Origin: Rubripirellula sp.
GTDB taxonomy: Bacteria; Planctomycetota; Planctomycetia; Pirellulales; Pirellulaceae
Assembly (NCBI GenBank): GCA_012270385.1
Contig: JAAXIK010000222.1
Span: 1 to 45,865 of the forward strand
Length of the DNA: 45,865 nt
Direction of reading: 5' to 3'
Part shown: positions 1 to 45,865 of the stretch, one piece after another
Layout: each line of letters begins with the position of its first letter
How positions within the stretch are numbered: the first letter of the stretch is position 1
Made by a program: the position numbers and the translations under genes
The notes under the pieces: model-generated
Database searches by the model: none
What the model was told of the DNA's origin: nothing
The model's input: only the letters and a program-made list of their open reading frames with translations

Positions 1-1541
1 TCTCCAGGTGGTTTACCAGCGGGCCCGTTCATCGGTCTATCCTGACTATCTCCGCTCTGGTCGGGTCCTGCATCCTCAGATAGGTCCCTTAGGTCACTAT
101 TGTCCTCGGTGACCAGTTCAGGCAGATCCATTAAATCGAGATGGTCACGCAGATTTAGGATAACGGAGTCACCTTCTTGGAGCCCAGACTCAATCGCGGC
201 CATTTGATCGTTAGTAGCTTGGACCTTAACGGTTACCGTCTCGAATTGGTCATCCCCCCTCTGAACCAATGTGTAAAAGTCATTTCCATGTTCATAGAGA
301 GCTTGAATTGGCACTTGCAAAGCGTCAGGTAACTGTTCAACAAAGATCTGTGCTTCGGCGGTCATGCCCGTCCGAATATTTTCAGGCGGATCAATAATCT
401 CAACAATCGTTGCGTACTCCTTGACCGAAGAACTCATCCAGCTACCTGGCTCCGCATAACGATTTACTTTCTTCACTCGTCCAACGAGTTGAAGTCCGGG
501 TATAGCATCGACTGATATTTTTGCCGGCATCCCCTCTCGGATGAGTGTGACCCTCGATTCGTTAATCTTACATTTGATCTGCATCAATGTTGGATCGGGC
601 AAACGAATGATCTCCTGTCTTTCCCGAACCGTTGCGCCGGCTTCAACGACAAACTCTGCACTGCCACCGCGGCTGCTATATCGATTTGCATGCACAACAA
701 CTCCATCCGCTGGAGCATACATGACGCATTTATCGATTTGAGAAGAGACGTCTTCGTATTCTGCTTTTTCTTCGAGCAATTCACTCTCCGCTGCAGAAAG
801 AGAAGCGGTGGCAGCTTCAATGTCACTGTCATATTGCACCAGCATCTTTTGCTTCGTTAGATTTCTTAACACCTTCAATGCTGCGTCTTCGACGTCGAGT
901 TTGTTCTGTGCGTCAGCGACAGCAAATTGATCGGCCTCAAGTTGGAGCGATTTTGCAAGACCCTTGGAAACCAAACGTTCACCACTTTGGAGCTTGAGCG
1001 TTGCAGTCCTAAGCTGCTGCTCAGCTACCGCTCGTTTCGCAAGAATGCCTTTCTCTTCTTGAATGAAAAGACCTTCAAGGTACTCTTTGCGGGCAATTTT
1101 TGCCTGCTCGAGGTTTGCTTCAGCAGTTGCTAACCGAGCCTCTGCAGTGATGACTGCGATCTTCTGCTCTTTCTCTCTGGTTTCTAGTTCAGCACGATCT
1201 AGCTCGACCAGTTTATCGCCCTCTTTGACGCGTGTACCCTCTTCAACCACCCACAGAATAGCGATCCCGCTGCCGCCCCTTGATTTGACCTCCGAGGTCA
1301 CAACCTGATTGCTACTGCTTTCGATTTCTCCCTGCTCAAGCACGATGTGGTCGAATGGGGCAACCGTCGCTGTGCTGCGGATTAGTTTTGTGGTATCCAC
1401 CCTACCCGAGTCAGAATAGAGGGTCCGGTATCCTGCGAAGATCGATGCACCGACCAGAAACAAACAAATTAGAACCACGATACCGGCAGCACCCTGCCGA
1501 GTCAGGCCATCCCTGGATGGTCGAAGGTTGTTACGAGTCAT
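1..1541 (-). CDS. HlyD/MacA-family periplasmic adaptor protein (C-terminus cut by window edge)
   Basis: This gene runs off the left edge; 513 codons are visible from an ATG at 1541. It encodes an N-terminal membrane anchor (about residues 18-36), a first half of a lipoyl-like barrel (with VVEEGTRVKEGDKLVELD), a long heptad-rich coiled-coil hairpin, the returning barrel half (YAPADGVVV) and a beta-barrel region (GMPAKISVDAIPG). This order is that of membrane-fusion adaptors that link an inner-membrane ABC or RND exporter to the outer membrane. The visible C-terminus is an Asp/Glu-rich tail. It is the last visible gene of a minus-strand run that starts with an FtsX-type permease, so an ABC (MacAB-like) partner is likelier than an RND pump. 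An ATPase gene is not in the window and may lie further left. The start is chosen because the anchor follows directly; a weak GGA lies just upstream. Confidence 0.85.
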   Translation of the reverse strand, partial: MTRNNLRPSRDGLTRQGAAGIVVLICLFLVGASIFAGYRTLYSDSGRVDTTKLIRSTATVAPFDHIVLEQGEIESSSNQVVTSEVKSRGGSGIAILWVVEEGTRVKEGDKLVELDRAELETREKEQKIAVITAEARLATAEANLEQAKIARKEYLEGLFIQEEKGILAKRAVAEQQLRTATLKLQSGERLVSKGLAKSLQLEADQFAVADAQNKLDVEDAALKVLRNLTKQKMLVQYDSDIEAATASLSAAESELLEEKAEYEDVSSQIDKCVMYAPADGVVVHANRYSSRGGSAEFVVEAGATVRERQEIIRLPDPTLMQIKCKINESRVTLIREGMPAKISVDAIPGLQLVGRVKKVNRYAEPGSWMSSSVKEYATIVEIIDPPENIRTGMTAEAQIFVEQLPDALQVPIQALYEHGNDFYTLVQRGDDQFETVTVKVQATNDQMAAIESGLQEGDSVILNLRDHLDLMDLPELVTEDNSDLRDLSEDAGPDQSGDSQDRPMNGPAGKPPG

Positions 1542-1675
1542 CTAATTCCAGCATCTAAAGGGTGAAACGTTGGCAAAACCAAGTGCCAGATTCTAGTAAG
1601 TAAAACTCTCAGCGGTCGGAAAAGTTCCGCGATTCAGGAGTTTGATGTCTTCATCAAAGTACTCAATTGACCGAT

Positions 1676-3109
1676 TTAGTGAAGATTTGACAGTTTTTCA
1701 GGTGATTCACAGTCAAAATAACGATCCTCCGCAATGTGCATCAGGTCATGAGTCCTTGTAGCGACTTCACTCGGATCCAATGCAAACCGGGGATTTATCT
1801 CAATTTTCGTAGTCTCGTCAACCTTCACGCCCGCCCCTCGTAGCCATTGGCGATGCAATTTACAGATCGCCTGTTTTGCCAATTCAGGCGTATCTACCTC
1901 CGATCCGGTCGCGTTTTTCACGGGGGCGAAGGCGAGTTCGGGTTTAGCTTCAACTACTAGGGCATTCTCTGCTCTTGGCAAGAGGTCGAAAATGAACCGC
2001 TCAAATTTGATGGCATTGGGTTCATCGGGCTTCACTTGTGCACCCTCAGCGTCCAAATGTTCTACAGCTTTCAGAGCACGGTGGAACGGGAGTGCAGTGA
2101 CTTGCCCCAGGCATCGATCGAGAAAATGAAGATCGAGAATGTGAACCGCAATATTCCCGGCCCAAAATCTTAATTCCCCATCACTACCGGTTTGCTGAGC
2201 GATGGACTCCGGAAGGTCACTGTATTCGACAATATGCACACGGTCACCGACCCTGACCACATTACCAACACGCTCAAGTGGGTAACGCTTTTTTACCACC
2301 TGAGTGGTCATCTCACTCTTTGCCAGAAGATGATGTCCTAATAATGCTGGATCACATAACTGCGCGAGCGGGTTATCCACTTGAATGTAAGCGAGGTGTT
2401 TAATGCCACGCAGCCGAGCATCATTGAGGGAACCACTGTTTTCTAAAGCCGCTAAGGTGCCCCCATGTCCATCGGGACTCAGTGCTAATGAGCTTTTTGA
2501 ACTTAACAAACATCTACCCGTAGTTGCATCGATCGCCGGCATTGTTCCCTGCTTGAATATCCGGACACTACTTGGAGATAGGCCAAGATATTCATGATCA
2601 GAAAAATACCTCAGTGTCTCAGCGTGGGTTGCCTCACTCGTCATCAAATATAAGGGTACTTCGACTTCATATCTTCGATTTATTGCTCTCAGTCGATCCG
2701 CAAACACTTGGAATAAACTTCGACCAGAAATCGGTCCTATTGGATACATCCCTTTAGGATGTTTGAAACCTAGCCGCGTGCCTTGGCCCCCTGCCACCAT
2801 CACTGCCGCGACTTCACCAGCGCTCAACGCTTTCTCGCCTGCTTCGATTGCATCCTGAATCGTCCAACTTACCCCCTCGCCATCACTACGTACTGCAACG
2901 GGCGGTTGCATGGCCGCAACGTCAACAAGGTTGGAAGTATCGGACGATTTGCCAGAAATCAACTCGCCAATGATCGACCAATCAATTGCAGCAATCTCAG
3001 CGACCAAATCCTTCTGCTGAGCTGGGTTTATCTCATCCCAAAACTTCAAAAGATGAGATTGTCCATAAGTAGTGAGCTCATTTAAAATCACTTCAGGAAT
3101 TGTCTTCAT
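1676..3109 (-). CDS. UDPGP-family UDP-sugar pyrophosphorylase, UAP1-like (eukaryote-type)
   Basis: The 477-residue product belongs to the UDP-sugar pyrophosphorylase family that makes UDP-GlcNAc/UDP-GalNAc or UDP-glucose from UTP and a sugar 1-phosphate in the cytoplasm. The nucleotide-binding loop is at residues 105-120 (VAGGQGTRLGFKHPKG). It is followed by a DGHGGTLAAL segment, a VDNPLAQLCDP segment, GNIAVHILDLHFL and a KFERFIFDLLP block. These match the order and spacing of eukaryotic UAP1 enzymes rather than bacterial GalU or GlmU, and there is no acyltransferase hexapeptide domain. It lies 45 bp downstream of the lipoate-ligase-like gene and 134 bp upstream of the adaptor gene on the same strand, so cotranscription is likely. 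Exact sugar specificity cannot be read from sequence alone. Confidence 0.85.
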   Translation of the reverse strand: MKTIPEVILNELTTYGQSHLLKFWDEINPAQQKDLVAEIAAIDWSIIGELISGKSSDTSNLVDVAAMQPPVAVRSDGEGVSWTIQDAIEAGEKALSAGEVAAVMVAGGQGTRLGFKHPKGMYPIGPISGRSLFQVFADRLRAINRRYEVEVPLYLMTSEATHAETLRYFSDHEYLGLSPSSVRIFKQGTMPAIDATTGRCLLSSKSSLALSPDGHGGTLAALENSGSLNDARLRGIKHLAYIQVDNPLAQLCDPALLGHHLLAKSEMTTQVVKKRYPLERVGNVVRVGDRVHIVEYSDLPESIAQQTGSDGELRFWAGNIAVHILDLHFLDRCLGQVTALPFHRALKAVEHLDAEGAQVKPDEPNAIKFERFIFDLLPRAENALVVEAKPELAFAPVKNATGSEVDTPELAKQAICKLHRQWLRGAGVKVDETTKIEINPRFALDPSEVATRTHDLMHIAEDRYFDCESPEKLSNLH

Positions 3110-3154
3110 GTATGCATACCGCAGAAAACTGACAACACTTATATCGATGGCTAC

Positions 3155-3874
3155 TCAATGACGATAATGCCATGCCTCATCCTCATAACGATCAGACCGG
3201 ATCGTTGCCATTATCTCTTCATAAATTCTTTTATCTGCTGTCTCTTCAGCATCAAATTGCCGCCGTATACTCTGATTGAAATCCTTAGGATCTACAGGAA
3301 TATTTGTGACAAAATCTGAATGATCTCGTCCTCTCCTGTATTCGGGTTGTCTCGGCGCGAACTTAAGACATCGATGGAGAAAATCCAGATTGAAACCGTA
3401 GAGAAGCGTTCCGTGATAAAGAAGATGGTTACGATGAACTCGAAGACTATTGCCGGAACATTTTCGATCGTTCCAGACAACATCACAAATACCCTGCAAT
3501 TCAACCTGCGGAATTTGTTCTTGCAACGATTTCAGAACCCTGCTCATTACGAATTGATGAGCATGATCAATTTTCCTGAGTGAAGGGTGTTTAACCAAGC
3601 TCAAAACAACGCTATACATCAAGCACCCCGGTCCCCCGACCACGCTGGCTCCTCCACTGCAACGTCGCAAGATCTCTATACCAGATTGCTGACAGAATTC
3701 TGTATCGATCTCTTCCTCTACTCGTGATGATCTTCCGGCTATTACGACCTGCTCAGAGAACTCCCACACCCTAAGCGATTCCCCCGCGTGAAGTTGTTCA
3801 GCTGCCATTAGCATTGACTCATCCAAGGCGAGATGATCCCGTGCCTGCTGAATATTCGATTGCAGAAACTTCAT
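3155..3874 (-). CDS. Lipoate-protein ligase A family protein
   Basis: This is a cytoplasmic biotin/lipoate ligase (LplA/LipM-type) fold protein of about 239 residues. It shows the family blocks in order: RRCSGGASVVGGPG (the RRxSGGGxV adenylate/lipoyl loop), then DRKCSGNSLRVHR with the expected catalytic Lys, then YHGTLLYGFNLDFL. Such enzymes attach lipoate or octanoate to E2 or GcvH lysines. A TTG at 3886 would extend the reading frame by four residues, but the ATG at 3874 is preferred because it begins directly with the conserved N-terminal region. The gene starts only 5-17 bp after the stop of the upstream ABC permease, indicating one transcript. It has no lipoate synthase beside it. A GcvH-like potential acceptor lies about 10 kb away at 13298-13798. 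Ligase versus octanoyltransferase activity is undecided. Confidence 0.83.
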   Translation of the reverse strand: MKFLQSNIQQARDHLALDESMLMAAEQLHAGESLRVWEFSEQVVIAGRSSRVEEEIDTEFCQQSGIEILRRCSGGASVVGGPGCLMYSVVLSLVKHPSLRKIDHAHQFVMSRVLKSLQEQIPQVELQGICDVVWNDRKCSGNSLRVHRNHLLYHGTLLYGFNLDFLHRCLKFAPRQPEYRRGRDHSDFVTNIPVDPKDFNQSIRRQFDAEETADKRIYEEIMATIRSDRYEDEAWHYRH

Positions 3875-3891
3875 AATTGGCACCAAACTCT

Positions 3892-6800
3892 TTAATGCAT
3901 TTCTTTCCGCAACGATTCCAGTAAAGGTAATCTTGATACTGCTCTAACAGAAATCATCGAAGTGCAGATTCCTAACGTGATGATCATCACTGAAAGTAGT
4001 ATCGGCTCAAGCACTGGCGGGTCAATTCCGGCGATAAGAGCGTGTGGAAGCACCGCGAGTATTGCGCAAACGAAGCCAAGTCCAACGCCAAAGATTAGCA
4101 ATATCATCGTCTCACACAGGACTAGCCCACTGAGCTTCTTTATCGAAAATCCGAAAGACCTAAGAATTGCTAACTCTCCTTGTCTCTCCAGGACGCTCCG
4201 GACTTGCGCAATCCCTAATCCAAATGTACCAAGCAAAAGACCGAGTGCCCCAAGACTTTGAAAAGTCTTTAAGTAGGTATTTTGCACGGCAAGCATTCTC
4301 GCCAGCGTATCCGAAGCATCGGAAAGATCCATTCCGATGTCACTAAAACGCAACTCCATGCTTTTCTGAACTTCGTTTAATTTATCGGATTCGCAACCAA
4401 TCATAAAAAACTGGTAGCCATTTACCTCTGGGAATAAGGTATTAAAGTTTGACTCACTCAAAAGCACTTTGCCCTGCAGTACCGAATTGGAGAGCAAACC
4501 AACCACTTCAAACACCTTTGGGTCTTCTGGATTAAATTCAAAGCTTTTTGTCTCACCAATCCCTTTCATCATTTGCAAGCTCCACATTGCGGTGTTCTGA
4601 TCGAGAACAATGGGGATAGGATCCTCTGGTGTTCCAGTTGCATCCCGATTTAGGGCATCCCAATTCATTTTTGAATTCACCCCCTCCGGCCCCTTGGCCC
4701 AGCGAAATCCTTTCAGGTTTGAATCCTCCAGCAATTTCTGGAAAGAGTCAGGAACACCGAGCACCGTTGGTTGAGCGGCTTGGTAAAGATTATTACAACT
4801 CGCATCCTGACCCAATTTCAAACGAAACATCTGAATAACCGAGTTGCCCACCTTCTCAGCATCCGCGCCCATTAACTGTTTGCGAACACTAGTGTCATTG
4901 AGATTCTCATAGACCGGCTGAGAAGATTCTCCTATCAAACTAAAACCACCGGTTCCCTCGTCACTTGGCTGAAGCTGAAAAGCTGCAATGGCAAAAATTA
5001 AGAAAGCGGCTGATGCAATCAGCCCCACAGTCATGGTGCTCCGCATCGGATAACGTGCAAGATTTCGCACCGCTAATGAGCGAGTGGAATTGAAATAAGA
5101 TTGGGCGTTACTTTGTGAACCAAAACGGCAAAGAAAGAGAAAATGGCCCGCCAAGGATGAGGCTAAGAGAGACATACCGCTTCCCACAAAAGCACCTGCT
5201 GCAATTTGTCCTCCAGTCATTGCACCGACGACACCAAGTCCCATTGCGATGAGCATTAAAGCAAAGACGCTTGACCTTAGAGCGGTATATGATCCCGAAC
5301 CTCTAACAACATTGTCATCTGGATTGCGACCTCCCATTAATTGTTGAGGGCGTGACGTTGCTATCCAACGGAGGGAAAAACGAATTGTAATTAGGGCAAT
5401 AAAAAGCCCGAGAAATCCACCAAGAAACAAGCTTCGGAAAGTCCAGTGGAATTCTAAAAATGGCACGGTTACCGCCCCCACCCACCATGTCCTGAGACCA
5501 TGAAGAATGATGATGGAGTAGAGAACACCAAATATCAAACCCATCACCATCCCGGCCAAAGCTGTGATCGTACCTTCGGTAAAGACGTACCGTACCAGCG
5601 CAGGAGGAGACCATCCTGCAACGCGGAGTACACCGTACTGCTGTATGCGTTGGAGAAGCCCTAGTTTAAACAGCATCGCAATCAGAAGTACTGATGCAGC
5701 AATCACGAAGAAACTCAGTGCAAGGAAGAGCCCATCAAATGGTGTAGTGCCGCCGGCTGAGGCTAATTGATCTGATCGAATTGGTAAGATTGTCCAGCCG
5801 ATTTTACTAAGCACAGGCCGCACGGAAGCACTCAATCGCTTGGATAAATCCTCAATCGATTCATCTGACGATTCAGGGAATCTAATACTGGTGATCAATC
5901 CGAAGCGACTACCGAAATACTTTCTCCCTGCATCGAGTGGCAGAAATAATTTTGGAGTTAAACGGTGATCATTCCAATACTCATCATCCGCCTTGGTGAT
6001 CTCACGGGTCAACTTAAATGGCAGATCCCAATCCGAAATTGAATTTTGGTCGGTAACGCCCGGGACCACGGGGGTCAGCCCCGGATCGTTGTAACGCGAC
6101 AGTTGCTGTCGATAAATAGCGGGCCGACGCCGTCGGTAAGGCTCGCTTGGTTGTACTAGGGGAACAATGGATGTAACGACCGCTGAAAAGTATCGTTCGA
6201 CTTCTTGCCCGTCATCAACTTCTGGTTCGAAATAAGCGATTCTGAGGGAGTCACCGATCTCCGCATCGAGCTGACTCGCAGCCCACTGATTGAGCACAAC
6301 CGGTACGAAACCTTGTTTCTGTTGCTCCGCTGTGAGTAGGAAATCCAAACTCAAATCATCGCTTGAATCGACCGCCGTGATCGTACTGTAAGGAATGCTC
6401 TTTAGCAGATTCCCACTTTCATCTAAGTGGTCAATCGCGTTGGCGAGGTAAGTGCATTGCGGAATCGCTTTGTTGTTCTCTGTATCTTCAAGAATTTGCT
6501 GCACCACAGCGTCTGGTACCAACAGTGAGTCCGAAGTGAGGGATCGATAGGAGAAAACTTCCTGCTCTTTACCGTCTTGATCGATCCAAGCACCCGATAT
6601 CTTAGAGAGATTCAAACCCAGGGAACTCAGGCTGATAGACAAAGTGTCCATAGATACAACTTTGTCAAAAAGAATCATATTGGCCTGTCCTTGACGGTCC
6701 AGACTATCGGCAATCAATTCCCTATTCATAAACACATTGAAAGGAACAGCTTGACTAGCCGACAAACTGAAACGCCCCAATCCTCGATCAGGAATGATCT

Positions 6801-7386
6801 GTGCGACTTTCAAGCGGGGCAGCCCTTCACTGTTGGACTCCTTGCGTCCCAAAGGGCTATCGGCTGGCACTGCTTGTTCAACGGGTAATCTCACTGTTAC
6901 CAGATCACCCACGACTACCCCTAATTCATCAGCAGCGGCTTGGTTGAGAGCTACTCCATTTTCGGTCAGATCTCGAATCTCATCGGTTAGATATTCATCC
7001 ATTGACCAAAAGGAAGAATCACATCCGATGATTTGGACTCGTCCCGAACGACTTACTGAGTCCGCTGATACTCGGTGTTCAATGATGCCTTTGCTGAAGA
7101 AAATAATCGGTGCATAGCCCGTATCATTACTATCCAGTAACTCCCTGAATCGAAAGAATTGGTTGGGAGCAAGAATAGATTGAATCTTTCCCAACCGCTG
7201 AAGAGTAAGGTCGCGTAGACTGCCACGCATCGAGTCGCCCACGAGCAATGCACCGACCATCACCGCAGTCGCTACACCCACACCCATGGCAACCGCTATG
7301 CTGATACGCCATGAGTATCGAAAAGATGCGATAGCCATCTGGAATGGAGAAAAATCCGCTCGTGCTGTCCGCTCTGATTCACTCAT
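3892..7386 (-). CDS. FtsX-type ABC transporter permease (large, double FtsX domain)
   Basis: The product (about 1164 residues) is an inner-membrane permease of the MacB/LolE/FtsX class. An N-terminal membrane segment near residues 28-50 is followed by a large periplasmic region. A helix cluster near 553-580, 611-630 and 655-670 forms the first FtsX domain. Further helices follow near 707-755 and 783-804. After a second soluble region comes a C-terminal FtsX domain with helices near 1044-1062, 1088-1122 and 1130-1152. The sequence VLERQGELAILRSFGFS before a C-terminal helix is typical of these permeases. It carries no ATPase domain, so a separate ATP-binding subunit is required. A TTG at 7392 is two codons upstream; the ATG at 7386 is the better start. 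It heads the minus-strand run that ends with an HlyD-type adaptor, suggesting an exporter or lipoprotein-type extraction system. Confidence 0.88.
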   Translation of the reverse strand: MSESERTARADFSPFQMAIASFRYSWRISIAVAMGVGVATAVMVGALLVGDSMRGSLRDLTLQRLGKIQSILAPNQFFRFRELLDSNDTGYAPIIFFSKGIIEHRVSADSVSRSGRVQIIGCDSSFWSMDEYLTDEIRDLTENGVALNQAAADELGVVVGDLVTVRLPVEQAVPADSPLGRKESNSEGLPRLKVAQIIPDRGLGRFSLSASQAVPFNVFMNRELIADSLDRQGQANMILFDKVVSMDTLSISLSSLGLNLSKISGAWIDQDGKEQEVFSYRSLTSDSLLVPDAVVQQILEDTENNKAIPQCTYLANAIDHLDESGNLLKSIPYSTITAVDSSDDLSLDFLLTAEQQKQGFVPVVLNQWAASQLDAEIGDSLRIAYFEPEVDDGQEVERYFSAVVTSIVPLVQPSEPYRRRRPAIYRQQLSRYNDPGLTPVVPGVTDQNSISDWDLPFKLTREITKADDEYWNDHRLTPKLFLPLDAGRKYFGSRFGLITSIRFPESSDESIEDLSKRLSASVRPVLSKIGWTILPIRSDQLASAGGTTPFDGLFLALSFFVIAASVLLIAMLFKLGLLQRIQQYGVLRVAGWSPPALVRYVFTEGTITALAGMVMGLIFGVLYSIIILHGLRTWWVGAVTVPFLEFHWTFRSLFLGGFLGLFIALITIRFSLRWIATSRPQQLMGGRNPDDNVVRGSGSYTALRSSVFALMLIAMGLGVVGAMTGGQIAAGAFVGSGMSLLASSLAGHFLFLCRFGSQSNAQSYFNSTRSLAVRNLARYPMRSTMTVGLIASAAFLIFAIAAFQLQPSDEGTGGFSLIGESSQPVYENLNDTSVRKQLMGADAEKVGNSVIQMFRLKLGQDASCNNLYQAAQPTVLGVPDSFQKLLEDSNLKGFRWAKGPEGVNSKMNWDALNRDATGTPEDPIPIVLDQNTAMWSLQMMKGIGETKSFEFNPEDPKVFEVVGLLSNSVLQGKVLLSESNFNTLFPEVNGYQFFMIGCESDKLNEVQKSMELRFSDIGMDLSDASDTLARMLAVQNTYLKTFQSLGALGLLLGTFGLGIAQVRSVLERQGELAILRSFGFSIKKLSGLVLCETMILLIFGVGLGFVCAILAVLPHALIAGIDPPVLEPILLSVMIITLGICTSMISVRAVSRLPLLESLRKEMH

Positions 7387-7465
7387 ACCCAATCACTAAA
7401 CTTGATTAGAAGTTTTTCTCTTTTCCCACCGATCAAACATATCGAATGGATAACTCAGACGTTAA

Positions 7466-7486
7466 GTCACGGGGATATTCCGTGAC
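7466..7486. repeat. Inverted repeat between divergent permease and cutA genes
   Basis: A perfect 7-bp inverted repeat, GTCACGG and CCGTGAC, is separated by 7 bp. It lies in the 243-bp divergent spacer, 80 bp from the permease start and 144 bp from cutA. No T-tract follows on either strand, so it does not look like a terminator. An operator is possible but there is no second copy in the window that I noticed. Confidence 0.4.
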
Positions 7487-7618
7487 ATCACCATTAACGT
7501 AACATTACAAGGGGATTGCTGATAGCAAGCCAAATAAAACCCAGTCAGCTACTGGAACGATACCAATTGATGCGTGAAGTTATAGCTCTATGATTGGGAC
7601 GGATCGTTCAACTTAACC

Positions 7619-7624
7619 GAGGAA
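7619..7624 (+). promoter_or_regulatory. Shine-Dalgarno site that sets the cutA start
   Basis: GAGGAA lies 5 bp before the ATG at 7630 and 8 bp before a second ATG at 7633. It argues against the TTG 36 bp further upstream as the start of cutA. Confidence 0.6.
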
Positions 7625-7629
7625 GCCAG

Positions 7630-7971
7630 ATGATGTTAGATCCTGAGCCAATCATCCTAATCATTACGACTGTCGATTCGGAATCAGATGTCGAAAAGAT
7701 CACAGAATGTTTTCTTGAGAAACGACTGGCTGCCTGTATTCAAGTCGATCCAAAAATAAGAAGCTACTACCGCTGGGAGGGAAAGATCGTCTCCGCTGAA
7801 GAATATCGAATGGTGATAAAAACAGCATCATCTAAATGGCCTGCCGCAAAAAAGCTCCTTTCGAACATCCACCCCTATGACCTTCCTGAGATTACGAAGA
7901 TCGAAGCCGTGATCTGTTCTAAAGATTACGCAGCTTGGGTCAGACGCGAAGCCAGTGGCGAACTTGAATAG
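7630..7971 (+). CDS. cutA: CutA1-like divalent cation tolerance protein
   Basis: The 113-residue product is a small cytoplasmic CutA protein, a family that forms very stable trimers with a ferredoxin-like fold and is linked to copper and divalent metal tolerance, although its molecular role is not settled. The signature segments are visible: ITTVDSESDVEKI near the N-terminus, LAACIQVDPKIRSYYRWEGK in the middle, EYRMVIKT, and HPYDLPEI before the C-terminal strand. The length matches the usual 105-115 residues when the ATG at 7630 is used; a TTG at 7594 would add twelve residues without family support. The gene is divergent from the ABC permease and convergent with the lptD-like gene, leaving only 39 bp between the two stop codons. 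Confidence 0.9.
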   Translation: MMLDPEPIILIITTVDSESDVEKITECFLEKRLAACIQVDPKIRSYYRWEGKIVSAEEYRMVIKTASSKWPAAKKLLSNIHPYDLPEITKIEAVICSKDYAAWVRREASGELE

Positions 7972-8010
7972 ATGTGTTTACAGGAGCCGCGGCGATTGAA
8001 CGGAATGGCA

Positions 8011-11000
8011 TTACTCAACACCGTCGAATCCCGGTGGCGGTATTAAACCGCCGCCCAATCGTCCAATTCTTGGAGAGGGCCAGAAGCGAGGCTCAACAGA
8101 AAAGCCTATGCCGACATTATCTCGTCCCTCGTCAACATTCACTCCCAGTCTCAGCAATAAGGATTCACCAATGCGAGTCACTGCAATCGTCTGCCCTATG
8201 TTGCCCGTCTCTTCAAAATCGTAAGCCGTATTCGCTGATGCAATCCACTTTTCGTTTAGACGGTAATCTAAATTAGCTCGTAGAACTGTACTGTTGATTG
8301 GGCCGCGTAAAGAAAGTAATCCGACGTAGAGCTCGCCCAGACCGGGGCGACTTGTTCGAACTCCAGCACTTAACGACCGAAGACCTGTGGAAAAAAAGTC
8401 AAAGTAGCCGTCACTGATAACGTCAAAGCGATCCCCGACATGATACAGCAAGCTGTAGGTTGTGGGCCCGATCGATTCGGAAAAGTTATCCCGATCCGAT
8501 TTCGGGAAAAGTGAAGTATCGATATCCAATTGCAAGAGATCAACAATTCTCTCTTTTCCTGGCAGACCGCGCTTCGTCTGCCATCGCTGATGGAGGCCAA
8601 ATCGAAACCGCTGTAAATCATCAGCAATCACATCGCTAGGACTTGCTACCAACCATTGAAAGCCCTGCCGTAGAGCGTGATAGCGGGGATCGAATCTGGG
8701 GTCTAATGCGCCTCCAAAATTTGTAGTGATGTAACGACTCCGAAACTGCTCCTGTGAATTGTCGTCAAGAGGATCATACAGGGGTAGATCCTCAAGATTC
8801 AGATTGCTATCCGCGTACTGATAGCCTGCGATCCATTCCATTTTATGAGCCAATCCCCTTACATTAAGCAAGGCGCTTTGGATCGACGGATCAACCTTCC
8901 AAGCCGAAAGACTTGCGCTGACACCCGCTTGTCCGAGTAGTCTCGTCACAGGTTCGCCCAGGGAGTCCTGACCATAGTGTGCCGCTTCTCCAGAAAGCGA
9001 TGGCAGAATACGAATAGGACCGGCCTGAAAAGGTAGTGAAATCTCTTGGCGAGTTGATGCAACAATCCCATCGGCAGTGATTTCACCCGGAACTGGTGAA
9101 TACAAAGCAGACTCAGCCGGGTTCTTAGGGTTGTCTGCTCGATTTAAACGCTGATAGCCCACTTTACTGTGGCTGGAAAGCGTTAACCTATCCCCAAGCA
9201 ACGAACCTCCCAACAAGTAATGATCAAGCTGAGGTAATTTTTCTGTCACTGTGTAAAAATCATTCAGCCTACCGCCCACTGTCAGATCGAGAAGATGACT
9301 ATGGTGATAACGCCTTAGATGAACCTCTGAGCGATGGTCAGTATCCTGATCCCATTCAGACTCTAAATATTGCTCGAGAAAATTACGATCACTTATCCAT
9401 CCCAATTCAGCAGTTAACTCACCGGTGCTTCCTATTGACTGCTGATGCCTCAAGAGCACTCTTCCGCGATTCCGAGTCTCAGGGATTAGGTCTCTCCTGA
9501 GATTCCCCAAAGTGTCTAGGCCGCCATCCCGAATGAACCAAGCATCTAATAATCCGTTGGCCTGATTTTCGCTGCCCAAGAAGCCTGAGACTTGGTAATC
9601 CAGGTTCGTACCAAACGCGAAGCCTCGATCAGTGAAATAGTCAAGTGACAGATCCCAGTCCAAACCTTTACCGGCACTCTGAATACCCAGTAGCTGCAAA
9701 AGATCTAGATCGAGTAAATACTGTGTGCCGAAAACACTGTCGCTACTGATGCCAACACTGGAAACATAAGAAGTGGGACGCTCTAAACTCGTAGAAAATT
9801 TCGGCCAATAGAGCACTGGAACGCCGCTAAGGTAAACGAAGTTGTTACGACTATCGACAAAGGGTTCCCGACGCTTGCCAACTAAACCTGTGCTTGGGTC
9901 GACTTCGTCCTGCTCTTTTTCTCGAAGTGTCAACTGCTCGCTTTGCAACCAATAACGAGGCACTCCCATTCGGCTGCTTGTGATTGCTGCATCAAAGGCG
10001 ATAAAGTTGCCTTTGGCTACCTGTTGTAGCACATCAGCCTTTAACCGAATCAAACCCTTATAATTCGGCACGGTGGTAATTGCTTCCGCATCGAGAACCA
10101 AACCCCGCTCCATCGCGACATTGTAATACATCGAGTCTGCATAAATAATTCGCTCACCTTGGCGAAAAACAATATCCCCCTCCAGATAAAGTTCTCCTTG
10201 CGCCTGTGAAAGGTCGTCAGCCCCATTGAATAGATTCGATACCAGCGGTAACCATCCAACAACTCTGTCCGCTGAGATAGAGATGGTACCTAGCTCCATC
10301 TTATCTCCGGTTGGTAATTGAGCTGTCACATCCCTCACCAAAACAGTCATACCGCCACGTGCAACAATCACCGTTTCACTTAGCTCGGGACGATTTATGG
10401 TTTCGACTTGCGGTGGAGAAGATTCACCACGAGGTACGATTTCAACAGATCTTGTCCCACCACCCACAAGAAACTGCAGACCACCACCAGCACTCTCTGT
10501 TTTGGATTTTTCAGGAGGCAGAACACGCTGCTTCTCCTCCTGAAACTGCACGGGGCTAACTAAGGCGTCATTTACGACATTACTCGGCGCCATGTCATCC
10601 AGTAGCTGAATCAAATCATTGGCAGTATTTGGCTTCGCTACGTAGTTAGGCGCGCTGACGAGTGGATCCTGTTCGGTAGTGCAAACAATATATTCGGCCT
10701 CCTCAATATTCTGATTCCAGGCCCTCTTCGACTCCCAGAGCAGCATTCGCGACCTAATCTCGTCCGAAGACCTGTCAACGAACAGTAATACTGCCTCGGC
10801 TGTTCGTTTGTGGTCATCAATGGATACAACACAATCTCCAGTCAAAAAGGAGACATCTACTTCACCCTCTTTCCATCGAGAAACGCTTACCCCGTGAACT
10901 TGCAGAGATGCACCAGAAATCACTGCCGCGTGAAGCCGATCGGAAGTTTGAAAACCGAGCGTCGAGGTAAACAGGAGAACGGAAAGCGCAGCGACGACGA

Positions 11001-11151
11001 TCTCGCGACAACATTCCATCACGCTGCGAGATCGAAAGGATTGATCGACGGTGGCTTCCTTGCCAACCAAAGCGGTTCCCAACATAAGAGGAAATTCGAT
11101 TGCCTCAGAGTTCTGACTATCGGTGGGAGTGTACGAAGAGGTTTTGTTCAC
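8011..11151 (-). CDS. LptD/OstA-like outer-membrane protein
   Basis: The product (up to 1046 residues) resembles LptD, the outer-membrane barrel that inserts lipopolysaccharide. A hydrophobic signal-like segment (REIVVAALSVLLFTSTLGF) lies at about residues 49-67. An OstA-type beta-jellyroll follows around residues 280-375, with ISADRVVGWLP, GDIVFRQGERIIYADSMYYN and GLIRLKADVL. The C-terminal two thirds is a barrel-like region rich in alternating aromatic and polar strands. It is longer than the approximately 780-residue E. coli protein. The start is uncertain: the GTG at 11151 gives the longest frame, while the ATG at 11019 would place the signal peptide right at the N-terminus. No LptE or cysteine-rich pattern was recognised. 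The gene stands alone, convergent with cutA and divergent from the DUF885 gene. Confidence 0.78.
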   Translation of the reverse strand: MNKTSSYTPTDSQNSEAIEFPLMLGTALVGKEATVDQSFRSRSVMECCREIVVAALSVLLFTSTLGFQTSDRLHAAVISGASLQVHGVSVSRWKEGEVDVSFLTGDCVVSIDDHKRTAEAVLLFVDRSSDEIRSRMLLWESKRAWNQNIEEAEYIVCTTEQDPLVSAPNYVAKPNTANDLIQLLDDMAPSNVVNDALVSPVQFQEEKQRVLPPEKSKTESAGGGLQFLVGGGTRSVEIVPRGESSPPQVETINRPELSETVIVARGGMTVLVRDVTAQLPTGDKMELGTISISADRVVGWLPLVSNLFNGADDLSQAQGELYLEGDIVFRQGERIIYADSMYYNVAMERGLVLDAEAITTVPNYKGLIRLKADVLQQVAKGNFIAFDAAITSSRMGVPRYWLQSEQLTLREKEQDEVDPSTGLVGKRREPFVDSRNNFVYLSGVPVLYWPKFSTSLERPTSYVSSVGISSDSVFGTQYLLDLDLLQLLGIQSAGKGLDWDLSLDYFTDRGFAFGTNLDYQVSGFLGSENQANGLLDAWFIRDGGLDTLGNLRRDLIPETRNRGRVLLRHQQSIGSTGELTAELGWISDRNFLEQYLESEWDQDTDHRSEVHLRRYHHSHLLDLTVGGRLNDFYTVTEKLPQLDHYLLGGSLLGDRLTLSSHSKVGYQRLNRADNPKNPAESALYSPVPGEITADGIVASTRQEISLPFQAGPIRILPSLSGEAAHYGQDSLGEPVTRLLGQAGVSASLSAWKVDPSIQSALLNVRGLAHKMEWIAGYQYADSNLNLEDLPLYDPLDDNSQEQFRSRYITTNFGGALDPRFDPRYHALRQGFQWLVASPSDVIADDLQRFRFGLHQRWQTKRGLPGKERIVDLLQLDIDTSLFPKSDRDNFSESIGPTTYSLLYHVGDRFDVISDGYFDFFSTGLRSLSAGVRTSRPGLGELYVGLLSLRGPINSTVLRANLDYRLNEKWIASANTAYDFEETGNIGQTIAVTRIGESLLLRLGVNVDEGRDNVGIGFSVEPRFWPSPRIGRLGGGLIPPPGFDGVE

Positions 11152-11347
11152 TCACAAGCGAGAATGATCGGAACACCTTTAATTTTTTATTGGAATTGGG
11201 ACTTTTTTTTGGTGATCACAACCACTTTTCAACGTGAAACTCCAAAATTCGCGTGAAACATCGTCTTTTCCGTGATTGGGGAAACCATGGATAGCTATGG
11301 AAAAAACGAATTGCCCCGCATAATGACTCCCATGAGGACATGAGCGA

Positions 11348-13243
11348 GTGACTAATCCCTTCCCGATACCGACTACCTTTTCAGTGCTACGAAACATGAG
11401 CTTATTCAATAGGTTTACCGATACGGCAGCGAGCAATTCTCCATCTCCAACTTCGGTAATCCTTCGGAGCGCGTTTGCTCTCTTTATGTTGCTGGATCTA
11501 TCTAGTAATGGATTCTCAGCTGAGACTCCATCAGAGCCCCCCAGCGCAGCACTCTTCAGGAAACTACTCGATGAAATTTGGGAGCACGAGATTATCGAAT
11601 CCCCAATGCTTGCCACTAACATTGGGGATGCTCGTGGACAGGAACAGCTCGCGGACGACAGTATGGCTGCCATCCAGCGTAGAGCAGTAAACCGAGCTAG
11701 TTTTTTGAAAGAGTTATTGAAGTTCGACCCAAAAGAACTTCCTGGCTTATTGAGCATTGATCACGAACTGACTCGCTTGCGATTGAAATCTCAACTCGAT
11801 CACCACAAGTATCAAACTCATTTGATGCCGATTAATAATCGCCAAGGATTCCATATTAGCTTTCCCGAATTACCTCGAGAAATGAATCCTGATTCTGTGG
11901 CAGATTTAGAGAATTATATCTCACGCCTCTTAGAATTTACTCGCTATACCGATCAACAGATCACTCTCATGCGATTGGGTGTGAAGGCAGGATTAACTCA
12001 ACCCGCGATCATCATGAGAAATTCAGCCAGTCAGGCAGAGGCCCAGGTGATCGACGATCCGAAGGAGTCCGAGTTCTATATTCTTGCTCGAGAGTCGGCG
12101 AAGGGCTCCGTGTCTCCTCAACAATGGAATCGATTATCAGAGTCCTTGCTGCAGGCGATAAAAACAAGTGTGATACCGTCGTATAAAAAATTTGCTGCAT
12201 TCCTGAAAGAAGAATACCTGCCCGCCTGCCGAGGTACAGTAAGTATCTCTGCGATCGCCAGCGGCAGGGAGTTTTATCGGAACCAAATCGAACACTTCAC
12301 CACACTGCCACTCTCGCCCGAAGAGTTACACCAAACAGGTATCTCCGAAAATGCGCGTATTCGAAATGCAATGATCGCCATCATCGAGAGGGTAGGCTTT
12401 AAAGGGGATCTTCCCGCATTCTTGCAATTCCTTCGAACCGATCCACAGTTCTACCCAAAAACGCCGGAAGAACTTCTGAAAGAGGCTGCTTATATTCTTA
12501 AAAAAGCTGACGGCCGGCTCCCAGAATTATTCGGGCACCTGCCTAGAATACCGTATGGCTTAAGGGTCATTCCGGACTACGTAGCTCCACAAACCACATC
12601 TGCCTACTACTGGCCACCCGCAACGGACGGTTCACGTGGCGGCTTTTATTATCTGAACACATACAACCTGGCCTCTCGCCCCCTTTATCAACTCGAAGCA
12701 TTATCTCTACACGAAGCTGTCCCGGGTCACCACCTTCAATTAGCTATCCAAGCTGAACTCAAGAATCTGCATCCAATGAGTAGACAGAGCAGTCTCGATG
12801 CGTTCATCGAAGGCTGGGCACTCTACAGCGAGCGTCTAGGAAAGGAGATTGGCTTTTACGAGGATCCGTACCAAGAATTTGGTCGCCTAAGCATGGAAGC
12901 TTGGAGAGCAAGCCGACTTGTGGTGGACACCGGCATCCATTGGTTTGGTTGGTCTCGTGAGCGCGCGATCCGTTATATGACTGAAAATACTGCTTTAAGC
13001 GAACACAACATTGTTGCGGAAGTGGATCGTTATATCGGATGGCCTGGCCAGGCTCTGAGCTATAAGACCGGCGAGCTTGCAATTCGCCGCATCCGTGCTA
13101 AATCGGAACGAATACTACAAGAGAACTTCGATATTCGCGAATTTCATGATCGTGTTTTGGAAGCAGGATCCATTCCCCTTCCCCTTCTTGAGGCACGTAT
13201 CGATGAATGGATTCACGAGAAGCAGCAATCCTTCTCAGATTGA
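11348..13243 (+). CDS. DUF885 family metallopeptidase-like exported protein
   Basis: The 631-residue product belongs to the DUF885 family, which contains predicted zinc-dependent carboxypeptidase-like enzymes. The metal site is visible as HEAVPGHHLQ at residues 455-464 (an HE plus HH pattern) and the downstream EGWALYSERLG segment with Glu488, a likely further ligand. A hydrophobic segment (SVILRSAFALFMLLDLSSNGFSA) near residues 37-58 looks like a signal peptide, so the enzyme is probably exported. The GTG at 11348 has GAGGA at 11334-11338, nine bases upstream; an ATG at 11396 would give a shorter n-region and is a fair alternative. It is monocistronic, divergent from the lptD-like gene and convergent with the GcvH-like gene. 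Substrate is unknown. Confidence 0.85.
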   Translation: MTNPFPIPTTFSVLRNMSLFNRFTDTAASNSPSPTSVILRSAFALFMLLDLSSNGFSAETPSEPPSAALFRKLLDEIWEHEIIESPMLATNIGDARGQEQLADDSMAAIQRRAVNRASFLKELLKFDPKELPGLLSIDHELTRLRLKSQLDHHKYQTHLMPINNRQGFHISFPELPREMNPDSVADLENYISRLLEFTRYTDQQITLMRLGVKAGLTQPAIIMRNSASQAEAQVIDDPKESEFYILARESAKGSVSPQQWNRLSESLLQAIKTSVIPSYKKFAAFLKEEYLPACRGTVSISAIASGREFYRNQIEHFTTLPLSPEELHQTGISENARIRNAMIAIIERVGFKGDLPAFLQFLRTDPQFYPKTPEELLKEAAYILKKADGRLPELFGHLPRIPYGLRVIPDYVAPQTTSAYYWPPATDGSRGGFYYLNTYNLASRPLYQLEALSLHEAVPGHHLQLAIQAELKNLHPMSRQSSLDAFIEGWALYSERLGKEIGFYEDPYQEFGRLSMEAWRASRLVVDTGIHWFGWSRERAIRYMTENTALSEHNIVAEVDRYIGWPGQALSYKTGELAIRRIRAKSERILQENFDIREFHDRVLEAGSIPLPLLEARIDEWIHEKQQSFSD

Positions 13244-13301
13244 TCCACAAACATTTTCCACGACAGTGTGTCCAAAACACCGATCCTACCTGTGGGATCA
13301 A
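13240..13301. terminator. Possible weak bidirectional stem between convergent genes
   Basis: TTGATCCACA (13240-13249) and TGTGGGATCAA (13291-13301) pair over about ten bases with one bulge, separated by about 41 bases. The arms overlap the stops of the DUF885 and GcvH-like genes. The long loop and lack of a T-tract make a terminator role uncertain. Confidence 0.25.
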
Positions 13302-13798
13302 TGATTTGCCTGTCCCTTAATCGTCTTTTGGGCCACGTCCCATGCTTTGACCAAATGAGATGCATACTCTCCGGGTTGGAGCAGTTGTGAATCCTCTGAG
13401 ATATTCATGGAAAACATCCATCCCTCCTCGTACGGATTTGCATTAATCAAAGAAGGGTCATCCAAGAGTGCTTCATTGAATGTGATCAACTCTCCGGAAC
13501 ATGGCGCGAATAAATCACTCTCAGCCTTCTTACTTTCAATGGATCCCAAATGCTGGCGACTTTTCAGATTAGCTGGTGGATCGATTACCCAATCAAGAAA
13601 ATAGATGTCTTGAAGTAAACGAACTGCGTAGGCAGTCAACCCGAATAGCCAGACTCCCCTTCCCTTCTCTGCTGCCCACATATGATTGGACACATAAAAG
13701 CGATCACCGGGGAATTTCGCCTGAAACTCACCCATCATAAAGCTGAACGACCCATCCGCTTCGATCGTTGACGCTTCTGTTTTAGACTGCTCGCTCAC
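13298..13798 (-). CDS. GcvH-like lipoyl-carrier protein
   Basis: The 166-residue product resembles glycine cleavage H protein. The lipoylation region is residues 86-100 (SIESKKAESDLFAPC), matching the ESxKAxSD pattern of GcvH, so Lys91 is the predicted lipoyl lysine. SGELITFNEALLDDPSLIN and YEEGWMFSMNI that follow are also GcvH-like. It differs in an N-terminal extension of roughly 30 residues and in a divergent middle (LFGLTAYAVRLLQDIYFLDW). Its GTG start overlaps the stop of the upstream radical SAM gene by four bases (GTGA, 13795-13798), so the two are translationally coupled. No gcvT or gcvP gene is nearby. A role as carrier for a dedicated reaction, rather than glycine cleavage, is inferred. 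Confidence 0.8.
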   Translation of the reverse strand: MSEQSKTEASTIEADGSFSFMMGEFQAKFPGDRFYVSNHMWAAEKGRGVWLFGLTAYAVRLLQDIYFLDWVIDPPANLKSRQHLGSIESKKAESDLFAPCSGELITFNEALLDDPSLINANPYEEGWMFSMNISEDSQLLQPGEYASHLVKAWDVAQKTIKGQANH

Positions 13799-15117
13799 GT
13801 GTACCGGACCCCGCGAAATTGAGGCTCAAAGAACGCGTTGAGTAATCCATCGACTCGAAGCAGTCCCTGCTGCGTTAGCTCAATCGAATTACCCTGCACC
13901 ACGGCATCACCATCCTCCTTTAGGGCAGCCCACTGCTCGCTGAAAACTTCGGTGATATCAACATCGAATTTCTCTTTGAAGTAAGAAACATCTAAGTACC
14001 CTCTCTTCAAAAGCAAAATCAGTTCACGGATCAACCTTTGATGGGTTGTAGGCACGAAGCCTCTGCCCAGAGGCAACTTTTCATTACTTTCGATTTCCTG
14101 ATAGTACCGTTCAAGGTCTGCAAGATTCTGATAGTGCACGCCATTGGCGTGCCCAAAACTCGCAACTCCAGTAGCCAACAGATCCGCACCCATCCAGAGA
14201 TTATCTCGATAGCTAAAATTAACTTTGCTCGGATCTTTCACTACCGTATATGCGCTGCTGACGCTGTACCCCGCAGATTTGAATTGATCAAAAGCATACT
14301 CAACCCATGCTCTCTTCGTCTCCCAATCGGCCACTGGATTTTCAATCTGATTACCGAGAATATCTTTGCTGAAAACCGTGTTATAGGGCAGTTCCATCTG
14401 GTAGATCGTTACACTCTCCGGCGACAATTCGAGCGTCTTGGTCACATTCTCTTTCCAATTGTCCCAAGTTTCTCCAACCATTCCTGAAATCAGATCAATA
14501 TTAACGTTGGGAAAATTAGCATTTTCAATCCACTCCCAAGCACGATGAACTTCCTTCGAGAGATGAGCACGACCATTGAGTTCGAGTAGTGAATCTGAAA
14601 AATTCTCTACACCCAAGCTGAGTCGAGTAACACCCATTTCGTTTTTCAGGGTTTTTACCTTCGTCTCACTCAGAGTTCCCGGCTCACATTCAAAGGTGAC
14701 TTCCTCTGCTCCATCCCACGTGATGTGTTCACGCAATCGATCGGCCAATTTGGTCAGTTGTTTTGGCGAAAGAAAGCTGGGAGTTCCCCCTCCAAAGTAG
14801 ACAAAACGGAAAGGGCGTTCGCTCATAACCGGTAATTGGCTCACAAGCGAAATCTCGTTACATAACGCATCAACATAGCGTTGAACTTCAGCCGCTTTCA
14901 CATCCGTAAAGACTTTGAAGTAGCAAAACTTACAGCGTTTACGGCAGAAAGGAATATGAAGATACAGCCCAAGTGGGGTCTGCTCGGTGGAAGCAGAGCC
15001 TAAAGCCTTTTCGACCTCCGGCAGTTTCTCGTTAGTCCACTGACTGTAGGGTGGATAGTTAGAAATAAAATAACTACCCACATCCGTTTTTTCTTTCTTA
15101 CCTTCGGTGGAGGTCAT
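13795..15117 (-). CDS. HemW/HemN-like radical SAM protein
   Basis: The 440-residue product is a radical SAM enzyme of the coproporphyrinogen oxidase-like (HemN/HemW) group. The [4Fe-4S] cluster motif CxxxCxxC is at Cys58, Cys62 and Cys65 (PFCRKRCKFCYF), and the SAM-binding GGGTPS is at residues 109-114. LSLGVENFSDSLLELNGR and NVNIDLISGMVGET are characteristic of the HemW TIM barrel, and the C-terminal region resembles the HemW C-terminal domain. HemW proteins are heme chaperones or unassigned radical enzymes, so annotation as coproporphyrinogen oxidase would be unsafe. The gene is coupled by a 4-bp overlap to a GcvH-like lipoyl carrier, which suggests the two products act together. No heme biosynthesis gene is adjacent. 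Confidence 0.82.
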   Translation of the reverse strand: MTSTEGKKEKTDVGSYFISNYPPYSQWTNEKLPEVEKALGSASTEQTPLGLYLHIPFCRKRCKFCYFKVFTDVKAAEVQRYVDALCNEISLVSQLPVMSERPFRFVYFGGGTPSFLSPKQLTKLADRLREHITWDGAEEVTFECEPGTLSETKVKTLKNEMGVTRLSLGVENFSDSLLELNGRAHLSKEVHRAWEWIENANFPNVNIDLISGMVGETWDNWKENVTKTLELSPESVTIYQMELPYNTVFSKDILGNQIENPVADWETKRAWVEYAFDQFKSAGYSVSSAYTVVKDPSKVNFSYRDNLWMGADLLATGVASFGHANGVHYQNLADLERYYQEIESNEKLPLGRGFVPTTHQRLIRELILLLKRGYLDVSYFKEKFDVDITEVFSEQWAALKEDGDAVVQGNSIELTQQGLLRVDGLLNAFFEPQFRGVRYT

Positions 15118-15208
15118 TTCAATCGATGGGGTTTACGAGTAATAAGGTCTAAACGTTATCTGTAGCTGCGTAACATCACACAGAGTGATTCAATCATTGA
15201 CAATCGCC

Positions 15209-16552
15209 TTACTGGTCAATTTCTTTTCCAGCATCTTGCAAAACGCCAAAGCACCGCATGACGCCATCATCATCACCAATGAACAATCGTCCGTTAATGA
15301 TTGCGGGTGCGGCAAGGAATGCACCACGAATTTCATAGGTCCATATCTCCGAACCCTGATTTAGCGATAACCGAATCAATCGGCCGTCCGTGGCAGCAAT
15401 CCAAACATCTTTACCCGCAATCACCGGAGAAGCATCAGCGCGGCGCTTTAAAGTGTAACTCCACTTCAATTCTCCAGTATCGCTTGAGAGTGCATCAACC
15501 TGCTTGTTCTGACTACTCACCACCACGAAATCTTCCGTGATCGCAGCACTGCTTCGATACTCTTGTAGGCGATCAATATCTTCATACGTCCAGAGTTTCT
15601 CCTGTTTTTGCCAATTGAAAGCTAAAACCAGTCCGTCCATGATCGGCAAGACTACTTTTGACCCTAATATTGCAGGAGTGCTACCTGTTGGACCTCCCAA
15701 TGGCAGGGGATCTCCAACTATCTTTCCCGTTCGAAGATCCACCTGATGTAATTGTCCGTCACAACCACCCAGGAAGGTTCGGTTGCCAGCGATCGATGGG
15801 CTACAGCGAACTTGATCTTCGGTTTGGTAGGTCCAGCGTGGGGCACCATCTTTCAAAGCAAAGCTGTAAAGCTTTCCATCCTGCGATGCGATGACCACCA
15901 TATCTTCAAAAAAAGCTGCAGAACCACTGATTTCTCCACCGGTCTCGGAGCGCCAAAGCTCCTCACCCGTCTCTGGATTGAGAGCATAGACATTACCGTC
16001 GACATCCCCAATCACCATTTTTTTGCCATTCAGGGCCGGGGCAGCTAGGAATCCCGTTTCGTAATCTCGCTTCCAGCTCAGCTCTCCGGACTCTTGATCC
16101 AAGGCATAGAGCTTGCCAAAAATATCTGCCGTAAATAGCTTCCCGTGCCCCACAACTGGGGTCGTTTCAATCGCTTCGTCGAGTTTGGTTTCCCAAAGAA
16201 CCGTGAGATCGGATGGCAACTCAATGGGTGTAAATCCTGATGACTGAGCATTCCCTCGAGGTAAATTCCACTCAGTCGATTTGTCCGTGCCCAATACAGC
16301 TTTCTCGTTGGATAAAGGCACCAAGAAAAGCAAAGCAGTGAACACCAAGCTGCCGACACACATTTTAGTGTAGCTAAACTTAGACCAGACAAGGCAGGTC
16401 ATAAAATTATTTTGCATCTTGATTTTCAGCATTTTCCCAAAATTTCGGCCTCGCAGAGGAAACAAGGCACAACCGTAGAAAAAAACCCCGCTCGGAAGCA
16501 AACACGATCTATTATAGGCTTCAGAAGCACGGTTTCCGGTAACCTGCATCAT
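15209..16552 (-). CDS. PQQ-like beta-propeller (BamB-type) exported protein
   Basis: The product contains a series of about 40-residue blades with the recurring pattern G-x-[LV]-[YF]-A-L-[DN]-x-x-[TS]-G-[ES]-x-x-W (for example GKLYALDQESGELSWKR and GNVYALNPETGEELWRS). This is the signature of PQQ-type or BamB-like beta-propellers, which are usually periplasmic scaffolds. A hydrophobic segment (CVGSLVFTALLFLVPLS) lies at residues 65-81 of the longest frame. The true start is likely one of the ATGs at 16402 or 16363, because the first 50 residues look unconserved; no strong ribosome site decides it. No lipobox cysteine is evident after the hydrophobic stretch, so a lipoprotein is not supported. 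Enzymatic PQQ use is not indicated. The gene is divergent from aroDE. Confidence 0.8.
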   Translation of the reverse strand: MMQVTGNRASEAYNRSCLLPSGVFFYGCALFPLRGRNFGKMLKIKMQNNFMTCLVWSKFSYTKMCVGSLVFTALLFLVPLSNEKAVLGTDKSTEWNLPRGNAQSSGFTPIELPSDLTVLWETKLDEAIETTPVVGHGKLFTADIFGKLYALDQESGELSWKRDYETGFLAAPALNGKKMVIGDVDGNVYALNPETGEELWRSETGGEISGSAAFFEDMVVIASQDGKLYSFALKDGAPRWTYQTEDQVRCSPSIAGNRTFLGGCDGQLHQVDLRTGKIVGDPLPLGGPTGSTPAILGSKVVLPIMDGLVLAFNWQKQEKLWTYEDIDRLQEYRSSAAITEDFVVVSSQNKQVDALSSDTGELKWSYTLKRRADASPVIAGKDVWIAATDGRLIRLSLNQGSEIWTYEIRGAFLAAPAIINGRLFIGDDDGVMRCFGVLQDAGKEIDQ

Positions 16553-16615
16553 TTTGTCAAATTCAGTTTACCATAACACCTTTCTAAACCCCTCCGACTT
16601 CACTAATCCTTATCC

Positions 16616-18106
16616 ATGATCTGCGTTACACTCGGCCGCTCTCGCCACAAGCGAATGATCGCTGAACATCAATATCTTGTAGAGCAAGGTGCTGAACTGG
16701 TTGAGCTTCGACTCGACTATATCGGACGTGCTGTGAGCTTGTCACGACTACTCCAAGACCGGCCGGGTCCCGTAGTCGTTACCGCCCGACGCCGTGGGGA
16801 CGGGGGCCGTTGGCTAAAGAGTGAAGAAGAACGCATCATGCTGCTCCGCACTGCGATTGCAAGTGGAGTGGAGTATGTTGACATTGAAGCTGATATCGCT
16901 TCCCAGATCCCTCGCTATGGAAGCACCAAAAGAATTGTCAGTTACCACGACATGGACGAGACTCCAGAGAACCTGGAGGAGCTGCACGAAGCCATGGCGG
17001 AGGAAGATGCGGATATTGTCAAAATTGCGACGATGGCAAATTCTTTCTCCGACAACATGCGTATGATCAATCTCGTCAAGAATGCAAAAATACCGACGAT
17101 CGGAATCTGCATGGGTGAGATGGGAGTCTTGACCAGAATCTTGGCCAACCGTCTCGGTTCGCCTTTCACTTACGCAACCTTCTCAAGCGGTCGGCAGATA
17201 GCTCCGGGGCAACTTGACTGGAAGGAAATGAAGCAGCTCTACCGCTACGACACCATTAACAGTGAAACCGCTTTTTTTGGAGTGATTGCCGATCCCGTCG
17301 CACACAGTTACAGCCCTCTTATCCACAACACTGCCTTCGAAGATCAAGGCCTTAACGCTAGGTATTTCCCCCTGCGAGTCAGCAAAAGCGATCTTCCAAA
17401 TTTCATGAAGGAAACTACTGAGCTTGGTCTCGCTGGCTTGAGTGTAACGATACCCCACAAAGAAGAAGCATTAGCTCAGTGCACTCAAGCAGAATCTAGC
17501 GCCAACGGCATCGGCGCAGTCAACACTCTCATCTTCAACGGTGAGGATACGCTGGGTTACAACACGGATTATCGAGCAGCGATGGACTGCATTGATGAGC
17601 TGTTTAGTATTGATAAGGATTCGGGTCGTTCCATGCGAGGGATGACCGTTTTAGTACTTGGAGCGGGTGGCGTATCGAGAGCAATCGCATGGGGCTTGAA
17701 ACAACGACATGCAGATGTCCTGATTAGCTCTAGAACGATGGAACGTGCTCAATTTCTCGCATCTGAAATTGGTTGTCGTGCCATTGAGTGGGAATTCCGA
17801 CACGACCAACGCATTAACCTATTGGTCAACGGTACGCCAGTTGGAATGCACCCTGATGTAGACAGTTCACCTTACAACTCATCTTCAATGAATCAGTATC
17901 TTGCGGTATTTGATACCGTCTATAACCCTGAAAATACATTACTAATTAAACAAGCCAAACGTGCGAACTGCCGAGTGATCACAGGCATCGATATGTTTGT
18001 CCGGCAAGCAGCCTACCAATTCAAATTATTCACCGGTAAAGAAGCCCCCTATGATCTGATGCGTAAGACGATCAAGGAGGCAACCAACCCAGTGCAAGTC
18101 AACTGA
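16616..18106 (+). CDS. aroDE: Bifunctional 3-dehydroquinate dehydratase (type I) / shikimate dehydrogenase
   Basis: This 496-residue fusion carries out two consecutive steps of the shikimate pathway. Residues 1-215 form a type I dehydroquinase: ELRLDYI near residue 30, catalytic His111 in IVSYHDMDETP, Schiff-base Lys136 in DIVKIAT, and FSSGRQIAPGQ near the domain end. Residues 220-496 form the NADP-dependent shikimate dehydrogenase: FGVIADPVAHSYSPLIHN, catalytic Lys282 in VTIPHKEEAL, Asp318 in GYNTDYRAA, the nucleotide loop GAGGVSRA at 349-356, and LLVNGTPVGM. All expected catalytic residues are present in both halves. The same fusion order occurs in plants, chlamydiae and planctomycetes. It starts at the ATG at 16616 and is followed after 34 bp by the acetyltransferase gene. 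Confidence 0.95.
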   Translation: MICVTLGRSRHKRMIAEHQYLVEQGAELVELRLDYIGRAVSLSRLLQDRPGPVVVTARRRGDGGRWLKSEEERIMLLRTAIASGVEYVDIEADIASQIPRYGSTKRIVSYHDMDETPENLEELHEAMAEEDADIVKIATMANSFSDNMRMINLVKNAKIPTIGICMGEMGVLTRILANRLGSPFTYATFSSGRQIAPGQLDWKEMKQLYRYDTINSETAFFGVIADPVAHSYSPLIHNTAFEDQGLNARYFPLRVSKSDLPNFMKETTELGLAGLSVTIPHKEEALAQCTQAESSANGIGAVNTLIFNGEDTLGYNTDYRAAMDCIDELFSIDKDSGRSMRGMTVLVLGAGGVSRAIAWGLKQRHADVLISSRTMERAQFLASEIGCRAIEWEFRHDQRINLLVNGTPVGMHPDVDSSPYNSSSMNQYLAVFDTVYNPENTLLIKQAKRANCRVITGIDMFVRQAAYQFKLFTGKEAPYDLMRKTIKEATNPVQVN

Positions 18107-18140
18107 AGCATCACACGTTCACCGACAAAGTGCTCCACCC

Positions 18141-18623
18141 TTGAATCAAGTAGATCCGCCTAACCGACATTCACCTGAAGCACTGCCAGTCGGAACGTCG
18201 ATTCGACAGGCTCTGCCGAGCGACGCTGATGCGATTCATGTGCTGATGCGTCCCTTCGTGATGCGACGTTTATTGTTATCTCGAACCGAAGCGGAAATCA
18301 TCGAGTTGACTCGCCATGGCTTTGTAGCGGTCGCGAGTGGAAATAATCAAGCGGTTCAGATTGTTGGATTCTCAGCGATCGAAGTCTACAGCACTAAACT
18401 TGCTGAACTCCAGTGTCTTGCTGTTCACCCACATTTCCAAGGTAGCGGTGTTGGACGGGCATTAGTGGAGCATTGTGTTGAACGCGCAAAGGCTCTCAAA
18501 GTAATGGAAATACTTGCAATTAGCTCATCAGAAGCCTTCTTGAAGAATTGTGGATTCGACTACGCCTTGCCAGACCAGAAGAAAGCCCTTTTTTGTAATC
18601 TGAGATCACGAAGTCACGATTAG
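18141..18623 (+). CDS. GNAT-family N-acetyltransferase (ArgA-like C-terminal domain)
   Basis: This is a 160-residue GNAT protein. The acetyl-CoA loop is visible as LAVHPHFQGSGVGRALVEH (about residues 92-110), with IRQALPSDADAIHVLM at the start of the fold. The end (SSSEAFLKNCGFDYALPDQKKALF) resembles the C-terminal GNAT domain of N-acetylglutamate synthase (ArgA), which suggests but does not prove a role in arginine synthesis. The only early start in frame is TTG at 18141; no ATG occurs until residue 36. It is 34 bp downstream of aroDE and probably cotranscribed. Its stop overlaps the convergent prepilin peptidase stop by four bases (18620-18623). Confidence 0.78.
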   Translation: MNQVDPPNRHSPEALPVGTSIRQALPSDADAIHVLMRPFVMRRLLLSRTEAEIIELTRHGFVAVASGNNQAVQIVGFSAIEVYSTKLAELQCLAVHPHFQGSGVGRALVEHCVERAKALKVMEILAISSSEAFLKNCGFDYALPDQKKALFCNLRSRSHD

Positions 18624-20146
18624 TCGATCGACCGATTATTCGGTTCATCATCGGTTAAGCCAGCATCGTTGGGCGATAATCGATCACTCCTGATATCCTC
18701 CAAGGATTCGGTAACCAAAGGGTTGGCATCACAACCTTGCTCCTCCAGATCTTCGTCCTCATCCTGCTCTACCGAGACTGCCGTACTGTAAATCTTGTCG
18801 TTGTCACGAAGCCAGAGTGGAATTAATAGTGTTGCACCAACCCATATCAGAATGATCCAAGAGATGCCACCTTCTGATGGCCATAACCAAGTGCCATATT
18901 TCGCACCACCTAAAGCCATTGGCGAGTGAAGAGTACGCCAAAATATGAGTTGGATTGTGAAAGCAATCGGTAAAGCGATCGCAAAACAACCAAATGCTTC
19001 TTTACGCCAATCCAGCTTCGGTTGCAGGACAGCGGCCAATACGGATGAGAGCAATACAATCGCCGCCAGAGAATGCCATCCTATCGCTACACTGGGTAGA
19101 ATCAGGACGACAATGAGATCAATGAGTCGGGCAGATGACTTTCCCAATGGATCCAATTTCAAGTCGGCATTCGGACAAAAAGCAGGTACAAGAATCCTCG
19201 CCATTAAGGTTGCTGCAACGAAAGAAGTCAGCACTCGCATCACCGCATCAAGGTACTGACCCTCAGGCGTCCATGACGCATCCTGAGATGCCTGCCACGG
19301 AACAACCATCAAACCTGGCTCAATGAGCACTGGCGCGGCTGAAAAAAAAATGACAACTAACATCAGCGGTTTAGGCAATCGATGGCCATCAAGCCGAATC
19401 AAACCACACGCCCAAGAGAGTGACAGTGCACCGACATGGTAAAGCATGGGCACAACAGTATTCCAATCGAAAAGGATGCTAGAAAACGGGTTAGTTTCTA
19501 AACGAACCAATTGACGCGGCAGGCTAAGTTGAAAGATCTCTACAAAGCCAACCAATGCGAGTGACACACCGACCGCCAGTTCGACGAGCGGATAACGGAT
19601 AGAGATGGGCAAATGACAGGAATAACATCGTCCTCCTAGAAGCAACCAACCAAAAAACGGAATGTTGTCTCTGCCCCTTATTTTCACCCCACATTGAGGG
19701 CAGTGAGAACGACCATTAACACTCTGCCCCTTCGGGAGTCGCCACGCGACAACATTGAGAAAACTGCCGATCGACGAGCCGATCCAAAAGCACCAGCTGA
19801 AAATCAAAATATCTATCAGCCTTGATCCATATAGATGACTTGGCTCCAAGTTTGGATCACCCTGCGATTGCCAAATCGGTAAAAGAAATAGGTAACTCAA
19901 AGACACCGTAATCAGCAATCCAATAGAAAGCCAAAACGGTCTTCGTGTGGTTGCTCGTCTGGGTAACAACTTGGTCCCGCCGTTGCTTCGAATAACACCT
20001 ATTGGATCACACATTTGATCTGCAAGAATTTGCAGCGTCAACAAGCGATTCATCATTTCTTTTGATTGTAGGAAACCTTTCCATTCCTTGGATGACGCTA
20101 TTGACCGGTGAGTGAGCAGGTTAGTGAGCTTTTGCCCCTTGATCAC
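18620..20146 (-). CDS. Prepilin peptidase-like protein (PilD/A24 family) with degraded peptidase motif
   Basis: The product (508 residues from a GTG; ATGs at 20056 and 20053 are alternatives) is a polytopic membrane protein of the type IV prepilin leader peptidase family. The N-terminal methylase half is well kept: GSFLNVVAWRLPKG at 127-140 and two zinc-binding pairs, Cys149/Cys152 (HCPQCG) and Cys174/Cys177 (CYSCHLPI). The first peptidase aspartate is present as Asp253 (LIRLDGHRLPKP). The second aspartate normally sits in GxGD; here the best match is RLID with Asp343 and both glycines are missing. The C-terminus is a long acidic soluble tail. It may be a diverged or methylase-only member. 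No other pilus gene is in the window. Confidence 0.75.
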   Translation of the reverse strand: MIKGQKLTNLLTHRSIASSKEWKGFLQSKEMMNRLLTLQILADQMCDPIGVIRSNGGTKLLPRRATTRRPFWLSIGLLITVSLSYLFLLPIWQSQGDPNLEPSHLYGSRLIDILIFSWCFWIGSSIGSFLNVVAWRLPKGQSVNGRSHCPQCGVKIRGRDNIPFFGWLLLGGRCYSCHLPISIRYPLVELAVGVSLALVGFVEIFQLSLPRQLVRLETNPFSSILFDWNTVVPMLYHVGALSLSWACGLIRLDGHRLPKPLMLVVIFFSAAPVLIEPGLMVVPWQASQDASWTPEGQYLDAVMRVLTSFVAATLMARILVPAFCPNADLKLDPLGKSSARLIDLIVVLILPSVAIGWHSLAAIVLLSSVLAAVLQPKLDWRKEAFGCFAIALPIAFTIQLIFWRTLHSPMALGGAKYGTWLWPSEGGISWIILIWVGATLLIPLWLRDNDKIYSTAVSVEQDEDEDLEEQGCDANPLVTESLEDIRSDRLSPNDAGLTDDEPNNRSID

Positions 20147-20401
20147 AGGATCCGATTGGAACCTGCTGAAATCCCCGTAGAAAAATCGCTACAGCCGGAA
20201 TAAACGGAACGAATACTCGGCAAAAACGACGTTCGACGAAGCATGCTCTAATAAACTCGCGCAATTTACTAGGACAACAGTGAATCGAGTAACCATGCAT
20301 GGTATGTTAATTTGCAGATTTTATCGCAACAAAGTGCAGCAATTCGATCGAACATGCGGCATACGGTTGCATCGCTTTTCACACGTTAGCATTAAGACTC
20401 G

Positions 20402-21325
20402 ATGGCAGAGCCAACCCATATCCTGGTTGTGGACGATAGTCCCACGCAAGTCCGCCAAATCCAAATGGTGCTCGAGAACGATGGGTTCACAGTACAAACT
20501 GCCCACGATGGTCAAGAAGCGATGCAATGCATCGAGGCAGAGCAACCTCTGTTGGTGGTAACTGATCTGCAGATGCCCAATATGAGTGGACTTGAGCTGG
20601 TTGCGGCAGTGAGAAATCACTCACCCTCTTTGCCCGTCATCCTCACCACGAGTCAAGGCAGTGAGTCCATCGCCGCTCAAGCACTTCAGGAAGGAGCGGC
20701 AAGTTACGTTCCGAAACGTGACCTCTCCACTGCACTCGTTGCCGTCGTGCGACAAGTCCTTTCCGTCAATCAGGCCACAAGATCCGTCCGCGAAGTAGCG
20801 CAATTCGCAATCAAGAGCACGATCTCGCTTTCTCTTGAAAATGAAGAACTCTTGGTTCCAAAGGTGATTTCTCGACTAGAACTTCCAATGGTCGAACTGG
20901 ATCTTTTTGATGAGGGCGAACGGATGCAAATTGCGATGGCCTTGGATGAGGCACTTTTGAATGCAATGGTTCACGGTAACCTGGAGGTTTCCTCAGACCT
21001 TCGACAAATTGATGATGGCAAACCCTATGTCGATATGATTGCAGAGAGAAAGCAACTCGCGCCGTACAAAGATCGCCGTGTCACCGTCCAAATGGATGCA
21101 AAACTAGAGTCAGCCACCATCGTCATTCGATATGAAGGCCCTGGATTTGACCTGTCTTCGTTAAGAGATCCAACCGACCCCGAAAACCTAGAAAAAGCTG
21201 GTGGCCGAGGTTTATTACTGATCAACGCTTTCATGGACCAAGTTTGCCACAACGAAAAAGGCAACGAGATCACAATGATCAAGAAAAAAGCAGATCCCAA
21301 TAGCGAAGGCCCTGAAGAAGATTGA
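20402..21325 (+). CDS. Response regulator receiver fused to RsbW-like ATPase domain (G1 box altered)
   Basis: The 307-residue cytoplasmic protein has a receiver domain at about residues 5-120 with the acidic pair Asp11/Asp12, phosphoacceptor Asp55 (VVTDLQMPN) and Lys105 (YVPKRD). A short linker leads to an HATPase_c domain of the anti-sigma/RsbW type at about residues 150-295. The N-box is DEALLNAMVHGN at 182-193 and the glycine-rich lid is KAGGRGLLLINAFMD. There is no histidine dimerisation domain, so it is not a classical sensor kinase. In the G1 box the expected Asp of DEGPGFD is Tyr244 (YEGPGFD, codon TAT at 21131-21133), which should affect adenine contact. It is monocistronic. Partner-switch control of an anti-sigma-type target is the family-based guess. 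Confidence 0.88.
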   Translation: MAEPTHILVVDDSPTQVRQIQMVLENDGFTVQTAHDGQEAMQCIEAEQPLLVVTDLQMPNMSGLELVAAVRNHSPSLPVILTTSQGSESIAAQALQEGAASYVPKRDLSTALVAVVRQVLSVNQATRSVREVAQFAIKSTISLSLENEELLVPKVISRLELPMVELDLFDEGERMQIAMALDEALLNAMVHGNLEVSSDLRQIDDGKPYVDMIAERKQLAPYKDRRVTVQMDAKLESATIVIRYEGPGFDLSSLRDPTDPENLEKAGGRGLLLINAFMDQVCHNEKGNEITMIKKKADPNSEGPEED

Positions 21326-21702
21326 ACAAATCCATTGTGATCGGCTGTGCTGTCGTTTTGAATCACAGCGTGAAGTCATTTCTTAGTGTTGAGGATACTC
21401 TCCGTTTCGGCATCGCCTCACGCAACTCCCGGTGATCGTAACCCCCCTGCTACTGCTCGTGGTTTTCAACTGCAGAAGACCATACCGTTTGCTTGGATGC
21501 TACTTTCCTCGTTGCGAACTTCTTAATCCCGATGCTTCGATAAATCCCAGTGCTTTGCGAATCTGTATAGTTTTCGTACCAAGTACGGAACTACTGGGTA
21601 CCGAGATTTTTTGCATTGACTGACACCCGTCGTTGCCTCTCATGATCTAGTTAGTCCCGAGGAAGACAGAGCTGTAACCGCTGTAGATAATGAAGATATT
21701 TA
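21326..21702. other. Intergenic region without recognised features
   Basis: This 377-bp spacer lies between the regulator and the photolyase. A short open frame at 21432-21623 looks random and has no family resemblance. I see no strong terminator or RNA gene; TGTGAT and ATCACA near 21338 and 21362 could form only a weak stem. Confidence 0.4.
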
Positions 21703-23181
21703 ATGACTGAAATTAACCCATGCCGAATCTCGGTCGCAAACGCGAAGGACTTAAACCCTCACGGTGACTTCGTACTTTATTGGATGACTGCCTTTCGTCG
21801 GACAAAATGGAATTTCGCATTGCAAAGAGCAGCTCAAGTAGCCGATGAGCTTCATAAACCGTTGGTTGTCTTTGAACCGCTCCGGATCAACTATCGTTGG
21901 GCCAGCCAACGTTTTCACCAATTCATCATTCAGGGCATGAAATGCAACCGTGACCGATTATTAGAAAATCCAGTCACCTACATCCCCTACGTAGAACCAA
22001 AGCAAAATGCATCGTCGGGTCTACTCGATCAACTTTCCCAACGTACTTGCTGCGTGGTTTCCGATGACTATCCGTGCTTCTTTTTGCCATCGCTCGTTCG
22101 CAAGGCCGCACGATTGATACCAACCCGGTTCGAATTGGTAGACAGCAATGGCATCATACCAATACGGCTTGCTGAACGAACTTTTACAGTAGCTCACAGC
22201 TACCGCAGGTGGATGCAAAAAAATATCCAAGAACATCTCGGAGAGATGCCTGAAACGAATCCACTGTCTCAAAAAAAAATCCCTCGCCTCCCCAAAAATT
22301 TACTTTCCAAAGAGTTGCAGAAGTGGCCACCTGCAGATCTTGAGCAGTTACTCCAAGCTGGCGGTCTGGACACACTACCCTTTGATCAATCCGTACCACC
22401 AGTGAACGAGATGATTGGTGGAGAAGATCAAGGAGAGGCACGCTTGGAGGCATTTTTGCGTGATCAATTTTCACGGTATGACACTGACCGCAACCATCCA
22501 GATTTCAAAGCGACGAGTCGACTGAGTCCGTATTTACACTTTGGCCACCTCTCAGCACATCAATTCGTTGACTCAGTACTTCGACACGAAAACTGGTCAC
22601 CTCAACAACTGGGTGCTCCCAACGGAAAGAATTCTGGGTTCTGGAACATTAGCGAATCCGGGGAGGGATTAATGGATCAACTACTCACTTGGAGAGAGAT
22701 GGGATTCAATTTCGCCGCCAGACACCCTCGAGAACTCGATCGTTATGATTCACTACCTGATTGGGCCAAAACCAGCTTGAAAAACCATGCCGATGACCCA
22801 AGACCGTATCTCTACAGCTTGGAAGAGTTCGAGCAGGCGGAGACCCACGACGAAATCTGGAATGCTGCTCAAAGAGAGCTGGTTAAAACTGGGACGTTAC
22901 ACAATTACATGAGAATGTTGTGGGGTAAGAAGATCCTGCATTGGTCACGATCACCTGAAGAAGCATTGAAAGTTATGATTCACCTCAACAACAAATATGC
23001 CTTGGATGGTCGCGACCCCAACTCATACAGTGGCATCTTCTGGGTTCTCGGCCGTTATGACAGAGCTTGGGGCCCTAAGAGACCCGTTTTCGGGAGTGTC
23101 CGATATATGACCAGTGAGTCAGCATCAAAAAAGCTGAAAATGAAAGAATACCTAGCCGAGCACTCCCCTCCAGGGAGCTAG
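21703..23181 (+). CDS. Class II deoxyribodipyrimidine photolyase
   Basis: The 492-residue flavoprotein is a predicted CPD photolyase that uses light and FADH- to split cyclobutane pyrimidine dimers. The N-terminal alpha/beta part begins with DFVLYWMTAFRRTKWNFAL, as in class II enzymes (VLYWM). The helical FAD domain shows LTWREMGFNFAARHP, TGTLHNYMRMLWGKKILHW and the class II C-terminal block LDGRDPNSYSGIFWVLG at about 434-450, then DRAWGPKRPVFGSVRYM. Length matches the class (450-500). The start at 21703 gives the conserved N-terminus soon after. A clear Rho-independent terminator follows at 23234-23261, so the gene is transcribed alone. Confidence 0.92.
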   Translation: MTEINPCRISVANAKDLNPHGDFVLYWMTAFRRTKWNFALQRAAQVADELHKPLVVFEPLRINYRWASQRFHQFIIQGMKCNRDRLLENPVTYIPYVEPKQNASSGLLDQLSQRTCCVVSDDYPCFFLPSLVRKAARLIPTRFELVDSNGIIPIRLAERTFTVAHSYRRWMQKNIQEHLGEMPETNPLSQKKIPRLPKNLLSKELQKWPPADLEQLLQAGGLDTLPFDQSVPPVNEMIGGEDQGEARLEAFLRDQFSRYDTDRNHPDFKATSRLSPYLHFGHLSAHQFVDSVLRHENWSPQQLGAPNGKNSGFWNISESGEGLMDQLLTWREMGFNFAARHPRELDRYDSLPDWAKTSLKNHADDPRPYLYSLEEFEQAETHDEIWNAAQRELVKTGTLHNYMRMLWGKKILHWSRSPEEALKVMIHLNNKYALDGRDPNSYSGIFWVLGRYDRAWGPKRPVFGSVRYMTSESASKKLKMKEYLAEHSPPGS

Positions 23182-23233
23182 CCGTGGATGTCTATCGCGG
23201 AGCTCCATCGGGAGCGGAGCAGTCAAAAAAATG

Positions 23234-23261
23234 GGAACCGGCGACTGGGGTTCCTTTTTTT
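23234..23261 (+). terminator. Rho-independent terminator after the photolyase gene
   Basis: The stem GGAACC (23234-23239) pairs with GGTTCC (23249-23254) around a 9-base loop, followed directly by seven Ts. It sits 53 bp after the photolyase stop and before rplM. Confidence 0.8.
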
Positions 23262-23425
23262 CGCATCACAGGGCACTTGAATCACTGCATTTCCTAGGAA
23301 TCATTGCGAAAGGCCTTGTCTGCAGTGCCAGTCCTCGATAGATTCCCTGATTCCTCTGAGTCGGACGCAAAACAACGTAAAGTCCGACCAAATGAACTCG
23401 ATCCCGAATTATCCAAGTCAATCCC

Positions 23426-23881
23426 GTGGTGGCACAACCTACCTACAGCGCCAAGCCAGGCGAAATAGAGAAACAATGGCACATCGTAGACGCTTCAGAC
23501 GAAGTTCTAGGACGGCTTGCTAGCGACATCGCCGTTATTCTGATGGGCAAGCATCGCCCCGAATACACGCCGCACGTCGACTGCGGTGACTTTGTCGTGG
23601 TAGTCAACGCTGAAAAAATCGCGATGACCGGTAAGAAAATGGAAGATCGTCATTACACTTGGTACACCGGGTACCCTGGATTGCGATTGGAAAGTTATGG
23701 AGATCGACGGGACCGGAAGCCGGAAGATTTGATTTACCACGCAGTCCGTAGAATGCTTCCCAAAAATAAGTTGGCTTACCAGATGATCAAGAAATTGAAG
23801 ATTTATGCTGGTCCAGACCATCCTCACTCGGCACAAGAACCGAAGCCACTAGCCCGCAAGGGCAAGAAAGTGGTTCGCTGA
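23426..23881 (+). CDS. rplM: 50S ribosomal protein L13
   Basis: The 151-residue product is ribosomal protein L13 of the large subunit. Recognisable parts are WHIVDASDEVLGRLASDIA near the N-terminus, HVDCGDFVVVVNAEKIAMTG in the core, and AVRRMLPKNKLAYQMIKKLK with YAGPDHPHSAQEPKPL near the end. The start is GTG at 23426 or the adjacent GTG at 23429. It forms the conserved L13-S9 operon with rpsI, which begins 52 bp downstream. Length is a little over the approximately 142 residues of the E. coli protein because of a short basic C-terminal extension. Confidence 0.97.
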   Translation: MVAQPTYSAKPGEIEKQWHIVDASDEVLGRLASDIAVILMGKHRPEYTPHVDCGDFVVVVNAEKIAMTGKKMEDRHYTWYTGYPGLRLESYGDRRDRKPEDLIYHAVRRMLPKNKLAYQMIKKLKIYAGPDHPHSAQEPKPLARKGKKVVR

Positions 23882-23932
23882 GTCTCCGTCATCAAAATCA
23901 TTCCCTCATCCACACAGTAGAAACGCAAGTCA

Positions 23933-24346
23933 ATGGTCGCTGTCAAAAAGGACAAAATTAGCGGAGATGCACTCGGCACTGGTCGTAGAAAGAGTAGTGT
24001 TGCACGTGTTCGAGTTCGTGCTGGGAGCGGTAAAATCACCGTAAACAGCAAGCCACTCTCGGAATATTTTGTCAACGAGCAACATCAAAACGCAGTCACC
24101 AGCACACTCGATGCCGTTGAGCACTCAGATTCAGTAGATGTTTTGGTCCGAGTCAACGGTGGTGGAATGACCGGTCAGAGTGGAGCGGTCCGCATGGGTC
24201 TTGCTCGTGCATTAGTTAGCTACAATGAATCACTTCATGAATCACTCCGAGATGGTGGATTCCTAACCCGTGATTCACGAATGAAAGAGCGTAAGAAGCC
24301 AGGTCTTCGAGGTGCTCGACGCGGCGTCCAATTCAGTAAGCGTTAA
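23933..24346 (+). CDS. rpsI: 30S ribosomal protein S9
   Basis: The 137-residue product is ribosomal protein S9. It shows GTGRRKSSVARVRVRAGSG near the N-terminus, the GGGMTGQSGAVRMGLARAL core, and the basic C-terminal tail ending GARRGVQFSKR, whose final Lys-Arg reaches the P site in ribosomes. It is the second gene of the rplM-rpsI pair. No strong terminator is visible in the following 310 bp. Confidence 0.97.
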   Translation: MVAVKKDKISGDALGTGRRKSSVARVRVRAGSGKITVNSKPLSEYFVNEQHQNAVTSTLDAVEHSDSVDVLVRVNGGGMTGQSGAVRMGLARALVSYNESLHESLRDGGFLTRDSRMKERKKPGLRGARRGVQFSKR

Positions 24347-24656
24347 GCATTGGTTGCATAACTGTTCTCTTATGGTCATCGATCTCAGTAACGAGACGAC
24401 ACGAGGTCATGAAGGAGAATGGTATCGTTCTGGCCCAGGCAGACTGAGAATCGTCTAGGCGGACACCATACAATCCCGCCGCAACGTTATTCTTTGTGGT
24501 ATGCGAGACATTACTTGCGGCTTGGTTCGATCTAAAACCATACGTCAATGGAAAAATAGCTCGCCTAGCCAAATACAACAGAAATGACGTCGCACGATAC
24601 GGTTCATGCCGCAATCGGCTATCAAGCTTTAATTTTTTGAGACAAAGGGTTTTGTT
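24347..24656. other. Intergenic region between rpsI and infA
   Basis: This 310-bp spacer contains a GGTTCGATC string near 24524 that recalls a tRNA T-arm, but no flanking 5-bp stem, acceptor stem or anticodon arm fits. Open frames here show no family features. Nothing else is supported. Confidence 0.4.
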
Positions 24657-24878
24657 TTGGGTACCAAAGAAGAGGCGTTCGAGGTCGAGGGGACCGTCAC
24701 CCAAGCTTTGGCAAATACACGTTTCCGGGTTCAACTTGAAACTGGTACCGAAGTCATGGCTCACGTAGCGGGAAGGATGAGAAAGCATTTCATTCGTATC
24801 GTGCCAGGTGATAAGGTGCGGGTCGAATTATCACCCTATGACCTCACCAAGGGCCGAATCGTCTATCGAGAGCGTTAA
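24657..24878 (+). CDS. infA: Translation initiation factor IF-1
   Basis: The 73-residue product is IF-1, the small OB-fold protein that binds the A site of the 30S subunit during initiation. It contains [40 protein letters not shown] and [14 protein letters not shown], which cover the whole family. The start codon is TTG at 24657, with AAAGGG at 24644-24649 seven bases upstream; no ATG or GTG is available at the conserved N-terminus. It stands alone here, 310 bp after rpsI, rather than between ribosomal protein genes. Confidence 0.95.
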
Positions 24879-25234
24879 ACCTTCTAATGAGTTGACCTCG
24901 GCCGGACGCATTCAGATAAAAAGCTCGAAGTCAATTATCTTTTTCAGACCGCTTTGGTTCCCCTGTCGGATAGGATGAGTGGGAGCATCTTTCCAGAGAA
25001 AGGCGGCAACGCAGAGGCCAGCCGATTGCCCACCTCAGTAAACTGGGTGTAGAAGGATAATTGGTGGATGAGTTGTGCAAGACCTACCCGAAACCGAAAT
25101 CTGCCTGATCCCGAAACCTAGACTACGCCTGAATAGACATTCACCGAAGCAATTCTTGTCGCTTGAATCCAAAACTCTTCGACAGATTGACCACTCCAAG
25201 GTAACGATTTTAGACATATCGAGGACCCATACTC
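24879..25234. other. Intergenic region between infA and the exported-protein gene
   Basis: This 356-bp spacer shows no convincing gene. A short self-complementary patch (CAGTAAACTG near 25036) is too small to call. GAGGA at 25221-25225 is the ribosome site of the next gene, nine bases before its ATG. Confidence 0.4.
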
Positions 25235-26929
25235 ATGAAAATTGCCGCAAGTTCCTATCGCCGCGTGTTGTACGCAGGAGCAATGCTGCTTGCTCTTGCC
25301 GTCCCATCCCAAAGACAGCTCCAAGCTCAATCATCCGATGGGGCATCTGAAGAGCCCGTTATCGTCGTGACGATGGGTAGCTTAAATAAGCTGATGCAGG
25401 ATGTTAATTACGTTTCCGGGCTCGCCGGACAGCCGCAAGCAGGCGGTCTCTTTGCCATGATGGCAGGAACATTCACTCAGGGGATTGATACCACCCAGCC
25501 TATTGCTATCACGGTGCCTCTTGTTGACGGGATGCCTCAGCCCATGGCCCTCATCCCAACCCCAGATGTGAAGACCGTATTGAATCGCCTTGAGGCGCAA
25601 ACCGGTCCGGTTGACGAACTCAATGACGGAACTCTGGTGATTGCAGTCGGTGTGAATACGATCTACATCAAGCAACAAGGTGATTGGGCAATTCTTGCAC
25701 CAGACCGAGACGTTCTAAATCTAGCTCCAAGTGACCCTGCAAGTATTTTCGGTGATGAAGCTGATCAATATGACATGTCAGTGAAGCTCAAAATGCAGCA
25801 AGTGCCTGCACCGATCAGAGGGATGATCACAGCACAGATGCGACAAGGTTTTGAGCAAGCCATGGCACAGCAGAATACTCCTGATGCCGAATCTGCTCGG
25901 GAAGTTGCTGAAGCTAGCCTCACTCAGATTGAACAATTGATCACCGACACCGACGAAATGGAATTCGGCTTCAACGTCGACCAATCGGGTAAGACCGTCG
26001 ACTTCAAAGCAAGATTTACAGCAGTGGAAGGAACGGACCTAGGCGAGGTTATGGCTTCACAACAAGCCATTCCATCGAATTTTTCATCGGTGATCCGCCC
26101 CGATGCTGCAGCGTTCTATCACTCATCTGCCGCCATTGGGCCAGAGTCCGTTACGCAAGCCAAAGCTAGCCTTCAAACCGCCAAGGATTCTGTCGCAGGT
26201 TTGCTCGAAGCTCAAGGAGAATTGCCACCGGATCTCCAAGATGAAGTAATCAAGTACCTCAATCAAATACTCGATGTGGGGATCGCTTCAGTTAGCGAGG
26301 GAAAATCAGATATTGGTGCTATGCTCATGGCGGGAGAGAACAATCTCCAGTTCGCTTTGGGCACTTTCGTAGCAGATGGAAATGAAGTGGCGAGAATCGC
26401 AAAAGAGATCGGTGGAAAAGTCGGATCCATCCCGGGAGCTCCAAGATTCTCCTTTGATCGTAGTGTTCACAATGATGTGACACTCCACTTAATCGAAATC
26501 GACATTCCCGCATATGAAGAAGAAGCTCAAGCTGTATTTGGTGAGACCTTCGAAATTCACATTGGAACTGGTGAGAAAGCCGTCTATCTCGCTTTTGGTA
26601 ACGAAAGCGAAAAACTTCTGATGGACTTTATTGACACTGCGGGAAGCGACTCAAGCTCCAACCGCCCCGTTGGCCAACTTCAATTTTCACTCTTACCACT
26701 ACTGCAATTCGCACAAAGCTTCAGCTCAGAGGACATCACCATGGCAATGATTGATTCCCTATCGCGATCCAGCGATTCTGGAAAAATCATGCTAATCCAA
26801 GAGAGCATTCCAAATGGAGTTGAAGTCCGCTTCAGTATTGGAGAGGGCCTTATGCAGGCAGCCGGTGCAGCTGCACGCCAAGGTCAACTCGAAGCACAGC
26901 AGGATGCTATCCAAAACGGTCAGTTCTGA
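25235..26929 (+). CDS. Exported protein of unknown function
   Basis: I do not recognise a characterised family. The 564-residue product starts with a clear signal peptide (MKIAASSYRRVLYAGAMLLALAVPS, likely cut near QLQAQ). The mature part alternates predicted strands and helices, is rich in Gln and Ala (AQMRQGFEQAMAQQ), and includes TDEMEFGFNVDQSGKTVDFK and SVIRPDAAAFYHSSAAIGP. This layout, with a GSLNKLMQDVNYVSGLAG segment soon after the signal, recalls large secreted proteins of unknown role that I associate with planctomycetes. It has a good ribosome site (GAGGA at 25221-25225) and is followed by a strong terminator, so it is a single-gene transcript that is probably well expressed. No catalytic motif was seen. 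Confidence 0.8.
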   Translation: MKIAASSYRRVLYAGAMLLALAVPSQRQLQAQSSDGASEEPVIVVTMGSLNKLMQDVNYVSGLAGQPQAGGLFAMMAGTFTQGIDTTQPIAITVPLVDGMPQPMALIPTPDVKTVLNRLEAQTGPVDELNDGTLVIAVGVNTIYIKQQGDWAILAPDRDVLNLAPSDPASIFGDEADQYDMSVKLKMQQVPAPIRGMITAQMRQGFEQAMAQQNTPDAESAREVAEASLTQIEQLITDTDEMEFGFNVDQSGKTVDFKARFTAVEGTDLGEVMASQQAIPSNFSSVIRPDAAAFYHSSAAIGPESVTQAKASLQTAKDSVAGLLEAQGELPPDLQDEVIKYLNQILDVGIASVSEGKSDIGAMLMAGENNLQFALGTFVADGNEVARIAKEIGGKVGSIPGAPRFSFDRSVHNDVTLHLIEIDIPAYEEEAQAVFGETFEIHIGTGEKAVYLAFGNESEKLLMDFIDTAGSDSSSNRPVGQLQFSLLPLLQFAQSFSSEDITMAMIDSLSRSSDSGKIMLIQESIPNGVEVRFSIGEGLMQAAGAAARQGQLEAQQDAIQNGQF

Positions 26930-26966
26930 TGCACTCCTGATTTCCTTCTTGATAAAAACTAGAAGA

Positions 26967-26998
26967 GCCACCGAGAACTCATGCTCGGTGGCTTTTTT
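26967..26998 (+). terminator. Strong Rho-independent terminator
   Basis: GCCACCGAG (26967-26975) pairs perfectly with CTCGGTGGC (26984-26992) around an 8-base loop, followed by six Ts. It ends the transcript of the exported-protein gene. Confidence 0.93.
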
Positions 26999-27061
26999 AT
27001 ATTACGCGGGTAAGCTTGACCTTGGCCAATACAACCAAAGCTGTTTCAGCTCTCTAACGCC

Positions 27062-27940
27062 ATGACACGATCGCCCAACACTCTTCTGATACTTGTGGTA
27101 GCCGCGCTTCTGATAGTCGGTGCCATCATTACGTCTAAATTCAAGCGCAACCCGAAATCACAGATCGAAGCCCTACCCGAGCAGATCAGCGCGCCGATTT
27201 CCTCGGAGCAAGAAGCACTTAGGATGGAGGATCTGATCAGATTAGCAGAGAGTAGCTTGGAGCATATGGCAACTCATCTTGCCGACTACACCGCCAGATT
27301 TGAAAAGATAGAGGTTGATCTCGAAAAGAACACATCCGAGCTGTCTGAAATGCGACTCAAGGTTCAAACCCGTTTTCGTAACAAGCAGACCGATAGCCCA
27401 CGCCGCATCTATATAAAATTCAATCTTCCGGATTCTGTTTCCGGACGTGAGGTGATCTGGAGAGAAGATAAGTACGAAGGCAAGATGGCCGTACACGAAA
27501 TTGGATTCCTGATTGGACTAAAAACGCTCTGGCTCGATCCTACGGGATTAATTGCGATGCAAGGTCAGCGTCATCCGGTCAGTGAACTTGGTATCGTAAA
27601 ACTGACGGAGCAACTGATCAGCCGTGGAAAAAAAGATCTTAAGAACCCGAGCATCAAGATCCATTCACGTCAAGATTATGAATTCGATGGCCAAGAAGCA
27701 CGAATGATCACAGTCATTCGTGATCAACCTCTATCGGAACCAGATGATTTTCAAAAAGCGGAGATCATCATGGATTTAGAGAGAAATCTCGTTTTATCTT
27801 TCAGGAGTTATGTCAAAGCAGAGACTGAAGATAACGGCTATCAACTCACCGAGTCCTATTCCTATTTCGACTTACAAACCAACGTCCAGCTAACGGAATC
27901 AGATTTTGATATTACAAACGAGGAGTACCAGTTTCCTTGA
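27062..27940 (+). CDS. DUF1571 family protein, membrane-anchored
   Basis: The 292-residue product has an N-terminal hydrophobic segment (LLILVVAALLIVGAIIT, about residues 8-24) and a periplasmic domain of the DUF1571 type. The typical pattern is a helix (LIRLAESSLEHMATHLADYTA) followed by strands such as TARFEKIEV, a QTRFRNKQ segment, RIYIKFNLP, the GREVIWREDKYEGKM turn and a late MDLERNLVLSFRSYV strand. This looks like the LolA/LppX-type half-barrel that binds hydrophobic ligands, but that is a fold guess. The first ATG at 27062 is used. It is followed on the same strand by the DinB-like gene after 151 bp. Confidence 0.75.
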   Translation: MTRSPNTLLILVVAALLIVGAIITSKFKRNPKSQIEALPEQISAPISSEQEALRMEDLIRLAESSLEHMATHLADYTARFEKIEVDLEKNTSELSEMRLKVQTRFRNKQTDSPRRIYIKFNLPDSVSGREVIWREDKYEGKMAVHEIGFLIGLKTLWLDPTGLIAMQGQRHPVSELGIVKLTEQLISRGKKDLKNPSIKIHSRQDYEFDGQEARMITVIRDQPLSEPDDFQKAEIIMDLERNLVLSFRSYVKAETEDNGYQLTESYSYFDLQTNVQLTESDFDITNEEYQFP

Positions 27941-28091
27941 ATATCTAAAATCGATCTCTTTATATCCGATGCTCTACCCTCTTTCTAAACTTGGTATGCT
28001 GATGCACCTGTTTGGATTGAAAAGGCAAAGATGCGTTCAGCGGAACAGCATCCCAAATTCTCAACATATCCTCGAGAAGGTTTTTACAGAT

Positions 28092-28613
28092 ATGAACTCG
28101 ATTGGACCGATGATTGCTGCATCTGCCAAGCTGGGACTGGGTTATGCAGAAAGATTATTAAAAGATGTAAGACCTGAACAATTCGGTGCATTTGCGAGAT
28201 GCTCGGGTGCCGCGGTTGAATCTAACCATCCAGCCTTCATCTATGGTCACCTCAGCTTATACGCACCACGAATCATCAGTGAGCTTGGGGGTAATTTAGG
28301 TACGCTGGAGCCCAGTGACACCTTCAATCAGCTTTTCTCGAAGGACGCCAAGTGCATCGACGATACGGATGGAACTATCTACCCATCGATGGATGAAATT
28401 CTGACAGCCTTCCGTCAAGGTCATGAAGCTGCGGTCAAGGAACTTGAGCAAGCAGAAGATTCCATTTTCCTGAAAGACAATCCAAATGATGGGATGCGGA
28501 AGTTATTTCCTACCCTTGGAGCGATGCACGCTTTCTATGTAGGCGGACACTTGATGCTACATATGGGGCAAATGAGTGCATGGCGCCGAGTGCAAGGCTT
28601 GGGAGCTGCGTAG
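28092..28613 (+). CDS. DinB-like four-helix protein
   Basis: The 173-residue product resembles DinB/YfiT-type four-helix-bundle proteins, which bind a metal through histidines and often act as thiol-dependent transferases. Histidines occur in SNHPAFIYGHLSLY and in AMHAFYVGGHLMLHMGQMS; the latter segment is typical of the last helix in the family. The open frame extends upstream to 27906, overlapping the DUF1571 gene, but the ATG at 28092 fits the fold start (MNSIGPMIAASAKLGLGYAE), with GAGAAGG upstream. A terminator-like stem follows at 28668-28700. Substrate is unknown. Confidence 0.68.
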   Translation: MNSIGPMIAASAKLGLGYAERLLKDVRPEQFGAFARCSGAAVESNHPAFIYGHLSLYAPRIISELGGNLGTLEPSDTFNQLFSKDAKCIDDTDGTIYPSMDEILTAFRQGHEAAVKELEQAEDSIFLKDNPNDGMRKLFPTLGAMHAFYVGGHLMLHMGQMSAWRRVQGLGAA

Positions 28614-28667
28614 CTTCATTCACAGGTATTAACAAACTCTATTGCCTGAGAACCTCACCGCGTCACA

Positions 28668-28704
28668 ACAGGGGTGACGAACCCTGTACTTTTTCTTTTT
28701 TTTT
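28668..28704 (+). terminator. Terminator after the DinB-like gene
   Basis: ACAGGG (28668-28673) pairs with CCCTGT (28682-28687) around an 8-base loop, then a run of mainly Ts with one C interruption. It lies 55 bp after the DinB-like stop and before the sulfatase start at 28740. Confidence 0.6.
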
Positions 28705-28739
28705 ACCCTACACCTAAGCTTTGGTTATCGACGATCGAC

Positions 28740-30407
28740 ATGGATTTCTTTTTAACTGCCAAGATAGAGCGGCTACTCATCATTTTTTCGATTTGCATCG
28801 TTTTTACACCGAGTAGTAAAGCGAACGAGAAACCGAATATCATCTTCATTATGTCAGATGATCATACAGCTCAAGCTGTTGGTGCTTATGCCACGCTCCT
28901 CAAGTCGATCGACCCTACTCCAAACATCGATCGGCTAGCACGCGAGGGGATCTGTTTCGATAATGCGTTCTGTACGAATGGGATCTGCACACCATCTCGC
29001 GCTTGCATTATCACTGGGCAATACAATCACAACAATGGTGTCTTCGACTTAGGGGGTCGGATCGAAACCAGCAATCAAACTTTACCAAAGCTAATGCGTG
29101 AGGCCGGCTACCAGACAGCGATGATTGGAAAATGGCATCTGAAAGCTGAGCCCAACTTTGATTACTATAAAGTTCTACCCGGACAAGGTAGCTACTTTGA
29201 CACCGTCTTTCGAATTCAAGGGTCTAAACCATGGCCCAAAAACACGGTTCAATACACGGGATCACATTCATCAGATGTCATTACGGACGCTACTCTGGAT
29301 TGGTTGAAAACAGAACGCAACGAAAACCAACCTTTCTTTCTTTGCCATCAATATAAAGCTCCGCACGATTTCTTCGAGAATCACCCTCGATATGATGATT
29401 ACTTGGAAGATGTGCAAATTCCGGAACCCGATTCGCTCTGGCACAAATCGGACACTTGGGGTTCCTTAGCAACACGTGGCTTCAAAGATGAACTCACCGC
29501 TCATATTGGCACCTCGATTGGTAGGCGCAATCCTCGAAGATCTTATGCGGTAGATCTTCCGAAGCATTTTCCTGACGAGTTTAAGTGGGATGCCAATAAC
29601 TCGAATCTATCTGACGCAGAAATCAAACACCTTTCTTACCAAGCATATCTCAAGAAATATCTCCGTTGCGTCAAAGGCGTTGACGATAATTTAAAGCGAC
29701 TTTTCGATTACCTGATCGCAGAGAATTTGTTTGATAACACATTAATCATTTACACCGGTGACCAAGGATTTTGGCTCGGTGAAAAAGATTATCAAGACAA
29801 ACGTTGGGCTTATGATCCTTCTCAAAGAATGCCACTCATTCTGCGATACCCTAAGAAAATCCCAGCAGGCAGACGTTCCGATGCCCTGGTGGAAAATGTG
29901 GACTTTCCAGCTCTGATACTCGATTACGCTGGGGTGAAGCCACCGGCATCCATGCAAGGCGAATCTTTCCGAAAAATGTGTGAAGGGGAAGATGAACCGG
30001 AAGATTGGAAGAAGGCTGTTTACTACCGATACTGGATGCATATGGCGCACCATGACAATCCCGGAGAAATGGCGATTCGAACGAAAACTCACAAACTGAT
30101 TTACTTCTATGGATGTGACTATCAGGGTAAAAACCAGACTCCACCGGCATGGGAACTCTACGATCTCTCTGCAGACCCAGAGGAGCTTAATAATCTTTAT
30201 GGAAGACCTGAACATGTAGAGCTACAAGAGGACTTGAAGAAAAAGCTCAAAGAATTGCGCCTCGAGATTGGAGATGATGGAACTCATCACCCGGCATGTG
30301 AAAAAGTGGTTCAAGAATTCTGGGATTACAGTGAGGCAGATCGAACAAAGGCAATTCAAATCTCCACTGATTTTCGGAAGCGTAGAGAAACCGAATTAAC
30401 GAAATAA
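28740..30407 (+). CDS. Exported sulfatase (formylglycine-dependent, S1 family)
   Basis: The product (555 residues from the ATG at 28740) is a type I sulfatase that removes sulfate esters, probably from sulfated polysaccharide fragments. A signal peptide (LLIIFSICIVFTPSSKA) precedes the first metal aspartates in MSDDH (Asp40, Asp41). The formylglycine signature CTPSRACIITG has its modified Cys at residue 83. GKWHL, the late TGDQGFWLGEKD segment and an ELYDLSADPEELNNL tail complete the family pattern. An upstream TTG-type frame from 28674 would add 22 residues lying inside the terminator T-tract and is rejected. Conversion of Cys83 needs a formylglycine-generating enzyme, which is not in the window. 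The exact substrate subfamily is not determined; heparan or GlcNAc-type sulfatases look closest by eye. Confidence 0.92.
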   Translation: MDFFLTAKIERLLIIFSICIVFTPSSKANEKPNIIFIMSDDHTAQAVGAYATLLKSIDPTPNIDRLAREGICFDNAFCTNGICTPSRACIITGQYNHNNGVFDLGGRIETSNQTLPKLMREAGYQTAMIGKWHLKAEPNFDYYKVLPGQGSYFDTVFRIQGSKPWPKNTVQYTGSHSSDVITDATLDWLKTERNENQPFFLCHQYKAPHDFFENHPRYDDYLEDVQIPEPDSLWHKSDTWGSLATRGFKDELTAHIGTSIGRRNPRRSYAVDLPKHFPDEFKWDANNSNLSDAEIKHLSYQAYLKKYLRCVKGVDDNLKRLFDYLIAENLFDNTLIIYTGDQGFWLGEKDYQDKRWAYDPSQRMPLILRYPKKIPAGRRSDALVENVDFPALILDYAGVKPPASMQGESFRKMCEGEDEPEDWKKAVYYRYWMHMAHHDNPGEMAIRTKTHKLIYFYGCDYQGKNQTPPAWELYDLSADPEELNNLYGRPEHVELQEDLKKKLKELRLEIGDDGTHHPACEKVVQEFWDYSEADRTKAIQISTDFRKRRETELTK

Positions 30408-30417
30408 TATCCCCTTA

Positions 30418-30451
30418 GTTCATTTACTTGGAATGTTCCAAGGAAATGAAC
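30418..30451. repeat. 34-bp near-perfect palindrome downstream of the sulfatase gene
   Basis: The arms 30418-30433 and 30436-30451 are complementary at 15 of 16 positions, with only TG between them. It begins 11 bp after the sulfatase stop. There is no T-tract, so it is either a non-canonical terminator, an RNA-stabilising hairpin or a protein-binding palindrome for the region upstream of the symporter. Confidence 0.75.
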
Positions 30452-30686
30452 GTCGACGAATTCTCTAAATTTCGCAATTCAGATTCTTCGACACGAATAT
30501 CGGGAAATTGACCTTTAGGATTATCGAACCCGAGACACCTTCACTCAATGTATGATGCAGCCGAGATGAAAAGTCCGTTAGCCCGACAACACATGTGTAA
30601 GCTGATTTCGGCATCAAAATCAAAAAAGACAGATCGGTAACGCTCTTCCAAAACCATTGTGATCCTGATTATGACAGGGTGGAAAT

Positions 30687-33050
30687 ATGCAAACCATTGA
30701 CTGGATCATCGTTGTGTCATACGCAATTTTCACCCTCATCCTCGGGTGGAGCTGCGGAAGAAAACAAGAAAGCGCGAAGGATTACTTTACCGGTTCAGGG
30801 AGCATGAATAGTTTCCTAATTGGTGTCTCCCTCTTTGCCACACTGCTAAGCACGATTTCCTACCTATCATTTCCGGGTGAGGCAATTGGAAAAGGGCCAG
30901 CCTTTGTATTTAAGCTCATCGGGTACCCAATCGTTTATCTAATTGTGGGGTACTGGCTATTGCCGGTGTACATGAAGACCCGTGTCACGAGCGCCTATGA
31001 ATTACTGGAGACAAAACTCGGCCGAGGAACACGATTGCTGGGTGGAATGATGTTCATCCTTTTGCGATTGGTTTGGATGTCAATACTTATCTATTTTGCA
31101 GCTACAGCACTCGCGATTATCTTCGGCGCTGATGAATCTTGGGAACCAGTGATTGTAGTGCTGGTAGGGGTCATCGCAGTAGGATACACCTCACTTGGTG
31201 GACTCAAGGCAGTGGTGATTACCGATGCCATTCAAACTGTGTTGTTGTACAGTGGAGCTGTTCTTGTTATCGCGATCGTATCTTGGAAGCTAAATGGATT
31301 CAGTTGGTTTCCAACGGAATGGCATCCCCAATGGGATCGACAACCTATTATGAGTTTTGATCCCTCCGTACGGATGTCTCTAGTTGGTGCCATGCTTTCG
31401 ATGATGATTTGGATGGTGGCAACCTATGGGGGCGATCAAGTTTCTGTTCAACGATTCATGGCAACCAAGGATCTAAGGGCGGCCAGACGATCGATTGCTA
31501 CGAATCTAATCGTTGGTGCAATCGTTTCACTAACGCTGCTACTTGCCGGGTTTGCTCTCCTAGGATATTACGATTTAAATCCAGAGGCACTCGGTGACTC
31601 ACTATCTTTGAAAGGTAACGCAGATAAGATTTTTCCACACTTCATCGCTACGGGTTTGCCACCGGTGATCACTGGATTGGTAGTAGCAGCGATCTGCGCG
31701 GCTGCCATGTCCAGCATCGACTCAGGAATCAACTCTATCACAGCCGTAGTTCTCTCTGATTTCACGAAAAATCATGACACTTCACAGGGTAATGAGAATT
31801 GGAAAGCAAAACAAAGGTTCCGTCGCGCTAGAAGTTTAGCAGTGGTAATCGGTATGGTGATCATTGCTTCGAGTACGCTAGTAAAATTTGTTCCAGGAAA
31901 TATTACAGCAATCACCAACAAGACGGTGAACTTACTTCCACCTCATCTCTTTGCACTATTTATCTTCGCTTTATTCGTAAAGGATGCAAAGCCAACTGGC
32001 GTTTGGCTAGGTTGCTCCGTTGGCACGATCGTGGCTGTTCTCATTGGATTTTCAGGTCCAATATTTGGATACCGTGCCGATACCGGAACCGATCCCGTTA
32101 GCTTTATCTGGATGGCTCCCGTGTCTTTAATGGTGAATCTAGTTGTCGGTTGGATTGCTTGTAGATGGCTGCCCGACCGACCTTGGTGTAAATGGATACC
32201 AGTGACCTTACTTGTATGCTTTGTGGCCGGTTTGTTCAGTTTCTGGAGGCCACATCAACACATACAACTGGGAGCCACGGTTCGTGCAAAATGCGAAGCG
32301 GTGTTACGTGAGGGAATGCGTAGTGATGAATTCTGGCCTTCTATCCATGCCGCGGAAGGGCTGACTGCTGGAGGACATGCAGCGGAGGTTCGAGAATATC
32401 TCAATGCCAAACTGAACGCGAGCAAATGGGATGACCAGCAAATATGCGGCCTTACCCGTGAATTGGTTCGTGCAGGGGACCGCTCAAGAGAAAAGAGACT
32501 GTTAGATATTCTTACTGGTGAAGAAACATCTGGGCACGTCCATGCGGCCGAGAGCCGGGTTAAAGTTGGCGCTTTAGCAAAGGATCAACAAGAGCTGTTA
32601 GAAGCTGTTGAGCATGGTGAGGATTACCGACTCCGGCTAATGGCCGCTGCTGCCCTTGGAAAAGCCGGTAATCCACAAGCGATGGTTTTTTTACGCGATT
32701 CTGTAGTATCCGATGAAGCAGATAGGGTTCGAACAGCTGCATGGATTCTGGGCCGTCTCGGGAATAAGTCCGACATCAATCTGCTAAAGACTCAATTAAC
32801 TTCCGTGAAATCGGACTTAGATCGAGCCTTTTTGAACCATGCCTTAGCTGCCTTGGGAGATAAGTCTGGATTGGAGGCGTTAGCAAAAAATCTTGATGCA
32901 GAAGATGCAGTCCAAAGGACCTATGCAGCTACATTTGCTGCTGATGCGAAGGCGGTAACACTAGCTCCAAAATTAATCGAACAACTCGACGACACGGACT
33001 TGGACGCTCGAGTCCGTGCTGCTCAATCTCTCCTGATCCTCGCGGAATAG
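30687..33050 (+). CDS. Sodium:solute symporter (SSS) fused to C-terminal HEAT-like repeats
   Basis: Residues 1-515 form a Na+/solute symporter with about thirteen membrane helices. Seen are the ESAKDYFTGSGSMNSFLIG start typical of the family, GYTSLGGLKAVVITDAIQ in the middle helices, YGGDQVSVQRFMATKD, and AAICAAAMSSIDSGINSI in the Na+-site region. Residues about 530-787 are a soluble domain of short helical pairs such as RLRLMAAAALGKAGNPQA, RVRTAAWILGRLGNKSD and DARVRAAQSLLILAE, which look like HEAT/PBS-type repeats. Most family members end after the last helix. The fusion could place a scaffold or regulator domain on the cytoplasmic side; that side is inferred. The sulfatase upstream and aldolase downstream suggest sugar or sugar-acid uptake. 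Confidence 0.88.
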   Translation: MQTIDWIIVVSYAIFTLILGWSCGRKQESAKDYFTGSGSMNSFLIGVSLFATLLSTISYLSFPGEAIGKGPAFVFKLIGYPIVYLIVGYWLLPVYMKTRVTSAYELLETKLGRGTRLLGGMMFILLRLVWMSILIYFAATALAIIFGADESWEPVIVVLVGVIAVGYTSLGGLKAVVITDAIQTVLLYSGAVLVIAIVSWKLNGFSWFPTEWHPQWDRQPIMSFDPSVRMSLVGAMLSMMIWMVATYGGDQVSVQRFMATKDLRAARRSIATNLIVGAIVSLTLLLAGFALLGYYDLNPEALGDSLSLKGNADKIFPHFIATGLPPVITGLVVAAICAAAMSSIDSGINSITAVVLSDFTKNHDTSQGNENWKAKQRFRRARSLAVVIGMVIIASSTLVKFVPGNITAITNKTVNLLPPHLFALFIFALFVKDAKPTGVWLGCSVGTIVAVLIGFSGPIFGYRADTGTDPVSFIWMAPVSLMVNLVVGWIACRWLPDRPWCKWIPVTLLVCFVAGLFSFWRPHQHIQLGATVRAKCEAVLREGMRSDEFWPSIHAAEGLTAGGHAAEVREYLNAKLNASKWDDQQICGLTRELVRAGDRSREKRLLDILTGEETSGHVHAAESRVKVGALAKDQQELLEAVEHGEDYRLRLMAAAALGKAGNPQAMVFLRDSVVSDEADRVRTAAWILGRLGNKSDINLLKTQLTSVKSDLDRAFLNHALAALGDKSGLEALAKNLDAEDAVQRTYAATFAADAKAVTLAPKLIEQLDDTDLDARVRAAQSLLILAE

Positions 33051-33174
33051 CGTCCGAGCAGAATTGCGACCGTGGTCCAGGCATTCAATCTACTCTAACT
33101 TTCACTAATTCATTTCATATCATGTTTGTCATCGCAACATGATGCGGAGAATAATGCAAACGGCAAAATAAAGA

Positions 33175-33933
33175 ATGAGAAAGAGCAAGACGTTACAAAA
33201 AATCCGTGACGGTAAAGTGATTAAATCATGTGTCTTGGGACACTTTATCCCTGCCTATGTAGCGCATGCGGCAAAGGCAGGGTATGACTGCATTTGGCTA
33301 GATCTTGAGCATCGATCCATCGCGTCCCGCGATGTTGAATATCTACTCTTAGCTTCGCATCACTTTGATATCGACATCATGTTGCGCCCCCCAACTCTTG
33401 AGAAAACAGGGCTCTATCGGTACCTTGAAGACGGTGCCACCGGGTTAATGATTCCTCACGTCTCAACCGCGGAAATGGCACAACGACTCGTGCAAGCGGT
33501 GAAGTTTCCCCCCATTGGTGACCGGGGAATTGACAATGCTGGTTTAGATGCCGATTTCAACTTTAATGATCCGGACACCTACGCAAAGTGGGCGAATAAT
33601 GAAACTTTTTTATGTGTTCAAATCGAAACGCCGCAAGCTGTAGAACGCATTGACGAAATCGTATCGATCCCTGGTATTGATATGATTTTCGTTGGCCCAG
33701 GAGATCTTGGCTTACGGCTTCGTCAATCCGGTAAAATGGCAGTTGATGATGCTTGGGAACGCGTAGCATCCTGCTGTCTTCAACATAACATTCCCTTCGG
33801 CGGTCCAACTTTAGATATACAAGAGATGAAGAAACGCCGCGATCAGGGCGCACAGTTTTTGGTTCACTGTAGTGAGTTTCAAGCGTTCACGTCTTCCTTA
33901 GCTTCTAATATCAGGCACTTCGCCGACCTGTGA
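33175..33933 (+). CDS. HpcH/HpaI-family aldolase
   Basis: The 252-residue enzyme belongs to the class II (metal-dependent) HpcH/HpaI aldolases, which cleave 2-keto-3-deoxy sugar acids or 4-hydroxy-2-oxo acids to pyruvate plus an aldehyde. Key features are WLDLEHRS with His46 as the catalytic base, Arg71 in MLRPP, FPPIGDRGI, metal ligand Glu151 in VQIETPQA, and metal ligand Asp177 in FVGPGDLGL. All expected residues are present. It starts at ATG 33175, 124 bp downstream of the symporter gene on the same strand. With the sulfatase and symporter it may form a small sugar-acid catabolic set. Rhamnonate-type or fuconate-type substrates are possible but not shown. Confidence 0.9.
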   Translation: MRKSKTLQKIRDGKVIKSCVLGHFIPAYVAHAAKAGYDCIWLDLEHRSIASRDVEYLLLASHHFDIDIMLRPPTLEKTGLYRYLEDGATGLMIPHVSTAEMAQRLVQAVKFPPIGDRGIDNAGLDADFNFNDPDTYAKWANNETFLCVQIETPQAVERIDEIVSIPGIDMIFVGPGDLGLRLRQSGKMAVDDAWERVASCCLQHNIPFGGPTLDIQEMKKRRDQGAQFLVHCSEFQAFTSSLASNIRHFADL

Positions 33934-33936
33934 GGC

Positions 33937-33991
33937 TTTCGTGTCACGAAAATCACTATCCCAACAGCAGGTATACCTACCCTTAGTGATT
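33937..33991. repeat. Paired inverted repeats between convergent aldolase and antiporter genes
   Basis: A 15-bp palindrome (TTTCGTG, one base, CACGAAA; 33937-33951) adjoins a second stem, AATCACTA (33951-33958) with TAGTGATT (33984-33991), which encloses the palindrome GGTATACC (33970-33977). The second stem overlaps the antiporter stop. It may act as a two-way terminator, although no T-tract is present. Confidence 0.45.
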
Positions 33992-36019
33992 GGCAATTTC
34001 GGGTTCTTTAATCTCACTCACTTGCAGTTCATCTTCGACACGTTTACCCAAAAAACGGACGACGAGAATAATACCTATCGAAGCACCAAACAAGCATAGC
34101 CAAGGAGAGACTCCCACAGCAGCGGGAAGCGTACCAAATACTACGCTCAAGATCCCCACAAGAATCGCATAGGGCATTTGAGTTCTGACATGCGATATAT
34201 GATCGCAGCCGCTTGCTCTGCTTGCGAACACAGTGGTGTCGGAGATTGGTGAACAATGATCACCAAAGATCGCACCGGCGAGTACCGAACCCGCTGTTGC
34301 GAGCACGATTGAACTATCTAACTGATCTGGCTCACCCGACATCTGTATTGATAATCCAACCGACAGCGGTGTCAGGATTCCCATCGTTCCCCAACTGGTG
34401 CCAGTCGAAAATGCCATGACGCCAGCAAGAATAAAGACTACCGACGGCAATAAGAAGATCGGCAGTTGATTTGACAATAAGCTTGCCAGATATCCCCCGG
34501 TGTCCAAACCATCCTTTTCAGTCATGCCCGATAAAGCCCATGCGAACCACAAGATTAGCATTGCAGGAAGTATTTGTCGTGCACCTTTAATCGAACCTTG
34601 AACACAGATCTTTAGCGAAGTACCCATGACGGCATGTAGTAAAACTGCGCTGGACAAACCTGTCGCACCTCCCACCATCAATGCAAGAAAAGAATCACCG
34701 TTACCAAGTATCTGTCCTATCCTCTTAATCAACCCATCCTCATCGCTAATCGCTTGACTGTCAGCAAGAGTGTTGGTTCCGGTAATGGTGAGGACGGTCA
34801 GCACAGTGATTAAACACAAAAGTACTGGTAGAACTGCCGCGATCCATAGATGACGCGAATCATCTTGACACTTGTCGCCTAAAGGCTTTGAGGAACCACT
34901 CAGCTCTTTATCGGCTTCTATCTCCGATTTAAGCATCGGACCGAAATCCCGCTGCAAAATCGCGACGCTAAATACCATGATTAGTGCTAACCAGGGATAA
35001 AAGCGATAGGGGATCGACCTTAAAAACATTGCGAATGCTGCTTGTGGATCGTCGATTCCCGAACTGGCTAAGCCATCTGATATGTAGCTGATCTCAATCG
35101 CTGTCCAGGTACTGATCAAGGCGATACCCGCTACGGGGGCAGCTGTCGAATCCACGAAATAAGCCAGCTTCTGACGTGATAGCTTGTAACGGTCTGCGGT
35201 GGATCGCATGGTGCCGCCGAGCAAAAGCGTATTGGCATAGTCATCAAAAAAGACGGCGAGCCCAGATGTTGCAATCATCGTCTGTGCTCCTCTTCGGGTC
35301 TTAATACGAGCCGATACACGCTCAATCAAAACCCGCATACCTCCACCTGATTCAAGCGTGCCAACCATTGCTGCCAATAGCAAACTAAAAATCAAAGCCT
35401 GCACATGAGATAAGCTAATTACCGACTCGTAGATCGCTTTGAAAAAGATCTTCGGTGATTGAATCATTACCGTTTGAATGACATCGCTTGTTGGCAAAAC
35501 CAATCTGACAAACTTGGAATCAATCACGCTCCATTCTGGCGCAAACGTCAGCATTTCCAATTCTTCGGTATCCGCATGCCGCCCAATCACCGTTTTGGCA
35601 TCGTCATCTGGATCAAGAGACGCAGTGATCCCTAAATCTTTACTGTTAAATTCCTTTAAAAAATCCTCAACCGTCGCCTCATTCGCTGGTGAATTACTGA
35701 TACCAACCACTACCTCAGGAGTTCCCAGCAATTCTCCAAAAAACAACATCTCTTCGACGCTGACAGGACTACCTGATTCGATTTCGTCATAAATCAAGGC
35801 CACGGATGGCTCGCCGCCTAGGAAAGACGATGCGGACCGAAACCGAACCTGTACTTTCCCATCGCTCCCAAGATCTGAGACAGCCTCAGTGGTTCCCAAA
35901 GCGAGTAAGACTGCTCCTACAAAGCAGCCGGTTGCCAATGGCAGAATGATTCGCCGGGTGAAGACTGCCAGCGCAATCGCTGTCAGGGGTGGAAGTAAAC
36001 TATAAAACCCGAAATCCAT
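33983..36019 (-). CDS. NhaC-family Na+/H+ antiporter with large soluble insertion
   Basis: The 678-residue membrane protein belongs to the NhaC Na+/H+ antiporter family. The hallmark block FFDDYANTLLLGGTMR with YKLSRQKLAYFVDSTAAPVA is present, as are a second conserved core (FSTGTSWGTMGILTPLSVG) and DHCSPISDTTVFASRASGCD. Unlike the usual roughly 450-550-residue proteins, it has about 130 hydrophilic residues between helix 2 and helix 3 (near residues 45-180), containing strand-like segments such as VQVRFRSASSF and SVALIYDEIES. The ATG at 36019 is chosen over an upstream TTG because GGAGAG (36025-36030) lies five bases before it. It is convergent with the aldolase gene. A partner of the Na+-driven symporter is inferred from position only. 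Confidence 0.88.
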   Translation of the reverse strand: MDFGFYSLLPPLTAIALAVFTRRIILPLATGCFVGAVLLALGTTEAVSDLGSDGKVQVRFRSASSFLGGEPSVALIYDEIESGSPVSVEEMLFFGELLGTPEVVVGISNSPANEATVEDFLKEFNSKDLGITASLDPDDDAKTVIGRHADTEELEMLTFAPEWSVIDSKFVRLVLPTSDVIQTVMIQSPKIFFKAIYESVISLSHVQALIFSLLLAAMVGTLESGGGMRVLIERVSARIKTRRGAQTMIATSGLAVFFDDYANTLLLGGTMRSTADRYKLSRQKLAYFVDSTAAPVAGIALISTWTAIEISYISDGLASSGIDDPQAAFAMFLRSIPYRFYPWLALIMVFSVAILQRDFGPMLKSEIEADKELSGSSKPLGDKCQDDSRHLWIAAVLPVLLCLITVLTVLTITGTNTLADSQAISDEDGLIKRIGQILGNGDSFLALMVGGATGLSSAVLLHAVMGTSLKICVQGSIKGARQILPAMLILWFAWALSGMTEKDGLDTGGYLASLLSNQLPIFLLPSVVFILAGVMAFSTGTSWGTMGILTPLSVGLSIQMSGEPDQLDSSIVLATAGSVLAGAIFGDHCSPISDTTVFASRASGCDHISHVRTQMPYAILVGILSVVFGTLPAAVGVSPWLCLFGASIGIILVVRFLGKRVEDELQVSEIKEPEIANH

Positions 36020-36322
36020 CACTGCTCTCCACAATAAGATCTACACAGCCAACAATAGGTTAACAAACAACTCAGCGAGATAAGACAGCTAGAATCACTC
36101 GCAACAGTAAAAAATCCAGTACTTTCGATTCGCCAAGAAATGGATGTAGCCCAAACCGATATGCATCAGTAAAGGTTCTTGAATCGTCACCGCAAAAAAC
36201 TCTGCGGATAGCAGCTTCCACCGTGACGGATTCAAGCGTAGAAGTGGGTGGTAGAGCCTCACAGCGGACAAGTTAAACTAGATTTAGGATCTGATTTTTT
36301 ACGTGAACGAAAGACTAATATT
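36020..36322. other. Divergent intergenic region
   Basis: About 300 bp separate the antiporter and the endonuclease/phosphatase gene. GGAGAG for the antiporter is at 36025-36030. CCGCA and TGCGG near 36191-36208 can form a 5-bp stem. No promoter could be assigned with confidence. Confidence 0.4.
36025..36030 (-). promoter_or_regulatory. Shine-Dalgarno site of the antiporter gene
   Basis: GGAGAG on the minus strand lies five bases before the ATG at 36019 and decides that start over the TTG at 36034. Confidence 0.65.
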
Positions 36323-37273
36323 GTGAAATCAAAGATGATCATCCTTTGCGTCAACGTGCTACTGCTTGGCTTGTTTTCACTTGACTTGCAAGCTCAGAAT
36401 GAAGGCGCGAAAACGATCAGAGTCATGACCTTCAATCTCTGGCGAGGTGGATTAAACGGTGGTCAACCACTGGAGCAATCAATTAAAGCCATTGAGCTCG
36501 CTCAAGCAGACATAGTTGGCCTGCAGGAAACTCATCATGGTGATATTGATAACGGCAAGAAGATAGCAGCAAAACTTGGATGGCACTATTTTCAGCAGGG
36601 CGGCAGAACAGCAGTACTGAGTCGGTACCCAATCGTGGGATCAACAACCAGAAAATGGGGTGTGAGGATTCAACTCCCTTCGAAGACGACACTGCATTTT
36701 TTTAATGCACACTTTCCCGCCTCACCGTATCAACCTTATCAGATTCTTAAGATCCCCTACGGAGACGCTCCATTCATTTCAACCTCCCACCAGGCGGTCG
36801 AATGGGCTCTGAAATCCCGCGGAGCTCAAGTGGATAGTCTGCTTCAAGAGCTAATCCCGACTCTTCAAGCGAAGGAACCAGTGGTTTTAACTGGTGATTT
36901 CAATGAACCTTCTTTTCAAGATTGGACGCAAAAAGCGGCTGATAAAAAACTCGTTCCGCTCGCTGTACCCTACCCCACCACCAAACAGATCAGCGAAGCA
37001 GGTATGAGGGATACCTACCGAACCATTCACCCGGATGAAATAAAAGAACGAGGTCATACCTGGACGAATACAACCACACCTGAGGATCCAAATGATTTTC
37101 ACGACAGAATTGACTTTGTCTTCGTGAAAAATCTAACAGTGCAAAATGCTCAAGTAGTAGGTGAATCGACTGACAATGCTGATATTGTCCTGACACCATG
37201 GCCGTCCGATCATCGCGGTGTAGTTGCTAAAGTGGCTATCACCCTGAATGATGATTCCTTCTCGATTGATTAA
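36323..37273 (+). CDS. Exported endonuclease/exonuclease/phosphatase-family protein
   Basis: The product (about 317 residues) has the EEP fold shared by DNase I, AP endonucleases, sphingomyelinases and inositol phosphatases. The catalytic blocks are visible: MTFNLWRGG at the start of the domain, GLQETHH with the metal Glu, ALSR-type segment TAVLSRYP, VVLTGDFNEPSF with the Asp-Asn pair, and TPWPSDHRGVVA with the final Asp-His. A signal peptide (MIILCVNVLLLGLFSLDLQAQ) precedes it, so it acts outside the cytoplasm. The GTG at 36323 (MKSKMIIL) gives a basic n-region; the ATG at 36335 is an equal alternative. The frame from 36248 is probably too long. Whether it is a nuclease or a phosphodiesterase cannot be told. 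Confidence 0.85.
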   Translation: MKSKMIILCVNVLLLGLFSLDLQAQNEGAKTIRVMTFNLWRGGLNGGQPLEQSIKAIELAQADIVGLQETHHGDIDNGKKIAAKLGWHYFQQGGRTAVLSRYPIVGSTTRKWGVRIQLPSKTTLHFFNAHFPASPYQPYQILKIPYGDAPFISTSHQAVEWALKSRGAQVDSLLQELIPTLQAKEPVVLTGDFNEPSFQDWTQKAADKKLVPLAVPYPTTKQISEAGMRDTYRTIHPDEIKERGHTWTNTTTPEDPNDFHDRIDFVFVKNLTVQNAQVVGESTDNADIVLTPWPSDHRGVVAKVAITLNDDSFSID

Positions 37274-37280
37274 TAGCTGC

Positions 37281-37297
37281 TCATCATGGAGTGATGA
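37281..37297. terminator. Small hairpin between convergent genes
   Basis: TCATCA (37281-37286) pairs with TGATGA (37292-37297) around five bases, between the stops of the EEP and oxygenase genes. It is short and lacks a T-tract. Confidence 0.25.
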
Positions 37298-37306
37298 TCC
37301 ATCAGT

Positions 37307-38011
37307 CTAAGGCATCTGATAGATATCCTCCGCTCGCTGAAATAATATCCATGACGTCACGATATACTTATCACTCGATTTGGGTATCGCTCCCTTGTGG
37401 GTATGGGTGAAACCAGCAGGTGCGATCACCATCCTTCCAATCTTCGGAGAGATGGATTGGTTCTGATAAAAGAATTCAGTCTGCCCACCGTCACTTACGG
37501 TATTCAGGAAAAACATAAAAAGTAAAACGCGATGCAAGGATTCACAGCTCGAATCCTGTGGGTAGATTTCTGAGTGCCAATGATGGTAACCACCGCTAAG
37601 CTGCCGATACTTCTGAAGATTCAGGTATCCCGGTCTGTAGAAGCGCAGCACAATAGCCCGCAATTGATCATCCGGAACACGGTGAATATTTTCCGGGGAC
37701 AGCTCAACCACTTCGCCCTTATCAATCTCAATTGTCGGTGCAAGTGCACCACAAACCAGAAAAGGATGCTGACGCACATATTGCGTAAGCTTGGCTGCTG
37801 TAACGTTCAAAAGTTGCTGACTGATCTCTGTCCATTCCTGATATTCTGAGATACAGCAATCAATTGAATCTTTCTTATTCGGATCTACCCCGGAACCTAC
37901 TTGACCAGGCGTGTGCACTTGAGGGAATGATTCAAATGTTTGGATGATTTTCTCGCAGAAGTCTGGATTCAATGCATCATCAAAGACACCGATCAACTGG
38001 TTTTCTTTCAT
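37307..38011 (-). CDS. 2OG-Fe(II) oxygenase, prolyl-hydroxylase-like
   Basis: The 234-residue product is a cytoplasmic-looking 2-oxoglutarate/Fe(II) dioxygenase. The iron site is His146 and Glu148 in YHHWHSEIYP and the distal His in PAGFTHTHKG (His203 or His205), with the 2OG-binding basic residue expected near KYIVTSW. The first acidic ligand is Glu rather than the more usual Asp; I recall WHxE in a cyanophage and bacterial prolyl-4-hydroxylase-like subgroup, so this may be normal. FLNTVSDGGQTEFFYQ is also typical of that subgroup. It stands alone, convergent with the EEP gene. Substrate is unknown; a peptidyl proline or small molecule are both possible. Confidence 0.85.
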   Translation of the reverse strand: MKENQLIGVFDDALNPDFCEKIIQTFESFPQVHTPGQVGSGVDPNKKDSIDCCISEYQEWTEISQQLLNVTAAKLTQYVRQHPFLVCGALAPTIEIDKGEVVELSPENIHRVPDDQLRAIVLRFYRPGYLNLQKYRQLSGGYHHWHSEIYPQDSSCESLHRVLLFMFFLNTVSDGGQTEFFYQNQSISPKIGRMVIAPAGFTHTHKGAIPKSSDKYIVTSWILFQRAEDIYQMP

Positions 38012-38154
38012 CCGTTAATCAATCACCCTGTAAGTAAAAGTAACCGGCCAAAATGAACCATCGATCGACGATCTGTCTGACAGCACACCATTTTCTTGTG
38101 TTCAAATATTGATCGTAACACAAGCAAATATTCAGGAAATGTTCTTGATTGGGT

Positions 38155-41100
38155 TTATTCTGATAGCTCATCTTTCAGGTGATGAAACAACCTGTCAACA
38201 GATGCAGTGGTATCAGTATCAGAGCGAAGAAACGAAACCAGACTCGATATTGACTCGTTTCGCGCTATACTTAATTCACTCATGATCGAGTCAACGATTG
38301 AATTGAGTTGACCAAGCTTTGAATTTCCCCATACTCCTTGGGTTTGACTCGCCTCACCCTCCCCGATCGTACCGAAGTTCATTAAAGAACCCAGATTAGA
38401 GGTGGGAATTGAATTCAAGAACTGTAGATCGAAGTCTGATCCCGTAAAGGTACGCTGCTCCGCATTGGGGCTGCTTTGCAATGCAAATCCAGTATTCTGA
38501 TTGGAAACACCCAACAGCACACCCGCTTCCATCGCGAGAACGCCAACCACCTCAGTAGTGTGGCCCAGCTCCGAATCACGAGAGCCTTCCTCTTCAACGA
38601 ATACTGTAACACTCGTGGACGTTTGCGAACGATGGCGAACTGTCGCTGCATCGCGGCCATCTCTTGTTTGCATATCGCTAAGGACCACTGGATTCACTGC
38701 ACCGTCGATACTGCCGAAATTAATTGTTGAATTCCGGTGCGTTACCGTATTACCAGTCTTCAACGCATTGAGGGAGATATTTCCGCTGGTTGCAATCCCT
38801 GTATCAATAGCAACAAAGCCAACTTGTTCGGTACCATGAAGGCGATCAGCAGCTTCTTCTTCATTTAATTGAATCTGAAAATCTTCGGTGCTGACATTAC
38901 GAATTCTTTCGGTAACTGCCGCTGGATCGTTGTTGGTCATCACTTGGCTGATGATCAAAGGAGGGGTTACGAAAGTGGTCCCGAAGGCGGTGGTTCGGAA
39001 AGATTCGTTCGTCAGATCCACACTACCGGCAACCAAATTTGTACCGTCAGTCAAACGATGAACTCCAGCTTCCATCACTAAGAATCCGATATCTTCCGTT
39101 GTGTGCCTACCATCTCGGTAATCCCACTCTTGAAATCGAATTTGAAAACTGTTGTTAGTCACACTGCGAACTCGAACAACACCTTGATGTCCGCCATCTC
39201 TTGTCGCACCTCCAGCGACAACAACAGGATTCACAAAATCATTCGGGAGGTTAATGGTTTTCCAAACATGCGTTACATCGATCGCCGTACCTGCGTAACC
39301 AATGACTTGTTCGCTAGTGGTGACCTCGGTCACGGTAACACGGACCGTGGCGGTGTCGGTCGCAGAACCATCGCTAACCACGTAGGTAAACGAGTCACTG
39401 CCAAAGAAGCCCGCATTGGGGGTGTATGTCACCGTCCCATTGCCATTGTTCACCACACTGCCATTCGATGCTGTGCCGACGCTTTCAATCGAAAGACTAT
39501 CTCCATCGATATCCGTATCGTTGGCGACCAGGCTGATCGTGACAGCTACATCCTCTTCGGTGGTAGCCGAATCGTCGTTCGCTACTGGATTGTCATTTAC
39601 CGCTGTAACGGTCACGCTCACCGTCGCTGTGTCCGTCAGTCCCGTACCATCATTAATCGTGTAAGTGAATGAGTCGCTGCCGTTAAAATTAGCACTCGGC
39701 GTGTAAACCAGATTGCTACCGCTGATCACCACGCTGCCATTTGTACCCTGGGTGAATGACTCGATCGTCAGAGTATCCCCATCAGCATCACTGTCATTGG
39801 ATAATACAGCTACCGACACCTCGCTATCCTCAGCAACTGTAGCGGTGTCATCTACCGCTACTGGGGCGTTGGTGACCTCGGTCACGGTAACACGGACCGT
39901 GGCGGTGTCGGTCGCAGAACCATCGCTAACCACGTAGGTAAACGAGTCACTGCCAAAGAAGCCCGCATTGGGGGTGTATGTCACCGTCCCATTGCCATTG
40001 TTCACCACACTGCCATTCGATGCTGTGCCGACGCTTTCAATCGAAAGACTATCTCCATCGATATCCGTATCGTTGGCGACCAGGCTGATCGTGACAGCTA
40101 CATCCTCTTCGGTGGTAGCCGAATCGTCGTTCGCTACTGGATTGTCATTTACCGCTGTAACGGTCACGCTCACCGTCGCTGTGTCCGTCAGTCCCGTACC
40201 ATCATTAATCGTGTAAGTGAATGAGTCGCTGCCGTTAAAATTAGCACTCGGCGTGTAAACCAGATTGCTACCGCTGATCACCACGCTGCCATTTGTACCC
40301 TGGGTGAATGACTCGATCGTCAGAGTATCCCCATCAGCATCACTGTCATTGGATAATACAGCTACCGACACCTCGCTATCCTCAGCAACTGTAGCGGTGT
40401 CATCTACCGCTACTGGGGCGTTTCCTTGATTACCGCTCGTCTTAATTAGGTCCATCGCGGCCCCGAGATCCAAGACGCCGTCACCAACAAGGTTCAAATG
40501 TTCCGGACGCGCCGTACTCAGCATTGCATCCTTGATGTCTAAGTAACTGAGCTCAGGACGCTCAGCCCACAACAATGCTGCTGCTCCTGCAACGTGCGGA
40601 GCGGCCATTGAAGTCCCAGAACTGTATACATACCCACCGTTTGTATAAGTGCTACCAATCTGGGTGCCCGGTGCCGCAATTTGAACGGATTCAGTTCCCC
40701 AATGTGAGTAGCTGGCGAAACTTCCATCAGAATCGGTGGCGGCGACAGTGATCACGTTGTCGTGAACCTTACTTAATTCCGCGGGCCATGAATTGAAACT
40801 ACCATCCATGTTTGACGCAGGAATTGTCGAACGTGAATTCCCAGCAGCAACCACATAAAGCACTCCAGCGTCTTTAGCTCGCCCAACTGCATTAGAAATG
40901 GTCTGTGAACCACCCACATTCGAGCCGGCATAGCCATAGCTATTATTTGTGATCTTTGCCCCATTATCCGTAGCGTAATCAATGGCTCTCGCAACGTCAG
41001 CGTTGCTACCGGTCCCAATCACTTTCAGCGCCATCAAACTTGCATTCCAGCCCACACCCGTCACACCGATGGAATTGTTTCCTCTTGCTCCGATCGTGCC

Positions 41101-41769
41101 TGCAACATGCGTCCCGTGACCATTATCGTCACGTGGATCCGGATCTTCGTTATCGAAGTCATAGCCGAAGAAATCATCGACGTATCCATTGCCATCGTCA
41201 TCGATCCCGTTCCCTGCTATCTCATCTGAATTCGTCCACATGTTGTCAACTAAGTCAGGATGATCATATTCGACACCTGAATCAATCACACCCACGATAA
41301 TCGAACTACTATCGGTCCTCGTGTCCCAAGCGGTCTCGGCATTGATATCAGGCAGACCCCACAAAACCCCATAAAACTGATCATTCGGTACCGCAGCAGC
41401 CTGCATGCGATAGTTGGGCTCGGCAAAATCAACAAGATCGAGTCCGTTGTAATGGCGAACAAGTTCTTCAACTGACTGCCCCGGTAATACTGGCATTTCC
41501 CACAATTGAGAATCTGAACGAAATCCCTGTCCCAACGGTGCATTTAAGACCGCTGATCTTTCAGTTGGCAAATCCGTGCCACTCCACATCTTCAAAGAGT
41601 CAACTTTGACATCGTCCCTGAACCGCACAAGAACCTCAGTATGGGTGTAGTCGGACGCTTCTAAGAGACTGAAGTCAATAAAGTGGGCCGCTAGTAGGTG
41701 TCTCTTTTCTAACTGCTCAAAGCGTCGCGTGGTTCGCCTTCGGGAACGGAATCTAAGTCTGCCAATCAT
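38155..41769 (-). CDS. Secreted S8 (subtilisin) protease with cadherin-like tandem repeats
   Basis: The 1204-residue product begins with a basic segment and an LEPR-like motif (RFEQLEKRHLLAA, residues 16-28) known at the N-terminus of planctomycete surface proteins. A propeptide-like region (about 40-130) leads to the S8 domain with Asp163 (GVIDSGVEYDHPD), His218 (NGHGTHVAG), Asn311 and Ser387 (SGTSMAAPHVAG); the triad is complete. Residues 450-817 are four Ig/cadherin-like domains (VAVDDTATVAEDS, SDSFTYTINDGTG) made of two identical 184-residue units. Residues 825-1110 hold three further repeats ending in HTTEDIGFLVMEAG-like strands. The ribosome site AGGTAGAGG precedes the ATG. It is probably a large cell-surface or extracellular protease. 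Confidence 0.93.
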   Translation of the reverse strand: MIGRLRFRSRRRTTRRFEQLEKRHLLAAHFIDFSLLEASDYTHTEVLVRFRDDVKVDSLKMWSGTDLPTERSAVLNAPLGQGFRSDSQLWEMPVLPGQSVEELVRHYNGLDLVDFAEPNYRMQAAAVPNDQFYGVLWGLPDINAETAWDTRTDSSSIIVGVIDSGVEYDHPDLVDNMWTNSDEIAGNGIDDDGNGYVDDFFGYDFDNEDPDPRDDNGHGTHVAGTIGARGNNSIGVTGVGWNASLMALKVIGTGSNADVARAIDYATDNGAKITNNSYGYAGSNVGGSQTISNAVGRAKDAGVLYVVAAGNSRSTIPASNMDGSFNSWPAELSKVHDNVITVAATDSDGSFASYSHWGTESVQIAAPGTQIGSTYTNGGYVYSSGTSMAAPHVAGAAALLWAERPELSYLDIKDAMLSTARPEHLNLVGDGVLDLGAAMDLIKTSGNQGNAPVAVDDTATVAEDSEVSVAVLSNDSDADGDTLTIESFTQGTNGSVVISGSNLVYTPSANFNGSDSFTYTINDGTGLTDTATVSVTVTAVNDNPVANDDSATTEEDVAVTISLVANDTDIDGDSLSIESVGTASNGSVVNNGNGTVTYTPNAGFFGSDSFTYVVSDGSATDTATVRVTVTEVTNAPVAVDDTATVAEDSEVSVAVLSNDSDADGDTLTIESFTQGTNGSVVISGSNLVYTPSANFNGSDSFTYTINDGTGLTDTATVSVTVTAVNDNPVANDDSATTEEDVAVTISLVANDTDIDGDSLSIESVGTASNGSVVNNGNGTVTYTPNAGFFGSDSFTYVVSDGSATDTATVRVTVTEVTTSEQVIGYAGTAIDVTHVWKTINLPNDFVNPVVVAGGATRDGGHQGVVRVRSVTNNSFQIRFQEWDYRDGRHTTEDIGFLVMEAGVHRLTDGTNLVAGSVDLTNESFRTTAFGTTFVTPPLIISQVMTNNDPAAVTERIRNVSTEDFQIQLNEEEAADRLHGTEQVGFVAIDTGIATSGNISLNALKTGNTVTHRNSTINFGSIDGAVNPVVLSDMQTRDGRDAATVRHRSQTSTSVTVFVEEEGSRDSELGHTTEVVGVLAMEAGVLLGVSNQNTGFALQSSPNAEQRTFTGSDFDLQFLNSIPTSNLGSLMNFGTIGEGEASQTQGVWGNSKLGQLNSIVDSIMSELSIARNESISSLVSFLRSDTDTTASVDRLFHHLKDELSE
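39319..39870 (-). repeat. 552-bp direct repeat, copy 2 in gene order
   Basis: This unit is identical by eye to 39871-40422 over its full 552 bp, equal to 184 codons and so in frame. It encodes residues 634-817 of the S8 protease, with two Ig/cadherin-like domains. Confidence 0.9.
39871..40422 (-). repeat. 552-bp direct repeat, copy 1 in gene order
   Basis: This unit encodes residues 450-633 of the S8 protease and is directly abutted to its twin with no spacer. No substitution was seen between copies, including at third codon positions. Confidence 0.9.
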
Positions 41770-42384
41770 TACCTCTACCTACTTGGAAAAGAAAGAGTCG
41801 AAAGAGAACGGTGCCAACTCGGACGCCTACAACAACAGCGACACGTGTGAATCATTCAACTTGATGTCACAATCTCAAGTGTGTGATGCGAGAACCGAAT
41901 AGGAACACGGATCCTTAACTTGAGTGAGTGGCGTCGCTTAGCGGATGCTCACACTGCAAATTTCAGTCTACGGCCAAATGCACCAAGCCTGAGCTCACCA
42001 GCACCTTTTTTTTGAATAATAGAAGCCCAAACGTGACACCTAGGGAAACTAGGTCATATTGGTAAGTGACTGCACTCCCCCAGCCACTCCGGTTAACTCT
42101 CGAATACTCGGCTTTTGTGCTCTTTCCAGAAACGGAGTACTGCACAGGTAGCGTCGAGCCAATGAAGATTGATTTTGTTCTCCCCAGAAAGCCCTCTAAT
42201 TCTTGGGAGTAGATCATCGAGGAATCACTCAATGCGATGGACGATTGAGCCACGGCCGTAAGCCACATCAACGATTCGCCTCATATCGCGGCAGAAAAAG
42301 GGAACGAAGCAATTTACTTACTGGGCATGACGTGCGATAAACCGTTGACCCGGTATGCTCTGTCACCAACCCCAGAAGGCCAAT
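41770..42384. other. Intergenic region with one weak minus-strand open frame
   Basis: In this 615-bp stretch the only sizeable frame is 41963-42268 on the minus strand (101 codons), with LPVQYSVSGKSTKAEYSR followed by a hydrophobic VSLGVTFGLLLFKKK. It could be a small membrane protein or a remnant, but I recognise no family and codon use gives no clear help. The protease ribosome site is at 41772-41780. Nothing else is supported. Confidence 0.3.
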
Positions 42385-43500
42385 TCACTGTTTGGCCGCA
42401 TTCACTTTCGCTGCCATCAGTCGCCGCCAAAATTCACGGTCAAACGCAGCAGTGCTAACGCTCCTAGGGTCGACGCCGAGCCTTTCAACGTCCCAAGCCT
42501 GCCTGGTAGACACGAAGATTCTCCGACCGAGATATCCTTTGGCTGAAGCCGTTCCAGCAGGAGCATCCGTGGGCCGTTCTGAGTGATTCAACCACCAAAG
42601 ATAGCCATAGTTGGGCTTCAACCTTTGCGATGCCTTCAGCGATGCAACACGAAATCGATCATCCGGTATCACTTTTTTTCCCTGCCAATTCCCCTGTGCT
42701 TGCATCAATAAACCAATACGCGCCAAATCGCGCGCACTGGACGCGAAACCAAATGCATTCAATGCGGTAATCGACTTCGCGCGGGGAATCCACTCCGACT
42801 CAGTCATCCCTATTGGGTCCATCAACCACTTCCGAGTGAGCTCATGAACCGACATTCCCGAAGATACAACAAGACAATCACGTACCACTGCATAAGCAGC
42901 CGTGTTGTAAAACCATTGCGTTCCCGGCTTTGCCTGAAAATGCAAGTCGGCAGTCAGACCACTCGTCATGGATAACAGATGTTTTATCTTGATTTCAGCT
43001 TCCTGCGCCGGTGCTGCGTTGGACCATCCCACGCCTAAGTGCTTTGAGACAGAATCCTCAATCTGCAACAGTTTTTTGTGGACGGCAACGCCCACTAGAA
43101 TCGAAACAATGCTCTTCTGAACCGAAGCGACATCTTCGATGGCTTGTTGTCGGTCATTTAATCTGACGAACATACGTCGATACCCTCCACTGGTCGCCCC
43201 GGATACTTTGCCCCAGTGTTTCTCCGCAAGGATCCTTCCTTGCCACAAAATCAAGACACTACTCGAACGCTGTTCACCTACCCAATCCAATAAAGCGTTA
43301 AGCCGTGATTGATTCCAACCCGCCACCTCGGCGTCTACGGTCTCCCACTGCCCCTGCTTACCTGGAAAGTAAAGATTTAAAGCAACAGCTGTTTCCAAAT
43401 TCCCCGTGTCAGGGGCCTGCCCTAAAATATTCCCGGATGATGAAACGGCTCCGAAAATGACGGCGAATAGAGAGCAATGCACTAGAGGTAATGTTTGCAT
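42385..43500 (-). CDS. Exported beta-lactamase-family serine hydrolase
   Basis: The 371-residue product is a class C beta-lactamase/esterase-type serine hydrolase. The nucleophile motif SxxK is Ser126-Val-Gln-Lys129 (DVASVQKSIVSIL), HLLSMTSGL is the usual following block, and the second catalytic element is YNTAAY with Tyr198. A signal peptide (SLFAVIFGAVSSSGNILGQA) leads the protein, so it is exported. The ATG at 43500 is chosen over that at 43554 because GAGG (43507-43510) lies six bases upstream of it. Most such proteins in bacteria are esterases, peptidases or transacylases rather than antibiotic-resistance enzymes, and nothing here indicates resistance. Confidence 0.87.
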   Translation of the reverse strand: MQTLPLVHCSLFAVIFGAVSSSGNILGQAPDTGNLETAVALNLYFPGKQGQWETVDAEVAGWNQSRLNALLDWVGEQRSSSVLILWQGRILAEKHWGKVSGATSGGYRRMFVRLNDRQQAIEDVASVQKSIVSILVGVAVHKKLLQIEDSVSKHLGVGWSNAAPAQEAEIKIKHLLSMTSGLTADLHFQAKPGTQWFYNTAAYAVVRDCLVVSSGMSVHELTRKWLMDPIGMTESEWIPRAKSITALNAFGFASSARDLARIGLLMQAQGNWQGKKVIPDDRFRVASLKASQRLKPNYGYLWWLNHSERPTDAPAGTASAKGYLGRRIFVSTRQAWDVERLGVDPRSVSTAAFDREFWRRLMAAKVNAAKQ

Positions 43501-43960
43501 CGGTAACCTCACGAATGGACAACGACCGGAGGGAAGCGTTAGCTTTATGAACACATACTCGAGAGACGCTTTTCAAAATACAATAGTTGCACCATTAAAG
43601 GTTACCCATAATCATCGCATAGGTCCAAAAGGATCACGAACACACCGTATGGGTATTCCATTCCGAAAGTGTGTAGACAGACTTCTTCTGCCCTGAACTA
43701 GAAAAGTCGCTTGGCTGGTATCGGATTATCGTGACTACCGCCCCCGTAAGTCCACACATCTCTCCGAAACTCGACACTTTTTGCATTTTCGAATCAATCT
43801 GATTTCCCTGCAGGATCTACTGCTGGAGAAACACCTGAACGGAAGCGAGAATGATACGATGAACCGTTCAATACCTGGCCCCCTTTTGAATCAGAGGGGC
43901 ACGAAAGCTTTTGGAGTTGTGCTCATCATGCTTGCGAGGAACGAATTGGAACGGTTTAAC
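43501..43960. other. Divergent intergenic region
   Basis: These 460 bp lie between the serine hydrolase and the FG-GAP pseudogene. Open frames starting at 43554 (minus) and 43781 (plus) are N-terminal extensions that lack family support. GAGG at 43507-43510 belongs to the hydrolase gene. No further feature was recognised. Confidence 0.4.
43507..43510 (-). promoter_or_regulatory. Shine-Dalgarno site of the serine hydrolase gene
   Basis: GAGG on the minus strand lies six bases before the ATG at 43500 and favours that start, which also begins directly at the signal peptide. Confidence 0.6.
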
Positions 43961-45451
43961 ATGAAGAGTCAAGCTGTCAGAAGTTTCAACAAATCGACGT
44001 TGTTAGGCCTCACTTTGCTGCTCATCAGCACCCTCAAGGTCACGGTGACTCATGCACAATTCACAGATGTAAGCGAAACACTTGGGTTCTCAGGTGGCGG
44101 AAAAGCCGCGTTTGCCGACTATGATGGTGACGGATGGGTAGACTTATTTGCGGGTCAACTCTTCCATAACGAGCACGGAAACCGATTCAGTCCAGTGGCC
44201 GAAAGTGGGTTGCCTGGTGGCGAAGCAATTTGGGGTGACTTCGATAACGATAGTCTACCTGATCTGTTTTTCTTCACTGGCGGTGGTGGACTTTACCGCA
44301 ATGTCGGTGCCGGCAAATTCGAACAGGTCGAATTCCCAGCACTGCCAACGGTCAACTCGAGAGGCGGCATCTGGAGCGACTTTAACTTAGATGGCCGGCT
44401 GGATCTGTTCGTAGGAGGCTATGAAGTCTAGCAGAAAAAGGTGCACCCAGACGTAATCTCTCTCAATCAACCCGACGGAACATTCAAGGAAGCATGGCGT
44501 TCATCATAGTGAGCTTGTTATTCGGCTCGCGGTGTCGTTGCTGCCGACCTGAACGAAGATGGAAAAATTGATGTTTATGTTTCCAATTACCGGTTACAGC
44601 CAAACCATCTTTGGCTCAACCAAGGTGGCGGAAATTTCGAAGAGGTTGCAGAAACCGTTGGTGCTGCGGGGATCGGAGATGGCGGAACCATCACTTACAC
44701 AGGCGGCATTCAATATCGTGTCTTCGGCCACACCATCGGCTCTGCTTTGGGTGACCTAGATAATGACGGGCACATCGATATCTTTGTCGGTAACTTCAGT
44801 CATCCAAGGGTAGGACAAGATCATCCCCAGTTTTTGCGGAACCTTATAACCGAGGGTGAAATCAAGTTTGAAGATAGATCGGAGGGGTCCGGACTAGAGT
44901 GGCAGGAGTCGTTCGCTTCGGCGGCCTTGGGTGACTACGACAACGACGGCGATCTCGATCTTTACTTCACAACCGTCTATGCCGTTGGAAGTGGTAGTAT
45001 CAAGAATTTTCCAGTCCTCTATTCCAATCAAGGCTCGTGGAAATTTAAGAATACGACCAAGGATGAATCACTTCCAGATCTGCCTCCTACCTATCAGTCC
45101 GCGTGGGCAGATATTGATAATGATGGTGATCTCGACTTATGCACTGCAGGAAAACTCTTTCGGAACGACGCTCAACGAGGCCATTGGATTCAGTTGCAAC
45201 TTGTTGGTAATGGAACCGAAGTCAGTCGATCAGCATTTGGCGCTGTCGCGCGGAAACAGCTTGGGGATCAAGTGCGGACCCGCATTGTAAAGCCGGGAAC
45301 AGGAGAGGGAAATCAGAGTGATGCTCGACTGCACTTTGGATTAGGAGATCAAGAAGAACCTGTCTTGGTGGAAATCACTTGGCCCGGAGGAAAACAACAG
45401 ACAGTTGGGTCTTTAGCTGTCGATCAACAGCATCGCGTTGTCATGGAATAG
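43961..45451 (+). pseudogene. FG-GAP/VCBS and ASPIC/UnbV (CRTAC1-like) protein gene with three in-frame stops
   Basis: The gene would encode a secreted protein of about 496 codons. A signal peptide (STLLGLTLLLISTLKVTVTHA) leads into FG-GAP-type calcium-binding loops (FADYDGDGWVDLFAG, WGDFDNDSLPDLFFF, LNEDGKIDVYVSN, LGDLDNDGHIDIFVG, LGDYDNDGDLDLYFT). The C-terminus is an ASPIC/UnbV domain (GHWIQLQLVGNGTE to ITWPGGKQQTV). Translation in the same frame is interrupted by TAG at 44429-44431 and TAG-TGA at 44507-44512, with no frame change, and the coding signal is continuous on both sides. The first stop sits where relatives usually have Trp (GYEV then W). A sequencing error cannot be excluded, but three stops make decay by point mutation likelier. 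Two fragments could be expressed, the second from the ATG at 44747. Confidence 0.85.
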
Positions 45452-45476
45452 TTGACAGGCATCGGATTTTCATAAT

Positions 45477-45770
45477 ATGCCCAATATAAACGATGACCAT
45501 GTTGATGAGCTTCTAGAGCGAGTCAAGGCAGAACCAGATACCACGTGTAGAGCGTGCAAGAAACTCATAACCAACTGGAAACAAGGTGCTGGAGTTGCTC
45601 CTTGGGAACAGGATATGACAGTATGGAAATTCTGCCCTCACTGTGGAGAAAGTGAGACAGAAGATAGGGGATGCTTATATCTCTTTCTCTTGATCGGTAC
45701 TGTTGCGTTGATATTATGGCTTTATGAATGGTATGAAACTGGCGTAATGCCTGGTTTATTTAAGCAGTAG
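45477..45770 (+). CDS. Small zinc-ribbon membrane protein of unknown function
   Basis: The 97-residue product has two CxxC pairs, CRACKK and CPHCGE (about 30 residues apart), forming a probable zinc ribbon in the N-terminal half. One membrane helix follows (LYLFLLIGTVALILWLYEW, about residues 68-86). An acidic segment (SETEDRG) separates the two. It begins 25 bp after the FG-GAP pseudogene stop and may have shared its transcript. No family was recognised. The 95 bp after it, to the window end, show nothing definite. Confidence 0.65.
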   Translation: MPNINDDHVDELLERVKAEPDTTCRACKKLITNWKQGAGVAPWEQDMTVWKFCPHCGESETEDRGCLYLFLLIGTVALILWLYEWYETGVMPGLFKQ

Positions 45771-45865
45771 AAATAATAAATCCGTTTTGCTGTTTAGATT
45801 TCAACTTGTGTTTTTAACCACGGAAAGGCTGACAAACAAAATTAATCAAGTAAGTGGTGCAAGTT

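Follow-up and report, generated by a model that had tools for sequence, protein, structure and literature searches.

Several groups of repeat proteins are close enough to the gene described here to serve as points of reference. Periscope proteins, such as SasG, Rib, Sgo_0707 and CdrA, are encoded by long, nearly identical DNA repeats that specify a rod of folded domains, and two accounts (PMC8201768, PMC9704523) describe this rod as setting the distance of a functional N-terminal domain while the number of repeats varies. Proteins with tandem-95 (NF012211), Big_9 or Cadherin_5 domains form a second group. Furthermore, a survey of 24 proteomes by Bjorklund and colleagues (PMC1553488) indicates that two domains at a time are the commonest duplication unit in general, and that domain repeats are mainly eukaryotic.

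Here we analyse a window of 45,865 nucleotides, which is one entire contig (C325) from the draft genome of an uncultured planctomycete (5.1 Mb, 553 contigs, 89.9% complete). It carries a putative S8 protease gene with a perfect, abutting 552-bp duplication, and our literature searches found no paper on this protease gene. The Periscope hallmark of repeats longer than 50 residues with very high coding identity is found here in the 184-residue unit, whose DNA copies are identical, and not in its single domains A and B, which share 41% protein identity and 48.6% DNA identity. As to a monomeric rod that would project a functional domain from the cell, the array is predicted as a chain of four cadherin-like domains (pLDDT 83, pTM 0.48) that is matched by cadherin rods. 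Unlike Periscope proteins, however, the window protein has a protease as its N-terminal part, its repeat is a two-domain A-B unit with dissimilar neighbours and just two copies, we identified no surface anchor, and the variation observed is between species. We do not file this protein as a member of the group, although it may be comparable in part to a short Periscope protein.

The resemblance to proteins of the tandem-95, Big_9 and Cadherin_5 kind lies in the domains themselves, as all four in the window score above the model cut-offs. Matches to NF012211 occurred in 13 of 14 searched genomes at E 0.001, and exceeded the cut-off of the model in three of the 14. In contrast to the window, none of these arrays or the other loci examined contains a perfect abutting duplication of a unit longer than 200 bp, although the majority are draft assemblies, in which such events may go unseen. 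As in the multi-domain expansions treated in PMC1553488, two domains were duplicated together, but the event in the window is bacterial and has accumulated zero base changes since. Overall, it looks like an ordinary domain-repeat duplication, similar to those already known in other bacteria.

Domain architecture of the protease

The features of the gene and its neighbour are as follows.

38155-41769, minus strand: S8 protease gene, 1204 amino acids; the product carries a cadherin-like array in the order A-B-A-B and ends in a lectin-like region (open reading frame list and translation; Pfam and NCBIfam; 11 full-length orthologues)
41689-41712, minus strand: N-terminal LEKRHLLA (translation; same place in orthologues)
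40498-41307, minus strand: catalytic domain of the peptidase S8 (subtilase) family, covering residues 155-424 (PF00082 at 196 bits, cut-off 21.8; translation)
39871-40422, minus strand: repeat unit, first in coding order, domains A1 and B1, residues 450-633 (identity at lag 552; 100% match in the own-genome search)
39319-39870, minus strand: repeat unit, second in coding order, domains A2 and B2, residues 634-817 (identity at lag 552; own-genome search)
38476-39312, minus strand: beta-rich C-terminal part, about 280 residues long, with weak similarity to H-type lectins
37307-38011, minus strand: 2OG-Fe(II) oxygenase gene, constant neighbour downstream of the protease gene (PF13640, 35.1 bits against 27)

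The translation contains VGVIDSG, GHGTHVAG and GTSMAAPHVAG, which we take to be the Asp, His and Ser motifs that mark the S8 family, and the PF00082 match places the repeat inside an S8 protease gene, as the sequence-only reading had proposed. At the N-terminus, a basic stretch precedes LEKRHLLA, a sequence similar to the planctomycetal export motif LEPRxLL; orthologues have, for example, LERRNLLA (L033) and LEPRHLLA (L041) in this position. The protein is probably exported and would work outside the cell. It had earlier been described as a surface protease; export is likely, whereas no anchor was identified that would speak for a surface location.

The array domains follow the order A-B-A-B, with domain starts 92 residues apart. 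They match Cadherin_5 above its cut-off, tandem-95 (NF012211) with 320.7 bits against a cut-off of 90 and Big_9 (PF17963) with 338.8 bits against 23.6, the latter two in four stretches each. An AlphaFold2 model of residues 440-1100 from 12 aligned sequences shows chained beta domains at pLDDT 83.0, so that four cadherin-like domains in a chain are predicted, with an uncertain inter-domain arrangement given the pTM of 0.48. Structural matches include cadherin ectodomains (7sz8_B, Z 14.0, rmsd 13.3, 355 aligned residues). A tetra-tandem repeat from an extending RTX adhesin is also among the top array matches (6xi1_AAA, Z 13.5, rmsd 14.1, 347 aligned residues). Chains of similar domains that bend differently would be expected to give rmsd values as large as these. 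Fold-search matches were dominated by the cadherin-like part, with Foldseek TM-scores of 0.12-0.25, and in a sequence comparison with the PDB the unit matched an RTX protein (36gk, E 8.6e-7). On this model, the array may be a rod-like spacer between the catalytic domain and the lectin-like end.

For this end of the protein, the H-type lectin model (H_lectin, PF09458) gave 19.9 bits, below its gathering score of 24. No sequence match was found in the PDB up to E 1, and the single row returned from NCBIfam lies far below its cut-off. The region is 69-73% identical to the same region of the 11 orthologues. Their catalytic regions are 79-86% identical to that of the window and their array units 59-71%, and therefore the rod evolves faster than the enzyme.

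A perfect repeat of one two-domain module in the assembly

Base-by-base comparison at lag 552 yields a single uninterrupted identical run of 553 bases that starts at 39318. The repeated stretch, 39318-40422, thus comprises two abutting 552-bp units with no differences plus one shared junction base, and identity ends sharply at both sides. The earlier claim that the copies are identical even at third positions holds exactly, and the span then given, 39319-40422, is one of two equivalent phasings of the same repeat. The reading frame is kept across the repeat, again as previously claimed, because 552 is 3 x 184. What had gone unremarked is that 184 residues correspond to two domains at 92-residue spacing. 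A single unit coincides exactly with an A-B module, its two breakpoints lying in inter-domain linkers.

A repeat search returned a 300-nt pair at a spacing of 552, and a tandem-repeat program missed the duplication because its longest period is 500. Searching the genome with the unit gave two match sites, both in this repeat. A chance origin is ruled out by length and exactness. With zero changes at 137 synonymous sites, the 95% upper bound on the proportion of synonymous differences (pS) between the copies is 0.022.

Both the copy number and the perfect identity rest on one draft assembly (553 contigs) of this species. The true module number could therefore differ from that assembled, or similar but non-identical modules could have been merged as identical. 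One review considers short reads unable to resolve such repeats accurately (PMC9704523), and another attributes assembly errors to tandem repeats and warns that they are often put together wrongly (PMC6868369). However, the B-to-A junction is in frame and in domain phase, with a linker like that of the orthologue L038. Such a junction should rarely arise from a chance mis-join, and therefore at least two modules probably exist. Two modules are also present in seven of the 11 orthologues, the stretch contains zero N, and the contig ends showed no match elsewhere in the genome in an overlap comparison, although this last point is weak evidence. Consequently, we consider it rather unlikely that the repeat is an effect of assembly.

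Module number and copy divergence among orthologues

A scan that covered each species by one genome gave 364 relatives. We retained 78 loci, and 11 of these are near full-length orthologues (L033-L043). Their records are labelled Mariniblastus sp., Pirellulaceae bacterium or Planctomycetaceae bacterium, and all are metagenome-assembled. As each species is represented by one genome, every comparison below is between species. The sequence-only reading had suggested that copy number could vary between strains; between species the module number does vary. Four orthologues have one A-B module (L039, L041, L042 and L043) and seven have two (L033-L038 and L040). The one-module genes L041, L042 and L043 also have a different C-terminal tail containing HELGH, which we take to resemble the zinc motif of metalloproteases.

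The two copies differ at no synonymous site in the window, and pS between copies is saturated at 0.69-0.78 in all seven two-module orthologues. None of the 11 orthologue genes contains an exact repeat of at least 25 nt at lags of 30 to 2500, and no two-module gene with intermediate divergence was found among them. By the divergence of its copies, the duplication in the window appears to be the newest among the orthologues. The sequence-only reading had named diverged copies in related strains as counter-evidence; diverged copies were observed here in other species, at 66-71% identity, which does not refute it.

A tree of the units separates the copies of six species by position, with first copies together and second copies together, each with support of 100/99. 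The duplication therefore predates those species, and no homogenisation has followed. Within this group, the sister species L035 and L040 differ from each other by pS of 0.12 in the first copies and 0.19 in the second, and their copies are still distinct by position. The copies of L038 instead fall with the single unit of L039 (100/99), and the first L038 unit groups with that of L039 (91/72). L038 may therefore share its duplication with the one-module L039, in which case L039 may have lost a module, or the tree may be noisy there.

Approximately unbiased (AU) tests rejected the placement of the L038 copies by position with the six-species copies (p 8.5e-5 and 7.7e-6), although these p values are weakened because the groups were picked after the tree was seen. 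Not rejected were the union of the two L038 copies (p 0.32), the union of all twelve six-species units, which would place the duplication inside the group and is not the best tree (p 0.18), and the joining of the window unit to either six-species set (p 0.25 and 0.17). As the tests reject a single duplication common to L038 and the six species, whose copies have all diverged, the module has doubled more than once. On these trees at least two doublings would fall among the orthologues, with a third in the window lineage if its copies are new. The AU tests do not fix the place of the window unit, and one A-B module is the most likely earlier number in this lineage.

Origin of the repeat

The sequence-only reading had offered two options for the perfect identity, a very recent duplication or active gene conversion. 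The first fits better, because pS is bounded at 0.022 here while the copies are saturated in all seven two-module orthologues. The second is not favoured, because L035 and L040 kept position-specific copies as they drifted apart.

A related scenario is that gene conversion or unequal crossing-over lately made the modules of an older A-B-A-B array identical. In a core tree the window protein forms a long branch (0.32). In favour of this scenario, seven of the 11 orthologues have two modules, and one of them, L038, belongs to the clade nearest to the window protein (100/100). Moreover, the high repeat identity of Periscope proteins is proposed to accompany homologous recombination, according to one review (PMC9704523). 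But the same clade also contains the one-module L039, and the edges of the repeat lack the diverged margin that homogenisation might leave. Given that the copies of sister species stay distinct by position, habitual gene conversion is unlikely, and the absence of homogenisation from all seven two-module orthologues further favours a recent duplication. We find the homogenisation scenario quite improbable, and the copies in the window would be new instead of converted.

We think it likely that a recent in-frame domain duplication lengthened the rod-like spacer of an exported S8 protease from two to four domains. Under this proposal, until recently the rod in the window lineage most likely held one A-B module. 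This module would then have been copied in frame by a tandem duplication whose breakpoints lay in the linker preceding A and the linker following B, with one junction base in common, to give the A-B-A-B rod. That the overlap at the junction is a single base suggests illegitimate recombination and not an exchange between long repeats. Like duplications would have occurred on separate occasions in related lineages, so that the spacer grows by two-domain steps and the cadherin-like rod holds the catalytic domain apart from the lectin-like end. Spacer length may be the property that selection sees.

Periodicity in other domain arrays

In 67 further loci, exact direct repeats of at least 100 nt at lags below 6000 were found in 13. 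The longest were 638 nt at lag 2190 (L096) and 512 nt at lag 3972 (L088); neither pair abuts. A set of 34 fetched stretches, which partly duplicates the records of earlier loci, included four with such repeats at lags below 3000, and one locus (L145) has a perfect tandem array with a 100-bp unit ahead of its array gene. The longest exact run in the 29 loci L004-L032 is 129 nt at lag 576, in L007.

Across 84 arrays of at least four domains, the highest mean identity was between domains two apart in 45, between neighbours in 34 and between domains three apart in five. This count leaves out six loci that duplicate other records as well as the window and its 11 orthologue loci; before these exclusions, with lags 1 to 4 compared, the 103 arrays divided into 54 for two apart, 32 for neighbours, seven for three apart and 10 for four apart. 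When only arrays of at least six domains were considered (n=56), identity at two apart exceeded that of neighbours in 31. Relative to shuffled domain order, a clear two-apart signal was present in 10 of these 56 and a neighbour signal (p <0.01) in 15. Some of the loci are related to one another. Two-domain periodicity is thus a tendency and not a rule, and two-domain steps are common here.

One genome that consists of a single contig (G215) has an eight-domain array whose most similar domains lie two positions from each other. Its exact runs at lag 558, the length of two domains, measure 143 and 122 nt. The same genome includes a 1229-codon frame on the minus strand (L130) in which the lectin-like region occurs twice in tandem, at 61% and 60% identity to that of the window, and in which the same search gave no S8 match. 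That region therefore also duplicates as a block.

Gene neighbourhood and distribution

The oxygenase gene begins about 143 bp downstream of the protease gene in the window. A match to it adjoins the protease gene in all 11 orthologue loci, with 61-70% identity and a start 105-151 bp past the end of the protease frame. Its product is weakly related to prolyl 4-hydroxylases (3itq, E 0.0039). We also observed a second S8 gene after the oxygenase gene in some loci: a close paralogue in L034 (from 12712; 81% in the catalytic domain) and distant paralogues (42%) in L033 (from 5211), L036, L037 and L040 (from about 12690).

A speculative extension, which we hold to be very doubtful, is that the two genes form a cassette in which the protease sits on a rod of tunable length that gains and loses A-B modules by two-domain steps, and in which the oxygenase hydroxylates residues of the protease, its rod or its substrate. 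If true, rod length would be a heritable setting for the reach of the protease from its anchor.

The protease gene is rare, with matches in 13 of 241 genomes of the family at E 1e-120, and in six of 396 genomes drawn from the order at 1e-150, the source genome included. Because the gene is absent from the 21 other genomes of the same genus at E 1e-120 and occurs mainly in one other genus, a mis-binned or chimeric contig was considered. Flanking genes and tetranucleotide make-up argue otherwise, and we do not favour this possibility. A left-flank gene has its best matches in the genus of the window, at 69-71% (G015, G006 and G019), as does the right-flank gene at 42385-43554 (top match G005, 69%), and the protease and oxygenase pair therefore sits in a native contig. 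Tetranucleotide correlation with the first 30 kb is 0.857 for 30-36 kb and 0.849 for 36-45.8 kb; bins within the first 30 kb reach 0.956-0.966, values that are inflated because these bins are part of the reference.

Further right in the window, a gene on the plus strand at 43961-45451 (FG-GAP/ASPIC-UnbV) is interrupted by three in-frame stops, although its frame stays open on both sides of them, and represents either a pseudogene or sequence errors. The gene at 36248-37273 is closer to other genera (best 65%) than to its own (45%), and therefore gene gain or loss near the protease is likely. Two genomes of the genus (G006 and G015) share the gene order of the window up to a Na+/H+ antiporter gene, and about 10 kb past it gave no match to the protease, the oxygenase or the three other right-hand genes tested at E 1e-10. 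Separate parts of the protease, mostly its array and its lectin-like end, are related to sequences in the same genus, for example at 59% in G012 (residues 445-838) and 47% in G001 (residues 822-1086). Gain of the protease and oxygenase pair by transfer and its loss from sister lineages both fit these data.

Implications

A draft genome by itself is not a reliable basis for counting modules in genes of this type. Provided that the assembly is correct, the window has caught the expansion of a domain array at its start, before mutation has set in, beside relatives that carry an older doubling or none. The locus would then offer a natural series for studying the evolution of spacer length, and the reasons why arrays often expand by two unlike domains at once.
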